A stretch of 43,503 bases of DNA from Candidatus Thioglobus perditus (lineage in GTDB: Bacteria > Pseudomonadota > Gammaproteobacteria > PS1 > Pseudothioglobaceae). A program made the translations under genes and the position numbers. The notes beneath the pieces were generated by a model. That model saw only the letters and a program-made list of their open reading frames with translations, ran no database searches and was not told the DNA's origin. Each line of letters starts with the position of its first letter. Position 1 is the stretch's first letter. Shown here piece by piece: positions 1 through 43,503 of the stretch. The stretch is taken from positions 1 to 43,503 of the forward strand of contig PNQY01000032.1 of the NCBI GenBank assembly GCA_002909145.1, given 5' to 3'.

Positions 1-127
1 CACCACCGTTAGCTTCAGCCATAACTTTAGTCATTGCCGCAGTTAATGTAGTTTTACCGTGGTCAACGTGACCGATTGTTCCCACATTTACGTGTGGTTT
101 GGTTCTTTCGAATTTTTCTTTTGACAT
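1..127 (-). CDS. tuf: Elongation factor Tu, N-terminal part (cut by window edge)
   Basis: EF-Tu delivers aminoacyl-tRNA to the ribosome as a GTPase in the cytoplasm. Only the first 42 codons are present. The product begins [20 protein letters not shown] and continues into the P-loop GHVDHGKTT, which is diagnostic of EF-Tu. The ATG is followed upstream by a tRNA-Thr gene about 55 bases away. The tRNA-Tyr, tRNA-Gly, tRNA-Thr, tuf order is the familiar tufB arrangement of gammaproteobacteria, so tuf is probably co-transcribed with the tRNAs from the promoter near 466-494. Confidence 0.97.
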
Positions 128-182
128 ATTTATTCCCCTACGTTTAATAAATTAATTTTTTTTCTTGCTTCTACTTCTTTTC

Positions 183-258
<76 letters not shown>

Positions 259-273
259 ACAACCTCTTCCACA

Positions 274-347
274 TGGAGCGGGTAACGAGAATCGAACTCG
301 TCTCATTGGCTTGGAAGGCCAAGGTAATACCAATATACGATACCCGC
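274..347 (-). tRNA. tRNA-Gly (anticodon UCC)
   Basis: This is a 74-base cloverleaf with an encoded CCA on the minus strand. The acceptor strand is GCGGGTA, the T arm contains AGTTCGATTCT, and the anticodon loop CTTCCAA between TTGGC and GCCAA gives UCC for glycine. It is the middle tRNA of the cluster. Confidence 0.96.
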
Positions 348-366
348 AAATTCCTTTTTTTGTTTA

Positions 367-451
367 TGGTGGAGAGAGAAGGATTCGAACCTTCGAAGCC
401 GGAGGCGACGGATTTACAATCCGCATACTTTAACCACTCGTAAATCTCTCC
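367..451 (-). tRNA. tRNA-Tyr (anticodon GUA)
   Basis: This is an 85-base class II tRNA with a long variable arm (CGCCTCCGGCTTCG region) and an encoded CCA. The acceptor strand is GGAGAGA and the anticodon GTA lies in TTGTAAA. It is the first gene of the tRNA-tuf transcript. Confidence 0.96.
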
Positions 452-465
452 AAAAACAATCGGCC

Positions 466-494
466 ATTATCCCATAGCTATTCTTCTGGTGCAA
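466..494 (-). promoter_or_regulatory. Sigma70 promoter of the tRNA-tuf transcript
   Basis: On the minus strand TTGCAC is followed by exactly 17 bases and GATAAT. The -10 box lies about 15 bases upstream of tRNA-Tyr, which fits a transcript starting just before the first tRNA. Confidence 0.75.
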
Positions 495-535
495 GAGCTA
501 ATTTATGGTTTTATAGTATTTTTTTTAAAAGAATT

Positions 536-1774
536 TTAAAGACGTGAAACGCCACTTGAAACTGCTGCATCGAATACAGCTTTTGGCACTATGTCGATTA
601 GTCTTTTATCGAAAGGTTTTGGAATTATGTATTCCTTACCAAAGCTAATAGAATCAGTATGATAAGTATCCAAAACATCTTGAGGAACTTCTAATTTTGC
701 CAAGTCCCTAAGTGCGTGTACAGCAGCAATTTTCATTTCAATATTAATTTCACTAGCCCTGGCATCAAGTGCGCCACGAAAAATGAATGGAAAGCCTAAA
801 ACATTATTTACTTGATTTGGATAGTCACTCCTACCAGTTGCCATAATCAAATCATTGCGAGCTTCGTTAGCGTCTGCAAAGGAAATCTCAGGATCAGGGT
901 TAGATAATGCAAATACAATTGGATTGTTAGCCATAGACTTCACCATATCTTGAGAAACCAAATTAGCAGCAGCCACACCAATAAAAACATCAGCGCCTTG
1001 CATTGCATCTGCCAATGTCTTCTTATCGGTTTCAACTGCATATTGTGCTTTAAAAACATCCACATTTTGCATTTGTGTTGAAATCACCCCTTCCCGGTCA
1101 ACTAATAAAATGTTTTCTTTTTTCAATCCTAAATCACATAAAAGATTAAGAGTGGCAATGCCTGCTGATCCAGCACCTAGACAAACCAATTTTACAGTTT
1201 CAATACTCTTTCCTTGGATTTCGATTGAATTTAACAATCCTGCTGCAATAATAATAGCTGTACCGTGTTGATCATCATGAAACACCGGAATATCAAGCTC
1301 TTTAATTAGTCTTTGCTCAACCTCAAAACAGCGTGGCGCTGATATATCCTCTAAGTTAATACCACCAAAAGTTGGTGCAATATTCTTAATCGTTTGAACA
1401 AGCTCATCTACATCCTGAGTGTTAACTTCGATATTAAAAACATCAATATCAGCAAAAGACTTAAACAGAACGCCTTTACCTTCCATTACTGGCTTGGCTG
1501 CCAATGGACCAACATTACCAAGTCCCAATACTGCCGAACCATCTGTAATCACAGCTACTAAATTCCCCTTTGCAGTATAGTCATACACTAGTGCTGGATC
1601 TTTATCAATTTCTCTTACCGGTGCGGCAACACCTGGCGAATATGCCAAACTCAAGTCTTCTCGTGTTTTTAAAGTCTTGTGGGAAGAAACTGTAATTTTT
1701 CCAGGGCGATGACCATGGATATTACATTTTGCATGATATTCTAATGCCTTTTCATGTAGCTGTTCAGGTGTCAT
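536..1774 (-). CDS. maeB: Malic enzyme, short form (malate to pyruvate + CO2)
   Basis: The protein oxidatively decarboxylates malate to pyruvate and CO2 with reduction of NAD(P). At 412 residues it covers only the malic-enzyme part of the MaeB family and lacks the C-terminal phosphotransacetylase-like domain of long MaeB proteins. The catalytic region has [11 protein letters not shown] near the N-terminus, the metal and substrate motif HDDQHGTA around residue 163, and a Rossmann motif CLGAGSAG near residue 195. It follows mdh by 27 bases on the same strand and ends the sdh-mdh operon. The context suggests conversion of imported or TCA-derived malate to pyruvate. The NADP rather than NAD preference is family inference. 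Confidence 0.93.
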
Positions 1775-1801
1775 ATTCTTATAGTGTGTTAATTAATAAA
1801 G

Positions 1802-2737
1802 TTATAATAAAGTTTGAATTTCGTCAGTCAACTCTGTGATTACCTGGGCCGACTGATCAAAAGCTTGCTGCTCTTCCTTGGTTAAGTTTAACTCAACAAT
1901 CCTATCCATTCCATTTTCATTTAATACAACAGGGATGCCTATTGCCAGATCGTTTTTACCATACTCACCTTGCAACAAACCTATACACGGCAGTAGTCGG
2001 TTTTTATTATGTACAATAGCCTCAACCATAGTTGTTACTGCAGCTCCTGGGGCATCATAAGCACTTGACTTCTGTTTTAGATTAAGAATTTCAGCTCCGC
2101 CATCACGCGTTCTTTTAATAATATTTTCAATGCTCTCTTTATCTAATAATTGCTCAATTGACACGCCACTCACTGTAGTCAATCTAGGCAATGGCACCAT
2201 AGTATCGCCATGCCCACCTAAAACCATTGCTTGGACATCATTAATGGAGAAATTAACAGCATCAGCAATAAAACTAGACATACGCATAGAATCAAGGATA
2301 CCTGCTTGACCTACAATTCTATTACGGGGCCAGCCTGTCTTTTGATATGCATAATAAGTTAAAACATCGACAGGGTTGCTAACCACAATCACAAAACTGT
2401 CAGGAGCATACTGCATTACTCCATCCATAATTTGGTCAATAATCTTTAGGTTTACCGACAATACATCTGAGCGATCCATGCCTGGTTTTCTGGGCATTCC
2501 AGCAGTAATAATTACAATACCAGAATCTTTAATACTAGCAATATCACTACTTCCTACCAGTCGAGAATCAAAATTATATACAGGTGCGGTTTCTTGAATG
2601 TCAAGTGCTACACCTTTAGCGTACTGCTCATCAAGATCAATCAACACAATTTGCTGCGCCAATTTTTGTACAGCTAGCATTTGCGCTGTACTCTCTCCAA
2701 CTCTTCCGGCGCCAATAATACTTACTTTATTAATCAT
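1802..2737 (-). CDS. mdh: Malate dehydrogenase (LDH-like type)
   Basis: It catalyses NAD-dependent interconversion of malate and oxaloacetate in the TCA cycle. The 311-residue protein starts with the dinucleotide-binding motif IGAGRVGE, has the substrate-loop segment TAGMPRKPGMDR near residue 80, and the catalytic histidine in GGHGDTMVPL around residue 175. The arginine-containing loop and length match the LDH-like MDH family rather than the classical E. coli MDH. A strong ribosome site, GAGGAG, precedes the ATG. It sits between sdhB and maeB in one transcription unit, so three consecutive steps of C4-acid oxidation are encoded together. Confidence 0.96.
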   Translation of the reverse strand: MINKVSIIGAGRVGESTAQMLAVQKLAQQIVLIDLDEQYAKGVALDIQETAPVYNFDSRLVGSSDIASIKDSGIVIITAGMPRKPGMDRSDVLSVNLKIIDQIMDGVMQYAPDSFVIVVSNPVDVLTYYAYQKTGWPRNRIVGQAGILDSMRMSSFIADAVNFSINDVQAMVLGGHGDTMVPLPRLTTVSGVSIEQLLDKESIENIIKRTRDGGAEILNLKQKSSAYDAPGAAVTTMVEAIVHNKNRLLPCIGLLQGEYGKNDLAIGIPVVLNENGMDRIVELNLTKEEQQAFDQSAQVITELTDEIQTLL

Positions 2738-2783
2738 AATAACTCCTCTAGTTGTTTTTAACCTCTTCCAGTGTAAACTACTT

Positions 2784-3509
2784 TCAAATAAGAATCTTAT
2801 TCATTTTTGTAATATTACTGACTGAAATACCCTTAGGGCAAACGCTCTCACAATGCCGATGATTCGAGCAACTACCAAAACCTTCAGTTTCCATTTGATC
2901 AGTCATTCTCTGAGCGCGGTCTTGCTCTTCAATCTTCCCTTGTGGCATTAACGACAAGTGTGTAACTTTGGCAGCTACAAATAAAGAGGCTGATGCATTT
3001 GGACAAACCGCAACACAGGCACCACAACCAATACAAGTTGCAGAATTAAACGCCTCATCAGCACTAACCTTATCTACCAATAACGAGTTAGCATCTGGTG
3101 CAGATCCTGTTTGTACAGACACATAACCGCCTGACTGAATAATACTATCAAACGAGGAACGATCAACTGTTAAATCCTTGATCACTGGGAAAGTATTGGC
3201 ACGCCAAGGCTCAATCCATAACTCGCTTTGCGTTTTGTAGTCTCGCATATAAAGCTGACAGGTGGTGGTTGCCTTTTTTTCACCATGAGGGTAGCCATTA
3301 ATAACTAACGAACAGGCTCCACAAATACCTTCTCTGCAGTCATAATCAAATACAATGCAGTCTTCGCCTTTGTCGATAAGTTGCTCATTGAGTTGATCCA
3401 ACATTTCCAAAAATGAAGTATCTTCATCAATATGGTCAATATTGTAAGTAACAAAATCACCTGTAGCATCTGATTTTTTTTGTCGCCAGATATGAAGAGT
3501 AAAATTCAT
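2784..3509 (-). CDS. sdhB: Succinate dehydrogenase / fumarate reductase iron-sulfur subunit
   Basis: This subunit passes electrons from the flavoprotein to the quinone site through three Fe-S clusters. The 241-residue protein shows the plant-type [2Fe-2S] ligands in [10 protein letters not shown] followed by a distal Cys in TTTCQLY. It also has the [4Fe-4S] motif [12 protein letters not shown], and the third cluster in [14 protein letters not shown]. Its start overlaps the sdhA stop as ATGA, indicating translational coupling. With the single-cytochrome sdhC it forms the B-type complex (one membrane subunit) rather than the E. coli four-subunit enzyme. Direction of catalysis cannot be read from sequence, but mdh downstream favours succinate oxidation. 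Confidence 0.95.
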
Positions 3510-5428
3510 TTGTAATTCCTTACAGTAGGTTTAATAAATTCGAAATGTAATTGCTCTTTGTGTAGTTCTGGCTGTTCTTCGTTATACTGCCAAGCAGCCA
3601 CGAAAGAAAAGTTATCGTCATCTCTCTTAGCCTCACCACCTTCTGCCAAATGCTCAACTCTGGCATGCGCCCCACAAGACTCTTCACGCATTAACGCATC
3701 TTGACACATTAACTTTCCAAGCTCAATAAAGTCAGCCACTCGACCTGCACGCTCTAACGTCTGATTTAAATCCTTATCATCCCCAGTCACCTTAATGTTG
3801 TTCCAGAATTTAGCTTCTAGAGTTTCAATTTCTTTAATCGCTCGTTCCAGCGTGCCGGACTCACGAGACATACCGCAAGCTTCCCATAAAATACCACCCA
3901 ATTTCTGGTGAAAATATTCAGGCGAATGTTTAGGGTCTGGTGCATGCATTAATTGTTCAATACGCGCTTTAACCGAATCCAAACTTTTTTCAACCTCAGG
4001 ATGGTCTTCTTCGACCTTGTCAAATGAGTTTCTTGCCAAATAATTTGCTACAGTTTGTGGCAAAACAAAATAGCCATCAGCCAAACCTTGCATAAGCGCC
4101 GATGCACCTAATCGATTAGCGCCATGGTCAGAAAAATTGGCCTCACCACCTGCAAACAAACCTTCGACTGTAGTCATTAAGTTATAGTCAACCCACAGTC
4201 CACCCATTGTATAGTGTGGAGCAGGATAAATTTTCATTGGAGTCTTGTAAGGATCTTCGCCTGTAATGCTTTCATACATCTCAAACAAGTTTCCATATTT
4301 TTCTGCAACTGCATCTAAACCTAATTTGTTAATAATATCTGTAAAGTCCAAATACACACCTAGCCTTTGTCCGTGCACCTTACTACCAACACCGTAACCT
4401 TCATCGCAAATATGTTTTACTGCACGTGATGCTACATCTCTAGGCACTAAATTGGCAAATGCTGGGTACATTCTCTCTAAAAAATAATCTCTATCTTCTT
4501 CAGCTATATCGATCGGATTTTTTTCACAATCCTCAACATTCTTAGGTGCCCAAATGCGGCCGTCATTACGCAAAGACTCGCTCATTAATGTCAACTTAGA
4601 TTGATTTTCGCCTGTTGGTGGTACACAAGTCGGGTGGATTTGAGTAAAACTTGGATTGGCAAAAAAAGCGCCTTTCTTATAAGCGCGCCAAGTAGCAGAA
4701 GTATTACAGCCCTTTGCGTTAGTAGACAAGTAAAAGGCGTTACTGTAACCGCCTGTACACAGAACTATACAATCCGCCACATGCGCTGAAATTTCCCCAC
4801 TCACTAAATCTCTAACTACTACACCACGAGCCCTTCCTTCAACCATAATCAGTTCAAGCATTTCCGATCTTGAATGGTGAGTCACGCTGCCTTCTTCAAT
4901 TTGTCGGCTATGTGCCTGGTAAGCCCCTAATAATAACTGCTGCCCTGTTTGTCCTCTAGCATAAAAAGTACGTGACACTTGCGTACCGCCAAATGATCGA
5001 TTAGCTAAGTAACCACTATATTCACGTGCAAATGGCACGCCTTGCGCTACCGCCTGATCAATAATATTAGAGCTTAGCTCTGCCAAACGATAGACATTAG
5101 ATTCTCTTGCTCTAAAGTCACCGCCCTTAATGGTGTCATAAAACAAACGCCAGGTACTATCCCCATCGTTTTTATAATTCTTGTTAGCATTTATTCCGCC
5201 TTGCGCTGCAATAGAGTGCGCCCTACGAGGACTGTCCTGAAAACAAAAAGAACTAACCTTGTATCCGGCCTCACCTAACGTAGCACATAGAGATGCTCCG
5301 GCTAAGCCTGTACCAATAACAATTACTTTATGCTTTTTTCGATTTTGTGGTGCGATTAACGCTAAATCAAATAGATGTTTCTTCCATTTATCCTCTAGCG
5401 GGCCTATTGGTTCAAAAGATTCAAGCAT
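3506..5428 (-). CDS. sdhA: Succinate dehydrogenase / fumarate reductase flavoprotein subunit
   Basis: This FAD subunit interconverts succinate and fumarate at the inner membrane. It has the FAD-binding start [10 protein letters not shown] near residue 40, and the covalent-flavin histidine region [14 protein letters not shown]. The substrate motif IHPTCVPP, the DGRIWAP segment and a C-terminal [17 protein letters not shown] are also present. The 640-residue length and insertions resemble the Bacillus/Bacteroidetes-type B-class enzyme. I chose the ATG that overlaps sdhC by 8 bases; an in-frame GTG nine bases upstream (ending at 5437) is an alternative. The gene lies between sdhC and sdhB with overlaps at both ends. 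Confidence 0.95.
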
Positions 5429-6020
5429 AAATAACACTCACAGGAATAGAAATAAAGCCAAACAATAAAAGTAATACTATAAATATAGCTATCAAATTAT
5501 ATTGATTGCTTGATATACCTAAAGTTTGTAAAACATTAGTAAGGCCGTGATGCAAATGCATACCAAGTGCAATCAAGCCAAAAATATAAACTAACAACAT
5601 TACAGGTTGAGTAAAGATATTAGATATTTGCTGATATGGATCTAAATCGCTCAATAATTGCATTTGTACAAAATGAAATACAATAAAAGCAATCAACATT
5701 GCTGCGCCTGACCAGGCAATAAATCTAGGAATTATTTTTGGATAGATGTGGTGATATCTATTAGCACCTATTGCAACATTATTACCAAGCTGTCGTGTAA
5801 CAGCAGTAAACACATGAAACGCTAGAGTTGCAGCCAATACAAACAACATTGGCCAATATATTATTGATCCATTAAACCAATTATAAAAATCATTAAACGC
5901 TTGTTTTCCAAAATGGAAGCTAGATAGGCTCAACACATGAGCAATAACATAAACAAACCATATAAGCCCAGCAAAGGCCATTAATTTTTTTTGAACAATT
6001 GTATTATTAATAAAGTTCAT
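5421..6020 (-). CDS. sdhC: Succinate dehydrogenase cytochrome b membrane subunit
   Basis: This 199-residue integral membrane protein anchors the SdhAB head and binds haem b and quinone. About five hydrophobic helices are visible (near residues 10-30, 50-75, 95-120, 135-155 and 170-195), with histidines inside several of them ([31 protein letters not shown]) as expected for a dihaem single-chain cytochrome b. I chose the ATG giving [12 protein letters not shown] because AGGGAAGAG lies just upstream and the protein aligns with family starts. Twelve extra N-terminal codons are possible but would overlap the upstream gene further. It overlaps the upstream TPR-like gene by 14 bases. Confidence 0.92.
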
Positions 6021-6489
6021 TAAACTCTTCCCTAGGCTGCAAACGCCCTTTTTCAATTGTTCTTAAGCAACTGTTATAACGTAGAACCGGATCTGAACAG
6101 TGAGCTGGTGCCATTTTTTCAGCCATTTCATATTTTTCAATAGCCTCCATTAACCCTTCATAAGCAAATGAATGTGACATTGGGTTTTTAAGTAACGCCC
6201 TAGCTTTACGTTCAAGAAAAATCCCTGTGTAATAAATTCTATGAAACTCTGAGGTTAGTCTACTAATTACTTCAATAATTTTCTTCGGCTGAACCTTACT
6301 GTGTTGATGGGAGTACTGGTCAGTTAAGGCCAATATATATATGACTATAGCCTCTTGATTTTCAGGATCAACAGCGAATACATCAATACAAATACTGATA
6401 GCCAAATCTGGCTCAAGTAAAGAACGATACTGTCTTGCTTTTTCAAGTACAGTAGGAATTGAATCTTTATTAATTAAATGATATTTCAT
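6007..6489 (-). CDS. TPR-like protein leading the sdh operon, function unknown
   Basis: The 160-residue product is soluble, with no signal peptide or membrane segment. It looks alpha-helical with degenerate tetratricopeptide character, for example LEPDLAISICIDVFAVDPEN and AYEGLMEAIEKYEMAEKMAP, spaced like helix pairs of TPR units. I do not recognise a named family. It is the first gene after the strong sdh promoter and its end overlaps sdhC, so it is expressed with the complex. A role in assembly or maturation of the succinate dehydrogenase is plausible from position alone. No catalytic motif is visible. Confidence 0.75.
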   Translation of the reverse strand: MKYHLINKDSIPTVLEKARQYRSLLEPDLAISICIDVFAVDPENQEAIVIYILALTDQYSHQHSKVQPKKIIEVISRLTSEFHRIYYTGIFLERKARALLKNPMSHSFAYEGLMEAIEKYEMAEKMAPAHCSDPVLRYNSCLRTIEKGRLQPREEFNELY

Positions 6490-6574
6490 CTTTCTATTAA
6501 AAGTAAATAGCTCCTTTTACTATGCAAAATATTTTCTTATAAAAGCAATTTTGTATTGATTACAAAATATACCG

Positions 6575-6606
6575 TTGTGCGTTGCACCATTTGTTGCAAT
6601 GCACAA
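6575..6606. promoter_or_regulatory. Inverted repeat at the sdh transcription start (likely operator)
   Basis: Two 12-base arms, TTGTGCGTTGCA and TGCAATGCACAA, are separated by 8 bases and pair at 11 of 12 positions. One end touches the -10 box of the sdh promoter and the rest covers the expected start site. The position is that of a repressor operator. In the RNA it could also form a 5'-terminal hairpin. Confidence 0.6.
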
Positions 6607-6634
6607 TACTATAGTGTCTAATACTAAATGTCAA
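6606..6634 (-). promoter_or_regulatory. Strong sigma70 promoter of the sdh-mdh-maeB operon
   Basis: On the minus strand the consensus -35 TTGACA is followed by exactly 17 bases and TAGTAT. The predicted start lies near 6599, giving a leader of about 110 bases before the TPR-like gene. Confidence 0.8.
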
Positions 6635-6711
6635 GCGTTATTTTTTATTTTTTTATAAGAATAATTTTAGATTGATTATAAAGCTAACAAAACCTAACAA
6701 ACAACAACTTG

Positions 6712-6729
6712 TAGGCTGATTTCCGCCTA
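6712..6729. promoter_or_regulatory. 18-bp palindrome, copy A, upstream of dctB
   Basis: TAGGCTGATTTCCGCCTA is a near-palindrome with one broken arm pair. It matches the reverse complement of copy B before dctP at 16 of 18 positions. Both agree with the symmetric consensus TAGGCGGAAATCCGCCTA. I infer a binding site for the adjacent DctD-like regulator. Confidence 0.6.
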
Positions 6730-6906
6730 TCAATCAAAAAAAATAATTAAAAATATTGGCAAATATAGAAGAGTAAGAGTTAAAAGTATATTGTAGCTTT
6801 TATCAACAAAATTATTTATTACGCTTCTGATATGTTTATAGAGCATAATAATCTAAGGGCAAAAATTATCACCAAGCACAGATGACACTATAAGGTAATC
6901 TAACTC

Positions 6907-8652
6907 ATGTTTAATTTAATCACCAAATACAAATACTATTCAATATTAATTATTGGACTATTGTTATTTAGTATGTGGATGCACGCCAATATTGTTAATA
7001 TACATACAAGAGATTTACAAGCACAGTCAATTGAACGAATTCAGCTTTATAAAAGCTCGCTTAATAATGAGTTAACTCGTTTTAATTTTCTACCTTTTGT
7101 TATAGCTAGAGACAAACAATTAATTGACTGGTCTTTTAAACAATCAAAAAAAGCAAACATAGCACTGGAAGGCATTAAAAAAGAATCTGGAGCAAATACA
7201 TTATATGTAATGAACGCTTATGGAGATACATTGTCATCAAGCAATTGGAAAGACAAGTCTAGCTTTATTAATAAAAACTTTTCATTTAGACCTTATTTTA
7301 AGAAGGCAATGAAAGGGGGTGACGGTCAGTTTTTTGGCATTGGAACAACCTCTAAGAAGCCAGGTTTTTATATTTCAACTGGTATAAAAGATCAAAATAA
7401 AATAATAGGCGTTACCGTAGCAAAAGTTGATTTAAGTATTTTGGAAAATATATGGTCCGATGCAGGAGAAAAGATATTTGTTACTAACAAAGATGGTGTT
7501 GTTATTTTAAGCTCAATGAAACAATGGAAATACCATACTATAGGCTCAATAAACGAATTACAACTTAAAGATATTAAGACTCAAAAGCAATTTTCAGACA
7601 AAACCTTAAAGCCACTTTCTAACAATTTAAAATTCGAAAAAGACTGGTTAAATATCAATGAATCCTCTTACCTACATCAAAAGGAATTTATAAACAATAC
7701 AGACTGGACAATACACTACCTAACTCCTAACAGCCAGATAAAACAAATGGTAGCTGCAACATGGGCAAAGATAGGATTGATTATATTAATACTATCAATC
7801 ATTGCATTATTATCATGGCTGTCTAGGTCGCATGAAAAATTAAAAATATCTATTAAAGAGTCTACCGAGCTTAAAAGATTAAATAATTTACTAAAAATTG
7901 AAATAGATCACAGGCACAAGGTTGAAAGTGAGCTACTGGCTGTACAAAAAAATATTGAAAGAACCAGTAGATTGACGGCGATGGGTCAATTGTCAGCCTC
8001 TATAATTCATGAATTAGGCCAACCCTTATCTGCAATGAAGGCCTATATAGAAGGAGCACAACTACCTCCTAGAGAAAATACAACCCTTGCAAAACAAGAA
8101 CAAACAGTATTGCCAAAACTTGATGCTTTGGTAGAAAGAATGAGTAATATTTCTCAACAATTAAAATTTTTCTCACACAATGACAAAGAAGATGTCATGG
8201 AAATAGATATAAGAGACGCCCTACAAGGTGTATTAATTATTATCTCTCCAGCATTAAAGCAAGACAATATAGAGTTAATACTTAAATTTAAAGATCAGCC
8301 TTATATTGTGAAGGGCAACCAAATCAGACTTGAACAGGTCTTTGTTAACATAATCAACAATGCTAGAGATGCGGTACAAAAATCAACACCAAAAAGAATT
8401 ACAGTACAAATAGATATAAAAAATAAAGAAGAGGTTATTATTAGAATAATAGATACAGGTACTGGAATTTCTCAGGAAACAATGCAAATGCTTTTTGACC
8501 CCTTCTATACTACAAAACCCTCAGGTGTTGGGCTGGGGCTGGGGTTGACCATCTCATCCAATATTGTCCATACATTTGGTGGAACGCTCACAGCAGTTAA
8601 CAATAAAGATGCCGGATCAACCTTTACAATAACAATGCCACTTGTATTATGA
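6907..8652 (+). CDS. dctB: DctB-like sensor histidine kinase for C4-dicarboxylates
   Basis: It is a membrane sensor kinase expected to detect C4-dicarboxylates in the periplasm and phosphorylate the partner regulator. The 581-residue protein has an N-terminal membrane helix near residues 10-25 and a periplasmic double-Cache (PDC) domain. That domain carries the DctB signature segments YVMNAYGDTLSSSNW, FRPYFKKAM and FFGIGTTSKKPGFYIS. A second helix lies around residues 285-305. The phosphoacceptor is His368 in IIHELGQPLSAMKAY. The ATPase domain has N-box NIINNARDAV, G1 DTGTGIS and G2 GLGLGLTIS. It overlaps the regulator gene by 4 bases. Ligand identity is inferred from the TRAP genes downstream. 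Confidence 0.9.
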   Translation: MFNLITKYKYYSILIIGLLLFSMWMHANIVNIHTRDLQAQSIERIQLYKSSLNNELTRFNFLPFVIARDKQLIDWSFKQSKKANIALEGIKKESGANTLYVMNAYGDTLSSSNWKDKSSFINKNFSFRPYFKKAMKGGDGQFFGIGTTSKKPGFYISTGIKDQNKIIGVTVAKVDLSILENIWSDAGEKIFVTNKDGVVILSSMKQWKYHTIGSINELQLKDIKTQKQFSDKTLKPLSNNLKFEKDWLNINESSYLHQKEFINNTDWTIHYLTPNSQIKQMVAATWAKIGLIILILSIIALLSWLSRSHEKLKISIKESTELKRLNNLLKIEIDHRHKVESELLAVQKNIERTSRLTAMGQLSASIIHELGQPLSAMKAYIEGAQLPPRENTTLAKQEQTVLPKLDALVERMSNISQQLKFFSHNDKEDVMEIDIRDALQGVLIIISPALKQDNIELILKFKDQPYIVKGNQIRLEQVFVNIINNARDAVQKSTPKRITVQIDIKNKEEVIIRIIDTGTGISQETMQMLFDPFYTTKPSGVGLGLGLTISSNIVHTFGGTLTAVNNKDAGSTFTITMPLVL

Positions 8653-9956
8653 ACAATAAAGATCAGCCTTTGATTATTATTGTTGATGACGACCAAGCAA
8701 TGCGTGAGTCTTTGTCAGATTATTTTTATCGCGCTAACTTTGTTGTAAATACATATAGCAACGGAGATGAATTTTTAAAAGACATTCAAAATCACCAACC
8801 TGATGTCATTATTTGTGATTTAAAAATGCCTAATATGGATGGTATGGAGGTTCTTAAATCTCTAAAAAATAACAAAAACAATGTGCCATTTATTATGATG
8901 ACAGCACATGGAAACATCCCTAAAGCGGTAGAGGCAATTCAAAATGATGCTTACGATTTTATTGAAAAACCATTTAGCCCAAAAAAACTACAAAAAATGG
9001 CAAACCAAGCCGTTGATAAATACAGAAAAAAATCTAACAAGAAGGACTTGTTGACCCTTCCCTTGGGAAAAAGTGATTCAATAAAAGAATTTCATGATGA
9101 ACTACTAGAGCAGTCAAAAAGTCAAGAAAACCTTTTGCTGATAGGAGAAAAAGGAGTAAACAAACTATTAATAGCAAAAACTATACATCACCATAGCAAT
9201 CAAAGAAAGGCACCATTCGTACATATTAATTGCAGCAAGATGTTAGATTACAATTTCAAAAAGATATTTGTAGATATTGACAATGTGTTTTTTAGTACAA
9301 ATAATGGCTTTCTTTTCTTAGAAAACCTAGACGAGATGCCGATTGAAAACAGAACAAAATTACTTACTGCATTGAAAAGTAAAATAACCAACCTGTCTCC
9401 CAAAAATAATATTTTTAGAATCATATGTTCAATAAAGGAACTCCCACCCAAAGAAAAAAAAGGCACAAATATAGGAAAGATTTGTGCATTAATAGACAAG
9501 AATACACTATATATTCCTGCCTTACGAGAGCACAAAGACGATGTATTTGAATTATTCAATTCATACATAGCACAAGCTGCAAATTTTTATCAAACTTCGG
9601 TGCCTTTATTGCCAGAACAAGACGTTGTAACTTTATCAACATTTGATTGGCCTGGAAATCAGAACCAATTAAAACAAATTGCAGAATTATTTGTTTTGCT
9701 AAATAGAACCGTAAAGACTTCAATTTCACATCTTCTCAAGGTGTCACCTAAAGATGTTACAAATATTGATAATAAATCTAACGAAAACCTGCGCACCTTA
9801 ATGCATAATTTTGAATGTCAGTTTATTACTCAAGCTATGATCGAATGCAAAGGCAACATAACTCAGGTGTGTGATTTGCTAAAAATTCCTAGAAGAACTC
9901 TCAACGAGAAACTAATAAAACACAATATCAAAAGATCTTCCTTCTTACAAGATTAG
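8649..9956 (+). CDS. dctD: DctD-like response regulator with degenerate AAA+ domain
   Basis: This 435-residue regulator has an intact receiver (acidic pair D13/D14, phosphoacceptor D57 in CDLKMP, T in MMTAHG, K in EKPFSP). It also has an NtrC-type central domain and a C-terminal Fis-type helix-turn-helix (residues about 388-430, GNITQVCDLLKIPRRTLNEK). The central domain is decayed. The P-loop reads GEKGVNKL instead of GESGTGKE. The GAFTGA loop that contacts sigma54 is absent, with the segment deleted. The second acidic motif reads FLFLENLDEMP instead of TLFLDEIGEMP. So it probably cannot hydrolyse ATP or activate sigma54, and may act as a simple DNA-binding activator or repressor at sigma70 promoters. 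No -24/-12 promoter is visible before dctP, which agrees. Confidence 0.9.
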   Translation: MNNKDQPLIIIVDDDQAMRESLSDYFYRANFVVNTYSNGDEFLKDIQNHQPDVIICDLKMPNMDGMEVLKSLKNNKNNVPFIMMTAHGNIPKAVEAIQNDAYDFIEKPFSPKKLQKMANQAVDKYRKKSNKKDLLTLPLGKSDSIKEFHDELLEQSKSQENLLLIGEKGVNKLLIAKTIHHHSNQRKAPFVHINCSKMLDYNFKKIFVDIDNVFFSTNNGFLFLENLDEMPIENRTKLLTALKSKITNLSPKNNIFRIICSIKELPPKEKKGTNIGKICALIDKNTLYIPALREHKDDVFELFNSYIAQAANFYQTSVPLLPEQDVVTLSTFDWPGNQNQLKQIAELFVLLNRTVKTSISHLLKVSPKDVTNIDNKSNENLRTLMHNFECQFITQAMIECKGNITQVCDLLKIPRRTLNEKLIKHNIKRSSFLQD

Positions 9957-9960
9957 TCAG

Positions 9961-9978
9961 TAAGCGGAAATCCGCCTA
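9961..9978. promoter_or_regulatory. 18-bp palindrome, copy B, upstream of dctP
   Basis: TAAGCGGAAATCCGCCTA has a 5-bp perfect core (GCGGA AA TCCGC) and outer symmetry. It lies 4 bases after the regulator stop codon and about 108 bases before the dctP start. No T-tract follows it, so a terminator is unlikely. It matches copy A and is a probable DctD-type operator. Confidence 0.6.
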
Positions 9979-10085
9979 ACACATTACAATATATTATACT
10001 TATACTTCTCCTTACTCTTAGATTGAGATTTATATGACATTCTATGAGAATATACAAAAAAATATATATATAGAGGAGAAATAAA

Positions 10086-11084
10086 ATGAAGAAAAATATA
10101 AAATTAATTGCATCTACAATAGTTGCAACGGGGTTGGTACTATCACCAGTATCATATGCTAAAGAAATTGTTATTAAATTTTCACACGTAACTACTGAAG
10201 CCACGCCTAAAGGCAAGGGTGCGATGCTATTTAAAAAAATGGTAGATGAGCGTCTAGGCGGTAAAGTTCGTGTTGAGGTTTATCCAAGCTCTCAACTTTA
10301 TGGCGACAAGGCAGTACTAAAAGCGCTATTACTAAACGATGTGCAACTAGCTGCACCATCTTTATCTAAATTTAGTAAATACACAAAAAAGTGGGCGCTA
10401 TTTGACTTGCCTTTTCTATTTAAGAATCCACAGTCTTTAAACTGTTTTACCGATTCAGCCAAAGGTCAAGAACTACTTGGCGCTACAAACAGAAAAGGAA
10501 TCAAAGGTCTAGGTTATTGGCTTAATGGCATGAAACAAATTTCTGCCAATAAACCATTAATTGTACCTGGAGATGCCAAGGGTTTAAAGTTCCGTATCAT
10601 GAGTTCAGACGTGCTTAAAGCGCAATTTGAAGCAGTAGACGCAAACCCACAAAAAATGGCTTTCTCTGAAGTTTACAATGCTTTGGCAACAGGTGTAATT
10701 GACGGCCAGGAAAACACTTGGTCAAATATTCGCTCAAAGAAGTTCTTCGAAGTGCAAAAAGACACAACCATTTCTGATCATGGTGTTTTAGAGTACGCTT
10801 TGGTTACTAACAAACGTTTTTGGAATGGCTTGCCATCTGATATTCGTATGCAGTTAGACCAAATCATTAAAGAGGTTACTGCTGAAGTAACTCAATTCGC
10901 ACTTGATGCTGCGAAGCAAGATATGAAAACGGTTGCTAATTCTGGCAAAACCAACATTCATACTTTGTCAGATGACCAAAAGCAGCAATGGGTTGCTGCT
11001 ATGAAGCCAGTTTGGGCTCAATTTGAAGACCAAGTTGGTAAAGACAACATTGCTGCAGTACAGCAGTGTAACGCTCAAAACTAA
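10086..11084 (+). CDS. dctP: TRAP transporter periplasmic solute-binding protein (DctP family)
   Basis: This periplasmic protein captures a carboxylate and delivers it to the DctQM permease. The 332-residue precursor starts with a Sec signal peptide, with MKKNIK, a hydrophobic core and a likely cut after SYA near residue 25. The mature part has DctP-family features: an early KFSHVTTEATPKGKGA, VEVYPSSQLYGDK near residue 60, the substrate-binding arginine region LKFRIMSS near residue 170, and GVIDGQENTWSN near residue 210. The ribosome site GAGGAGAAA precedes the ATG. The neighbouring DctB/DctD homologues suggest succinate, fumarate or malate as substrate. Confidence 0.94.
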   Translation: MKKNIKLIASTIVATGLVLSPVSYAKEIVIKFSHVTTEATPKGKGAMLFKKMVDERLGGKVRVEVYPSSQLYGDKAVLKALLLNDVQLAAPSLSKFSKYTKKWALFDLPFLFKNPQSLNCFTDSAKGQELLGATNRKGIKGLGYWLNGMKQISANKPLIVPGDAKGLKFRIMSSDVLKAQFEAVDANPQKMAFSEVYNALATGVIDGQENTWSNIRSKKFFEVQKDTTISDHGVLEYALVTNKRFWNGLPSDIRMQLDQIIKEVTAEVTQFALDAAKQDMKTVANSGKTNIHTLSDDQKQQWVAAMKPVWAQFEDQVGKDNIAAVQQCNAQN

Positions 11085-11091
11085 GGAATCA

Positions 11092-11125
11092 ATAAAACAC
11101 AATCTGTTAAAGGATTGTGTTTTAT
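11092..11125 (+). terminator. Hairpin between dctP and dctQ (attenuator or RNA-stability element)
   Basis: A perfect 13-bp stem (core AAAACACAATC with GATTGTGTTTT) encloses an 8-base loop, 7 bases after the dctP stop. The downstream arm ends in TTTTAT, so it could act as a weak terminator. The usual role of such hairpins after binding-protein genes is to keep the SBP transcript more abundant than the permease transcript. Confidence 0.65.
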
Positions 11126-11162
11126 ATAAACCTTTTTATAATTACGCAAATATTTTTAAACA

Positions 11163-11675
11163 ATGAAGCTATCTAATCTTTTAAATCATATTGAAGAATG
11201 GCTAATTATTCTATTATTAGCATCGATGACGCTACTTACTTTCTCTCAAGTGGCTGCTCGCTATATTTTTAATTCTGGTGCTGTTTGGGCGCTAGAAGTT
11301 ACTACCTATTTATTTGCATGGTTGGTTCTATTAGGCGCCTCCTACATTATTAAATGTGGTGCACACATTGCTGTAGATAGTGTGGTTAACTTACTCTCTA
11401 AAAAGAATCGAAAATTAGTCACTTTAATTGCAATCTCAGCCTGCATGGCATTTGTTATTATTATGTTTATTGGTAGCTATGAGTATGTATCACTACTCAA
11501 AGAAATTGAAATAGAAATGGAGGATTTGCCTGTTTTAGAATGGCATGCAAAGATTATTTTACCGTTGGGTTTTGCGCTAATGTTTTATCGTTTAGTAGAA
11601 GTAATGATTGATGTATTTAATAACAAAACAACAACCATGCACTTCGATGCGCATACAAATGATTATCAAGAATAA
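11163..11675 (+). CDS. dctQ: TRAP transporter small membrane subunit (DctQ)
   Basis: It is the four-helix small subunit that partners with DctM in the inner membrane. The 170-residue protein has four hydrophobic stretches (about residues 13-33, 45-65, 88-110 and 130-150). It also has the DctQ motif FSQVAARYIFNSGAVWALEVTTY in the first half, seen as RY.FN..  and W..E. The gene starts 78 bases after dctP and ends 10 bases before dctM. I see no strong ribosome site before the ATG, which fits lower expression than dctP. Confidence 0.93.
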   Translation: MKLSNLLNHIEEWLIILLLASMTLLTFSQVAARYIFNSGAVWALEVTTYLFAWLVLLGASYIIKCGAHIAVDSVVNLLSKKNRKLVTLIAISACMAFVIIMFIGSYEYVSLLKEIEIEMEDLPVLEWHAKIILPLGFALMFYRLVEVMIDVFNNKTTTMHFDAHTNDYQE

Positions 11676-11685
11676 GGGATAAATT

Positions 11686-12984
11686 ATGGTTATTTTTACT
11701 TTATTTTTTATGCTTTTTGGATTGATGGCGATTGGTGTCCCTGTTGCTTTCTCACTGGGTTTGTCTAGTGTTACTGTTATTGTTTTATTTGGTGATGAGT
11801 CTTTGGCCTCGCTTGCAGGGCATTTGTTCAGTGCAATGGAACACTACACATTGATGGCTATTCCGTTTTTTATTCTTGCCTCTTCTTTTTTATCGAAAGG
11901 AGGTTCGGCACAGCGTCTAGTAGACTTTGCTATTGCTAGTATTGGTTGGCTCAAAGGCGGTTTACCAATGGCATCAGTTTTAGCTTGTATGATGTTTGCA
12001 GCAATCTCTGGATCCTCCCCAGCCACTGTTATTGCTATCGGTTCCATTGTTATTGCTGGCATGGTAAAAGAGGGCTATCCCAAATCATACGCAGCAGGTG
12101 TTATTAGCTCAGCCGGCACTATGGGCATCTTAATACCCCCTTCTATTGTTATGGTTGTATATGCTGCAGCTACTGAAGTGTCAGTAGGTCGAATGTTTTT
12201 AGGTGGAGTTATTCCTGGAATGATTATTGGGTCAATGATGATGGTTACTATTTATTTTACTGCTCGTGCCAAAAATTATCCAAGTGTGCCTTTTAAGGGT
12301 CTTGCAAACTTAGCTAAGGTTTCTACTAGAGCTTCCGGAGGGTTGTTTCTAGTTGTTATTATTATGGGTGGAATTTATGGCGGCATATTCACCCCAACTG
12401 AAGCAGCGGCTGTGGCTGCTGTTTACGCATTTATTCTCGGCGTATTTGTTTATAAAGATATCAAAATTAAAGAAATATCTTTGGTTGTTAAAGATTCTGC
12501 AAAAACATCAATTATGCTAATGTTTATTATTGCAAATGCCATGCTATTCTCTTTTGTACTGACAAACGAACGCATTCCGCACGAAATTGCTGAAACTATA
12601 ATTGCATTTGGGCTCCCTATATGGGGATTTTTATTAATTGTTAACTTGGTGCTACTAATTGCTGGAAACTTTATGGAGCCATCTGCTGTACTGCTTATTA
12701 TGGCGCCTATTTTATTCCCAATCGCTATGGAGATGGGTATAGATCCCATTCATCTTGGAATTATGATGGTGGTTAATATGGAGATTGGTATGCTCACCCC
12801 TCCTGTAGGGCTCAATTTATTCGTCACCTCTAGTATTACTGGCATGCCACTAATTCAAATTATCAAAGCAACCCTACCATGGCTGCTATTAATGATGATA
12901 TTTCTAATGATGATTACCTTCATTCCAACCATCTCAACTTACTTGCCAACTTTACTTATGGGGCCTGAAATTGTAGGTGGCTAA
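11686..12984 (+). CDS. dctM: TRAP transporter large permease subunit (DctM)
   Basis: DctM is the ion-coupled permease of the TRAP system in the inner membrane. The 432-residue protein is almost wholly hydrophobic with about 12 helices. It carries family landmarks such as GVPVAFSLGLSS near the start, AISGSSPATVIAIGSI around residue 105, GTMGILIPPSIVMVVYA near residue 145, and GMLTPPVGLNLFV near residue 365. AAGGGATAAATT precedes the ATG. It ends the dct operon. Substrate is inferred to be a C4-dicarboxylate from the regulator genes. Confidence 0.95.
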   Translation: MVIFTLFFMLFGLMAIGVPVAFSLGLSSVTVIVLFGDESLASLAGHLFSAMEHYTLMAIPFFILASSFLSKGGSAQRLVDFAIASIGWLKGGLPMASVLACMMFAAISGSSPATVIAIGSIVIAGMVKEGYPKSYAAGVISSAGTMGILIPPSIVMVVYAAATEVSVGRMFLGGVIPGMIIGSMMMVTIYFTARAKNYPSVPFKGLANLAKVSTRASGGLFLVVIIMGGIYGGIFTPTEAAAVAAVYAFILGVFVYKDIKIKEISLVVKDSAKTSIMLMFIIANAMLFSFVLTNERIPHEIAETIIAFGLPIWGFLLIVNLVLLIAGNFMEPSAVLLIMAPILFPIAMEMGIDPIHLGIMMVVNMEIGMLTPPVGLNLFVTSSITGMPLIQIIKATLPWLLLMMIFLMMITFIPTISTYLPTLLMGPEIVGG

Positions 12985-13014
12985 AAACCCCATTAACAAG
13001 ATTAATTAAATCTA

Positions 13015-13050
13015 TATATAGGACCTTATAAAGCTACAAGGCCCTATATA
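13015..13050. repeat. Inverted repeat after dctM
   Basis: TATATAGG and CCTATATA pair, followed inside by one mismatch and a CCTT/AAGG stem, 30 bases after the dctM stop. It may mark the end of the dct transcript, but no T-tract follows the stem. Confidence 0.45.
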
Positions 13051-13097
13051 GAGGAAATTTCACACTAAAACTCCTTTAAAAACGACCCTTGTATAAT

Positions 13098-13119
13098 CAC
13101 AAAAATTTAAATTTTTGTG
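13098..13119. repeat. Perfect 22-bp palindrome upstream of the MraZ boxes
   Basis: The sequence CACAAAAATTT is followed directly by its exact reverse complement AAATTTTTGTG, with no spacer. It lies 18 bases before the MraZ box array and 6 bases after a TATAAT-like hexamer. It could be an operator or a weak terminator between dctM and the mra genes. Confidence 0.5.
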
Positions 13120-13137
13120 CCTGTATTTTTTAATAAA

Positions 13138-13177
13138 AAGTGGATTAAAGTGTTCTAAAGTGGTATAAAATGTTCTT
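13138..13177 (+). promoter_or_regulatory. MraZ box array (10-bp direct repeats)
   Basis: Four units with a 10-base period are visible: AAGTGGATTA, AAGTGTTCTA, AAGTGGTATA and AAATGTTCTT. MraZ is known to bind GTGGG repeats spaced by 5 bases before its own operon. Here the core is degenerate (GTGGA, GTGTT, GTGGT, ATGTT) but the period is kept. A promoter-like TTGACT at 13180 with an AT-rich -10 region follows. Confidence 0.65.
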
Positions 13178-13224
13178 TATTGACTTGAGGAGTTAATAAT
13201 TTTAATTATCAATTAGGGGAAAAT

Positions 13225-13302
13225 ATGGACGCATTCTTACAAACATTCATTTACACATCGGCAGCAGTTATTCTTTCATTAGGTTTTGCTACAGTTGTTT
13301 AA
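13225..13302 (+). CDS. 25-residue hydrophobic small protein upstream of mraZ
   Basis: This small open frame is preceded by a strong ribosome site (AGGGGA, 6 bases before the ATG). It encodes a 25-residue peptide that starts MDAFLQTFIYTSAAV and ends LGFATVV, hydrophobic enough for one membrane helix. It lies between the MraZ boxes and mraZ. Its stop is only 12 bases before the mraZ start, which itself lacks a good ribosome site, so mraZ translation may depend on this frame. I know no family for it. It may be a genuine microprotein or a leader peptide coupling translation. Confidence 0.55.
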   Translation: MDAFLQTFIYTSAAVILSLGFATVV

Positions 13303-13314
13303 TATTAGTAAAAA

Positions 13315-13767
13315 ATGTTTAGAGGGGTACATAGCCTAAGTGTTGATGCAAAAGGAAGAATAAAGATTCCCACGCGTCACCAAGCGCAAATCGATAAAAT
13401 TTGCAAAAGCAAAATGGTGCTTAGCATCCACCCAGACGACAACTGCTTACTACTTTACCCTTTGGAAGATTGGCAAATATTAGAGGAAAAAGTTAGCGCC
13501 CTACCATCTTTAAATATCCATACCAAGCGTCTCAAGCGTAAGCTTATTGGCCATGCAACTGATTGCGAGCTTGACAAAGCCTCTCGTGTACTAATCCCTG
13601 CAACTTTAAGAGAATATGCCAATATCGACAAAAAGATTATTATGAGTGGTCAAGGCCATAACTTCGAGTTATGGGACGAGGACACCTGGAACAAACAACT
13701 TGATAACCTTGATTCTCTAAGCAAAGAGCAAGACATACCACCAGAAATAACCCAGCTATCGCTATGA
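13315..13767 (+). CDS. mraZ: Transcriptional regulator MraZ
   Basis: MraZ is a DNA-binding regulator of the division and cell-wall cluster. The 150-residue protein has two tandem SpoVT/AbrB-like units, each with the DxxxR motif: VDAKGRIKIP near residue 10 and LDKASRVLIPATLREYA near residue 83. It is likely autoregulated through the degenerate MraZ boxes upstream. Its stop overlaps the rsmH start as ATGA. Confidence 0.95.
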   Translation: MFRGVHSLSVDAKGRIKIPTRHQAQIDKICKSKMVLSIHPDDNCLLLYPLEDWQILEEKVSALPSLNIHTKRLKRKLIGHATDCELDKASRVLIPATLREYANIDKKIIMSGQGHNFELWDEDTWNKQLDNLDSLSKEQDIPPEITQLSL

Positions 13768-14690
13768 TAAGTAATCATCACCAATCAGTGATGTTTACCG
13801 AATCGATTGATGCGCTTAATATAAAAAAAGACGGAATTTATATAGATGCGACCTTTGGTCGTGGTGGGCATACTTGTGGAATACTAGACAAAATAGGTGA
13901 AAATGGTAGAGTTATTGCGCTTGATCAGGACATTAGTGCAATTGAGTATGCAAAAGATAATCTTATGGATAAACGCTTAAAAGTTATACATAGCCCCTTT
14001 GCAAATATGTATGAGATTGTATCTCAACTAAATCTTGTTGGCAAAATTGACGGGGTATTAATGGACCTAGGAGTGTCATCGCCACAGCTAGACAATAAAG
14101 AGCGAGGCTTCAGCTTTAACACTGACGGCCCTCTAGATATGCGTATGGATCAGACAAATGGTACAAGTGCAGCACAGTGGCTGTATAGTGCAGATGAAGA
14201 AGAAATTGCTAATGTAATTTATAGGTTTGGTGAGGAGAAAAGGTCCAGACATATTGCCAGTGCAATTAAAAAACACCAAAAGGACAATGTAATTGAGACC
14301 ACTCTACAATTAGCAAATATTATTAGTGGTGTGGTCAAATCTAAAAAAAACAAACACCCTGCAACTAGATCGTTCCAAGCAATACGTATATTCATAAATC
14401 AAGAGCTAAATCAATTAACGCAGGCATTGGAAAAATCAATAGACTTATTAAGCCCTAATGGCAGGCTTGCCATTATAAGTTTTCACTCAATAGAAGACCG
14501 AATTGTTAAACGTTTTATTCAAAAAAATTCACGACAAAAGTCGCTACCAAAAGGTTTGCCAATTGTCAACGAAAAAATAAAAAAAACCAAACTAAAGGAC
14601 TTAGGTAAAAAATTTGCCAGCAAGGATGAGGTTAAAGTAAATAAACGCTCTAGAAGTGCAATATTAAGGGTAGCAGAGAAATCCAAATGA
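13764..14690 (+). CDS. rsmH: 16S rRNA m4C1402 methyltransferase RsmH (MraW)
   Basis: RsmH uses S-adenosylmethionine to methylate N4 of C1402 in 16S rRNA. The 308-residue protein begins with HHQSVMFTESIDAL and has the SAM-binding segment YIDATFGRGGHT near residue 27. It also has ALDQD near residue 52, MDLGVSSPQLDN near residue 100, and the C-terminal ISFHSIEDRIVKRF near residue 240. Length is typical. ATGA overlaps join it to mraZ before and ftsL after. Confidence 0.97.
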   Translation: MISNHHQSVMFTESIDALNIKKDGIYIDATFGRGGHTCGILDKIGENGRVIALDQDISAIEYAKDNLMDKRLKVIHSPFANMYEIVSQLNLVGKIDGVLMDLGVSSPQLDNKERGFSFNTDGPLDMRMDQTNGTSAAQWLYSADEEEIANVIYRFGEEKRSRHIASAIKKHQKDNVIETTLQLANIISGVVKSKKNKHPATRSFQAIRIFINQELNQLTQALEKSIDLLSPNGRLAIISFHSIEDRIVKRFIQKNSRQKSLPKGLPIVNEKIKKTKLKDLGKKFASKDEVKVNKRSRSAILRVAEKSK

Positions 14691-14959
14691 GGTTTTTAAT
14701 AAACAGATTCAAAATAAATATAACTCTTGGAGTTGCTATCATTGCCCTTAGTATTATGGCCATATATTGGCATCAACAAATGCATATTTTGTATGAAGAA
14801 TCTAAAAAAATTGAGAAAAAAAATCAGCAAATAATTGCTATGCAAAAGCAACTACTTACAGAACAATCACAAAAAATTAGTGGCAAAGAAATTAAAGAAA
14901 AAGCTTTGGAGTATTTAAAAATGAAAACTCCTAAAAATATAAAACAAATTACATTATGA
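14687..14959 (+). CDS. ftsL: Cell division protein FtsL
   Basis: FtsL is a small bitopic divisome protein that acts with FtsB and FtsQ to activate septal synthesis. The 90-residue product has one membrane helix at about residues 10-27 (ITLGVAIIALSIMAIYW). A periplasmic coiled-coil rich in K, E and Q follows. Sequence identity is weak as usual for FtsL. The assignment rests on size, topology and its position between rsmH and ftsI, with ATGA overlaps on both sides. Confidence 0.9.
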   Translation: MRFLINRFKINITLGVAIIALSIMAIYWHQQMHILYEESKKIEKKNQQIIAMQKQLLTEQSQKISGKEIKEKALEYLKMKTPKNIKQITL

Positions 14960-16827
14960 CTAGTAAGATCCTATCCATTGCTAGAGTGCAAAACTATTGG
15001 CGTAGACAAGGGGTAATTAAGTATTTCTTTATTTTACTATTTACTGTATTTTTATACCAAACAATCTCAATATCAACCAACACATACATACAAAAAAGAG
15101 GTGAAAATCAATCGACCGATATAACTACCAAATATGCTCAACGTGGCGACATATTGGATAGAGATGGAAATATTCTTGCTAGCAATCTAATACTTAGGAA
15201 GGTTATTCTTGACCCAACACAAGTGCAAAAAGAGTTTATCCCTAAATTAGCTAAAGCATTAATAATTCCAGAACAAGATTTGCACAATGCAATTGAAAAA
15301 AAACTTAGCAAAAAAGCTGGCAGGAAGTATTTAGTTATCAAGAAAAATATAATGCTTACCAGCCCGATAATAAAAAATCTAAAAGAACTTAGGAAGCAAA
15401 GAGTAAAAATTTGTAAAAATAAAAATATTAAAAATAAACATAGCCTAATAGATAAAGGCCTATCCCTGGTAAAGATTAAGGAATTAAAAGACACCTATAC
15501 AAATACAAAAGATTGTAAAAAAAAGGGAATAGAAGGAATGGCTATCCGTGAAGATACCAGAAGGTATTATCCCAAAGCTGCATCACTTGCACCGCTACTT
15601 GGGCGCGTTAATAGCGATAAAAAAGGCGTATCTGGAATTGAAGGAGAGTTTGAATACACTCTTGCTGGGCAGAATATCAAAGAGTCTTTAACGTACAACT
15701 CAGAATCTCGTGGCTCATACTTTAATTCAAAAACAACCGGGACACTTACTCATGGTGAAAATATAGAACTGACTATTGATTCTAAAATTCAATTTCATGC
15801 ATATGCTGCAATTAAAAAATCAGTAGATAAGTATGACGCTGACTCTGGATCGGCAATAATTCTAAACCCTAATGGTGAAATTTTAGCTATGGTGAACTAC
15901 CCTGCCGATGATCCAAACGACAGAAGCACTTACAATGCTGAGCATTATCGCAATAGAGTACTATCAGACAAGGTAGAGCCTGGATCAACCATGAAACCAT
16001 TTACAATGCTATTAGCACTAGATAAGGACAAGATTAGCGCCACAGATGATGAACTTATTGATGTTAGCAAATCAATTGGACATATAAGATCTGACAAAGA
16101 TGCAAAAAGATATGGTGATGCAATAACAGTTAAGAAAATACTACAAAAATCTCATAACCTTGGCACAGTAAATATATCTGAAAGACTTAGCAAAGAAGAT
16201 ATGTATGAAACTTGGAGTAAACTTGGATTTGGGCGTCCTCTTGGTCTTATTCCTAGTATTGAAAACTCCGGGTCACTTAGGCATTTCTCCTCATGGGGGC
16301 TTGCTGATAAACGCACTCTGGCGTTTGGTTATGGACCAATGGAAACCAACCTCGCGCAACTAGCAAGAGCTTATTTGGTATTTGCCAACAATGGCTCTGT
16401 ACCACCACTCAAATTGATAAAGAATTCTAATACTTATGAAAATACAGTCAAAATTTTTGATAAAAAAACCACTAAAAAAATAGCTGAATTATTAAATGCG
16501 GTAGCATCAAATGATGGCTCTGGATATAGGGCTGTAATTAAAGGCTATGATGTTGCTGGCAAGACTGGAACCGCTGAAATGGTGGTAGATGGGATATATA
16601 ATAAAAAAGGTGCAAAACGAACTTTCTTCACCGGATTTGTGCCAGTTGATAAGCCAAAATACATTATGGCTGTAAGACTTGACTATCCAAAAAAATGCTA
16701 CGCTAGCTGGAAGCCGAGCTTAAAGATACCATGTCAGGGTTCAAACTCTGCAGCAGTGGCTTTTAAAGACGCAATGCAAAGCATTCTAACCAATGATTCA
16801 TCAATTAAACTAATGGCAAATAAATAA
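14956..16827 (+). CDS. ftsI: Septal peptidoglycan transpeptidase FtsI (PBP3)
   Basis: FtsI crosslinks septal peptidoglycan. It has an N-terminal membrane helix near residues 22-40 and a dimerisation domain starting AQRGDILDRDGNILASN. The penicillin-binding domain has the three catalytic motifs SxxK (Ser344 in EPGSTMKPF), SHN (KSHNLGTVN) and KTG (AGKTGTAEMV). At 623 residues it is longer than E. coli FtsI (588). The excess is mainly a lysine-rich stretch near residues 130-185 in the pedestal domain, before the conserved REDTRRYYP. The dcw cluster stops here: the next gene is convergent dnaG, so murE, murF and mraY lie elsewhere. Confidence 0.96.
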   Translation: MTSKILSIARVQNYWRRQGVIKYFFILLFTVFLYQTISISTNTYIQKRGENQSTDITTKYAQRGDILDRDGNILASNLILRKVILDPTQVQKEFIPKLAKALIIPEQDLHNAIEKKLSKKAGRKYLVIKKNIMLTSPIIKNLKELRKQRVKICKNKNIKNKHSLIDKGLSLVKIKELKDTYTNTKDCKKKGIEGMAIREDTRRYYPKAASLAPLLGRVNSDKKGVSGIEGEFEYTLAGQNIKESLTYNSESRGSYFNSKTTGTLTHGENIELTIDSKIQFHAYAAIKKSVDKYDADSGSAIILNPNGEILAMVNYPADDPNDRSTYNAEHYRNRVLSDKVEPGSTMKPFTMLLALDKDKISATDDELIDVSKSIGHIRSDKDAKRYGDAITVKKILQKSHNLGTVNISERLSKEDMYETWSKLGFGRPLGLIPSIENSGSLRHFSSWGLADKRTLAFGYGPMETNLAQLARAYLVFANNGSVPPLKLIKNSNTYENTVKIFDKKTTKKIAELLNAVASNDGSGYRAVIKGYDVAGKTGTAEMVVDGIYNKKGAKRTFFTGFVPVDKPKYIMAVRLDYPKKCYASWKPSLKIPCQGSNSAAVAFKDAMQSILTNDSSIKLMANK

Positions 16828-16828
16828 T

Positions 16829-18655
16829 CTACTTGTTTTTAGATTTTTGAATTTCTTCCATTATTCTTTGCTGTTCTTCAATAGTGTTAGCACTATGGAT
16901 TGCGGTTTTTGTTTGCGCTCCATCTTGTTGTTTTTCAAGTGCCAATAAGGATCCTAAAAACTCATCTTTAGCTTGTTTTTCACTTAAATGCGGCTCTAGT
17001 GTGCAAAGTTGTTTAAGCCGATTGTAAATAGAGGTTTTACCTTTAAATGGTTGAATTAAATCTTGCATAGAGATATTTTCATTAATTTGCGCTGAACGCA
17101 CAAGATCCAACAAAACATCTGAATTATTAATAACTCTAACTCTGGCCTCAACAGTAGCATCTGCTAATGCTGGATAATTGATTATCAGGCTAATCATTTT
17201 TGACATTAATACCTTTGCGCCAGATACTGAAGCCTTAACATTGTGCTCAACTTTTGGCTCTACTGGTTGATCAAAATCAGAAAAATCAGGTATTGGCGGC
17301 TCTTCTTGATCTTGCACTGATGCATAATCAAATGGACTGTTTGTTGGCTGTGGATCCTGCTGCTCAAATACAGATTTAACTTGGTCAATACTTTGATTAA
17401 CCACCTGAGCAACACCTTCAATCAACTGCTGCTTATAAATATCATAATTTACTTGTTTAATTAATACTGAAGCCTTTTCTAGGAATATGGTCTTACCCTC
17501 GATTGTATTAAAGTCAACCTCTGCTTTTATATGTTCAAACAAAAACTTAGATAGCGTATGTGCATTTTCAATACGCCTCTCAAAAGATTTGAGTGACTCC
17601 TTTTTAACCAAAGTATCTGGGTCTTCGCCATCTGGAAGAAATAAAAATTTAACAACCAACCCAGCCTTAATAACTGGCAAAGTAATTTGCAAGGCTTTCC
17701 AGGCGGCTTCCCTACCAGCCCTATCACCATCAAAACAAAAGATTATTGTGCTTGTAGTACGTGACAGTATTTGCAAGTGCTGATCTGTTGTGGCTGTACC
17801 CAAGGTAGCAACACAACTTGTAATTCCACCCTGATGCAGAGCCACAACATCCATATAGCCTTCAACTACAAGCACATAGTCTATTGATCTAGAATACTTA
17901 CGGCAATGGTATAAGCCGTAAAGCTCTTTAGATTTTGAGAATATAGGGGTTTCTGGAGAATTAAGATATTTAGGCTGATCATCACTAGACAAAACCCTAC
18001 CCCCAAAGGCAATCACATTACCCTTAGAATTATGAATAGGAAACATTAGGCGATCACGGAATCGATCATAATATTCACCTTGCTTACCTTGTTTGGCAAC
18101 TAACAGACCCATTTTTTCAAGATCAGCAATAGTATCTAAATTACTTTTAAAATTATCAAATAGGTTACTCCATCCTGGGGGTGCAAAACCAAGATCAAAG
18201 CGTTTGGCTATTTCACCAGTAATGCCTCTTTGCTTGGCATAATTTACAACTTTGTTTTTTGCAATAGAGTTTTTTAATTGACTATGGTAGAACTCACTTG
18301 CTTTTTGCATTAAGTCACTATAACGCTGAATTCTAGCATCAACAGGCTTAGCATTTTGATCATACACTACACTTATCCCTGACTCACTAGCCACAGTTTC
18401 TACCGCCTCTTTAAAATCTAGATGATCAAACTTCATAACAAAATCAATTGCACCACCACTCTCACCACAACCAAAACAGTGATACATTTGCTTACTAGGA
18501 ACAACTGTGAATGATGGGGTTTTCTCGTTATGGAATGGACAGCAAGCCTTATAATCTTTTCCACCTTTTTTAAGTGGAACACGCCTATTGATTAGATCAA
18601 CAATATCTACTCGTTGGGATAAATCATTGATAAAATCTCTATCAATAAAAGGCAT
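16829..18655 (-). CDS. dnaG: DNA primase
   Basis: DnaG makes RNA primers at the replication fork. The 608-residue protein has the N-terminal CHC2 zinc finger (CCPFHNEKTPSF, then YHCFGCGESG). The catalytic core follows with the TOPRIM motif LVVEGYMDVVAL near residue 262 and FDGDRAGREA near residue 305. The C-terminal part is the helicase-binding region and is poorly conserved. It converges with ftsI with a single base between stop codons. It is divergent from the LpxL-like gene across a 41-base gap. The usual rpsU and rpoD neighbours are not here. Confidence 0.97.
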   Translation of the reverse strand: MPFIDRDFINDLSQRVDIVDLINRRVPLKKGGKDYKACCPFHNEKTPSFTVVPSKQMYHCFGCGESGGAIDFVMKFDHLDFKEAVETVASESGISVVYDQNAKPVDARIQRYSDLMQKASEFYHSQLKNSIAKNKVVNYAKQRGITGEIAKRFDLGFAPPGWSNLFDNFKSNLDTIADLEKMGLLVAKQGKQGEYYDRFRDRLMFPIHNSKGNVIAFGGRVLSSDDQPKYLNSPETPIFSKSKELYGLYHCRKYSRSIDYVLVVEGYMDVVALHQGGITSCVATLGTATTDQHLQILSRTTSTIIFCFDGDRAGREAAWKALQITLPVIKAGLVVKFLFLPDGEDPDTLVKKESLKSFERRIENAHTLSKFLFEHIKAEVDFNTIEGKTIFLEKASVLIKQVNYDIYKQQLIEGVAQVVNQSIDQVKSVFEQQDPQPTNSPFDYASVQDQEEPPIPDFSDFDQPVEPKVEHNVKASVSGAKVLMSKMISLIINYPALADATVEARVRVINNSDVLLDLVRSAQINENISMQDLIQPFKGKTSIYNRLKQLCTLEPHLSEKQAKDEFLGSLLALEKQQDGAQTKTAIHSANTIEEQQRIMEEIQKSKNK

Positions 18656-18696
18656 GTTTATAAACTAAATTTAGCTAAGACAAAACTTACATTTTA

Positions 18697-19602
18697 ATGA
18701 CAAAAACAAAATTTTATCATCCTAAATTTATCCCCACATGGATTATGGTGGGTTTTATGAAGTTAAGCGCCAAATTACCCTTTAGAGCACAAGTTGTTAT
18801 AGGCAAAATTATTGGCAAATTACTATACCCGCTACTTAGTAGATTTAGAAGCATCGCACTTGTTAATGTATCGCGCTGCTTTCCAAATAAAAGCAAAACT
18901 CAAGTGGAGGATTTAGTCAAACAACATTTCGAGGCAATTGGTATTTCTATTTTTGAGACTGCAAATGCTTACTTTGCTAGTAATGATAAAGTCAACTCTA
19001 TGCTTAGTATTAATAACGAACATTATTTAACCAATGCCTTGAACCGCAAGCAAAGCGTTATCCTTCTTGCAGCGCACTTTATGCCGCTTATGCTTGGATC
19101 TAGAGCTCTACTTTTAAAATACAACATTGCTAATATTTACCGACCACAAAACAACAAACTATTCGATGAAGTGATGCGCAAAGGTTTTGTAGATAATGGC
19201 GCAGTAATGATTAAAACCAAAGATACGCGCTCTATGCTTAAAGCTATAAAAGACGGCATACCTATCTGGTATGCTCCAGACCAAGATCTAGGAGAAAGAA
19301 GCTGTGTATTTGCTCCATTTTTTGATATTCAAACCGCAACAGTTGCCGCTACTGCACGCCTAGCCAAAGGCAAGAATACACAAGTTATCCCTTATTTTTT
19401 CATTAGAACTAATAACGGCTATGCAATGAGCTTTGAGCCACCACTAGAAAACTATCCTGCCGATGATGAAATTCAAAGCGCTACAATTACCAACGGTATA
19501 TTACAGAAACAAATCTTAAGGGCCCCAGAACAATACCTGTGGATTCATAAGCGCTTTAAAACTAGGCCAGATGGAGATGAGGATTTTTATAAAAATATAT
19601 AA
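18697..19602 (+). CDS. LpxL-type lipid A acyltransferase with altered active site
   Basis: Members of this family add secondary acyl chains to lipid A at the inner membrane. The 301-residue protein has the N-terminal hydrophobic region and RFRSIALVNVSRCFP typical of LpxL. The WYAPDQDLGERSCVFAPFF block sits near residue 190, and a C-terminal YLWIHKRFKTRP. However, the catalytic HX4(E/D) motif reads HFMPLM, so the acidic residue that pairs with His is methionine. The alignment HFMPLMLGSR against HFLTLELGAR leaves little doubt about the position. The enzyme may be inactive, use another acid, or have changed function. Confidence 0.85.
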   Translation: MTKTKFYHPKFIPTWIMVGFMKLSAKLPFRAQVVIGKIIGKLLYPLLSRFRSIALVNVSRCFPNKSKTQVEDLVKQHFEAIGISIFETANAYFASNDKVNSMLSINNEHYLTNALNRKQSVILLAAHFMPLMLGSRALLLKYNIANIYRPQNNKLFDEVMRKGFVDNGAVMIKTKDTRSMLKAIKDGIPIWYAPDQDLGERSCVFAPFFDIQTATVAATARLAKGKNTQVIPYFFIRTNNGYAMSFEPPLENYPADDEIQSATITNGILQKQILRAPEQYLWIHKRFKTRPDGDEDFYKNI

Positions 19603-19703
19603 ATATCTTTTATAGAATATTTTTTACTTTAAGTGCTAGAACACAAAAGTTAATTAGCGTATAATTAACCCTTTATTATTTTTTAAGTTTTCTAATTTTT
19701 ATT

Positions 19704-19964
19704 ATGTCAATTGATACACAAGCAATTATCAAAGAGTACCAAACTGCTGAAAGTGATACAGGTTCTACTAATGTACAGGTCGCTTTATTAACAGCTCGCA
19801 TTAAGCATTTAACTGAGCATTTTAAAACTCACAAAAAAGATCACCACTCAAGAAGGGGTCTTTTACGCCTGGTTTCTCAGCGTAAAAAATTACTAGCCTA
19901 CCTTAAGAATAGCAATGTTAACGCTTACTCAGACCTAATCAGTCGCTTAGGCCTTAGAAAATAA
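19704..19964 (+). CDS. rpsO: 30S ribosomal protein S15
   Basis: S15 binds the central domain of 16S rRNA early in 30S assembly. The 86-residue protein has the family signature with [19 protein letters not shown], followed by [27 protein letters not shown] hexamer lies about 40 bases upstream without a good -35 box. A strong terminator follows. The pnp gene that often follows rpsO is absent. Confidence 0.97.
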
Positions 19965-19979
19965 TCTATTTTATTTTAT

Positions 19980-20007
19980 AAAAAAGCCCCATTTTGGGGC
20001 TTTTTTT
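19980..20007 (+). terminator. Rho-independent terminator after rpsO
   Basis: AAAAAAGCCCC and GGGGCTTTTTT flank an ATTTT loop and the stem runs into seven T residues, 15 bases after the rpsO stop. It is a textbook intrinsic terminator. Confidence 0.92.
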
Positions 20008-20035
20008 ATGCCTACTAAATAGTAAAATTATCCTT

Positions 20036-21130
20036 ATGGAGCTATCGCCAACATATCAGCAGATTGATGATCTACTAGAGAGATCAAAAATACTTGCGGA
20101 ACACCTTAATCTTGAAGAAAAACAAGGGCGTCTTGAGGAAGTGCTTTTAGAAATGGAAAACCCAGATATATGGTCTAATCCAAGTGAAGCTCAAGCATTA
20201 GGGCAGGAAAAATCCAAACTAGAAGGCATTTGCCAAGCCTTTGATAAAACTGGTGCAATACTAGATGACGCTAAAGAATTAATAGAAATGGCTGAGTCTG
20301 AAAATGATGAAGACACAGTTAATAGTGTTATCTCTGATCTAGATGAGACGGAAAATATCATTAAAAGATTAGAATTTGAACGTATGTTTAATGGTGATCT
20401 TGACGCTAATTCTGCATATTTGGATATTCAGTCAGGCTCTGGTGGTACTGAGGCGCAAGACTGGGCAGAAATGGTTTTAAGAATGTACTTGCGTTGGGGC
20501 GAAAAGCACAACTTTAAGGTTAAGCTTATGGAAGCCTCTGCTGGTGAAGTTGCTGGAATTAAATCAGCTACTATTCATTTTGAAGGAGAATACGCATTTG
20601 GCTGGCTTAGAAGTGAAATTGGCATTCATCGTCTAGTTAGAAAATCACCATTTAATGCCAATGGCAAACGCCACACATCATTCTGCTCTGTATTTGTATC
20701 ACCAGAGGTGGATGACAATATTGATATTGATATTAACAAAGCTGATATACGCATTGATACTTATCGCGCAAGTGGTGCCGGTGGGCAGCATGTCAATAAA
20801 ACAGACTCTGCTGTTCGTATTACTCACCTTCCGACTAGTACAGTTGTACAATGTCAAGACGGTAGAAGTCAGCATGCAAATAAAGATCAAGCCATGAAAC
20901 AACTTAAATCAAAACTTTACGAGCTTGAGATGCAAAAAAGAAATAGTAAAAATCAAGAATTAGAAGATGCCAAATCAGATATTGGCTGGGGGCATCAAAT
21001 TCGTTCGTATGTGCTAGATCAGTCGCGCATTAAAGATTTACGTACTGGTGTAGAGTCTTCAAACACTGGTGACGTACTCGATGGTAATTTAGATAAATTT
21101 ATTGAAGCCAGCCTTAAGGCCGGATATTAG
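20036..21130 (+). CDS. prfB: Peptide chain release factor 2, no programmed frameshift
   Basis: RF2 recognises UGA and UAA stop codons and triggers peptide release. The 364-residue protein has the codon-recognition tripeptide SPF ([13 protein letters not shown]) and the catalytic GGQ loop ([14 protein letters not shown]). In many bacteria prfB carries an in-frame UGA near codon 25 that is bypassed by a +1 shift. Here the equivalent region reads [17 protein letters not shown] in one continuous frame, so autoregulation by frameshifting is absent. I chose the ATG giving [13 protein letters not shown] because the longer frame would start inside the rpsO terminator. Confidence 0.95.
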
Positions 21131-21139
21131 GAGAAACAC

Positions 21140-22483
21140 ATGTCAAGTAACACACAAAAACACTACGATATGATTGCAATTGGCGCAGGATCTGGTGGAT
21201 TGTCAGCAGTTGAGAGGGCTAGCGAATATGGAAAAAAATGTGCAGTAATAGAGGTGAAAACTATTGGTGGAACTTGTGTAAATGTTGGGTGTGTACCAAA
21301 GAAAGTAATGTGGTTTGCTGCAAATAGTGCAACTAGTATTAAAAATGCAAAAGGCTTTGGATTTGATATTGATTTAAAGGGCTTTTCATGGAAAAAACTT
21401 AAAAAAGGTCGTGATAACTACATAAATAACATTACTAATTGGTACGATGGTTATTTAGAAGATCTTGGTATTGACTATATTCACGGTTTTGGAAAGCTAG
21501 TAGATAAAAATACTATTGTTGTAAATGGCGAACATTACACTGCAGAACACATAGTTCTATCGCCTGGTGGTGAACCTACAGTACCTCATATCAAGGGGGC
21601 TGAATATGGCATTACTTCTGATGGGTTTTTTGAACTAAAAGATTTACCAAAAAAAGTGGCTGTAATTGGCGGGGGCTACATTGGTGTAGAACTTGCAGGC
21701 GTGCTTAACGCCCTAGGATCAAAAGTAGAGGTTTTTGGCAGAGCGGATAAATTACTAAACGGCTTTGATCCAATGATTCAAAACGCTTTAGAGAAAGACT
21801 ATACAGCTCACGGTATCAAAATACACCACAAAACACAAATTGATAAGCTATCAAAAGATCTAACAATTAGTACTAATAATGGTGACTTTACTGGATTTGA
21901 TCAAGTTATATGGGCAGTAGGTAGAGACCCAATGACTCAACACTTGGGACTTGAAAATGCCGGAGTTTTCTGCAATCAAAGGGGATTTATACCAACTGAC
22001 GAGTTTCAAGTGACAAATGTAGATAATATCTTTGCACTTGGGGATGCAACTGGCAGAACACCATTGACACCAGTTGCCATTGCAGCTGGCAGAAGATTGT
22101 CTGATCGTATATATAACAATATGACAGATCGTCATCTTGATTACAATAATATTGCTACAGTAGTATTTTCACACCCTCCAATTGGCACAATTGGCCTAAC
22201 AGAAGCACAAGCAAATGAGCAATTTGATAAAGTAAAAATATACAAATCTGAATTCACCCCAATGGCTGATGCTCTACTTGAGCATAAAACCACTACAGCC
22301 CTTAAACTGGTCTGCACTGGTGATGATGAAAAAGTTGTGGGCTGTCATATCATGGGACATGGTGCTGATGAAATGTTGCAAGGCTTTGCGGTTGCCATTA
22401 AGATGGGTGCAACTAAAAAACAGTTTGATGATACGGTGGCTATTCATCCGACTAGTGCCGAAGAATTAGTAACTATGCGCTAA
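21140..22483 (+). CDS. gor: Glutathione-disulfide reductase
   Basis: This FAD enzyme reduces glutathione disulfide with NADPH. The 447-residue protein begins with the FAD motif [13 protein letters not shown] and the redox-active disulfide [16 protein letters not shown]. It has the NADPH-binding motif [15 protein letters not shown] near residue 178, the second FAD motif FALGDATG near residue 295, and the C-terminal catalytic [23 protein letters not shown] precedes the ATG, 9 bases after prfB, so the two genes are probably co-transcribed. Confidence 0.95.
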
Positions 22484-22558
22484 TTACTTGTTATTTTCAC
22501 CTTAAACTGCGTTAAATTTACAAAAATATCACCTTCTCTAATTCAATTGGAGGAGTTA

Positions 22559-23035
22559 TTAATTTTTATTTAAACGACGCCACTTATACGGCTCAATCGG
22601 CGGAGTGTGAAAATTCCAAAAACCGAGCCTTAACTCTCTGGCAACATCTTCCTCTGTCTTGTAAGTATTTTTATAAGAGAACGCCATTCCGGCTTCAACC
22701 ATAAGCTTGGCAATATTTACATCTCCCTTATAAACACGCACTAAGATGCGCTGATAATGATCAATACCTACAGGCTCAATATGCAACTCACCAGGTAAGC
22801 TTTGTAATATTTTTTGCAAATATTTCTTAGATATGCGTCCACAATTAATAACTTCATCCTGGGTTTTACGGCACTTTTGTCGCATTTCTGGAGTATCAAT
22901 TCCGGCAATGCGCATCTGCATACTGATACTATCACCATCAACAATATATAGGGTTTTTTCACTTTTAAGTGAGAATTCGCCCACATCTGCAAATGCATTA
23001 ATGGTAAGCAATAAGTATAAAATAAATAATTTCAT
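22559..23035 (-). CDS. Secreted staphylococcal-nuclease-type (SNase) protein
   Basis: SNase-fold proteins are calcium-dependent phosphodiesterases. The 158-residue precursor has a signal peptide ([16 protein letters not shown], cut near residue 16). It keeps the catalytic layout: [14 protein letters not shown] with the arginine, aspartate and glutamate, and the second arginine in [10 protein letters not shown]. The cysteines in [15 protein letters not shown] could form a disulfide. It is convergent with gor and divergent from hisI. A role in extracellular or periplasmic nucleic acid use is inference. Confidence 0.85.
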
Positions 23036-23091
23036 CTAAACAAGCACTAGCGGTAAAATTAACCATTTTAGCTTATAGAGCATTGCAGTAC

Positions 23092-23472
23092 GTGGACGCA
23101 TTAGAACAAGCAAAATTTGATGAACAAGGATTGATTCCCGCTATAGCACAAGACTTTGCAACTGGAGAGGTGCTTATGTTCGCTTGGATGAATAAAAAAT
23201 CTCTGCTACTTACAATAGAAAAACAACAAGCAGTTTATTATTCACGCTCAAGAAAAAAACTTTGGTTTAAAGGTGAAGAGTCTGGACACACACAGTTAAT
23301 TAAAGAGATATATACCGATTGTGATAACGATGTAATCTTGCTAAAAGTTGAACAAGTTGGCGGCATTGCTTGTCACACAGGTAGAAAGTCATGTTTTTTT
23401 CAAAAACTTGAATACAACAACTGGAAAAATACATCTAAAGTAATTAAAGATCCAAAGGATATATATGGATAA
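23092..23472 (+). CDS. hisI: Phosphoribosyl-AMP cyclohydrolase
   Basis: HisI opens the purine ring of phosphoribosyl-AMP in histidine synthesis. The protein has the family core [20 protein letters not shown], the KGEESGHTQ segment, the metal-binding [11 protein letters not shown], and the CHTGRKSCF motif. I chose the GTG start giving [12 protein letters not shown], 126 residues, because it matches the usual HisI N-terminus. A TTG nine bases upstream (23083) is the alternative. It overlaps hisE by 8 bases. Confidence 0.93.
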
Positions 23473-23782
23473 CATATTAAAAAAATTAGAAGAAATACTA
23501 GAAGAGCGAAAATCTGCTAATGAAAACGAATCTTACGTTGCATCTTTATACGCCAAGGGTTTGGATGAAATATTAAAAAAAGTTGGTGAAGAATCAGCTG
23601 AAGTAATAATAGCAGCAAAAGATAACAACAATGAAAAGGTTATTTATGAGGTGGCAGACCTTTGGTTTCACATACTTGTATTACTTAGACAAAAAGATAT
23701 TAAAGTTGATAAAATAGAGCAGGAATTATCACGTAGATTTGGACTGTCTGGCTTGGAAGAAAAAGCCAGCAGAAATAATTAA
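23465..23782 (+). CDS. hisE: Phosphoribosyl-ATP pyrophosphatase
   Basis: HisE removes pyrophosphate from phosphoribosyl-ATP, the step before HisI. The 105-residue all-helical protein has the MazG-like signature [16 protein letters not shown] with its metal-binding acids, then [16 protein letters not shown]. HisI and HisE are separate overlapping genes here rather than fused as in enterobacteria. The his pair directly precedes tatABC, an arrangement common in gammaproteobacteria. Confidence 0.94.
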
Positions 23783-23800
23783 ACAACAGGAGAAAGAGAT

Positions 23801-24016
23801 ATGATGCCAGGACCATTTGAACTAATTATTATATTAGTAATAGTTCTACTACTTTTCGGCGGCAAGCGCCTAAAAAACATTGGTGGAGACTTAGGTAACG
23901 CAATTAAAGGCTTTAAATCATCAATGAAAGATGAAACAACAAATAAAATCGATGATAAAAAAGATGAAGTTATTGATGCTAAAGTTGTTGAAGAAAGCAA
24001 GGATAAAGAAAAATAA
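23801..24016 (+). CDS. tatA: Twin-arginine translocase subunit TatA
   Basis: TatA oligomers form the transient pore of the Tat pathway. The 71-residue protein has a short N-terminal helix ([13 protein letters not shown]) and the [21 protein letters not shown] amphipathic segment. A charged K/D/E tail follows. The glycine and phenylalanine hinge is intact. AGGAGAAAGAG precedes the start; two adjacent ATG codons are possible. It is followed by tatB after 3 bases. Confidence 0.95.
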
Positions 24017-24019
24017 ACT

Positions 24020-24301
24020 ATGTTTGATATTGGCTTTTGGGAGTTTGCTTTAATTGGAGTTATTACTCTAATTATTGTTGGACCTGAAAAAATGCCGGCA
24101 ATTGCCAGGAAAGCTGGAAAATATGCTGGAAAAGCTAAAAGATTTATGGCCAAAATTCAAGAAGACATTGGTGACGAATTAGAAGCTGACAAAATCAAAG
24201 AACATCTGAACCTGCAAGATGAAGACTCTAACGTTTTAGAAGTGCTAGAAGACACCAAAAGCACATTTGATGATATAAAGAAAGACGTCAATAAATCATG
24301 A
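24020..24301 (+). CDS. tatB: Twin-arginine translocase subunit TatB
   Basis: TatB forms the substrate receptor with TatC. The 93-residue protein begins MFDIGFWEFALIGVITLIIV and has the TatB signature VGPEKMPAIARKAGK, followed by a charged helix. It is short for TatB (about 171 in E. coli). The stop overlaps the tatC ATG as ATGA. Confidence 0.94.
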   Translation: MFDIGFWEFALIGVITLIIVGPEKMPAIARKAGKYAGKAKRFMAKIQEDIGDELEADKIKEHLNLQDEDSNVLEVLEDTKSTFDDIKKDVNKS

Positions 24302-25236
24302 CCCCTAAAGAAATGACTTTTGTTCAACACTTAGTTGAACTGCGTGATAAATTATTGCACTCTGTTATAGCAATTCTTGTGATATTTATTGCTATATTTC
24401 CATTCGCAAATGAAGTCTATGGGTTTATTGCCGCGCCAATTATGAGCGTACTTCCTGTAGACACAAATATTATCGCAATTGGAGTGATATCACCATTTTT
24501 AACCCCATTAAAAATGGCATTAATATTTGCTGTATACATATCAATGCCATATCTACTTTATCAGATTTGGTCTTTTGTTGCTCCAGCACTGTATAAGCAT
24601 GAGAGGCAAATGGTATTGCCGCTAGTAGTTTCTTCAACTATATTGTTTTATGCAGGACTAATATTTTCATTCTATATAGTATTTCCAGTTATTTTTGGAT
24701 TCTTATCTAATATTGGACCAAGTATTGTAGACTTTACTCCAGATATTCAATACTATCTTGATTTTGTTTTAAAAGTATCATTTGCTTTTGGTGTAGCATT
24801 CGAAGTTCCAATTGCCACTATATTACTAATAATGTTTGGTGTCACTACGGTTGAAAAACTTAAAAAGAATCGCCCTTATGTAGTTATTGGTGCATTTGTT
24901 CTGGGTATGCTGCTTACACCGCCAGATATCATCTCACAGACACTAATTGCTATACCAATGTGGCTTTTATTTGAGGCAGGACTTATATTTGCACCTATGT
25001 TTAAGAGCAGAGAGGATGCTCCACAAAAGCCAAACAATAACAACCCTAAAGATCCCGATCCAACTCCTAGTAATGATTCAAATGATGAGAGTGTAGATGC
25101 AGATGATTGGAGTGATGATGAATTCGATACCGAAATGGATAAAATCGATGAAGACTTTCAAAAGATGGATGATGAATTTGCCGAATATCTAAAAAAACTA
25201 GACGATGAAGATCCTAAGAATAAACCTAAAAGCTAG
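24298..25236 (+). CDS. tatC: Twin-arginine translocase subunit TatC with acidic C-terminal tail
   Basis: TatC recognises twin-arginine signal peptides. The first 240 residues show the six-helix TatC core with FVQHLVELRDKLLHS, the FEVPIATILL helix and VIGAFVLGMLLTPPDIISQ. After FAPMFKSRE comes an extra tail of roughly 65 residues rich in Asp, Glu, Asn and Pro (for example SNDESVDADDWSDDEFD). Ordinary TatC ends soon after the last helix (258 residues in E. coli against 312 here). The end overlaps the convergent ANTAR gene by 4 bases. Confidence 0.94.
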   Translation: MTPKEMTFVQHLVELRDKLLHSVIAILVIFIAIFPFANEVYGFIAAPIMSVLPVDTNIIAIGVISPFLTPLKMALIFAVYISMPYLLYQIWSFVAPALYKHERQMVLPLVVSSTILFYAGLIFSFYIVFPVIFGFLSNIGPSIVDFTPDIQYYLDFVLKVSFAFGVAFEVPIATILLIMFGVTTVEKLKKNRPYVVIGAFVLGMLLTPPDIISQTLIAIPMWLLFEAGLIFAPMFKSREDAPQKPNNNNPKDPDPTPSNDSNDESVDADDWSDDEFDTEMDKIDEDFQKMDDEFAEYLKKLDDEDPKNKPKS

Positions 25237-25817
25237 TCTAATAACTCAAAGGCATTGATAACACTCTCAGCAACATCTACGATACGCTTGTTTTTATCCA
25301 TAGCCATCTTCCTAAGAGATTGATAAGCATCATCTTCATTAATGTCTTTATGCTTCATTAGCAAGCCTTTAGCTTTTTCAACAGCCTTGCGTTCTGAAAG
25401 TTGATTGCGAGTTGCATCTAACTCATCTTTAAGTGCCTGAAACTCTCTAAATCTAGCCATAGCCACGTCAATAATAGGCTGCACTCTATTCTCTTCAAGA
25501 CCATCAACAATATAAGCGTTAACCCCTGATTTAATTGCTGAAGATGCCATTTCAGAGTTTGACTCTTCAGTAAACATAACAATTGGTTTAGGTTTAGTCT
25601 TGTTAACATCGGTAAGATTAGCAAAAACCTCTTCATCTGGAATGTCTGCATTAACAATAACAACATCGGCATGAGTCATTTCATTGCTATCTTGTAAATG
25701 AGAACTATTACTCATACGACATATTACTTCATGACCTTGATCTTGTAGAGCTCTACGCAAAATAGCGGAACGCCCAGTATTCTCATCAACCAAAATTATT
25801 TTTAATGCTATATTCAT
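25233..25817 (-). CDS. nasT: NasT-type ANTAR antitermination regulator
   Basis: ANTAR proteins bind paired hairpins in nascent mRNA and prevent termination. The 194-residue protein has an N-terminal receiver-like domain and a C-terminal ANTAR domain (about residues 135-190, LSERKAVEKAKGLLMKHKDI then DAYQSLRKMAMDKNKR). NasT hallmarks are clear in PIVMFTEESNSEMASSAI, AYIVDGL and VQPIIDVAMARF. At the phosphoacceptor position the strand reads VIVNADIP, with Asn where receivers carry Asp, so phosphorylation there is impossible. NasT proteins are usually controlled by a NasS partner rather than phosphorylation; no NasS is in the window. It follows the CBS gene on the same strand. Both glnK-amtB leaders nearby carry ANTAR-type hairpins, its likely targets. 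Confidence 0.9.
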   Translation of the reverse strand: MNIALKIILVDENTGRSAILRRALQDQGHEVICRMSNSSHLQDSNEMTHADVVIVNADIPDEEVFANLTDVNKTKPKPIVMFTEESNSEMASSAIKSGVNAYIVDGLEENRVQPIIDVAMARFREFQALKDELDATRNQLSERKAVEKAKGLLMKHKDINEDDAYQSLRKMAMDKNKRIVDVAESVINAFELLD

Positions 25818-25851
25818 AGATGGGTTATTTAATTATAAAAATATGAGTAAA

Positions 25852-26295
25852 TTATCCACTCATACATGATTTAAAGATAGCTCTATGCACATCGCCAATA
25901 CTTACAATACCAACTAGTTTGTTTTTGTGAGTAACTGGGATTCTTCTAAATTTTCTAAGCCACATAGTGCTTGCTGCTTTTAAACAAGGCATATTTAGAT
26001 CAATACTAGCAACACTTTTGGTCATAATATCGCCAATTTTAACTTCCATTGTAGTTTTGTAATTGTGCTCCATATTTTCAAAATCAAAATGAGTATCGCT
26101 CATTATCTCATCAAGCTCTGGGAACATATGTTGCAAAATATCCTTCTCGGAAATAATGCCTACCAAGTTATTATCGTCATCTACCACAGGCGCTCCACTA
26201 ATATGATCCATTACCATTAATATAGCAACATCTTTAACTAAGTCATTTGGGCCAACTGTTTTTACAGTGGTTGACATAATATCTTCAACTCTCAT
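25852..26295 (-). CDS. CBS-pair domain protein
   Basis: The 147-residue protein consists of two CBS motifs, at about residues 1-57 (starting MRVEDIMSTTVKTVGPNDLV and containing GAPVVDDDNNLVGIISEKDIL) and about residues 85-147 (containing RRIPVTHKNKLVGIVSIGDV). CBS pairs bind adenosine nucleotides and act as energy or ligand sensors. There is no attached enzyme domain. It lies 34 bases upstream of the NasT-type gene and is probably co-transcribed, which hints at a link between adenylate status and nitrogen control. The link is inference. Confidence 0.88.
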   Translation of the reverse strand: MRVEDIMSTTVKTVGPNDLVKDVAILMVMDHISGAPVVDDDNNLVGIISEKDILQHMFPELDEIMSDTHFDFENMEHNYKTTMEVKIGDIMTKSVASIDLNMPCLKAASTMWLRKFRRIPVTHKNKLVGIVSIGDVHRAIFKSCMSG

Positions 26296-26357
26296 AATTT
26301 GTTCTCCTGTATTAAATAAAACACCTATCTATCTCAATGTGTGTATTCTATATATAA

Positions 26358-26386
26358 ATTAAATATTGTAGCGTAATTATAGTCAA
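26358..26386 (-). promoter_or_regulatory. Probable promoter of the CBS-nasT operon
   Basis: On the minus strand TTGACT is followed by 17 bases and TTTAAT, just after the amtB terminator and about 60 bases before the CBS start codon. Confidence 0.5.
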
Positions 26387-26393
26387 ATTATAC

Positions 26394-26419
26394 AAAAAAA
26401 ACCCCCAATTAATGGGGGT
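26394..26419 (-). terminator. Intrinsic terminator after amtB (first copy)
   Basis: On the minus strand ACCCCC and GGGGGT flank an ATTAATT loop and run into a tract of T residues. It lies 24 bases after the amtB stop codon and closes the glnK-amtB transcript. Confidence 0.9.
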
Positions 26420-26443
26420 AAAAATAAGAGGTATTTTTATGGG

Positions 26444-27715
26444 TTATTTAATACTAAATTCAGGATAGGCTTCTAATCCACACTCTGCAATATCCACACC
26501 AGAATCCTCCTCCTCTTCTGATACTCTTATACCCATTAGTGCCTTGAGGGCTAACCATAACACCAATGAAGCTGTAAATACAAATACAAAGATAGTTCCA
26601 GCACCAACCAATTGTCCGGCAAATGTTGTGCCTGAATTTGTAAGTGGCACTGCTATTAAACCCCAAAATCCAACAACGCCGTGTACTGAAATAGCACCTA
26701 CAGGGTCATCAATCTTAAAGATACGATCAAGCATTACAATTGAGAACACAACAATTAGGCCGCCAACTACACCGATCATAGTCGCCTCCAATGCTGTTGG
26801 TGTTGATGGCTCTGCAGTAATTGCAACCAATCCTGCTAATGCACCATTAAGTGCCATAGTTAAATCAGCCTTGCCAAACCAAACTTTAGCTAAAAGTAGT
26901 GCAGCAATAACACCACCGGCAGCAGCAGCATTAGTATTCAAGAACACCATTGCTACAGAGTTAGCACTAGCAATATCACCTAGCTTTAATACTGAACCGC
27001 CATTAAAACCAAACCAGCCCATCCATAAAATAAATGTACCTAAGGCTGCTAGTGGCATATTAGCACCAGGTATTGCTTTAGAGTTACCATCAGCATCATA
27101 CTTGCCTTTACGGGCACCAAGTACCAACACACCAGCTAAAGCCGCCGCAGCGCCAGCCATATGTACAATACCAGATCCAGCAAAATCAGAGAATCCAAAA
27201 TCATCTCCTAAAGAAAACAAGCCAAACACGCTTTCTCCGCCCCAAGTCCAAGCACCTTCTAAAGGATAAATAACAGTAGTAAAAACTGCAGCAAATATAA
27301 AGAAAGTAAATAACTTCATACGCTCAGCAACTGCGCCAGAAACAATACTCATTGCTGTTGCTACAAACACAACCTGAAAGAAAAAATCGCTAGCAGCTGA
27401 ATAAACACTATCACCGCCAAAACCATTTTCTGCACTGGCTTTTAGAGCATCTACAACAAGTGTTTCGCCACCAGCAATACCTGCTAGAAATGCGCCACCG
27501 CCATACATAACTTCATATCCAATTACTAAGTATCCAGTACAAGCAATTGCAAATAAGCCAACATTCTTAGTAAGAATTTCAGCTGTATTTTTACTTCTAA
27601 CCAGTCCAGCCTCTAACATTGAAAAGCCTGCTGCCATCCACATAACTAAGGCACCCATTACTAAAAAGTAAAAAGTGTCCATTGCATATTGTAATTCAAA
27701 AATTTGATTTTCCAT
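26444..27715 (-). CDS. amtB: Ammonium transporter, first copy
   Basis: Amt proteins conduct ammonium across the inner membrane as trimers. The 423-residue protein has 11 expected helices. The twin pore histidines appear in IVHMAGAAAALAG and ISVHGVVGFWGL, and the family signature DFAGSGIVHMAG precedes the first. No cleavable signal peptide is evident; it starts MENQIFELQYAMDTF. The cytoplasmic tail contains GIRVSEEEEDSGVD, the GlnK-contact region. It lies 9 bases after glnK, so the pair is one operon under the ANTAR-type leader at 28183-28305. It differs clearly from the second AmtB. Confidence 0.95.
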   Translation of the reverse strand: MENQIFELQYAMDTFYFLVMGALVMWMAAGFSMLEAGLVRSKNTAEILTKNVGLFAIACTGYLVIGYEVMYGGGAFLAGIAGGETLVVDALKASAENGFGGDSVYSAASDFFFQVVFVATAMSIVSGAVAERMKLFTFFIFAAVFTTVIYPLEGAWTWGGESVFGLFSLGDDFGFSDFAGSGIVHMAGAAAALAGVLVLGARKGKYDADGNSKAIPGANMPLAALGTFILWMGWFGFNGGSVLKLGDIASANSVAMVFLNTNAAAAGGVIAALLLAKVWFGKADLTMALNGALAGLVAITAEPSTPTALEATMIGVVGGLIVVFSIVMLDRIFKIDDPVGAISVHGVVGFWGLIAVPLTNSGTTFAGQLVGAGTIFVFVFTASLVLWLALKALMGIRVSEEEEDSGVDIAECGLEAYPEFSIK

Positions 27716-27724
27716 TTTTCCTCC

Positions 27725-28072
27725 CTATAAAGCTATTGATCCAGTCTCACCCGTACGGATGCGAACTACCTGTTCTAAAGATGATACAAATATCTTGCCA
27801 TCACCAATTTGACCATCATCATCTGATTTAGCGTTAGTAATAATTACCTCAAGTGCGCTATCGACTTGATCAGCTCTAATAGCTATCTCTAGTTTAACTT
27901 TTGGTAAAAAATCGACCTTGTATTCAGCCCCTCGGTAAAGCTCCGTGTGTCCTTTTTGGCGTCCAAAACCTTTTACTTCGGTTGCAGTTATTCCTGTAAC
28001 ACCCACATTTGAGAGTGCCTCTCTAACATCATCAAGCTTAAATGGCTTAATAATTGCTGTTATCATCTTCAT
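27725..28072 (-). CDS. glnK: PII nitrogen regulator, first copy
   Basis: PII proteins sense 2-oxoglutarate and ATP/ADP and plug AmtB. The 115-residue protein has the T-loop with uridylylation site Tyr51 ([12 protein letters not shown]), the B-loop [12 protein letters not shown] and the C-terminal [14 protein letters not shown] short insert (SDDDGQ) precedes the B-loop relative to the second copy. The ribosome site AAGGA lies about 10 bases from the ATG. Transcription must pass two intrinsic terminators in the leader to reach this gene. Confidence 0.95.
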
Positions 28073-28095
28073 AAAATTTTCCTTTTTTAAAAAAC

Positions 28096-28145
28096 AAAAA
28101 AGCCAGTAGCTGTAAGTGCAATATATGCAAATACAACTACTGGCT
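28096..28145 (-). terminator. Second (glnK-proximal) intrinsic terminator in the glnK leader
   Basis: On the minus strand AGCCAGTAG and CTACTGGCT pair, extended inward by TTGTA/TACAG and TGCA pairs to a stem of about 18 pairs with two mismatches, followed by TTTTTGTTTT. It sits about 24 bases upstream of the glnK start codon, so it would block glnK-amtB expression unless bypassed. Confidence 0.75.
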
Positions 28146-28182
28146 CTACTTAACCCGTGTGCAGCTCCACCTTGAAACTGGC

Positions 28183-28231
28183 AAAAAAAAACGTCTATTT
28201 AAACCCTTTAAAAAAGATCTAAATAAACGTC
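28183..28231 (-). terminator. First (ANTAR-linked) intrinsic terminator in the glnK leader
   Basis: On the minus strand GACGTTTATTTA pairs with TAAATAGACGTT over 12 positions (two G-U). The stem continues inward through GATCTTT/AAGGGTT to a four-base loop and is followed by a run of T residues. Its 5' arm overlaps hairpin P2, so the two structures exclude each other. Confidence 0.8.
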
Positions 28232-28241
28232 AATGTTTTTT
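28222..28241 (-). promoter_or_regulatory. ANTAR-type hairpin P2 of the glnK leader
   Basis: On the minus strand a stem closed by C-G with AAAC/GTTT carries the six-base loop ATTGAC (A at position 1, G at position 4). Further A-T pairs follow after one mismatch. The loop and 3' arm are part of the 5' arm of the first terminator. Confidence 0.65.
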
Positions 28242-28242
28242 G

Positions 28243-28268
28243 TTGATTTCCCACCTTTGGGAATTAAC
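28243..28268 (-). promoter_or_regulatory. ANTAR-type hairpin P1 of the glnK leader
   Basis: On the minus strand TTCCC and GGGAA close the six-base loop AAAGGT (A at position 1, G at position 4). The stem extends outward as GTTAA/ATCAAC with a bulge and a mismatch. It is directly adjacent to P2, as in known ANTAR targets. A 6-bp stem with a four-base AAGG loop is the alternative fold. Confidence 0.65.
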
Positions 28269-28276
28269 TGTTAACC

Positions 28277-28305
28277 ATTATAACTAATTAAATAAAATTA
28301 ATCAA
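28277..28305 (-). promoter_or_regulatory. Sigma70 promoter of glnK-amtB (first copy)
   Basis: On the minus strand TTGATT is followed by exactly 17 bases and TATAAT. Transcription would start just before hairpin P1 and give a leader of about 195 bases. Confidence 0.8.
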
Positions 28306-28328
28306 TGTTTTTTTAAAAAGCAATCCCT

Positions 28329-29264
28329 TTATTTGTACCTTTCATCAAAATTATCAAGAAAATCATCTATTGATAAATAATGACTACCATCGCATGAAAA
28401 GCTTAATCCTACTGTGCCATTCATAATATTCAAACTCCCGGTTTTTAAATACAACTGATCATCACTAAAGCGCATATAGTGAAACTTTTCAAACACTTCT
28501 TTGACCTGATCTTGTGTTACCTTGGCTTTTTCAGGGTAGGATCTTTTTGGATATAAAAGAAATATATTTGGACTGGTTATTTCTTCAAGTACATGCACGC
28601 GATAATTATAAGGATCATCATAGGCCCATATTGTTGCTCTGGATGATGAATAGTGTAGCTTTAAATGAAATATTCCAAGTTTGCATAATAATTCAGTGGC
28701 AATATTATGCACTGTATAAGCCTCTTTATCCATTGCAGACTCAGCCCTAGTCTGATTGAATAAATTAGATCTAACCTCTGGGTCCCCTTTGATTTGACGC
28801 CAATCATCCAGATTAAAATTTTGCTTCGGCAGTGGTAGACTCTCTAAATCAAGATCGAATACCAACATACCAATAATTTCATTGTCATGATAAAGAGCGT
28901 GCACTACACTAATGCATGGTCTTAATGTAGCACCAGAGATATAGGCATCAGACATATAAATTGGGTGTTCGCCATCAATTGCACTAATGAAAGATCGGTC
29001 TGATAGATTTTGACCTTGAAAATCATTATCTACTTTTGTTTTTGTTATGTTGCCACTTATTTGAATACCATAACGATCCAATGCATAAACCATATTAATA
29101 TGATTATGATTTTGCATATATTCAAACAAAAGATCATTTAATAAATCCAGGCTAGCCTCATTGTCTAAACAGTTATCACAAGCTTGTGATAATTGCATTA
29201 ATCCCTCGCCTAGCTGGTCAGTCAAAAAATCTTTTTGCTCAACAATTAAATCTGAAATTTGCAT
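28329..29264 (-). CDS. PDC/Cache-type sensor-domain protein, function unknown
   Basis: The 311-residue protein has no membrane segment or signal peptide. Its middle (about residues 55-155) resembles a PDC/Cache ligand-binding domain, with VYALDRYGIQISGNI, LSDRSFISAIDGEHPIYMSD, YISGATLRPCISVVHALY and IIGMLVFDLDL. The rest (about 190-311) has no motif I recognise. It lacks kinase, cyclase or HTH domains, so it senses without an evident output. It lies between ligA and the glnK promoter, on the same strand as both, 38 bases after ligA. A role in nitrogen control is only positional inference. Confidence 0.75.
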   Translation of the reverse strand: MQISDLIVEQKDFLTDQLGEGLMQLSQACDNCLDNEASLDLLNDLLFEYMQNHNHINMVYALDRYGIQISGNITKTKVDNDFQGQNLSDRSFISAIDGEHPIYMSDAYISGATLRPCISVVHALYHDNEIIGMLVFDLDLESLPLPKQNFNLDDWRQIKGDPEVRSNLFNQTRAESAMDKEAYTVHNIATELLCKLGIFHLKLHYSSSRATIWAYDDPYNYRVHVLEEITSPNIFLLYPKRSYPEKAKVTQDQVKEVFEKFHYMRFSDDQLYLKTGSLNIMNGTVGLSFSCDGSHYLSIDDFLDNFDERYK

Positions 29265-29302
29265 TTACTCTGCCCTAATCAAAACCTAATAATAAAATCA
29301 TA

Positions 29303-31204
29303 CTAACCATCTATTGCTAACAAATAGTCATCCTCAGTTATAACCTTGACTCCAAACTTTTTGGCATTTTGTATTTTTTTCTGCCCTACGTTCTTACCAA
29401 TTACCAAAAAATCAGTTTTACTACTAACACTAGACACAACCTGTACGCCAATAGATTTGGCATTCTTTTTCATCTTATCCCTAGATGAACTCATCTTTCC
29501 AGTAAAAATTAACTTTTTACCAAAAAACATATGTGACAAACTTTGAGTTGCACTTTTAAGTATTGTTTTTTCTAGATTAAATCCATAATTACTTAATAGA
29601 TCAAACTCATCACTAATAGACTTAAGACCCTCAGTAATAACCTTAGCTGTTAACTGTGCAAAGCCATCTATATTTGCAATCTGCTCTAGACTAAGATCAA
29701 AAATCTCACTCAATGGATAAGATTTTAGTAGGTTTTCACAATTACCCATTCCCATTCTGCCAACACCAAAAGCCGCTAAAAATCTCCAATCCTCTACTTG
29801 CTCAGTAGCTGATCTTTTTAATTGATTAATAAGATTCTCACTAGTTTTATCACCAAAACCCATCTCCATAAAGTCACTATGAGTTAATGCATAAATTTGT
29901 GAAATTTTACGTATACCGTGTTCATAAATTTTTTCAACGGTTGCAATACCAAATCCATCATTATTGGCCAATATTTTGAAAAAGTATTCAATTCTAGCAA
30001 TGGACTGCGCTGGACAATGATTATGATTAACACACATTAAAAAATCAGACTCCCACACTAACTCATTGCCACAACTAGGGCAGTGGCTGGGTATATCTAC
30101 CTCTGCAGGCTTTAATACTTTATTAATTTTAGGAATTACCAGTCCAGATCTAGTAAGCTCAATAACACTACCAGCACCCAAACCTTGTTCTTTTACCAAA
30201 GTATAGTGATGTCCAGTTGCCCGCACAATTGTAGCACCACTAAGCAAGGTTGGTTCAAGCTCAGCAACAGGGGTTATTTTTCCAGTACGCCCAACTTGGG
30301 GAGTTACCGATAAAACTTTAACTTGTGCCTTGTCTTTGTTTTCTTTGAAGGCAATTTGCCAACGATGAAATTTTCTATTGGCGCCCATATGATTTTTCAA
30401 AGATTCGTTTGTAACCTCAAACACCACCCCATCAACATCAAAATCTACTGTTTGTAAAATACTCTCTACAATAGAGTCAAACTTATTAATAAGTTCATCA
30501 ATACTGCCAAGCCATATTGGTAATTGAGAAAATGGTACAAATAGAGCAGCCTTTTTAACAATAGCTTGTTTGGCATTTTCATCAAGCTCTTTTTCTTTAA
30601 TCAGGCTGGCTTGAAAATTACGCGGATATTCAAAACTATCTGAAAGATATTTTTCAAAATAACTTTTCTTAACAACGATTTCACCAGGACCTTGTCCACG
30701 GTCAGAATCATTGTAAACGCTCAATCCTCTAGCAAATACTCGTGATATGTCACTACCTTTCTTGCCGTCACCCCTAGTGTATAGATGTTTGCCATCATCA
30801 AAACCAGCAAATCCATCCAACTTCGGAGTGGCCTTTATTTGGATGTCTTTAATAGCTAGCTCTATCTCACTAGCTGATTTTTCTAAACGCTCTATCCATT
30901 TTTCTACCTCTTTCCAAGAATACGCCTTGTCAGTAGAAAGCATAACCTCTGGAAGTAGTACTTTTTCTTCAGAAAAGCTTCTCCCTTCTGGTTCTACAGA
31001 ATGAAGCAAAGGGTGGCCTGGATCTTTTTCTTTTAGTGCAGCAAGATAGATGAAATCATAATCTTGATCACTAATAATCGGCTTTCCAGATCTATATGCC
31101 AGATTAGCTGTACTACAAAACTCAGCCAATTCACTGTTGGATAAGTCATCCACCAATACCTCTTGGCGGATGATTTTATTAATGATGGTTTTTGATAACA
31201 CCAC
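29303..31204 (-). CDS. ligA: NAD-dependent DNA ligase, divergent
   Basis: LigA seals nicks using NAD. The 633-residue protein has the NAD-recognition domain Ia (IISDQDYDF), the adenylation motif with the active lysine (ATPKLDGFAGF) and YTRGDGKKGSD. The OB fold includes VTPQVGRTGKITPVAELEP. A four-Cys zinc site (CPSCGNELVW then CVNHNHCPAQ), helix-hairpin-helix region and a C-terminal BRCT domain (about 560-633, FFGKKLIFTGKM) follow. It is about 40 residues shorter than E. coli LigA and less conserved around the active site (KLDGFAG rather than KLDGLA). Whether it is the only ligase cannot be told here. It follows bamC by 8 bases. Confidence 0.9.
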   Translation of the reverse strand: MVLSKTIINKIIRQEVLVDDLSNSELAEFCSTANLAYRSGKPIISDQDYDFIYLAALKEKDPGHPLLHSVEPEGRSFSEEKVLLPEVMLSTDKAYSWKEVEKWIERLEKSASEIELAIKDIQIKATPKLDGFAGFDDGKHLYTRGDGKKGSDISRVFARGLSVYNDSDRGQGPGEIVVKKSYFEKYLSDSFEYPRNFQASLIKEKELDENAKQAIVKKAALFVPFSQLPIWLGSIDELINKFDSIVESILQTVDFDVDGVVFEVTNESLKNHMGANRKFHRWQIAFKENKDKAQVKVLSVTPQVGRTGKITPVAELEPTLLSGATIVRATGHHYTLVKEQGLGAGSVIELTRSGLVIPKINKVLKPAEVDIPSHCPSCGNELVWESDFLMCVNHNHCPAQSIARIEYFFKILANNDGFGIATVEKIYEHGIRKISQIYALTHSDFMEMGFGDKTSENLINQLKRSATEQVEDWRFLAAFGVGRMGMGNCENLLKSYPLSEIFDLSLEQIANIDGFAQLTAKVITEGLKSISDEFDLLSNYGFNLEKTILKSATQSLSHMFFGKKLIFTGKMSSSRDKMKKNAKSIGVQVVSSVSSKTDFLVIGKNVGQKKIQNAKKFGVKVITEDDYLLAIDG

Positions 31205-31212
31205 CTTAGACT

Positions 31213-32349
31213 TTACTTAAACTGCTTAGCTATACTGCCTAAGAATTCGTAACTAAAATCAATGGTAGCTTGTTCATTCTCTTCAGACAGGTCATTAAAA
31301 TAAACTTCGGTTACAGAGCTATCAATTTGCTTAACAATAATCTGAAATGACTTCTTAATAGCATCATCACCAAACATACGGGACCAAATTCCTTTGTCTT
31401 CTGTCCTGGCAACATTGATATAAAAACTACTCTCTTTAACGTCTTTGTCTTCAACATCAATATTAAGCTGATCTAGAGCCCAACCCATATTGTCCCAAGT
31501 ATCATATTGGTTTAAAGAAAATACTAGCTTAGCATAACCTCCAACACCTTTAGATACATCAACAGTTAGTTTTTGCTCCTCTTTTGCTTGAAGAATTTTC
31601 TCCCTAGCAACAGCATGATCACTACCCAAGAATGTCATTAACCTATATAGCATTTCAGTTTCTAAAGCTTGATCTTTAGGGCGCGACTGCCAAATAGTGT
31701 TTTCATCATCTGCTCCAGCATTAGTCAAAACCTCTTCCATTGAAGTTAATGATAAGTAAACCTCAGATTTATTACCATTATCATCTGGCTCAATACGAAT
31801 ACGGTACTTGTCTACAATTGGTAATGCATATCTTGCAGCAATTGCTTTTTTAAGCATAGAACGAATTACACCTAAAGAACGGTCCGGAATTTCTGGATGA
31901 TTTTCCAAAAAATCAGTCTCCATTAGGCCAATCTTTTTGTTGGTTTTTTTAATAGCAAAACCATGATCTTTAAAGAAACTTTTAGCTAAGCCCCAAACAT
32001 CCTCTGGTTTTTTATCAACAACTAACCAGCGGCGATTGCCTGATCTTTTAACCTCAACATTAGATGAAGCCCTTAGAATGCTTGACGCTTCTTTAATTTT
32101 ATTGTCCTTATCAGAAAAACTAATCGTATCCTCTTGAACATTAGAAACATAATTTTCTAACTTAAATGCATTATGAGAACTTGGCTTGGTTAAATCTGGC
32201 GGTATTTCCAATGAAGTTACTGTTTTGTTTGAATAGTATTTAATATCCCTTTCGCCAAGTCCAGCAACTTCTTTTTCTTCTTTTTCATCAAAAGAAAAAC
32301 AACCTGCTAAAGATAAAGAAAGTGTTGCTAATAATAATACTTTAATCAT
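31213..32349 (-). CDS. bamC: Outer membrane assembly lipoprotein BamC (NlpB)
   Basis: BamC is a lipoprotein of the beta-barrel assembly machine in the outer membrane. The 378-residue precursor has a lipoprotein signal with lipobox LAGC (Cys17). A loosely folded N-terminal segment contains TSLEIPPDLTKP, which matches the conserved unstructured part that contacts BamD. Two helix-grip domains follow. It sits directly behind dapA with no gap, the same dapA-nlpB order as in E. coli, which supports the call despite low sequence conservation. Confidence 0.88.
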   Translation of the reverse strand: MIKVLLLATLSLSLAGCFSFDEKEEKEVAGLGERDIKYYSNKTVTSLEIPPDLTKPSSHNAFKLENYVSNVQEDTISFSDKDNKIKEASSILRASSNVEVKRSGNRRWLVVDKKPEDVWGLAKSFFKDHGFAIKKTNKKIGLMETDFLENHPEIPDRSLGVIRSMLKKAIAARYALPIVDKYRIRIEPDDNGNKSEVYLSLTSMEEVLTNAGADDENTIWQSRPKDQALETEMLYRLMTFLGSDHAVAREKILQAKEEQKLTVDVSKGVGGYAKLVFSLNQYDTWDNMGWALDQLNIDVEDKDVKESSFYINVARTEDKGIWSRMFGDDAIKKSFQIIVKQIDSSVTEVYFNDLSEENEQATIDFSYEFLGSIAKQFK

Positions 32350-33240
32350 TTATATAACTCCCAAATTAGATAAGTCTTGCTCTAATACAACTTGAGCTTG
32401 CTGTGATAATTCTGTTAAAGGCAAGCGAATACCGTTTGCGCATTTACCCATTTTGAACATTGCCCATTTAACCGGAATTGGGTTAGATTCAATAAACAAA
32501 TGCTGATGCAGTCCAACCAGCCGCTCATTAATTGACTCCGCTAATTCTCTATTGTCATCAAACGCAGCATTATAGGCCTGAGATACTTTACTAGGAGCCA
32601 CATTTGCACTTACTGAAATACCACCATGTCCGCCCATTAATATAAACTCAACCGCAGTAGCATCATCTCCACTATAAAGCAGGAAATCTTCGGGGCACTT
32701 ATTAATTAATGCTTGTGCAACACTTAAGTCTCCAGTTGCATCTTTAATACCAATAATATTTTTAATACTAGATAGGCGCACAGCAGTTTCTACTGATAAA
32801 TCTACCGCTGTTCTACCAGGAACATTGTAAAGAATTTGATCAATTTCTACTGTTTCAGCGATTAATTTGTAATGCTGATACAAACCCTCTTGAGTTGGCT
32901 TGTTGTAATAGGGTGTAACCAGCAAACAGGCATTTGCACCAATTTCTTTAGCTGCCATTGTTAGCTCAATTGCCTCAGACGTTGAGTTAGCACCAGTACC
33001 AGCAATAACCGCAATCCTGCCATCAGAGAACTCAATTGTCTTACGCATAACTTCAATATGCTCATCATGATTAAGCGTGGCACTCTCACCTGTTGTTCCC
33101 ATTGAGATAATGGCATTAGTGCCTGACTCAACATGAAAATCAACCAAAGATTTTAACGCGTCAAAATCCACTGCCCCATTTTCAAGCATTGGGGTTATTA
33201 GGGCTACCATTGAGCCGGTTAAAGGGTGGTTAAGGCGCAT
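32350..33240 (-). CDS. dapA: 4-hydroxy-tetrahydrodipicolinate synthase
   Basis: DapA condenses pyruvate with aspartate semialdehyde in the lysine and diaminopimelate pathway. The 296-residue TIM-barrel protein begins MRLNHPLTGSMVALITPM. It has GTTGESATLNHDE near residue 45, the proton-relay tyrosine in LYNVPGRTA, and the Schiff-base lysine in IIGIKDATGD. I chose the ATG; a TTG four codons upstream is less likely. An intrinsic terminator for amtB lies 60 bases upstream, so dapA starts its own unit with bamC and ligA. Confidence 0.95.
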   Translation of the reverse strand: MRLNHPLTGSMVALITPMLENGAVDFDALKSLVDFHVESGTNAIISMGTTGESATLNHDEHIEVMRKTIEFSDGRIAVIAGTGANSTSEAIELTMAAKEIGANACLLVTPYYNKPTQEGLYQHYKLIAETVEIDQILYNVPGRTAVDLSVETAVRLSSIKNIIGIKDATGDLSVAQALINKCPEDFLLYSGDDATAVEFILMGGHGGISVSANVAPSKVSQAYNAAFDDNRELAESINERLVGLHQHLFIESNPIPVKWAMFKMGKCANGIRLPLTELSQQAQVVLEQDLSNLGVI

Positions 33241-33300
33241 CTTTATAAACAATAAAACTTATTAATATTAATTATATACGAATCAATTTTTGTAGGCATA

Positions 33301-33338
33301 AAAAAACCCGTTAATAGTCAAAACTATTAACGGGTTTT
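33301..33338 (-). terminator. Intrinsic terminator after amtB (second copy)
   Basis: A perfect 15-bp stem (AAAACCCGTTAATAG with CTATTAACGGGTTTT) with a six-base loop runs into T residues on the minus strand, 17 bases after the amtB stop. Confidence 0.92.
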
Positions 33339-33355
33339 ATCTATATTAACTAGGC

Positions 33356-34630
33356 TTATAGGTCATACCCAGTTTCTTCATGTGAAATAATATCCAGACC
33401 CTGCTGCTCTTCCTCTTCATTTACTCTTAGACCGGTAATCATATCTACCACTTTAAGAATGATATAAGTTGCCACTGCAGTATAAACAACAGTTGCTATA
33501 ACACCGGTAAACTGAATTTGCAGTTGATCAGCAATAACAATTGCCTCACGATCCCAACCACCTTGTCCAGAGAAAATACCCAGCTCTTTGGATGCAAAGA
33601 TACCAGCCATTAATGTGCCAATAATACCGCCCACACCATGCACAGGAAATACATCTAATGAATCATCAATCTTGAATTTTTGCTTAATAATGATTACTGC
33701 ATTAAAACAAACAATACTGGCAATAAAACCAATCACTAAAGCACCAGCAGGACCAACAAAACCAGAAGCCGGTGTAATTGTACCAAGTCCTGCAACCATT
33801 CCGGTTACTGTACCTAGTGCAGTAGGCTTGCCAAATTTAATCCACTCATAAAACATCCAAGTAATTGCACCTGTAGACGCCGCAATATGTGTGGATAAAA
33901 TAGCCATAGCCGCATCACCACCTGCTGCAAGTGCAGATCCACCATTAAATCCGAACCAGCCAACCCAAAGCATAGCTGCACCAGTAATGGTCATTGTCAT
34001 ATTATGTGGAGGCATAGGTTTTTTTGGGAATCCTCGTCTTGGGCCTAATACAATAGCCGCAACCAATGCTGCAATACCTGCAGTAATATGAACAACAGTA
34101 CCGCCAGCATAATCAAGAACATTACCTAACCATCCGCCGCCCCACACCCAATGGGTAATTGGTGCGTAGACCACTAATAGCCAAATACTACTAAATAATA
34201 GCACCGCTGAAAACCTCATTCTTTCAGCATAGCCACCAATTATTAGAGCTGGAGTAATAATGGCAAATGTCATTTGAAACATTGCAAATAGAGATTCTGG
34301 AATAGATCCATTTACAGTGTCCATACTAACTTGAGCCAGAAGCACATTAGAAAAATCTCCAAAGTAAGGATTGTCACCTGAGAAGGCAATAGAATAACCA
34401 ACAATAAACCACAAAATGCTCATAATTCCAGCAATTGCAAAGCATTGCATTAACACTGAGAGTATATTTTTAGTGCGAACTAGGCCGCCATAAAATAGTG
34501 CCAATCCAGGAAGAGTCATAAACAACACCAAAGCAGTTGATGTCATAATCCATGCAGTGTCTGCACCATTAACAACTTCTTCGGCAAACACAGACATTGG
34601 CATTAAAGCCAATAATAATAATAATTTCAT
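33356..34630 (-). CDS. amtB: Ammonium transporter, second copy
   Basis: The 424-residue protein starts with a cleavable signal peptide (MKLLLLLALMPMSVFA, cut near residue 16), as in classical AmtB. The mature N-terminus is ADTAWIMTSTALVLFMT. The family signature is DYAGGTVVHITAGIAAL, with the first pore histidine, and the second histidine is in FPVHGVGGIIGTL. The C-tail GLRVNEEEEQQGLDIISHEE is the GlnK-contact region. It follows glnK by 10 bases. Compared with the first copy it is the more canonical gammaproteobacterial AmtB, so the two may differ in affinity or expression. Confidence 0.96.
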   Translation of the reverse strand: MKLLLLLALMPMSVFAEEVVNGADTAWIMTSTALVLFMTLPGLALFYGGLVRTKNILSVLMQCFAIAGIMSILWFIVGYSIAFSGDNPYFGDFSNVLLAQVSMDTVNGSIPESLFAMFQMTFAIITPALIIGGYAERMRFSAVLLFSSIWLLVVYAPITHWVWGGGWLGNVLDYAGGTVVHITAGIAALVAAIVLGPRRGFPKKPMPPHNMTMTITGAAMLWVGWFGFNGGSALAAGGDAAMAILSTHIAASTGAITWMFYEWIKFGKPTALGTVTGMVAGLGTITPASGFVGPAGALVIGFIASIVCFNAVIIIKQKFKIDDSLDVFPVHGVGGIIGTLMAGIFASKELGIFSGQGGWDREAIVIADQLQIQFTGVIATVVYTAVATYIILKVVDMITGLRVNEEEEQQGLDIISHEETGYDL

Positions 34631-34640
34631 TTTTTACCCC

Positions 34641-34979
34641 TTAAAGTGCGTCTTTATCTGTTTCGCCAGTGCGAATACGTACAACTTTATCTAAATTGGA
34701 TACAAATATCTTGCCATCTCCAACCTTGCCAGAATTAGCAACATTTTTAATAGCCTCAATAACCTCATCAAGTTTTGATGCAGGAATTGCAATTTCTAAT
34801 TTAATTTTTGGTAAAAAATCAACCTGATACTCTGCCCCACGATACAACTCAGTGTGGCCTTTTTGACGACCAAAACCTTTAACTTCAGTCACTGTGATTC
34901 CAGAAACGCCAACTTCAGATAGTGCCTCCCTGACATCATCTAATTTGTGTGGCCTTAGAATTGCCGTTACAAATTTCAT
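34641..34979 (-). CDS. glnK: PII nitrogen regulator, second copy
   Basis: This 112-residue PII protein has the canonical length, the T-loop Tyr51 ([12 protein letters not shown]), the B-loop [12 protein letters not shown] and the C-terminal [13 protein letters not shown]. It is closely related to the first copy but lacks its three-residue insert before the B-loop. AGGAGAG precedes the ATG by about 5 bases. The leader upstream has a second ANTAR-type hairpin pair. Confidence 0.95.
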   Translation of the reverse strand: MKFVTAILRPHKLDDVREALSEVGVSGITVTEVKGFGRQKGHTELYRGAEYQVDFLPKIKLEIAIPASKLDEVIEAIKNVANSGKVGDGKIFVSNLDKVVRIRTGETDKDAL

Positions 34980-34997
34980 ACTTCTCTCCTTTGATAA

Positions 34998-35019
34998 TTA
35001 CAAATTTTGCAATTTGTAA
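34998..35019 (-). promoter_or_regulatory. GNRA-loop hairpin just before the second glnK ribosome site
   Basis: On the minus strand a perfect 9-bp stem (TTACAAATT, AATTTGTAA) carries the four-base loop GCAA, a stable GNRA-type loop, about 18 bases before the start codon. A near copy of its 5' arm (TTTACAAGTTGC) lies 30 bases upstream, so alternative pairing of the 3' arm is possible. Confidence 0.55.
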
Positions 35020-35051
35020 ATAGAAATAAAACCCTTCGTGGGCAACTTGTA

Positions 35052-35096
35052 AAGCAACAATGCTTGGTTTTTTTAACTCTACGTCGTTGTAGGGTT
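35052..35096 (-). promoter_or_regulatory. ANTAR-type double hairpin in the second glnK leader
   Basis: P1 (35075-35096) pairs AACCCTAC with GTAGAGTT (one mismatch) around loop AACGAC. P2 (35052-35065) pairs AAGC with GCTT around loop ATTGTT. Both six-base loops carry A at position 1 and G at position 4. A terminator is less clear here: CCC ACGAA GGG (35028-35038) is followed by TTTTATTT. Confidence 0.62.
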
Positions 35097-35105
35097 AATG
35101 CTGAC

Positions 35106-35134
35106 ATTATAGAATTTTTTAGAAAAAAAGCAAA
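35106..35134 (-). promoter_or_regulatory. Probable promoter of glnK-amtB (second copy)
   Basis: On the minus strand TTTGCT is followed by 17 bases and a consensus TATAAT. The -35 box lies just after the trmD stop codon. The start would fall about 120 bases before glnK and include the whole hairpin pair. Confidence 0.65.
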
Positions 35135-35137
35135 TTT

Positions 35138-35812
35138 TTACTTTTGTAGTAGATCTTTACGTTTTTCTCTGGTTTTAATAATAGACTGCTCAGATCTCCA
35201 GGAGTCAATATTGGCTTGATGACCACTAAGTAGAACCTCTGGAACCTTTTGATTATCGATTGTATCTGGTCTTGTGTAGTGCGGATAGTCAAGTAGATTA
35301 TTAGCAAATGAATCGTTAAGAGAATCAGTATTACCAAGTACTCCTGGAATTTGACGACTAACAGCATCAATCAATACCATTGATGCCAATTCCCCACCAC
35401 TAATTACATAATCCCCTATGGATACTTCCATATCAACGTCATGCTCAATAATACGCTCATCCACACCCTCATAACGTCCACACAATAATGTTATAGAGTC
35501 TAACTCTGATAACTCTTTTGCAAGCTTGTGAGTTAGTTTTTTTCCTTGTGGTGATAAATATATAACTTTGGTTTTTGGTTTTTTTTGTTTTATTTTGTTA
35601 ATACAGTCTCTAATTGGCTTAACTTGCATAACCATGCCAGCACCACCGCCATACGGTTTATCATCCACATTTTTGTATTTATTATTACTAAAATCTCTAA
35701 GTTGCCAAGTATTTATTGAAAGTAATGATTTTTTTATTCCACGCGCCACAACCCCTTCACTCTTTATTGCAGAGAACATTTCAGGAAATAAAGTGATAAC
35801 ATCAAAACGCAT
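35138..35812 (-). CDS. trmD: tRNA (guanine37-N1) methyltransferase
   Basis: TrmD methylates G37 of tRNAs reading CNN codons, preventing frameshifts. The 224-residue SPOUT protein has MRFDVITLFPEMF at its start, the G-rich MVMQVKPI region, and the knot motifs LLCGRYEGVDERI and SIGDYVISGGELAS. It is slightly shorter than E. coli TrmD (255), the loss being at the C-terminal end. The usual rpsP-rimM-trmD-rplS operon is broken; here it follows dapE by 12 bases. Confidence 0.95.
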   Translation of the reverse strand: MRFDVITLFPEMFSAIKSEGVVARGIKKSLLSINTWQLRDFSNNKYKNVDDKPYGGGAGMVMQVKPIRDCINKIKQKKPKTKVIYLSPQGKKLTHKLAKELSELDSITLLCGRYEGVDERIIEHDVDMEVSIGDYVISGGELASMVLIDAVSRQIPGVLGNTDSLNDSFANNLLDYPHYTRPDTIDNQKVPEVLLSGHQANIDSWRSEQSIIKTREKRKDLLQK

Positions 35813-35824
35813 AAATATGCATTG

Positions 35825-36955
35825 TTAAGTTAGTATATTTTTTAGAATATGATAATAAATATCACTCAAATCATCTAAATCTTGGACAGATACACATTCA
35901 TCGACTTGATGAATAGTTGCGTTTAAAGGGCCTAACTCCACAACTTGTGCGCCCAATATTGGGGCAATAAAACGACCATCAGAGGTGCCTCCAGAGGTAG
36001 ATAATTCTGTATTAATACCCTTTACAGTTTTGATAGCGTCAACACAACTATTGACCAGCTCACCTTTTGGAGTTAAAAATGGGTATCCAGAATGCTCCCA
36101 CTCAATCTTATACTCTAAAGAATGTCTGTCTAAAATATCACAAACCCTATTTTGCAATTCATCATGCGTACACTGCGTTGAATAACGGAAATTAAAAACA
36201 ACCTCTACCTCTGCTGGAATAACATTAGTAACCCCCGTACCAGAGTGAATATTTGACACCTGAAAACTAGTAGCTGGAAAATACTCATTGCCCTCATCCC
36301 ATAATTCGTTACACAAATCATCTACAGCTGGAATAGCTAAATGAATAGGATTGTTTGCTAAATGGGGGTAGGCTATATGACCTTGTTTACCAATAATGGT
36401 TAATTTGCCATTAAGAGATCCTCGACGGCCGTTTTTAATCACATCTCCCAATGTGTTTGTTGCTGATGGCTCACCAACCAAACAATAATCAACATTTTGA
36501 CCTATGAATTTTAAATGTTCTGCAACCTTAACTGTGCCATCAACTGCAGGCCCCTCTTCATCAGAGGTTATTAAAAAGCCTATGGTCCCGTTATGATCTG
36601 GATAATCTTTAATAAACCTACTAGTGGCGACTGTCATTGCAGCAAGAGAGCCTTTCATATCGGCCGCACCTCGACCATACAACATATTGTCTTTAACTTC
36701 TGCAGAAAATGGCGGAACACTCCATTTTTTTTCATCACCAACCGGAACTACATCCGTATGTCCGGCAAATACAAATACTGGCGAGCTATCACCCCTCTTA
36801 GCCCAAAAATTATCAACCTCACCAAATTTTAAATTATTTATCTTGAAGTCAGAACTCTCAAGCTCTTTAGTTAGTAATTTTTGAGCACCTTTATCATTAG
36901 GAGTAACAGAGTCTATACGAATAAGGTCTTTTGCTAATTGTAGAGTTTTACTCAT
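35825..36955 (-). CDS. dapE: Succinyl-diaminopimelate desuccinylase
   Basis: DapE hydrolyses N-succinyl-LL-diaminopimelate to release succinate. The 376-residue M20 metallopeptidase has the metal motif FVFAGHTDVVPVGD, the GRGAADMKGSLAAM segment with the bridging Asp, and the catalytic glutamate pair in TSDEEGPAVDG. The conserved STSGGTSDGRFIA lies near the C-terminus, and the late metal histidine is in ATIHQVDE. ATGA overlap links it to ccmI. It belongs to the same lysine/DAP pathway as dapA 2.6 kb away. Confidence 0.96.
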   Translation of the reverse strand: MSKTLQLAKDLIRIDSVTPNDKGAQKLLTKELESSDFKINNLKFGEVDNFWAKRGDSSPVFVFAGHTDVVPVGDEKKWSVPPFSAEVKDNMLYGRGAADMKGSLAAMTVATSRFIKDYPDHNGTIGFLITSDEEGPAVDGTVKVAEHLKFIGQNVDYCLVGEPSATNTLGDVIKNGRRGSLNGKLTIIGKQGHIAYPHLANNPIHLAIPAVDDLCNELWDEGNEYFPATSFQVSNIHSGTGVTNVIPAEVEVVFNFRYSTQCTHDELQNRVCDILDRHSLEYKIEWEHSGYPFLTPKGELVNSCVDAIKTVKGINTELSTSGGTSDGRFIAPILGAQVVELGPLNATIHQVDECVSVQDLDDLSDIYYHILKNILT

Positions 36956-38136
36956 TTCAAATAAAGATTAATTTTTGAGATTTTGCTAGACTTAATAATT
37001 TGACTTGATGTTTCTATGTCATTGTTTTCTTTTTTGGCCAAACCTGACGAGCTAATACGTGCAACTATAATAACATCACCTGCTTGTGATAATTTATTAC
37101 TCGACATTACTGAATTTGTATCAGTTAAAACAACTTTTCCACTAAAGTCTTTAAGCTTTACCTTCTGAATGGCGATAGGCATAGGTATGCCTTTTGCAGC
37201 CTTGGCATATATCATTAAATAATCATCCTTAGACCTAGAGTTACGCACTTGTTCTGATATATCAACACTAACAGTAATAGAGGTACTAGAAGTAGGCGTG
37301 GTATTAGTAATCACTTCTAATTCTGCCAAGATATTTTCTAAGGTTTTTCTATCAGGACTACTATCTGGCAATGATGCCAGTGCTCGCCTCCAAAGCCCTT
37401 TTGCTAGATCAAAATCTTTCATACTTACAGCTAACATTCCTGATAAATATAAGGCATCTGCAGCATCCGGATTAATCTCAAGAGCTTGCTTTATAAGCTC
37501 TACCGCTTGAGGCACAAACTTATTATCATTTGCGCTAATTATTGTTGATGCGTATTCAACTAACAACTCTGGATCTTTTGGGCTTAATTTATACGCTTGC
37601 TCATAGGCGTTTAAAGACTCTTCCAAGTTTCCAAGTTCAAAATATGCAAACCCCAATACTCTCCAAGTTTCACTATCGCCAGGGTTGTCAGCTAAGCGCT
37701 GTACAATGCTAGCAATACTTTGCTCTAGACTAGAAGGCGCACTTTGCTGTGAAGAATGTCTATCTACCTTTTCTACATCATGTTTTGGAGCCAGATAATT
37801 ATAAGTAACCAAAGAAATAACAGGTAGTGATATCAATACCAAAACAATAATCCAATAAGGAATATTTTGCTTACTACTTGTGCTCAATCCACCATCTGCT
37901 TGACTTAACTCCAATGCAAGAGTTTGCGTTATTTCTTCTTTGGCTTTATCAAACTCACTTTTGTCAATCAGACCTTGCTCTAAGTCTTGCTCTAACTCAG
38001 ACCGCTTCTGTTTTCCTAATGCAATATTAGAACCTTCAAGATTAACCTTGTTAGCCTTAAGCGGTCTATAAACAAACCATAAAGTCCAGATTGCAGAAAC
38101 AGCAATCATTAGACCGAAGTATGTATACATTGTCAT
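36952..38136 (-). CDS. ccmI: Cytochrome c maturation protein CcmI (CycH)
   Basis: CcmI presents apocytochrome c to the haem lyase. The 394-residue protein has an N-terminal membrane helix (residues 4-21) and a cytoplasmic loop with the KRSELEQDLEQGLIDKSEFD pattern typical of CcmI. A second helix lies near residues 93-113. A periplasmic TPR domain follows (about 150-260, for example LGFAYFELGNLEESLNAYEQ). The C-terminal part is a beta-rich domain. It overlaps ccmF by 4 bases. The usual ccmG and ccmH between ccmF and ccmI are missing here. Confidence 0.92.
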   Translation of the reverse strand: MTMYTYFGLMIAVSAIWTLWFVYRPLKANKVNLEGSNIALGKQKRSELEQDLEQGLIDKSEFDKAKEEITQTLALELSQADGGLSTSSKQNIPYWIIVLVLISLPVISLVTYNYLAPKHDVEKVDRHSSQQSAPSSLEQSIASIVQRLADNPGDSETWRVLGFAYFELGNLEESLNAYEQAYKLSPKDPELLVEYASTIISANDNKFVPQAVELIKQALEINPDAADALYLSGMLAVSMKDFDLAKGLWRRALASLPDSSPDRKTLENILAELEVITNTTPTSSTSITVSVDISEQVRNSRSKDDYLMIYAKAAKGIPMPIAIQKVKLKDFSGKVVLTDTNSVMSSNKLSQAGDVIIVARISSSGLAKKENNDIETSSQIIKSSKISKINLYLK

Positions 38137-40037
38137 GACTTAACCCTCAATCTATAACGCCTATCAAACGATGCAAATAGAGCGCCTAATGACATTAGTA
38201 TCCCACCTAACCAAATCCAGCGTATCAATGGTTTGTAATAAATTCTTAGACTCCATGCATCTTTCTCCAGTGGCTCACCTAATGCTACATAAATATCACG
38301 ATAAAAAGAAGGATCAATTGCAGCTTCAGTCATAGGCATTCCTGACACATAGTTACGTTTTTCAGGCTTAAGATCTGTAATTTTATCCCCTTTAAAATAT
38401 ACCTCAACATGCCCCTTGAATCCTTGATAGTTGTGCTCAGAAAAATTATTAACACCCTTAAAAATAAACTTATAATTCTCAATCTCTCTAGTTTCACCAA
38501 CTTCCATCTTAATATCTTTTTCAACACCATATTGAGTTGTAACTGTAGCGCCTAATATAAATACACCAATGCCTATATGTGCAAGCACCATACCTATGAA
38601 TGACCATCCCATAGCTCCTTTGCTTAAATAGCGTTGAACAAAGATAACTATTGAATGCACCATTATCCAAATAAACAAGATGGTAGCTAAAAGTACAAAT
38701 AGATTATCAATCAAAAATACAGATACCCCAATCATCATGATAACAACAATCCAAGTGACTTTTAATATTCCACTAATTCTAACAACAGTGTCTTTTTTCC
38801 AGCGTAAAAACGGGCCAACAGCCATTACAATTACTGCAGGGATCATAATTGGTACAAATACCGCATCAAAATAAGGCGCACCCACCGATATCTTACCCAG
38901 ACCAAGAGAGTCTAATAATAACGGATATAGCGTACCCAGGAAAACACTCAACATTGCCGCTACCAATAAAATATTGTTAACCAATAAACCACTCTCTCGC
39001 GACAAAAGTGAGAACGTATTACTACTTTTCATTAGAGTTGCACGCCAGGCATATAGTGACAGCGAGCCACCAATAACAATAACCAAGAACACTAAAATAA
39101 ATAAACCTCTAGCCGGATCAGCCGCAAAAGAATGAACCGAAGTCAAAATGCCAGATCTAACCAAGAACGTACCTAGTAAGCTAAGTGAAAATCCAGAAAT
39201 AGCCAGTAAAACCGTCCAATGTTTAAAGGCTGAGCGTTTTTCACTTACACTTAAAGAGTGCACTAGTGCAGTAGCAATAAGCCACGGCATAAACGATGCA
39301 TTCTCTACCGGATCCCAGAACCACCAGCCACCCCAGCCGAGCTCATAATATGCCCACCAAGATCCAAGTACAATTCCAAAAGTTAAAAATGCCCAAGCAA
39401 TAAGACTCCAAGGTCTTGACCATCTAAGCCAAGTTGAATCTAGTTGTCCGCGGATAAGAGAAGAAAGTACAAACGCAAAAGGTACAGCTAGGCCTACATA
39501 GCCCATATATAGCATTGGAGGGTGAACTGCCAAGCCAAAGTCTTGTAATAATGGATTGAGCTCTCTGCCTTGTGCTGGCATAAAACTTAGACGCTCAAAA
39601 GGATTTGAAGTAAACAAAAGAAACAATAAAAATCCAATGCTAATTAATCCTAATATTATCAACACATGATTAAGCACATCAGATGGAAGGCGCTTAGAGA
39701 ATAATGAAACTGCAACGCTCCAAGATGTAAGAATTAATGCCCATAACAATAAAGAACCTTCGTGTGCACCCCAAACAGCAGAAGCTTTAAATAATATAGG
39801 TAGTTCAGTATTAGAATTATTAGCCACATACTTTACGGTAAAGTCATCAACTAGAAATGCATTCATTAATACTGCAAATGCAACAAAAATCCAAAAAAAC
39901 TGCCCCCACAATAGTGGCTTAGTCAGCTGAACTAAATTAGAGTTGTGATTAATAAAGCCAATTGTTGGCAATATAACTTGTAGTACTGCAAATGTCAGTG
40001 CTAAAACTAATGCAAAATGTCCAATTTCAACTAGCAT
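38133..40037 (-). CDS. ccmF: Haem lyase subunit CcmF
   Basis: CcmF attaches haem to apocytochrome c at the periplasmic face. The 634-residue membrane protein has many helices and the tryptophan-rich WWD motif YYELGWGGWWFWDPVENASF near residue 230, flanked by conserved histidines such as VHPPMLYMGY and WGAHEGSLLLW. The C-terminal part has FSEHNYQGFKG and a final helix. Length is typical. It lies 5 bases after serB on the same strand. Confidence 0.96.
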   Translation of the reverse strand: MLVEIGHFALVLALTFAVLQVILPTIGFINHNSNLVQLTKPLLWGQFFWIFVAFAVLMNAFLVDDFTVKYVANNSNTELPILFKASAVWGAHEGSLLLWALILTSWSVAVSLFSKRLPSDVLNHVLIILGLISIGFLLFLLFTSNPFERLSFMPAQGRELNPLLQDFGLAVHPPMLYMGYVGLAVPFAFVLSSLIRGQLDSTWLRWSRPWSLIAWAFLTFGIVLGSWWAYYELGWGGWWFWDPVENASFMPWLIATALVHSLSVSEKRSAFKHWTVLLAISGFSLSLLGTFLVRSGILTSVHSFAADPARGLFILVFLVIVIGGSLSLYAWRATLMKSSNTFSLLSRESGLLVNNILLVAAMLSVFLGTLYPLLLDSLGLGKISVGAPYFDAVFVPIMIPAVIVMAVGPFLRWKKDTVVRISGILKVTWIVVIMMIGVSVFLIDNLFVLLATILFIWIMVHSIVIFVQRYLSKGAMGWSFIGMVLAHIGIGVFILGATVTTQYGVEKDIKMEVGETREIENYKFIFKGVNNFSEHNYQGFKGHVEVYFKGDKITDLKPEKRNYVSGMPMTEAAIDPSFYRDIYVALGEPLEKDAWSLRIYYKPLIRWIWLGGILMSLGALFASFDRRYRLRVKS

Positions 40038-40042
40038 AATAA

Positions 40043-40864
40043 TTAAATATCAAATAAATCCATTATTTTATCTAATCCGCCATAACTAATAGCAATATTT
40101 GCTCTTTCTAATACCGCTGGTTTTGCATGGTACGCAACTGACAATCCGGCAACTTCCATCATTTCTAAATCATTTGCACCGTCACCAGCCACAATAACTT
40201 GATTAGCACTTATTGAATAATGATTACAAAGTTCATGAACAAAATTGGCCTTAGTTGTAGAATTAACAATAGAGCCTTTAACCATTCCAGTCAATTTATT
40301 ATTTTCTACATCCAAAGTGTTTGCACGCGAATGATCAAGACCTATGTCCTTGGCCAATTGATCGGTAAAAAAAGTAAACCCACCTGAAACCACCGCACTT
40401 TTGATTGACCTAGAACTAAAGAAATTAATTAATTCTTCACCGCCAGGATTTACCTGCAAACGCTCGGAATAGACCTTATCAAGCACACCAACATCCAAAC
40501 CTTTTAACAACTCTACACGCTCAATTAAAGATGCATTAAAGTCTAACTCTCCTTGCATAGCTCGCTCAGTAATTGCAGCAACTTGTGGTTTTATGTTGGC
40601 AAAGTCAGCAATTTCATCAATACATTCAATACTAATAAGTGTTGAATCCATATCACTAACAAATAACGCCACTCTAGAAAAATCGAAATCTTCTGGCAGA
40701 TAATTTAAATCTACTTTGTATTCAGACCTTAGAGGTTTAAGATCTATATTTTTATCCGTGTAAAGACGAAAATGATTAAATCTTGATTCAAATTTACAAT
40801 CAAGTGTTGTAGATAAGTGTGTTGCTATTTTCAGGTCTTGACTATGCAGAATAATTGTCTTCAT
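40043..40864 (-). CDS. serB: Phosphoserine phosphatase
   Basis: SerB removes phosphate from O-phosphoserine in serine synthesis. The 273-residue HAD-family protein has the nucleophile motif FVSDMDSTLIS near residue 70, the serine motif KSAVVSGGFTF and the metal motif VAGDGANDLEM near residue 220. An N-terminal region of about 65 residues precedes the HAD core, as in other proteobacterial SerB. A TATAAT-like hexamer lies at 40879-40884 upstream on the minus strand. Confidence 0.95.
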   Translation of the reverse strand: MKTIILHSQDLKIATHLSTTLDCKFESRFNHFRLYTDKNIDLKPLRSEYKVDLNYLPEDFDFSRVALFVSDMDSTLISIECIDEIADFANIKPQVAAITERAMQGELDFNASLIERVELLKGLDVGVLDKVYSERLQVNPGGEELINFFSSRSIKSAVVSGGFTFFTDQLAKDIGLDHSRANTLDVENNKLTGMVKGSIVNSTTKANFVHELCNHYSISANQVIVAGDGANDLEMMEVAGLSVAYHAKPAVLERANIAISYGGLDKIMDLFDI

Positions 40865-41185
40865 ATATCAACCGATAAATTATAGTGTGGAAGAAAAAAC
40901 TCGAGTATGCTTTATAAGTCATTGATTTAACTCAACTTTAATATTTTATATTTATTTTACATGCCAGCTGGTGTTTGCTTAGCCTCTACACAACCATACA
41001 AGTTTTATGAAGATTATACATAAAAAAAGTAGCTACTTAGGGCGGCTAATTCCTAGATTATTAAGACCTCATTAGATCTAAACTAGCAGTATTGCGGCCA
41101 GCTTCTCAAAATCACGACATTAGCTAGTTTCGATTACAGAATTGGTCCGCTGATGCACTTTAGGTCTGGATCAATGGTGTGAGCC
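40865..41185. other. Non-coding transition zone to the GC-rich tail
   Basis: I see no gene in this 321-base stretch. The left third is AT-rich and holds the likely serB promoter. From about 41070 rightward the base composition changes toward that of the GC-rich genes. No tRNA, integrase or clear inverted repeat of an insertion sequence marks the junction. Confidence 0.6.
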
Positions 41186-42133
41186 TCAGGGTTTTCGGGT
41201 AGCTCCGTCCCCGGATGTTGTAATATGTGACCACAACGCCTCAATCAGCACTGCGCCACAGATCACCACGATAGCGGCAGCCTGAAGGCTGGTCATCGGC
41301 TGAGAGAGGATGACGATGGCAAGGGCAGCCGCAATCACGGGCTTAAGGAAAAACAGATATGAGCCGCGGGTAATGTCTGGTACCGCGGCTAGACCACCGA
41401 TCCAGAGCCACTGTGTCAGAGTGGTATTCCACAAGGCAATGGTGATTAGAGACCACGTCTCTTTTTGTGAACGATCGAGAAGAGTCAGAGGGTTCACCCA
41501 TATGCCCCATACTCCACCGACTATCAGCCACAAACCCACGGCACCAATGAACATAGTGATGGCAGTAATACGCAAAGCACCATACTCCTGGATCAGTGGC
41601 CGCGCTGATACAGCGTAGGTCGAGGCCATCGCGGCGCACAGCAGAGCCAGAACAACGCCTGGCAGACTGCCAGCCCCGCCGCCAGCAAGATCAGTCAGTG
41701 CGCCATCAGTCACCAGCAGCGCCACTCCCAATATCGCGGCTACCCCAGTAACCCATTTGGCTACGGTTATGCGTACCCGGTTGATGACGAGATTAGCCAG
41801 ACCAACGAAAATCGGAATGGTGGTAGTTACCGTAGCCACTTGAATGACAGAAGCGAAATCGAGTGCCCAGTGAAACGCCAGATAGGCTATGCTGACGCCA
41901 AAAAACGACAGTATCGTCAGACGCAGACCGTGTTTGCGTAGTGGCTCCAGCAGGTTGCGTGCCGTAGGTGTCATTAGCGCCAACAGTACCAGTCCGCTAC
42001 CGCCAAGCAAAAACCGCCACACCGATACCTCAGGCCCGGAAACTCCAGACAGGACTGCCACAAACTCACTAGATGCGTGCCCGCAGACACCTAGGAATAC
42101 GGCACCATAGGCAAACCATGGTCGTTGCCACAT
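41186..42133 (-). CDS. EamA/DMT-family membrane transporter, GC-rich
   Basis: Members of this family export or import metabolites such as amino acids and nucleosides. The 315-residue protein has about ten hydrophobic helices in two homologous halves (about residues 5-145 and 165-305). The EamA pattern WALDFASVIQVATVTTTIPIF is in the first half and GSYLFFLKPVIAAALAIVI in the second. The substrate cannot be told. Base composition is strikingly unlike the rest of the window (39 of 60 bases G or C in 41641-41700 against 14 of 60 in 40741-40800). It starts 2 bases after the hydrolase gene. Confidence 0.88.
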   Translation of the reverse strand: MWQRPWFAYGAVFLGVCGHASSEFVAVLSGVSGPEVSVWRFLLGGSGLVLLALMTPTARNLLEPLRKHGLRLTILSFFGVSIAYLAFHWALDFASVIQVATVTTTIPIFVGLANLVINRVRITVAKWVTGVAAILGVALLVTDGALTDLAGGGAGSLPGVVLALLCAAMASTYAVSARPLIQEYGALRITAITMFIGAVGLWLIVGGVWGIWVNPLTLLDRSQKETWSLITIALWNTTLTQWLWIGGLAAVPDITRGSYLFFLKPVIAAALAIVILSQPMTSLQAAAIVVICGAVLIEALWSHITTSGDGATRKP

Positions 42134-42135
42134 GG

Positions 42136-42942
42136 TTAAATCACCCCAGCGAAGTTTACCAGTGCGTGCGCGAGCGCCTGTGGTTTTTCCAGAGGTAGCA
42201 GGTGACCCGCATCTTCCCAGTCGAGTCTAGTCACCTTGGGCAGGCGGGCGCACAACTGCGCCACTACCTGGGCATCAAAAAATACCCGATCCTGCAAGCC
42301 ACACACGACCAGGGTCGGCAACTCCAACTGTTCCCATGGTAAATCCCAGTCGGTCTCTACGGCCGCTGTCATCAGCCTGCTGTGGCCATGTGTCGACGAC
42401 AAGCCTTGGTAAGGGGCAGTCGCCAGAAAATCAGCATGATTGTCTTCCTGAAACGACTCACCGGTCAGAAAAGGCAGGTACAAATCGGCCAGCAGGCGGG
42501 TGCCACCCATATTAATCACACGGGCTAGCGCCTGGTTAATCCAGTGCAATCGTGGCCCGATTTGGCGCAGAGTATTAAGCAGTACCAGACCCTCGGCTGG
42601 AACACCGGCAAGAATTGCTCGCGCTGCGAATAGGCCACCGATAGATAATCCGCATAGAATTGGCCGTGGTGGGGCAAGTTCGGTGATTAGCCTATTCAGG
42701 TCTGCAACAATCAATTTCTGGTCTAGTTTGCGGTGGGCCGCAGCGGGACTCTGTTCTTGACCACGCAGGTTGTAGCGCAGACTTCCAAAGCCTGCCTGCT
42801 GGCAGCCGTTTTCAATCACCCCCGCCCAAGCGTCGAGGTGGCCGGTAAGAGCGTTGACGTAGATAATAGTTGGCCTGCCTTCAGCAGGTGGCTGGTATTC
42901 GTAATGTAGGCCGTCATCTGGACCGAGGGCTAGTAGTGACAT
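42136..42942 (-). CDS. Alpha/beta hydrolase, GC-rich
   Basis: This is a soluble alpha/beta-hydrolase-fold protein of unknown substrate. The 268-residue product has the oxyanion region IIYVNALTGHLDAW, the nucleophile elbow CGLSIGGLFAA, the acid in VCGLQDRVFFD and the histidine in EDAGHLLPLEKP. All triad residues are present. The order resembles 3-oxoadipate enol-lactonase and similar esterases, but that is not decisive. AGGAG lies 8 bases before the chosen ATG; a GTG one codon upstream is possible. It pairs with the EamA gene in a small operon of high GC. Confidence 0.88.
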   Translation of the reverse strand: MSLLALGPDDGLHYEYQPPAEGRPTIIYVNALTGHLDAWAGVIENGCQQAGFGSLRYNLRGQEQSPAAAHRKLDQKLIVADLNRLITELAPPRPILCGLSIGGLFAARAILAGVPAEGLVLLNTLRQIGPRLHWINQALARVINMGGTRLLADLYLPFLTGESFQEDNHADFLATAPYQGLSSTHGHSRLMTAAVETDWDLPWEQLELPTLVVCGLQDRVFFDAQVVAQLCARLPKVTRLDWEDAGHLLPLEKPQALAHALVNFAGVI

Positions 42943-42963
42943 CACCAGATCTCCTAAGTGTAT

Positions 42964-43009
42964 TTGTGTACTAGTGCATTTTCAAATTGTGTACTAGATT
43001 GTGTACTAG
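42964..43009. repeat. Three copies of an 11-bp direct repeat upstream of the hydrolase operon
   Basis: TTGTGTACTAG occurs at 42964-42974, 42987-42997 and 42999-43009. The copies lie 22 to 67 bases upstream of the hydrolase start codon. A TATAAT hexamer on the minus strand at 43037-43042 could serve as -10 box for a transcript that includes them, but it lacks a good -35. Tandem operators are the likeliest explanation. Confidence 0.65.
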
Positions 43010-43103
43010 TTGGTGTGAGATTAAAAGGTTTATTTGATTATATATGAGACATCTTGAGAAATGGATAAACTTTAAAAAGTATCCGTATTAAGGGGTTTAG
43101 GCG

Positions 43104-43128
43104 AAAAAAAGACCTCCTAAGAAGTCTT
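43104..43128 (-). terminator. Intrinsic terminator after the FISUMP gene
   Basis: On the minus strand AAGACTTC and GAGGTCTT (one mismatch) flank a TTAG loop and run into seven T residues, about 32 bases after the stop codon. Confidence 0.75.
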
Positions 43129-43159
43129 GATTTTTATTATTTGGTGCCAAAGTGTCGAA

Positions 43160-43503
43160 TTAATTATTCTTTAGGCAGCGAACACTAATGCCGTAATCCT
43201 TATCGAAGGTATGGTCTTTGTACACCTTGACGTTATTATCGTACAGGACGCGTCTGGAGGCATTATCACCTGAATTCTTACTACTCCACAAGTACGTGAG
43301 GAAACCACGATCTCTGAAACTACCATCATCGGTGTAGCGGTAGTAGCCCGCTAACTTAGCCTCGAAGCCACTAGAGCCACCTTCTTTCAGTTTTGTACCC
43401 TCATCAGTACCACGCCAACCCGTTGCATCTGATTGTCCAGTGCCCGTACCTGAATCCATACCTAGATATTCTTCTAAAATCATCCAATCAGCATCAGATG
43501 GCA
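43160..43503 (-). CDS. FISUMP-domain protein, C-terminal end only
   Basis: The last 114 codons of a larger protein are present; the frame is open to the window edge, where it reads PSDADWMILEEYLGMD. This pattern, followed by GWRGTDEGTKLKEGG, GFEAKLAGYYRYTDDGSF, YLWSSK and the terminal YGISVRCLKNN, is the Fibrobacter succinogenes major paralogous (FISUMP) domain. The domain is found on secreted and surface proteins; its biochemical role is not established. The N-terminus and any signal peptide lie outside the window. Confidence 0.85.
   Translation of the reverse strand, partial: PSDADWMILEEYLGMDSGTGTGQSDATGWRGTDEGTKLKEGGSSGFEAKLAGYYRYTDDGSFRDRGFLTYLWSSKNSGDNASRRVLYDNNVKVYKDHTFDKDYGISVRCLKNN

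Follow-up and report, generated by a model that had tools for sequence, protein, structure and literature searches.

How is ammonium uptake governed in a bacterium with no detectable sigma-54? Sigma-54 is the sigma factor that serves nitrogen control of ammonium-uptake genes in other Proteobacteria. The question is raised by a glnK-amtB operon of Candidatus Thioglobus perditus, encoded on a 43,503-nt contig (PNQY01000032.1; the whole stretch analysed, hereafter the window). SUP05-type bacteria are marine sulfur oxidisers, abundant in oxygen-minimum zones and as symbionts of mussels and clams. RpoN (PF04552), which NtrC/sigma-54 control of glnK-amtB calls for, was not found in the window genome, and it scored over the cut-off in 12 of 83 Thioglobaceae genomes. 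NtrC gave nothing over the cut-off in the window genome either. At 8649-9956 (+) the window encodes a DctD-like response regulator whose domains include one for interaction with sigma-54; a sensor kinase gene and TRAP transporter genes adjoin it. The Walker A region of this regulator (GEKGVNKL) looks degenerate, in a genome where no sigma-54 is detectable.

An initial annotation, made from the letters of the window, had proposed that the operon is preceded by an ANTAR antitermination leader. As listed in Table 1, the minus strand does carry the promoter and the two hexaloop hairpins that it named, and both loops have A at position 1 (A1) and G at position 4 (G4). The -35 element TTGATT (28305-28300) and the -10 element TATAAT (28282-28277) give 10 of 12 matches. 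The window holds 13 promoter-like matches compared with 8.8 expected, and such matches alone mean little. The TATAAT occupies an identical position in all 17 aligned first leaders.

Table 1. Coordinates of the leader elements and associated genes in the window.
Feature	Position	Strand	Basis or remark
Promoter, sigma-70-type, TTGATT-N17-TATAAT	28277..28305	-	-10 position kept in relatives
Element A hairpin P1, TTCCC-AAAGGT-GGGAA, loop 28258-28253	28248..28263	-	Fold, motif scan, covariation
Element A hairpin P2, AAAC-ATTGAC-GTTT, loop 28234-28229, candidate antiterminator	28225..28238	-	Motif scan, prefix folding, pairing in relatives
Element A terminator T1 and T run	28183..28231	-	Fold; compensatory changes in relatives
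Element B hairpin P3, CAGTTTC AAGGT GGAGCTG	28162..28180	-	5-nt loop in the window
Element B P4-like hairpin, GGTT AAGTAG AGCC	28142..28155	-	Comparison with relatives
Element B terminator T2 and T run, overlapping P4 3' arm	28096..28145	-	Fold; seen in relatives
glnK (P-II protein)	27725..28072	-	PF00543
amtB, marine-type ammonium transporter	26444..27715	-	TIGR03644
CBS-domain protein, between amtB and the ANTAR gene	25852..26295	-	Domain match
NasT-like ANTAR protein (pseudo-receiver and ANTAR), proposed trans-acting factor	25233..25817	-	PF03861, E=1e-18
Element C, dual hexaloop leader (AACGAC, ATTGTT) of second glnK-amtB operon	35023..35105	-	Model R2; relatives
Second glnK-amtB operon (glnK 34979-34641, amtB 34630-33356)	33356..34979	-	ORFs, domains

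The core stem of P1 is lengthened by outer GUU/AAC pairs. A 9-nt linker (28247-28239) separates it from the P2 stem, which lies inside the range of 5-12 nt between hairpins given for eut leaders in the text of PMC3369931. P2 overlaps a terminator followed by a T run, as the initial annotation had read it. The T1 stem (28231-28190) has 19 pairs and a loop of 4 nt, and the T run ends at 28183. The 5' arm of T1 begins with G4 of the P2 loop, taking in loop positions 4-6 and the whole P2 3' arm, so P2 and T1 are mutually exclusive.

Folding, which had been put forward as a check, gave -25.8 kcal/mol for the RNA of 28183-28269 (-), with z = -4.7 and none of 200 shuffles as low. The whole 203-nt leader reached z = -8.1 against shuffles, and the plus strand showed nothing special when folded (z = -1.66). 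Growing prefixes formed P1 and P2 at 50-70 nt, then P1 and the terminator from about 80 nt. P2 by itself is marginally stable (-0.6 kcal/mol). We also scanned both strands of the window for the composite motif, that is, P1 and P2 with A1/G4 hexaloops plus an overlapping terminator. This leader was the only match, and 40 first-order Markov randomisations of the window gave none.

A covariance model, R1, was built from 16 element A leaders of glnK, 15 from relatives and one from the window. R1 found matches in 72 of 83 Thioglobaceae genomes, among them 48 of the best 49; the window leader scored 96.6 bits (E=3.8e-17). SUP05, Ruthia and Thiodubiliella relatives carry the same leader, and they are the basis for placing the window genome as Thioglobaceae-like. 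The initial annotation had staked its reading beforehand on conservation of the two loops, and they are conserved. In alignment A3, in which the 93 strongest leaders were aligned to R1 and counts lean to the fitted P1 and terminator, with P2 outside the model, G4 was present in 93 P1 loops and 92 P2 loops. A1 was kept in 85 and 90 of these loops, respectively, and A2 of P1 in all 93. Positions 3, 5 and 6 were variable in both.

The stems also covary against both controls, another check that had been suggested. P1/P2 pairs were kept in 91.4% of cells compared with at most 52% when slid, and both-sided changes occurred in 4 of the 5 core pairs of P1. T1 showed compensatory changes in 16 of 20 pairs, and both-sided cells numbered 296 compared with 83 when shuffled. 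P2 was paired in 97.5% of cells in 92 distinct leaders, and its changes were mostly one-sided; it covaries little because its 3' arm doubles as a terminator arm.

Among the relatives, one subclade (L269, L270 and L275; G047, G061 and G063) has G at loop position 1 in P1 and P2 together, with G4 kept. In a relative with a small genome of 1.2 Mb, the leader persists upstream of an amtB that is broken by stop codons (L277; G019:C1:307411-308823).

Downstream of T1 lies a second set of elements, P3, P4 and T2 (element B). In many relatives P3 has an A1/G4 hexaloop, AAAGAG or similar (e.g. AGTTTC AAAGAG GGAACT). P4 of relatives, e.g. GGT ATAGAA GCC, also has an A1/G4 hexaloop, and T2 starts with the 3' arm of this hairpin. 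In eight leaders (L245, L201, L255, L235, L190, L247, L176 and L165; E 8.7e-7 to 1e-3), R1, which draws on element A alone, picked up element B immediately after A; the nirB leader of the window genome is one of them. Element B is therefore a homologous copy of element A. Because this second attenuator sits between T1 and glnK, the leader spans about 28271 to 28073. The ANTAR antitermination of glnK-amtB that had been proposed is thus supported at the sequence level, but it was drawn too small: there are two attenuators in series, and the regulon is larger.

The canonical P4 loop was counted in 47 of 48 glnK leaders, 24 of 27 nirB leaders and 3 of 3 narK leaders. The window is the sole exception among the 48 glnK leaders, since its P4 loop, AAGTAG, does not have G4. 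T2 of the window is strong despite this non-canonical P4. Either element B is decaying here, or T2 is leaky, or the protein tolerates the variant, or the assembly contains an error. In a Ruthia leader (L106, near 3530-3560), P3 is the exact reverse complement of the P3 of L011, as if inverted.

Might the T1-T2 stretch of the glnK leader hold a metabolite riboswitch instead, for example a variant of the glutamine riboswitch? It is a conserved stretch that precedes a terminator upstream of nitrogen genes, and it bears what we take to be a loose resemblance to glutamine-riboswitch sequence. However, at the Rfam gathering threshold only tRNAs were found in the window, and relaxing the limit to E = 10 gave matches in the leader that were no better than chance. 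Moreover, the element A model recognises the stretch, and the core conserved within it, GGYA-N2-G-N2-GCY, forms an A1/G4 hexaloop that overlaps T2. A riboswitch is hardly credible on this evidence. We dropped the glutamine-riboswitch-like candidate, as relatives show a second ANTAR element in its place.

The same leader is found before other genes. A second strong R1 match in the window genome (G000:C16:62953-63040, E = 3.5e-11) leads a gene for the large subunit of nitrite reductase (nirB), whose product has NIR_SIR and pyridine-nucleotide reductase domains; a formate/nitrite transporter gene comes next. This leader has A and B in tandem with canonical loops. The second glnK-amtB operon of the window is preceded by element C, which includes a short terminator-like hairpin and is kept in 10 relatives, where the P1 stems differ in sequence yet pair. 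A model of element C, R2, recovered its own copy at E=1.1e-12 and matched 22 genomes, including that of the window, at E<1e-6. Elsewhere in the family, narK, serC, a putative fructose-bisphosphate aldolase gene and outer-membrane-protein-like genes stand behind the same leader, as named from their translated starts.

In one genus, leaders with element A only precede serC (L200, L208, L241, L263, L268, L271 and L272) and a fructose-bisphosphate-aldolase-like gene (fba; L228 and L246), which suggests a regulon reaching carbon and serine metabolism. An element A leader also precedes a small conserved protein (MVRMLVTINISKGWKTW...) with no Pfam match (L253, L266 and L267). P4 is absent from the serC, fba and small-protein leaders.

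We searched 229 genomes of the class Gammaproteobacteria with R1 at E <= 0.01; three of these genomes are from Thioglobaceae. Matches outside the family came from five genomes, with gene names taken from our reading of the translations. Three matches lie before putative nitrate-transport genes, each a single attenuator with two A1/G4 hexaloops, and one lies before a nitrite-reductase-like gene. The fifth (L313) does not have the dual hexaloop and is probably due to chance. R1 was built from glnK leaders only, and it recovers nitrate-assimilation leaders, the targets expected of NasT.

These distributions bear on a simpler account, in which the leader is a plain intrinsic-terminator attenuator or tunes readthrough, the hexaloops arose by chance and no ANTAR protein takes part. 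Two strong terminators do stand between the promoter and glnK, and the weakness of P2 alone is as that account would have it. It does not explain why loop positions 1 and 4 are kept in the 93 leaders while others vary, why the P1 stem covaries, or why randomised windows are free of the motif. Nor does it explain why the motif recurs before nirB, narK and serC, and before nitrate-transport-like genes in other families. We consider it very improbable. On the RNA anatomy, its conservation and covariation, the leaders shared among operons and the co-occurrence with a single ANTAR protein described below, the leader is very probably a NasT-type ANTAR transcription attenuator, two in series, that also governs nirB.

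The window genome (1.59 Mb in 190 contigs) encodes exactly one ANTAR protein. Such a protein is present in 68 of the 83 family genomes and in 47 of the best 49. Its gene follows close behind amtB in about 15 genomes that have both on a single contig; in two genomes (G002 and G010) the two genes are not linked. In EutV, residues R142, K143, K147, K149, E160, Y164, R168, M172 and R177 contact the hexaloop (PMC8934654), and the window protein keeps all of the aligned residues. The positions of EutV N173 and R175 are D and N in the window protein, as in NasR. Apart from ANTAR, the only domain is receiver-like (PF00072).

This receiver-like domain and the full-length alignment with EutV would fit control by phosphorylation, with a histidine kinase activating the ANTAR protein as for EutV. 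However, the phospho-acceptor site, EutV D54, is Asn in every aligned family protein that covers it, the window protein included, and such control is most improbable. A classical NasS-NasT pair, in which nitrate frees NasT from the NasS sensor, fits the architecture and the nitrate/nitrite-assimilation targets, and we rate it as unlikely. Against it stands the distribution of NMT1_2 (PF13379), which we take to be the family holding NasS: it was not found in the window genome, it scored over the cut-off in only 4 of the 83 family genomes, and no gene of this type lies beside nasT in the window. The description of the protein as NasT-type in the initial annotation thus holds for architecture and targets, but the NasS partner and the phospho-acceptor Asp are both missing. 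Neither phosphorylation of the receiver nor a NasS of PF13379 is likely to provide the input.

The gene directly upstream of the leader (28329-29264, -) encodes a soluble protein that matches dCache weakly. A B-type ANTAR element stands before the dCache-domain gene itself in some relatives (L161, L164, L177 and L182, near 385-499), which makes this gene seem a target and not an obligate sensor. As a replacement for NasS it was rejected, with strong homologues in about 17 of the 83 family genomes.

For the serial ANTAR attenuator we propose the following course of events. RNA polymerase would start near 28271, and P1 and then P2 would fold first. With nothing bound, the far more stable T1 would displace P2 and transcription would terminate. 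When active, presumably in response to nitrogen supply, the NasT-like protein would bind the P1 and P2 hexaloops through A1 and G4 and hold P2, so that T1 is blocked; the step from binding to readthrough is modelled on EutV and NasR. The polymerase would next meet the homologous P3-P4-T2 and need a second pass before glnK-amtB could be transcribed. By default, then, transcription would stop at T1 and T2, and the active protein would keep P2 and also P4. Acting on the same kind of tandem leader, this protein would control nirB too, and narK in relatives; its control would very likely extend to the second glnK-amtB operon, with element C as the target. A wider proposal is possible, and we hold it tentatively. 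In a lineage mostly without sigma-54, a NasT-like protein without NasS or phospho-acceptor may have taken over general nitrogen control, gating ammonium uptake and nitrite/nitrate assimilation by serial attenuators. Its signal would come from elsewhere, for example from the P-II protein GlnK encoded nearby or from a metabolite that the pseudo-receiver binds.

Parts of this picture have precedents. Ramesh et al. (2012) predicted that genes for P-II, ammonium transporters, nitrate/nitrite transporters and nitrite reductases have ANTAR RNAs upstream, and described 13 attenuators in six transcription units of Desulfotomaculum acetoxidans (PMC3369931). An ANTAR leader on glnK-amtB is therefore not new in kind. 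The main text of that paper names neither Ruthia nor Vesicomyosocius and does not state that two attenuators share one leader (PMC3369931). Our searches of the open-licence literature found nothing that joins ANTAR and Thioglobus, and few papers that join ANTAR, glnK and amtB, none of which concerns such a leader by title or abstract. As far as this literature was searched, three things appear to be new: a tandem pair that recurs across the family, a control that ammonium and nitrite/nitrate genes share in a lineage mostly devoid of sigma-54, and a NasT that is NasS-less and cannot be phosphorylated. The ammonium and nitrate/nitrite uptake genes of SUP05-type bacteria, most of whose genomes are without sigma-54, would thus have one RNA switch in common. 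As a simple model, the tandem attenuators may show how terminators in a row sharpen a protein-dependent switch, and the NasT-like protein raises the question of what ANTAR proteins can sense.

Compared with known systems, the window shares with EutV and the eut leaders of Enterococcus faecalis, as described in the text of two studies, a receiver-ANTAR protein, matching RNA-contact residues and a dual hexaloop (PMC3369931, PMC8934654). It differs from EutV in the Asn at the phospho-Asp position and in its target genes. AmiR, which acts on the amiE leader of Pseudomonas, is likewise an ANTAR antiterminator with a non-phosphorylatable pseudo-receiver (PMC8934654). In contrast to AmiR, no adjacent AmiC-type partner gene was seen in the window, and the regulon is multi-operon. 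NasR on the nasF leader of Klebsiella and NasT on the nas leaders of Proteobacteria likewise combine dual A1/G4 hexaloops, an overlap of P2 with the terminator and nitrogen-assimilation targets. Unlike these, the window system has neither NasS nor the NIT sensor domain, places its attenuators in series, and has glnK-amtB as a target besides nirB and narK.
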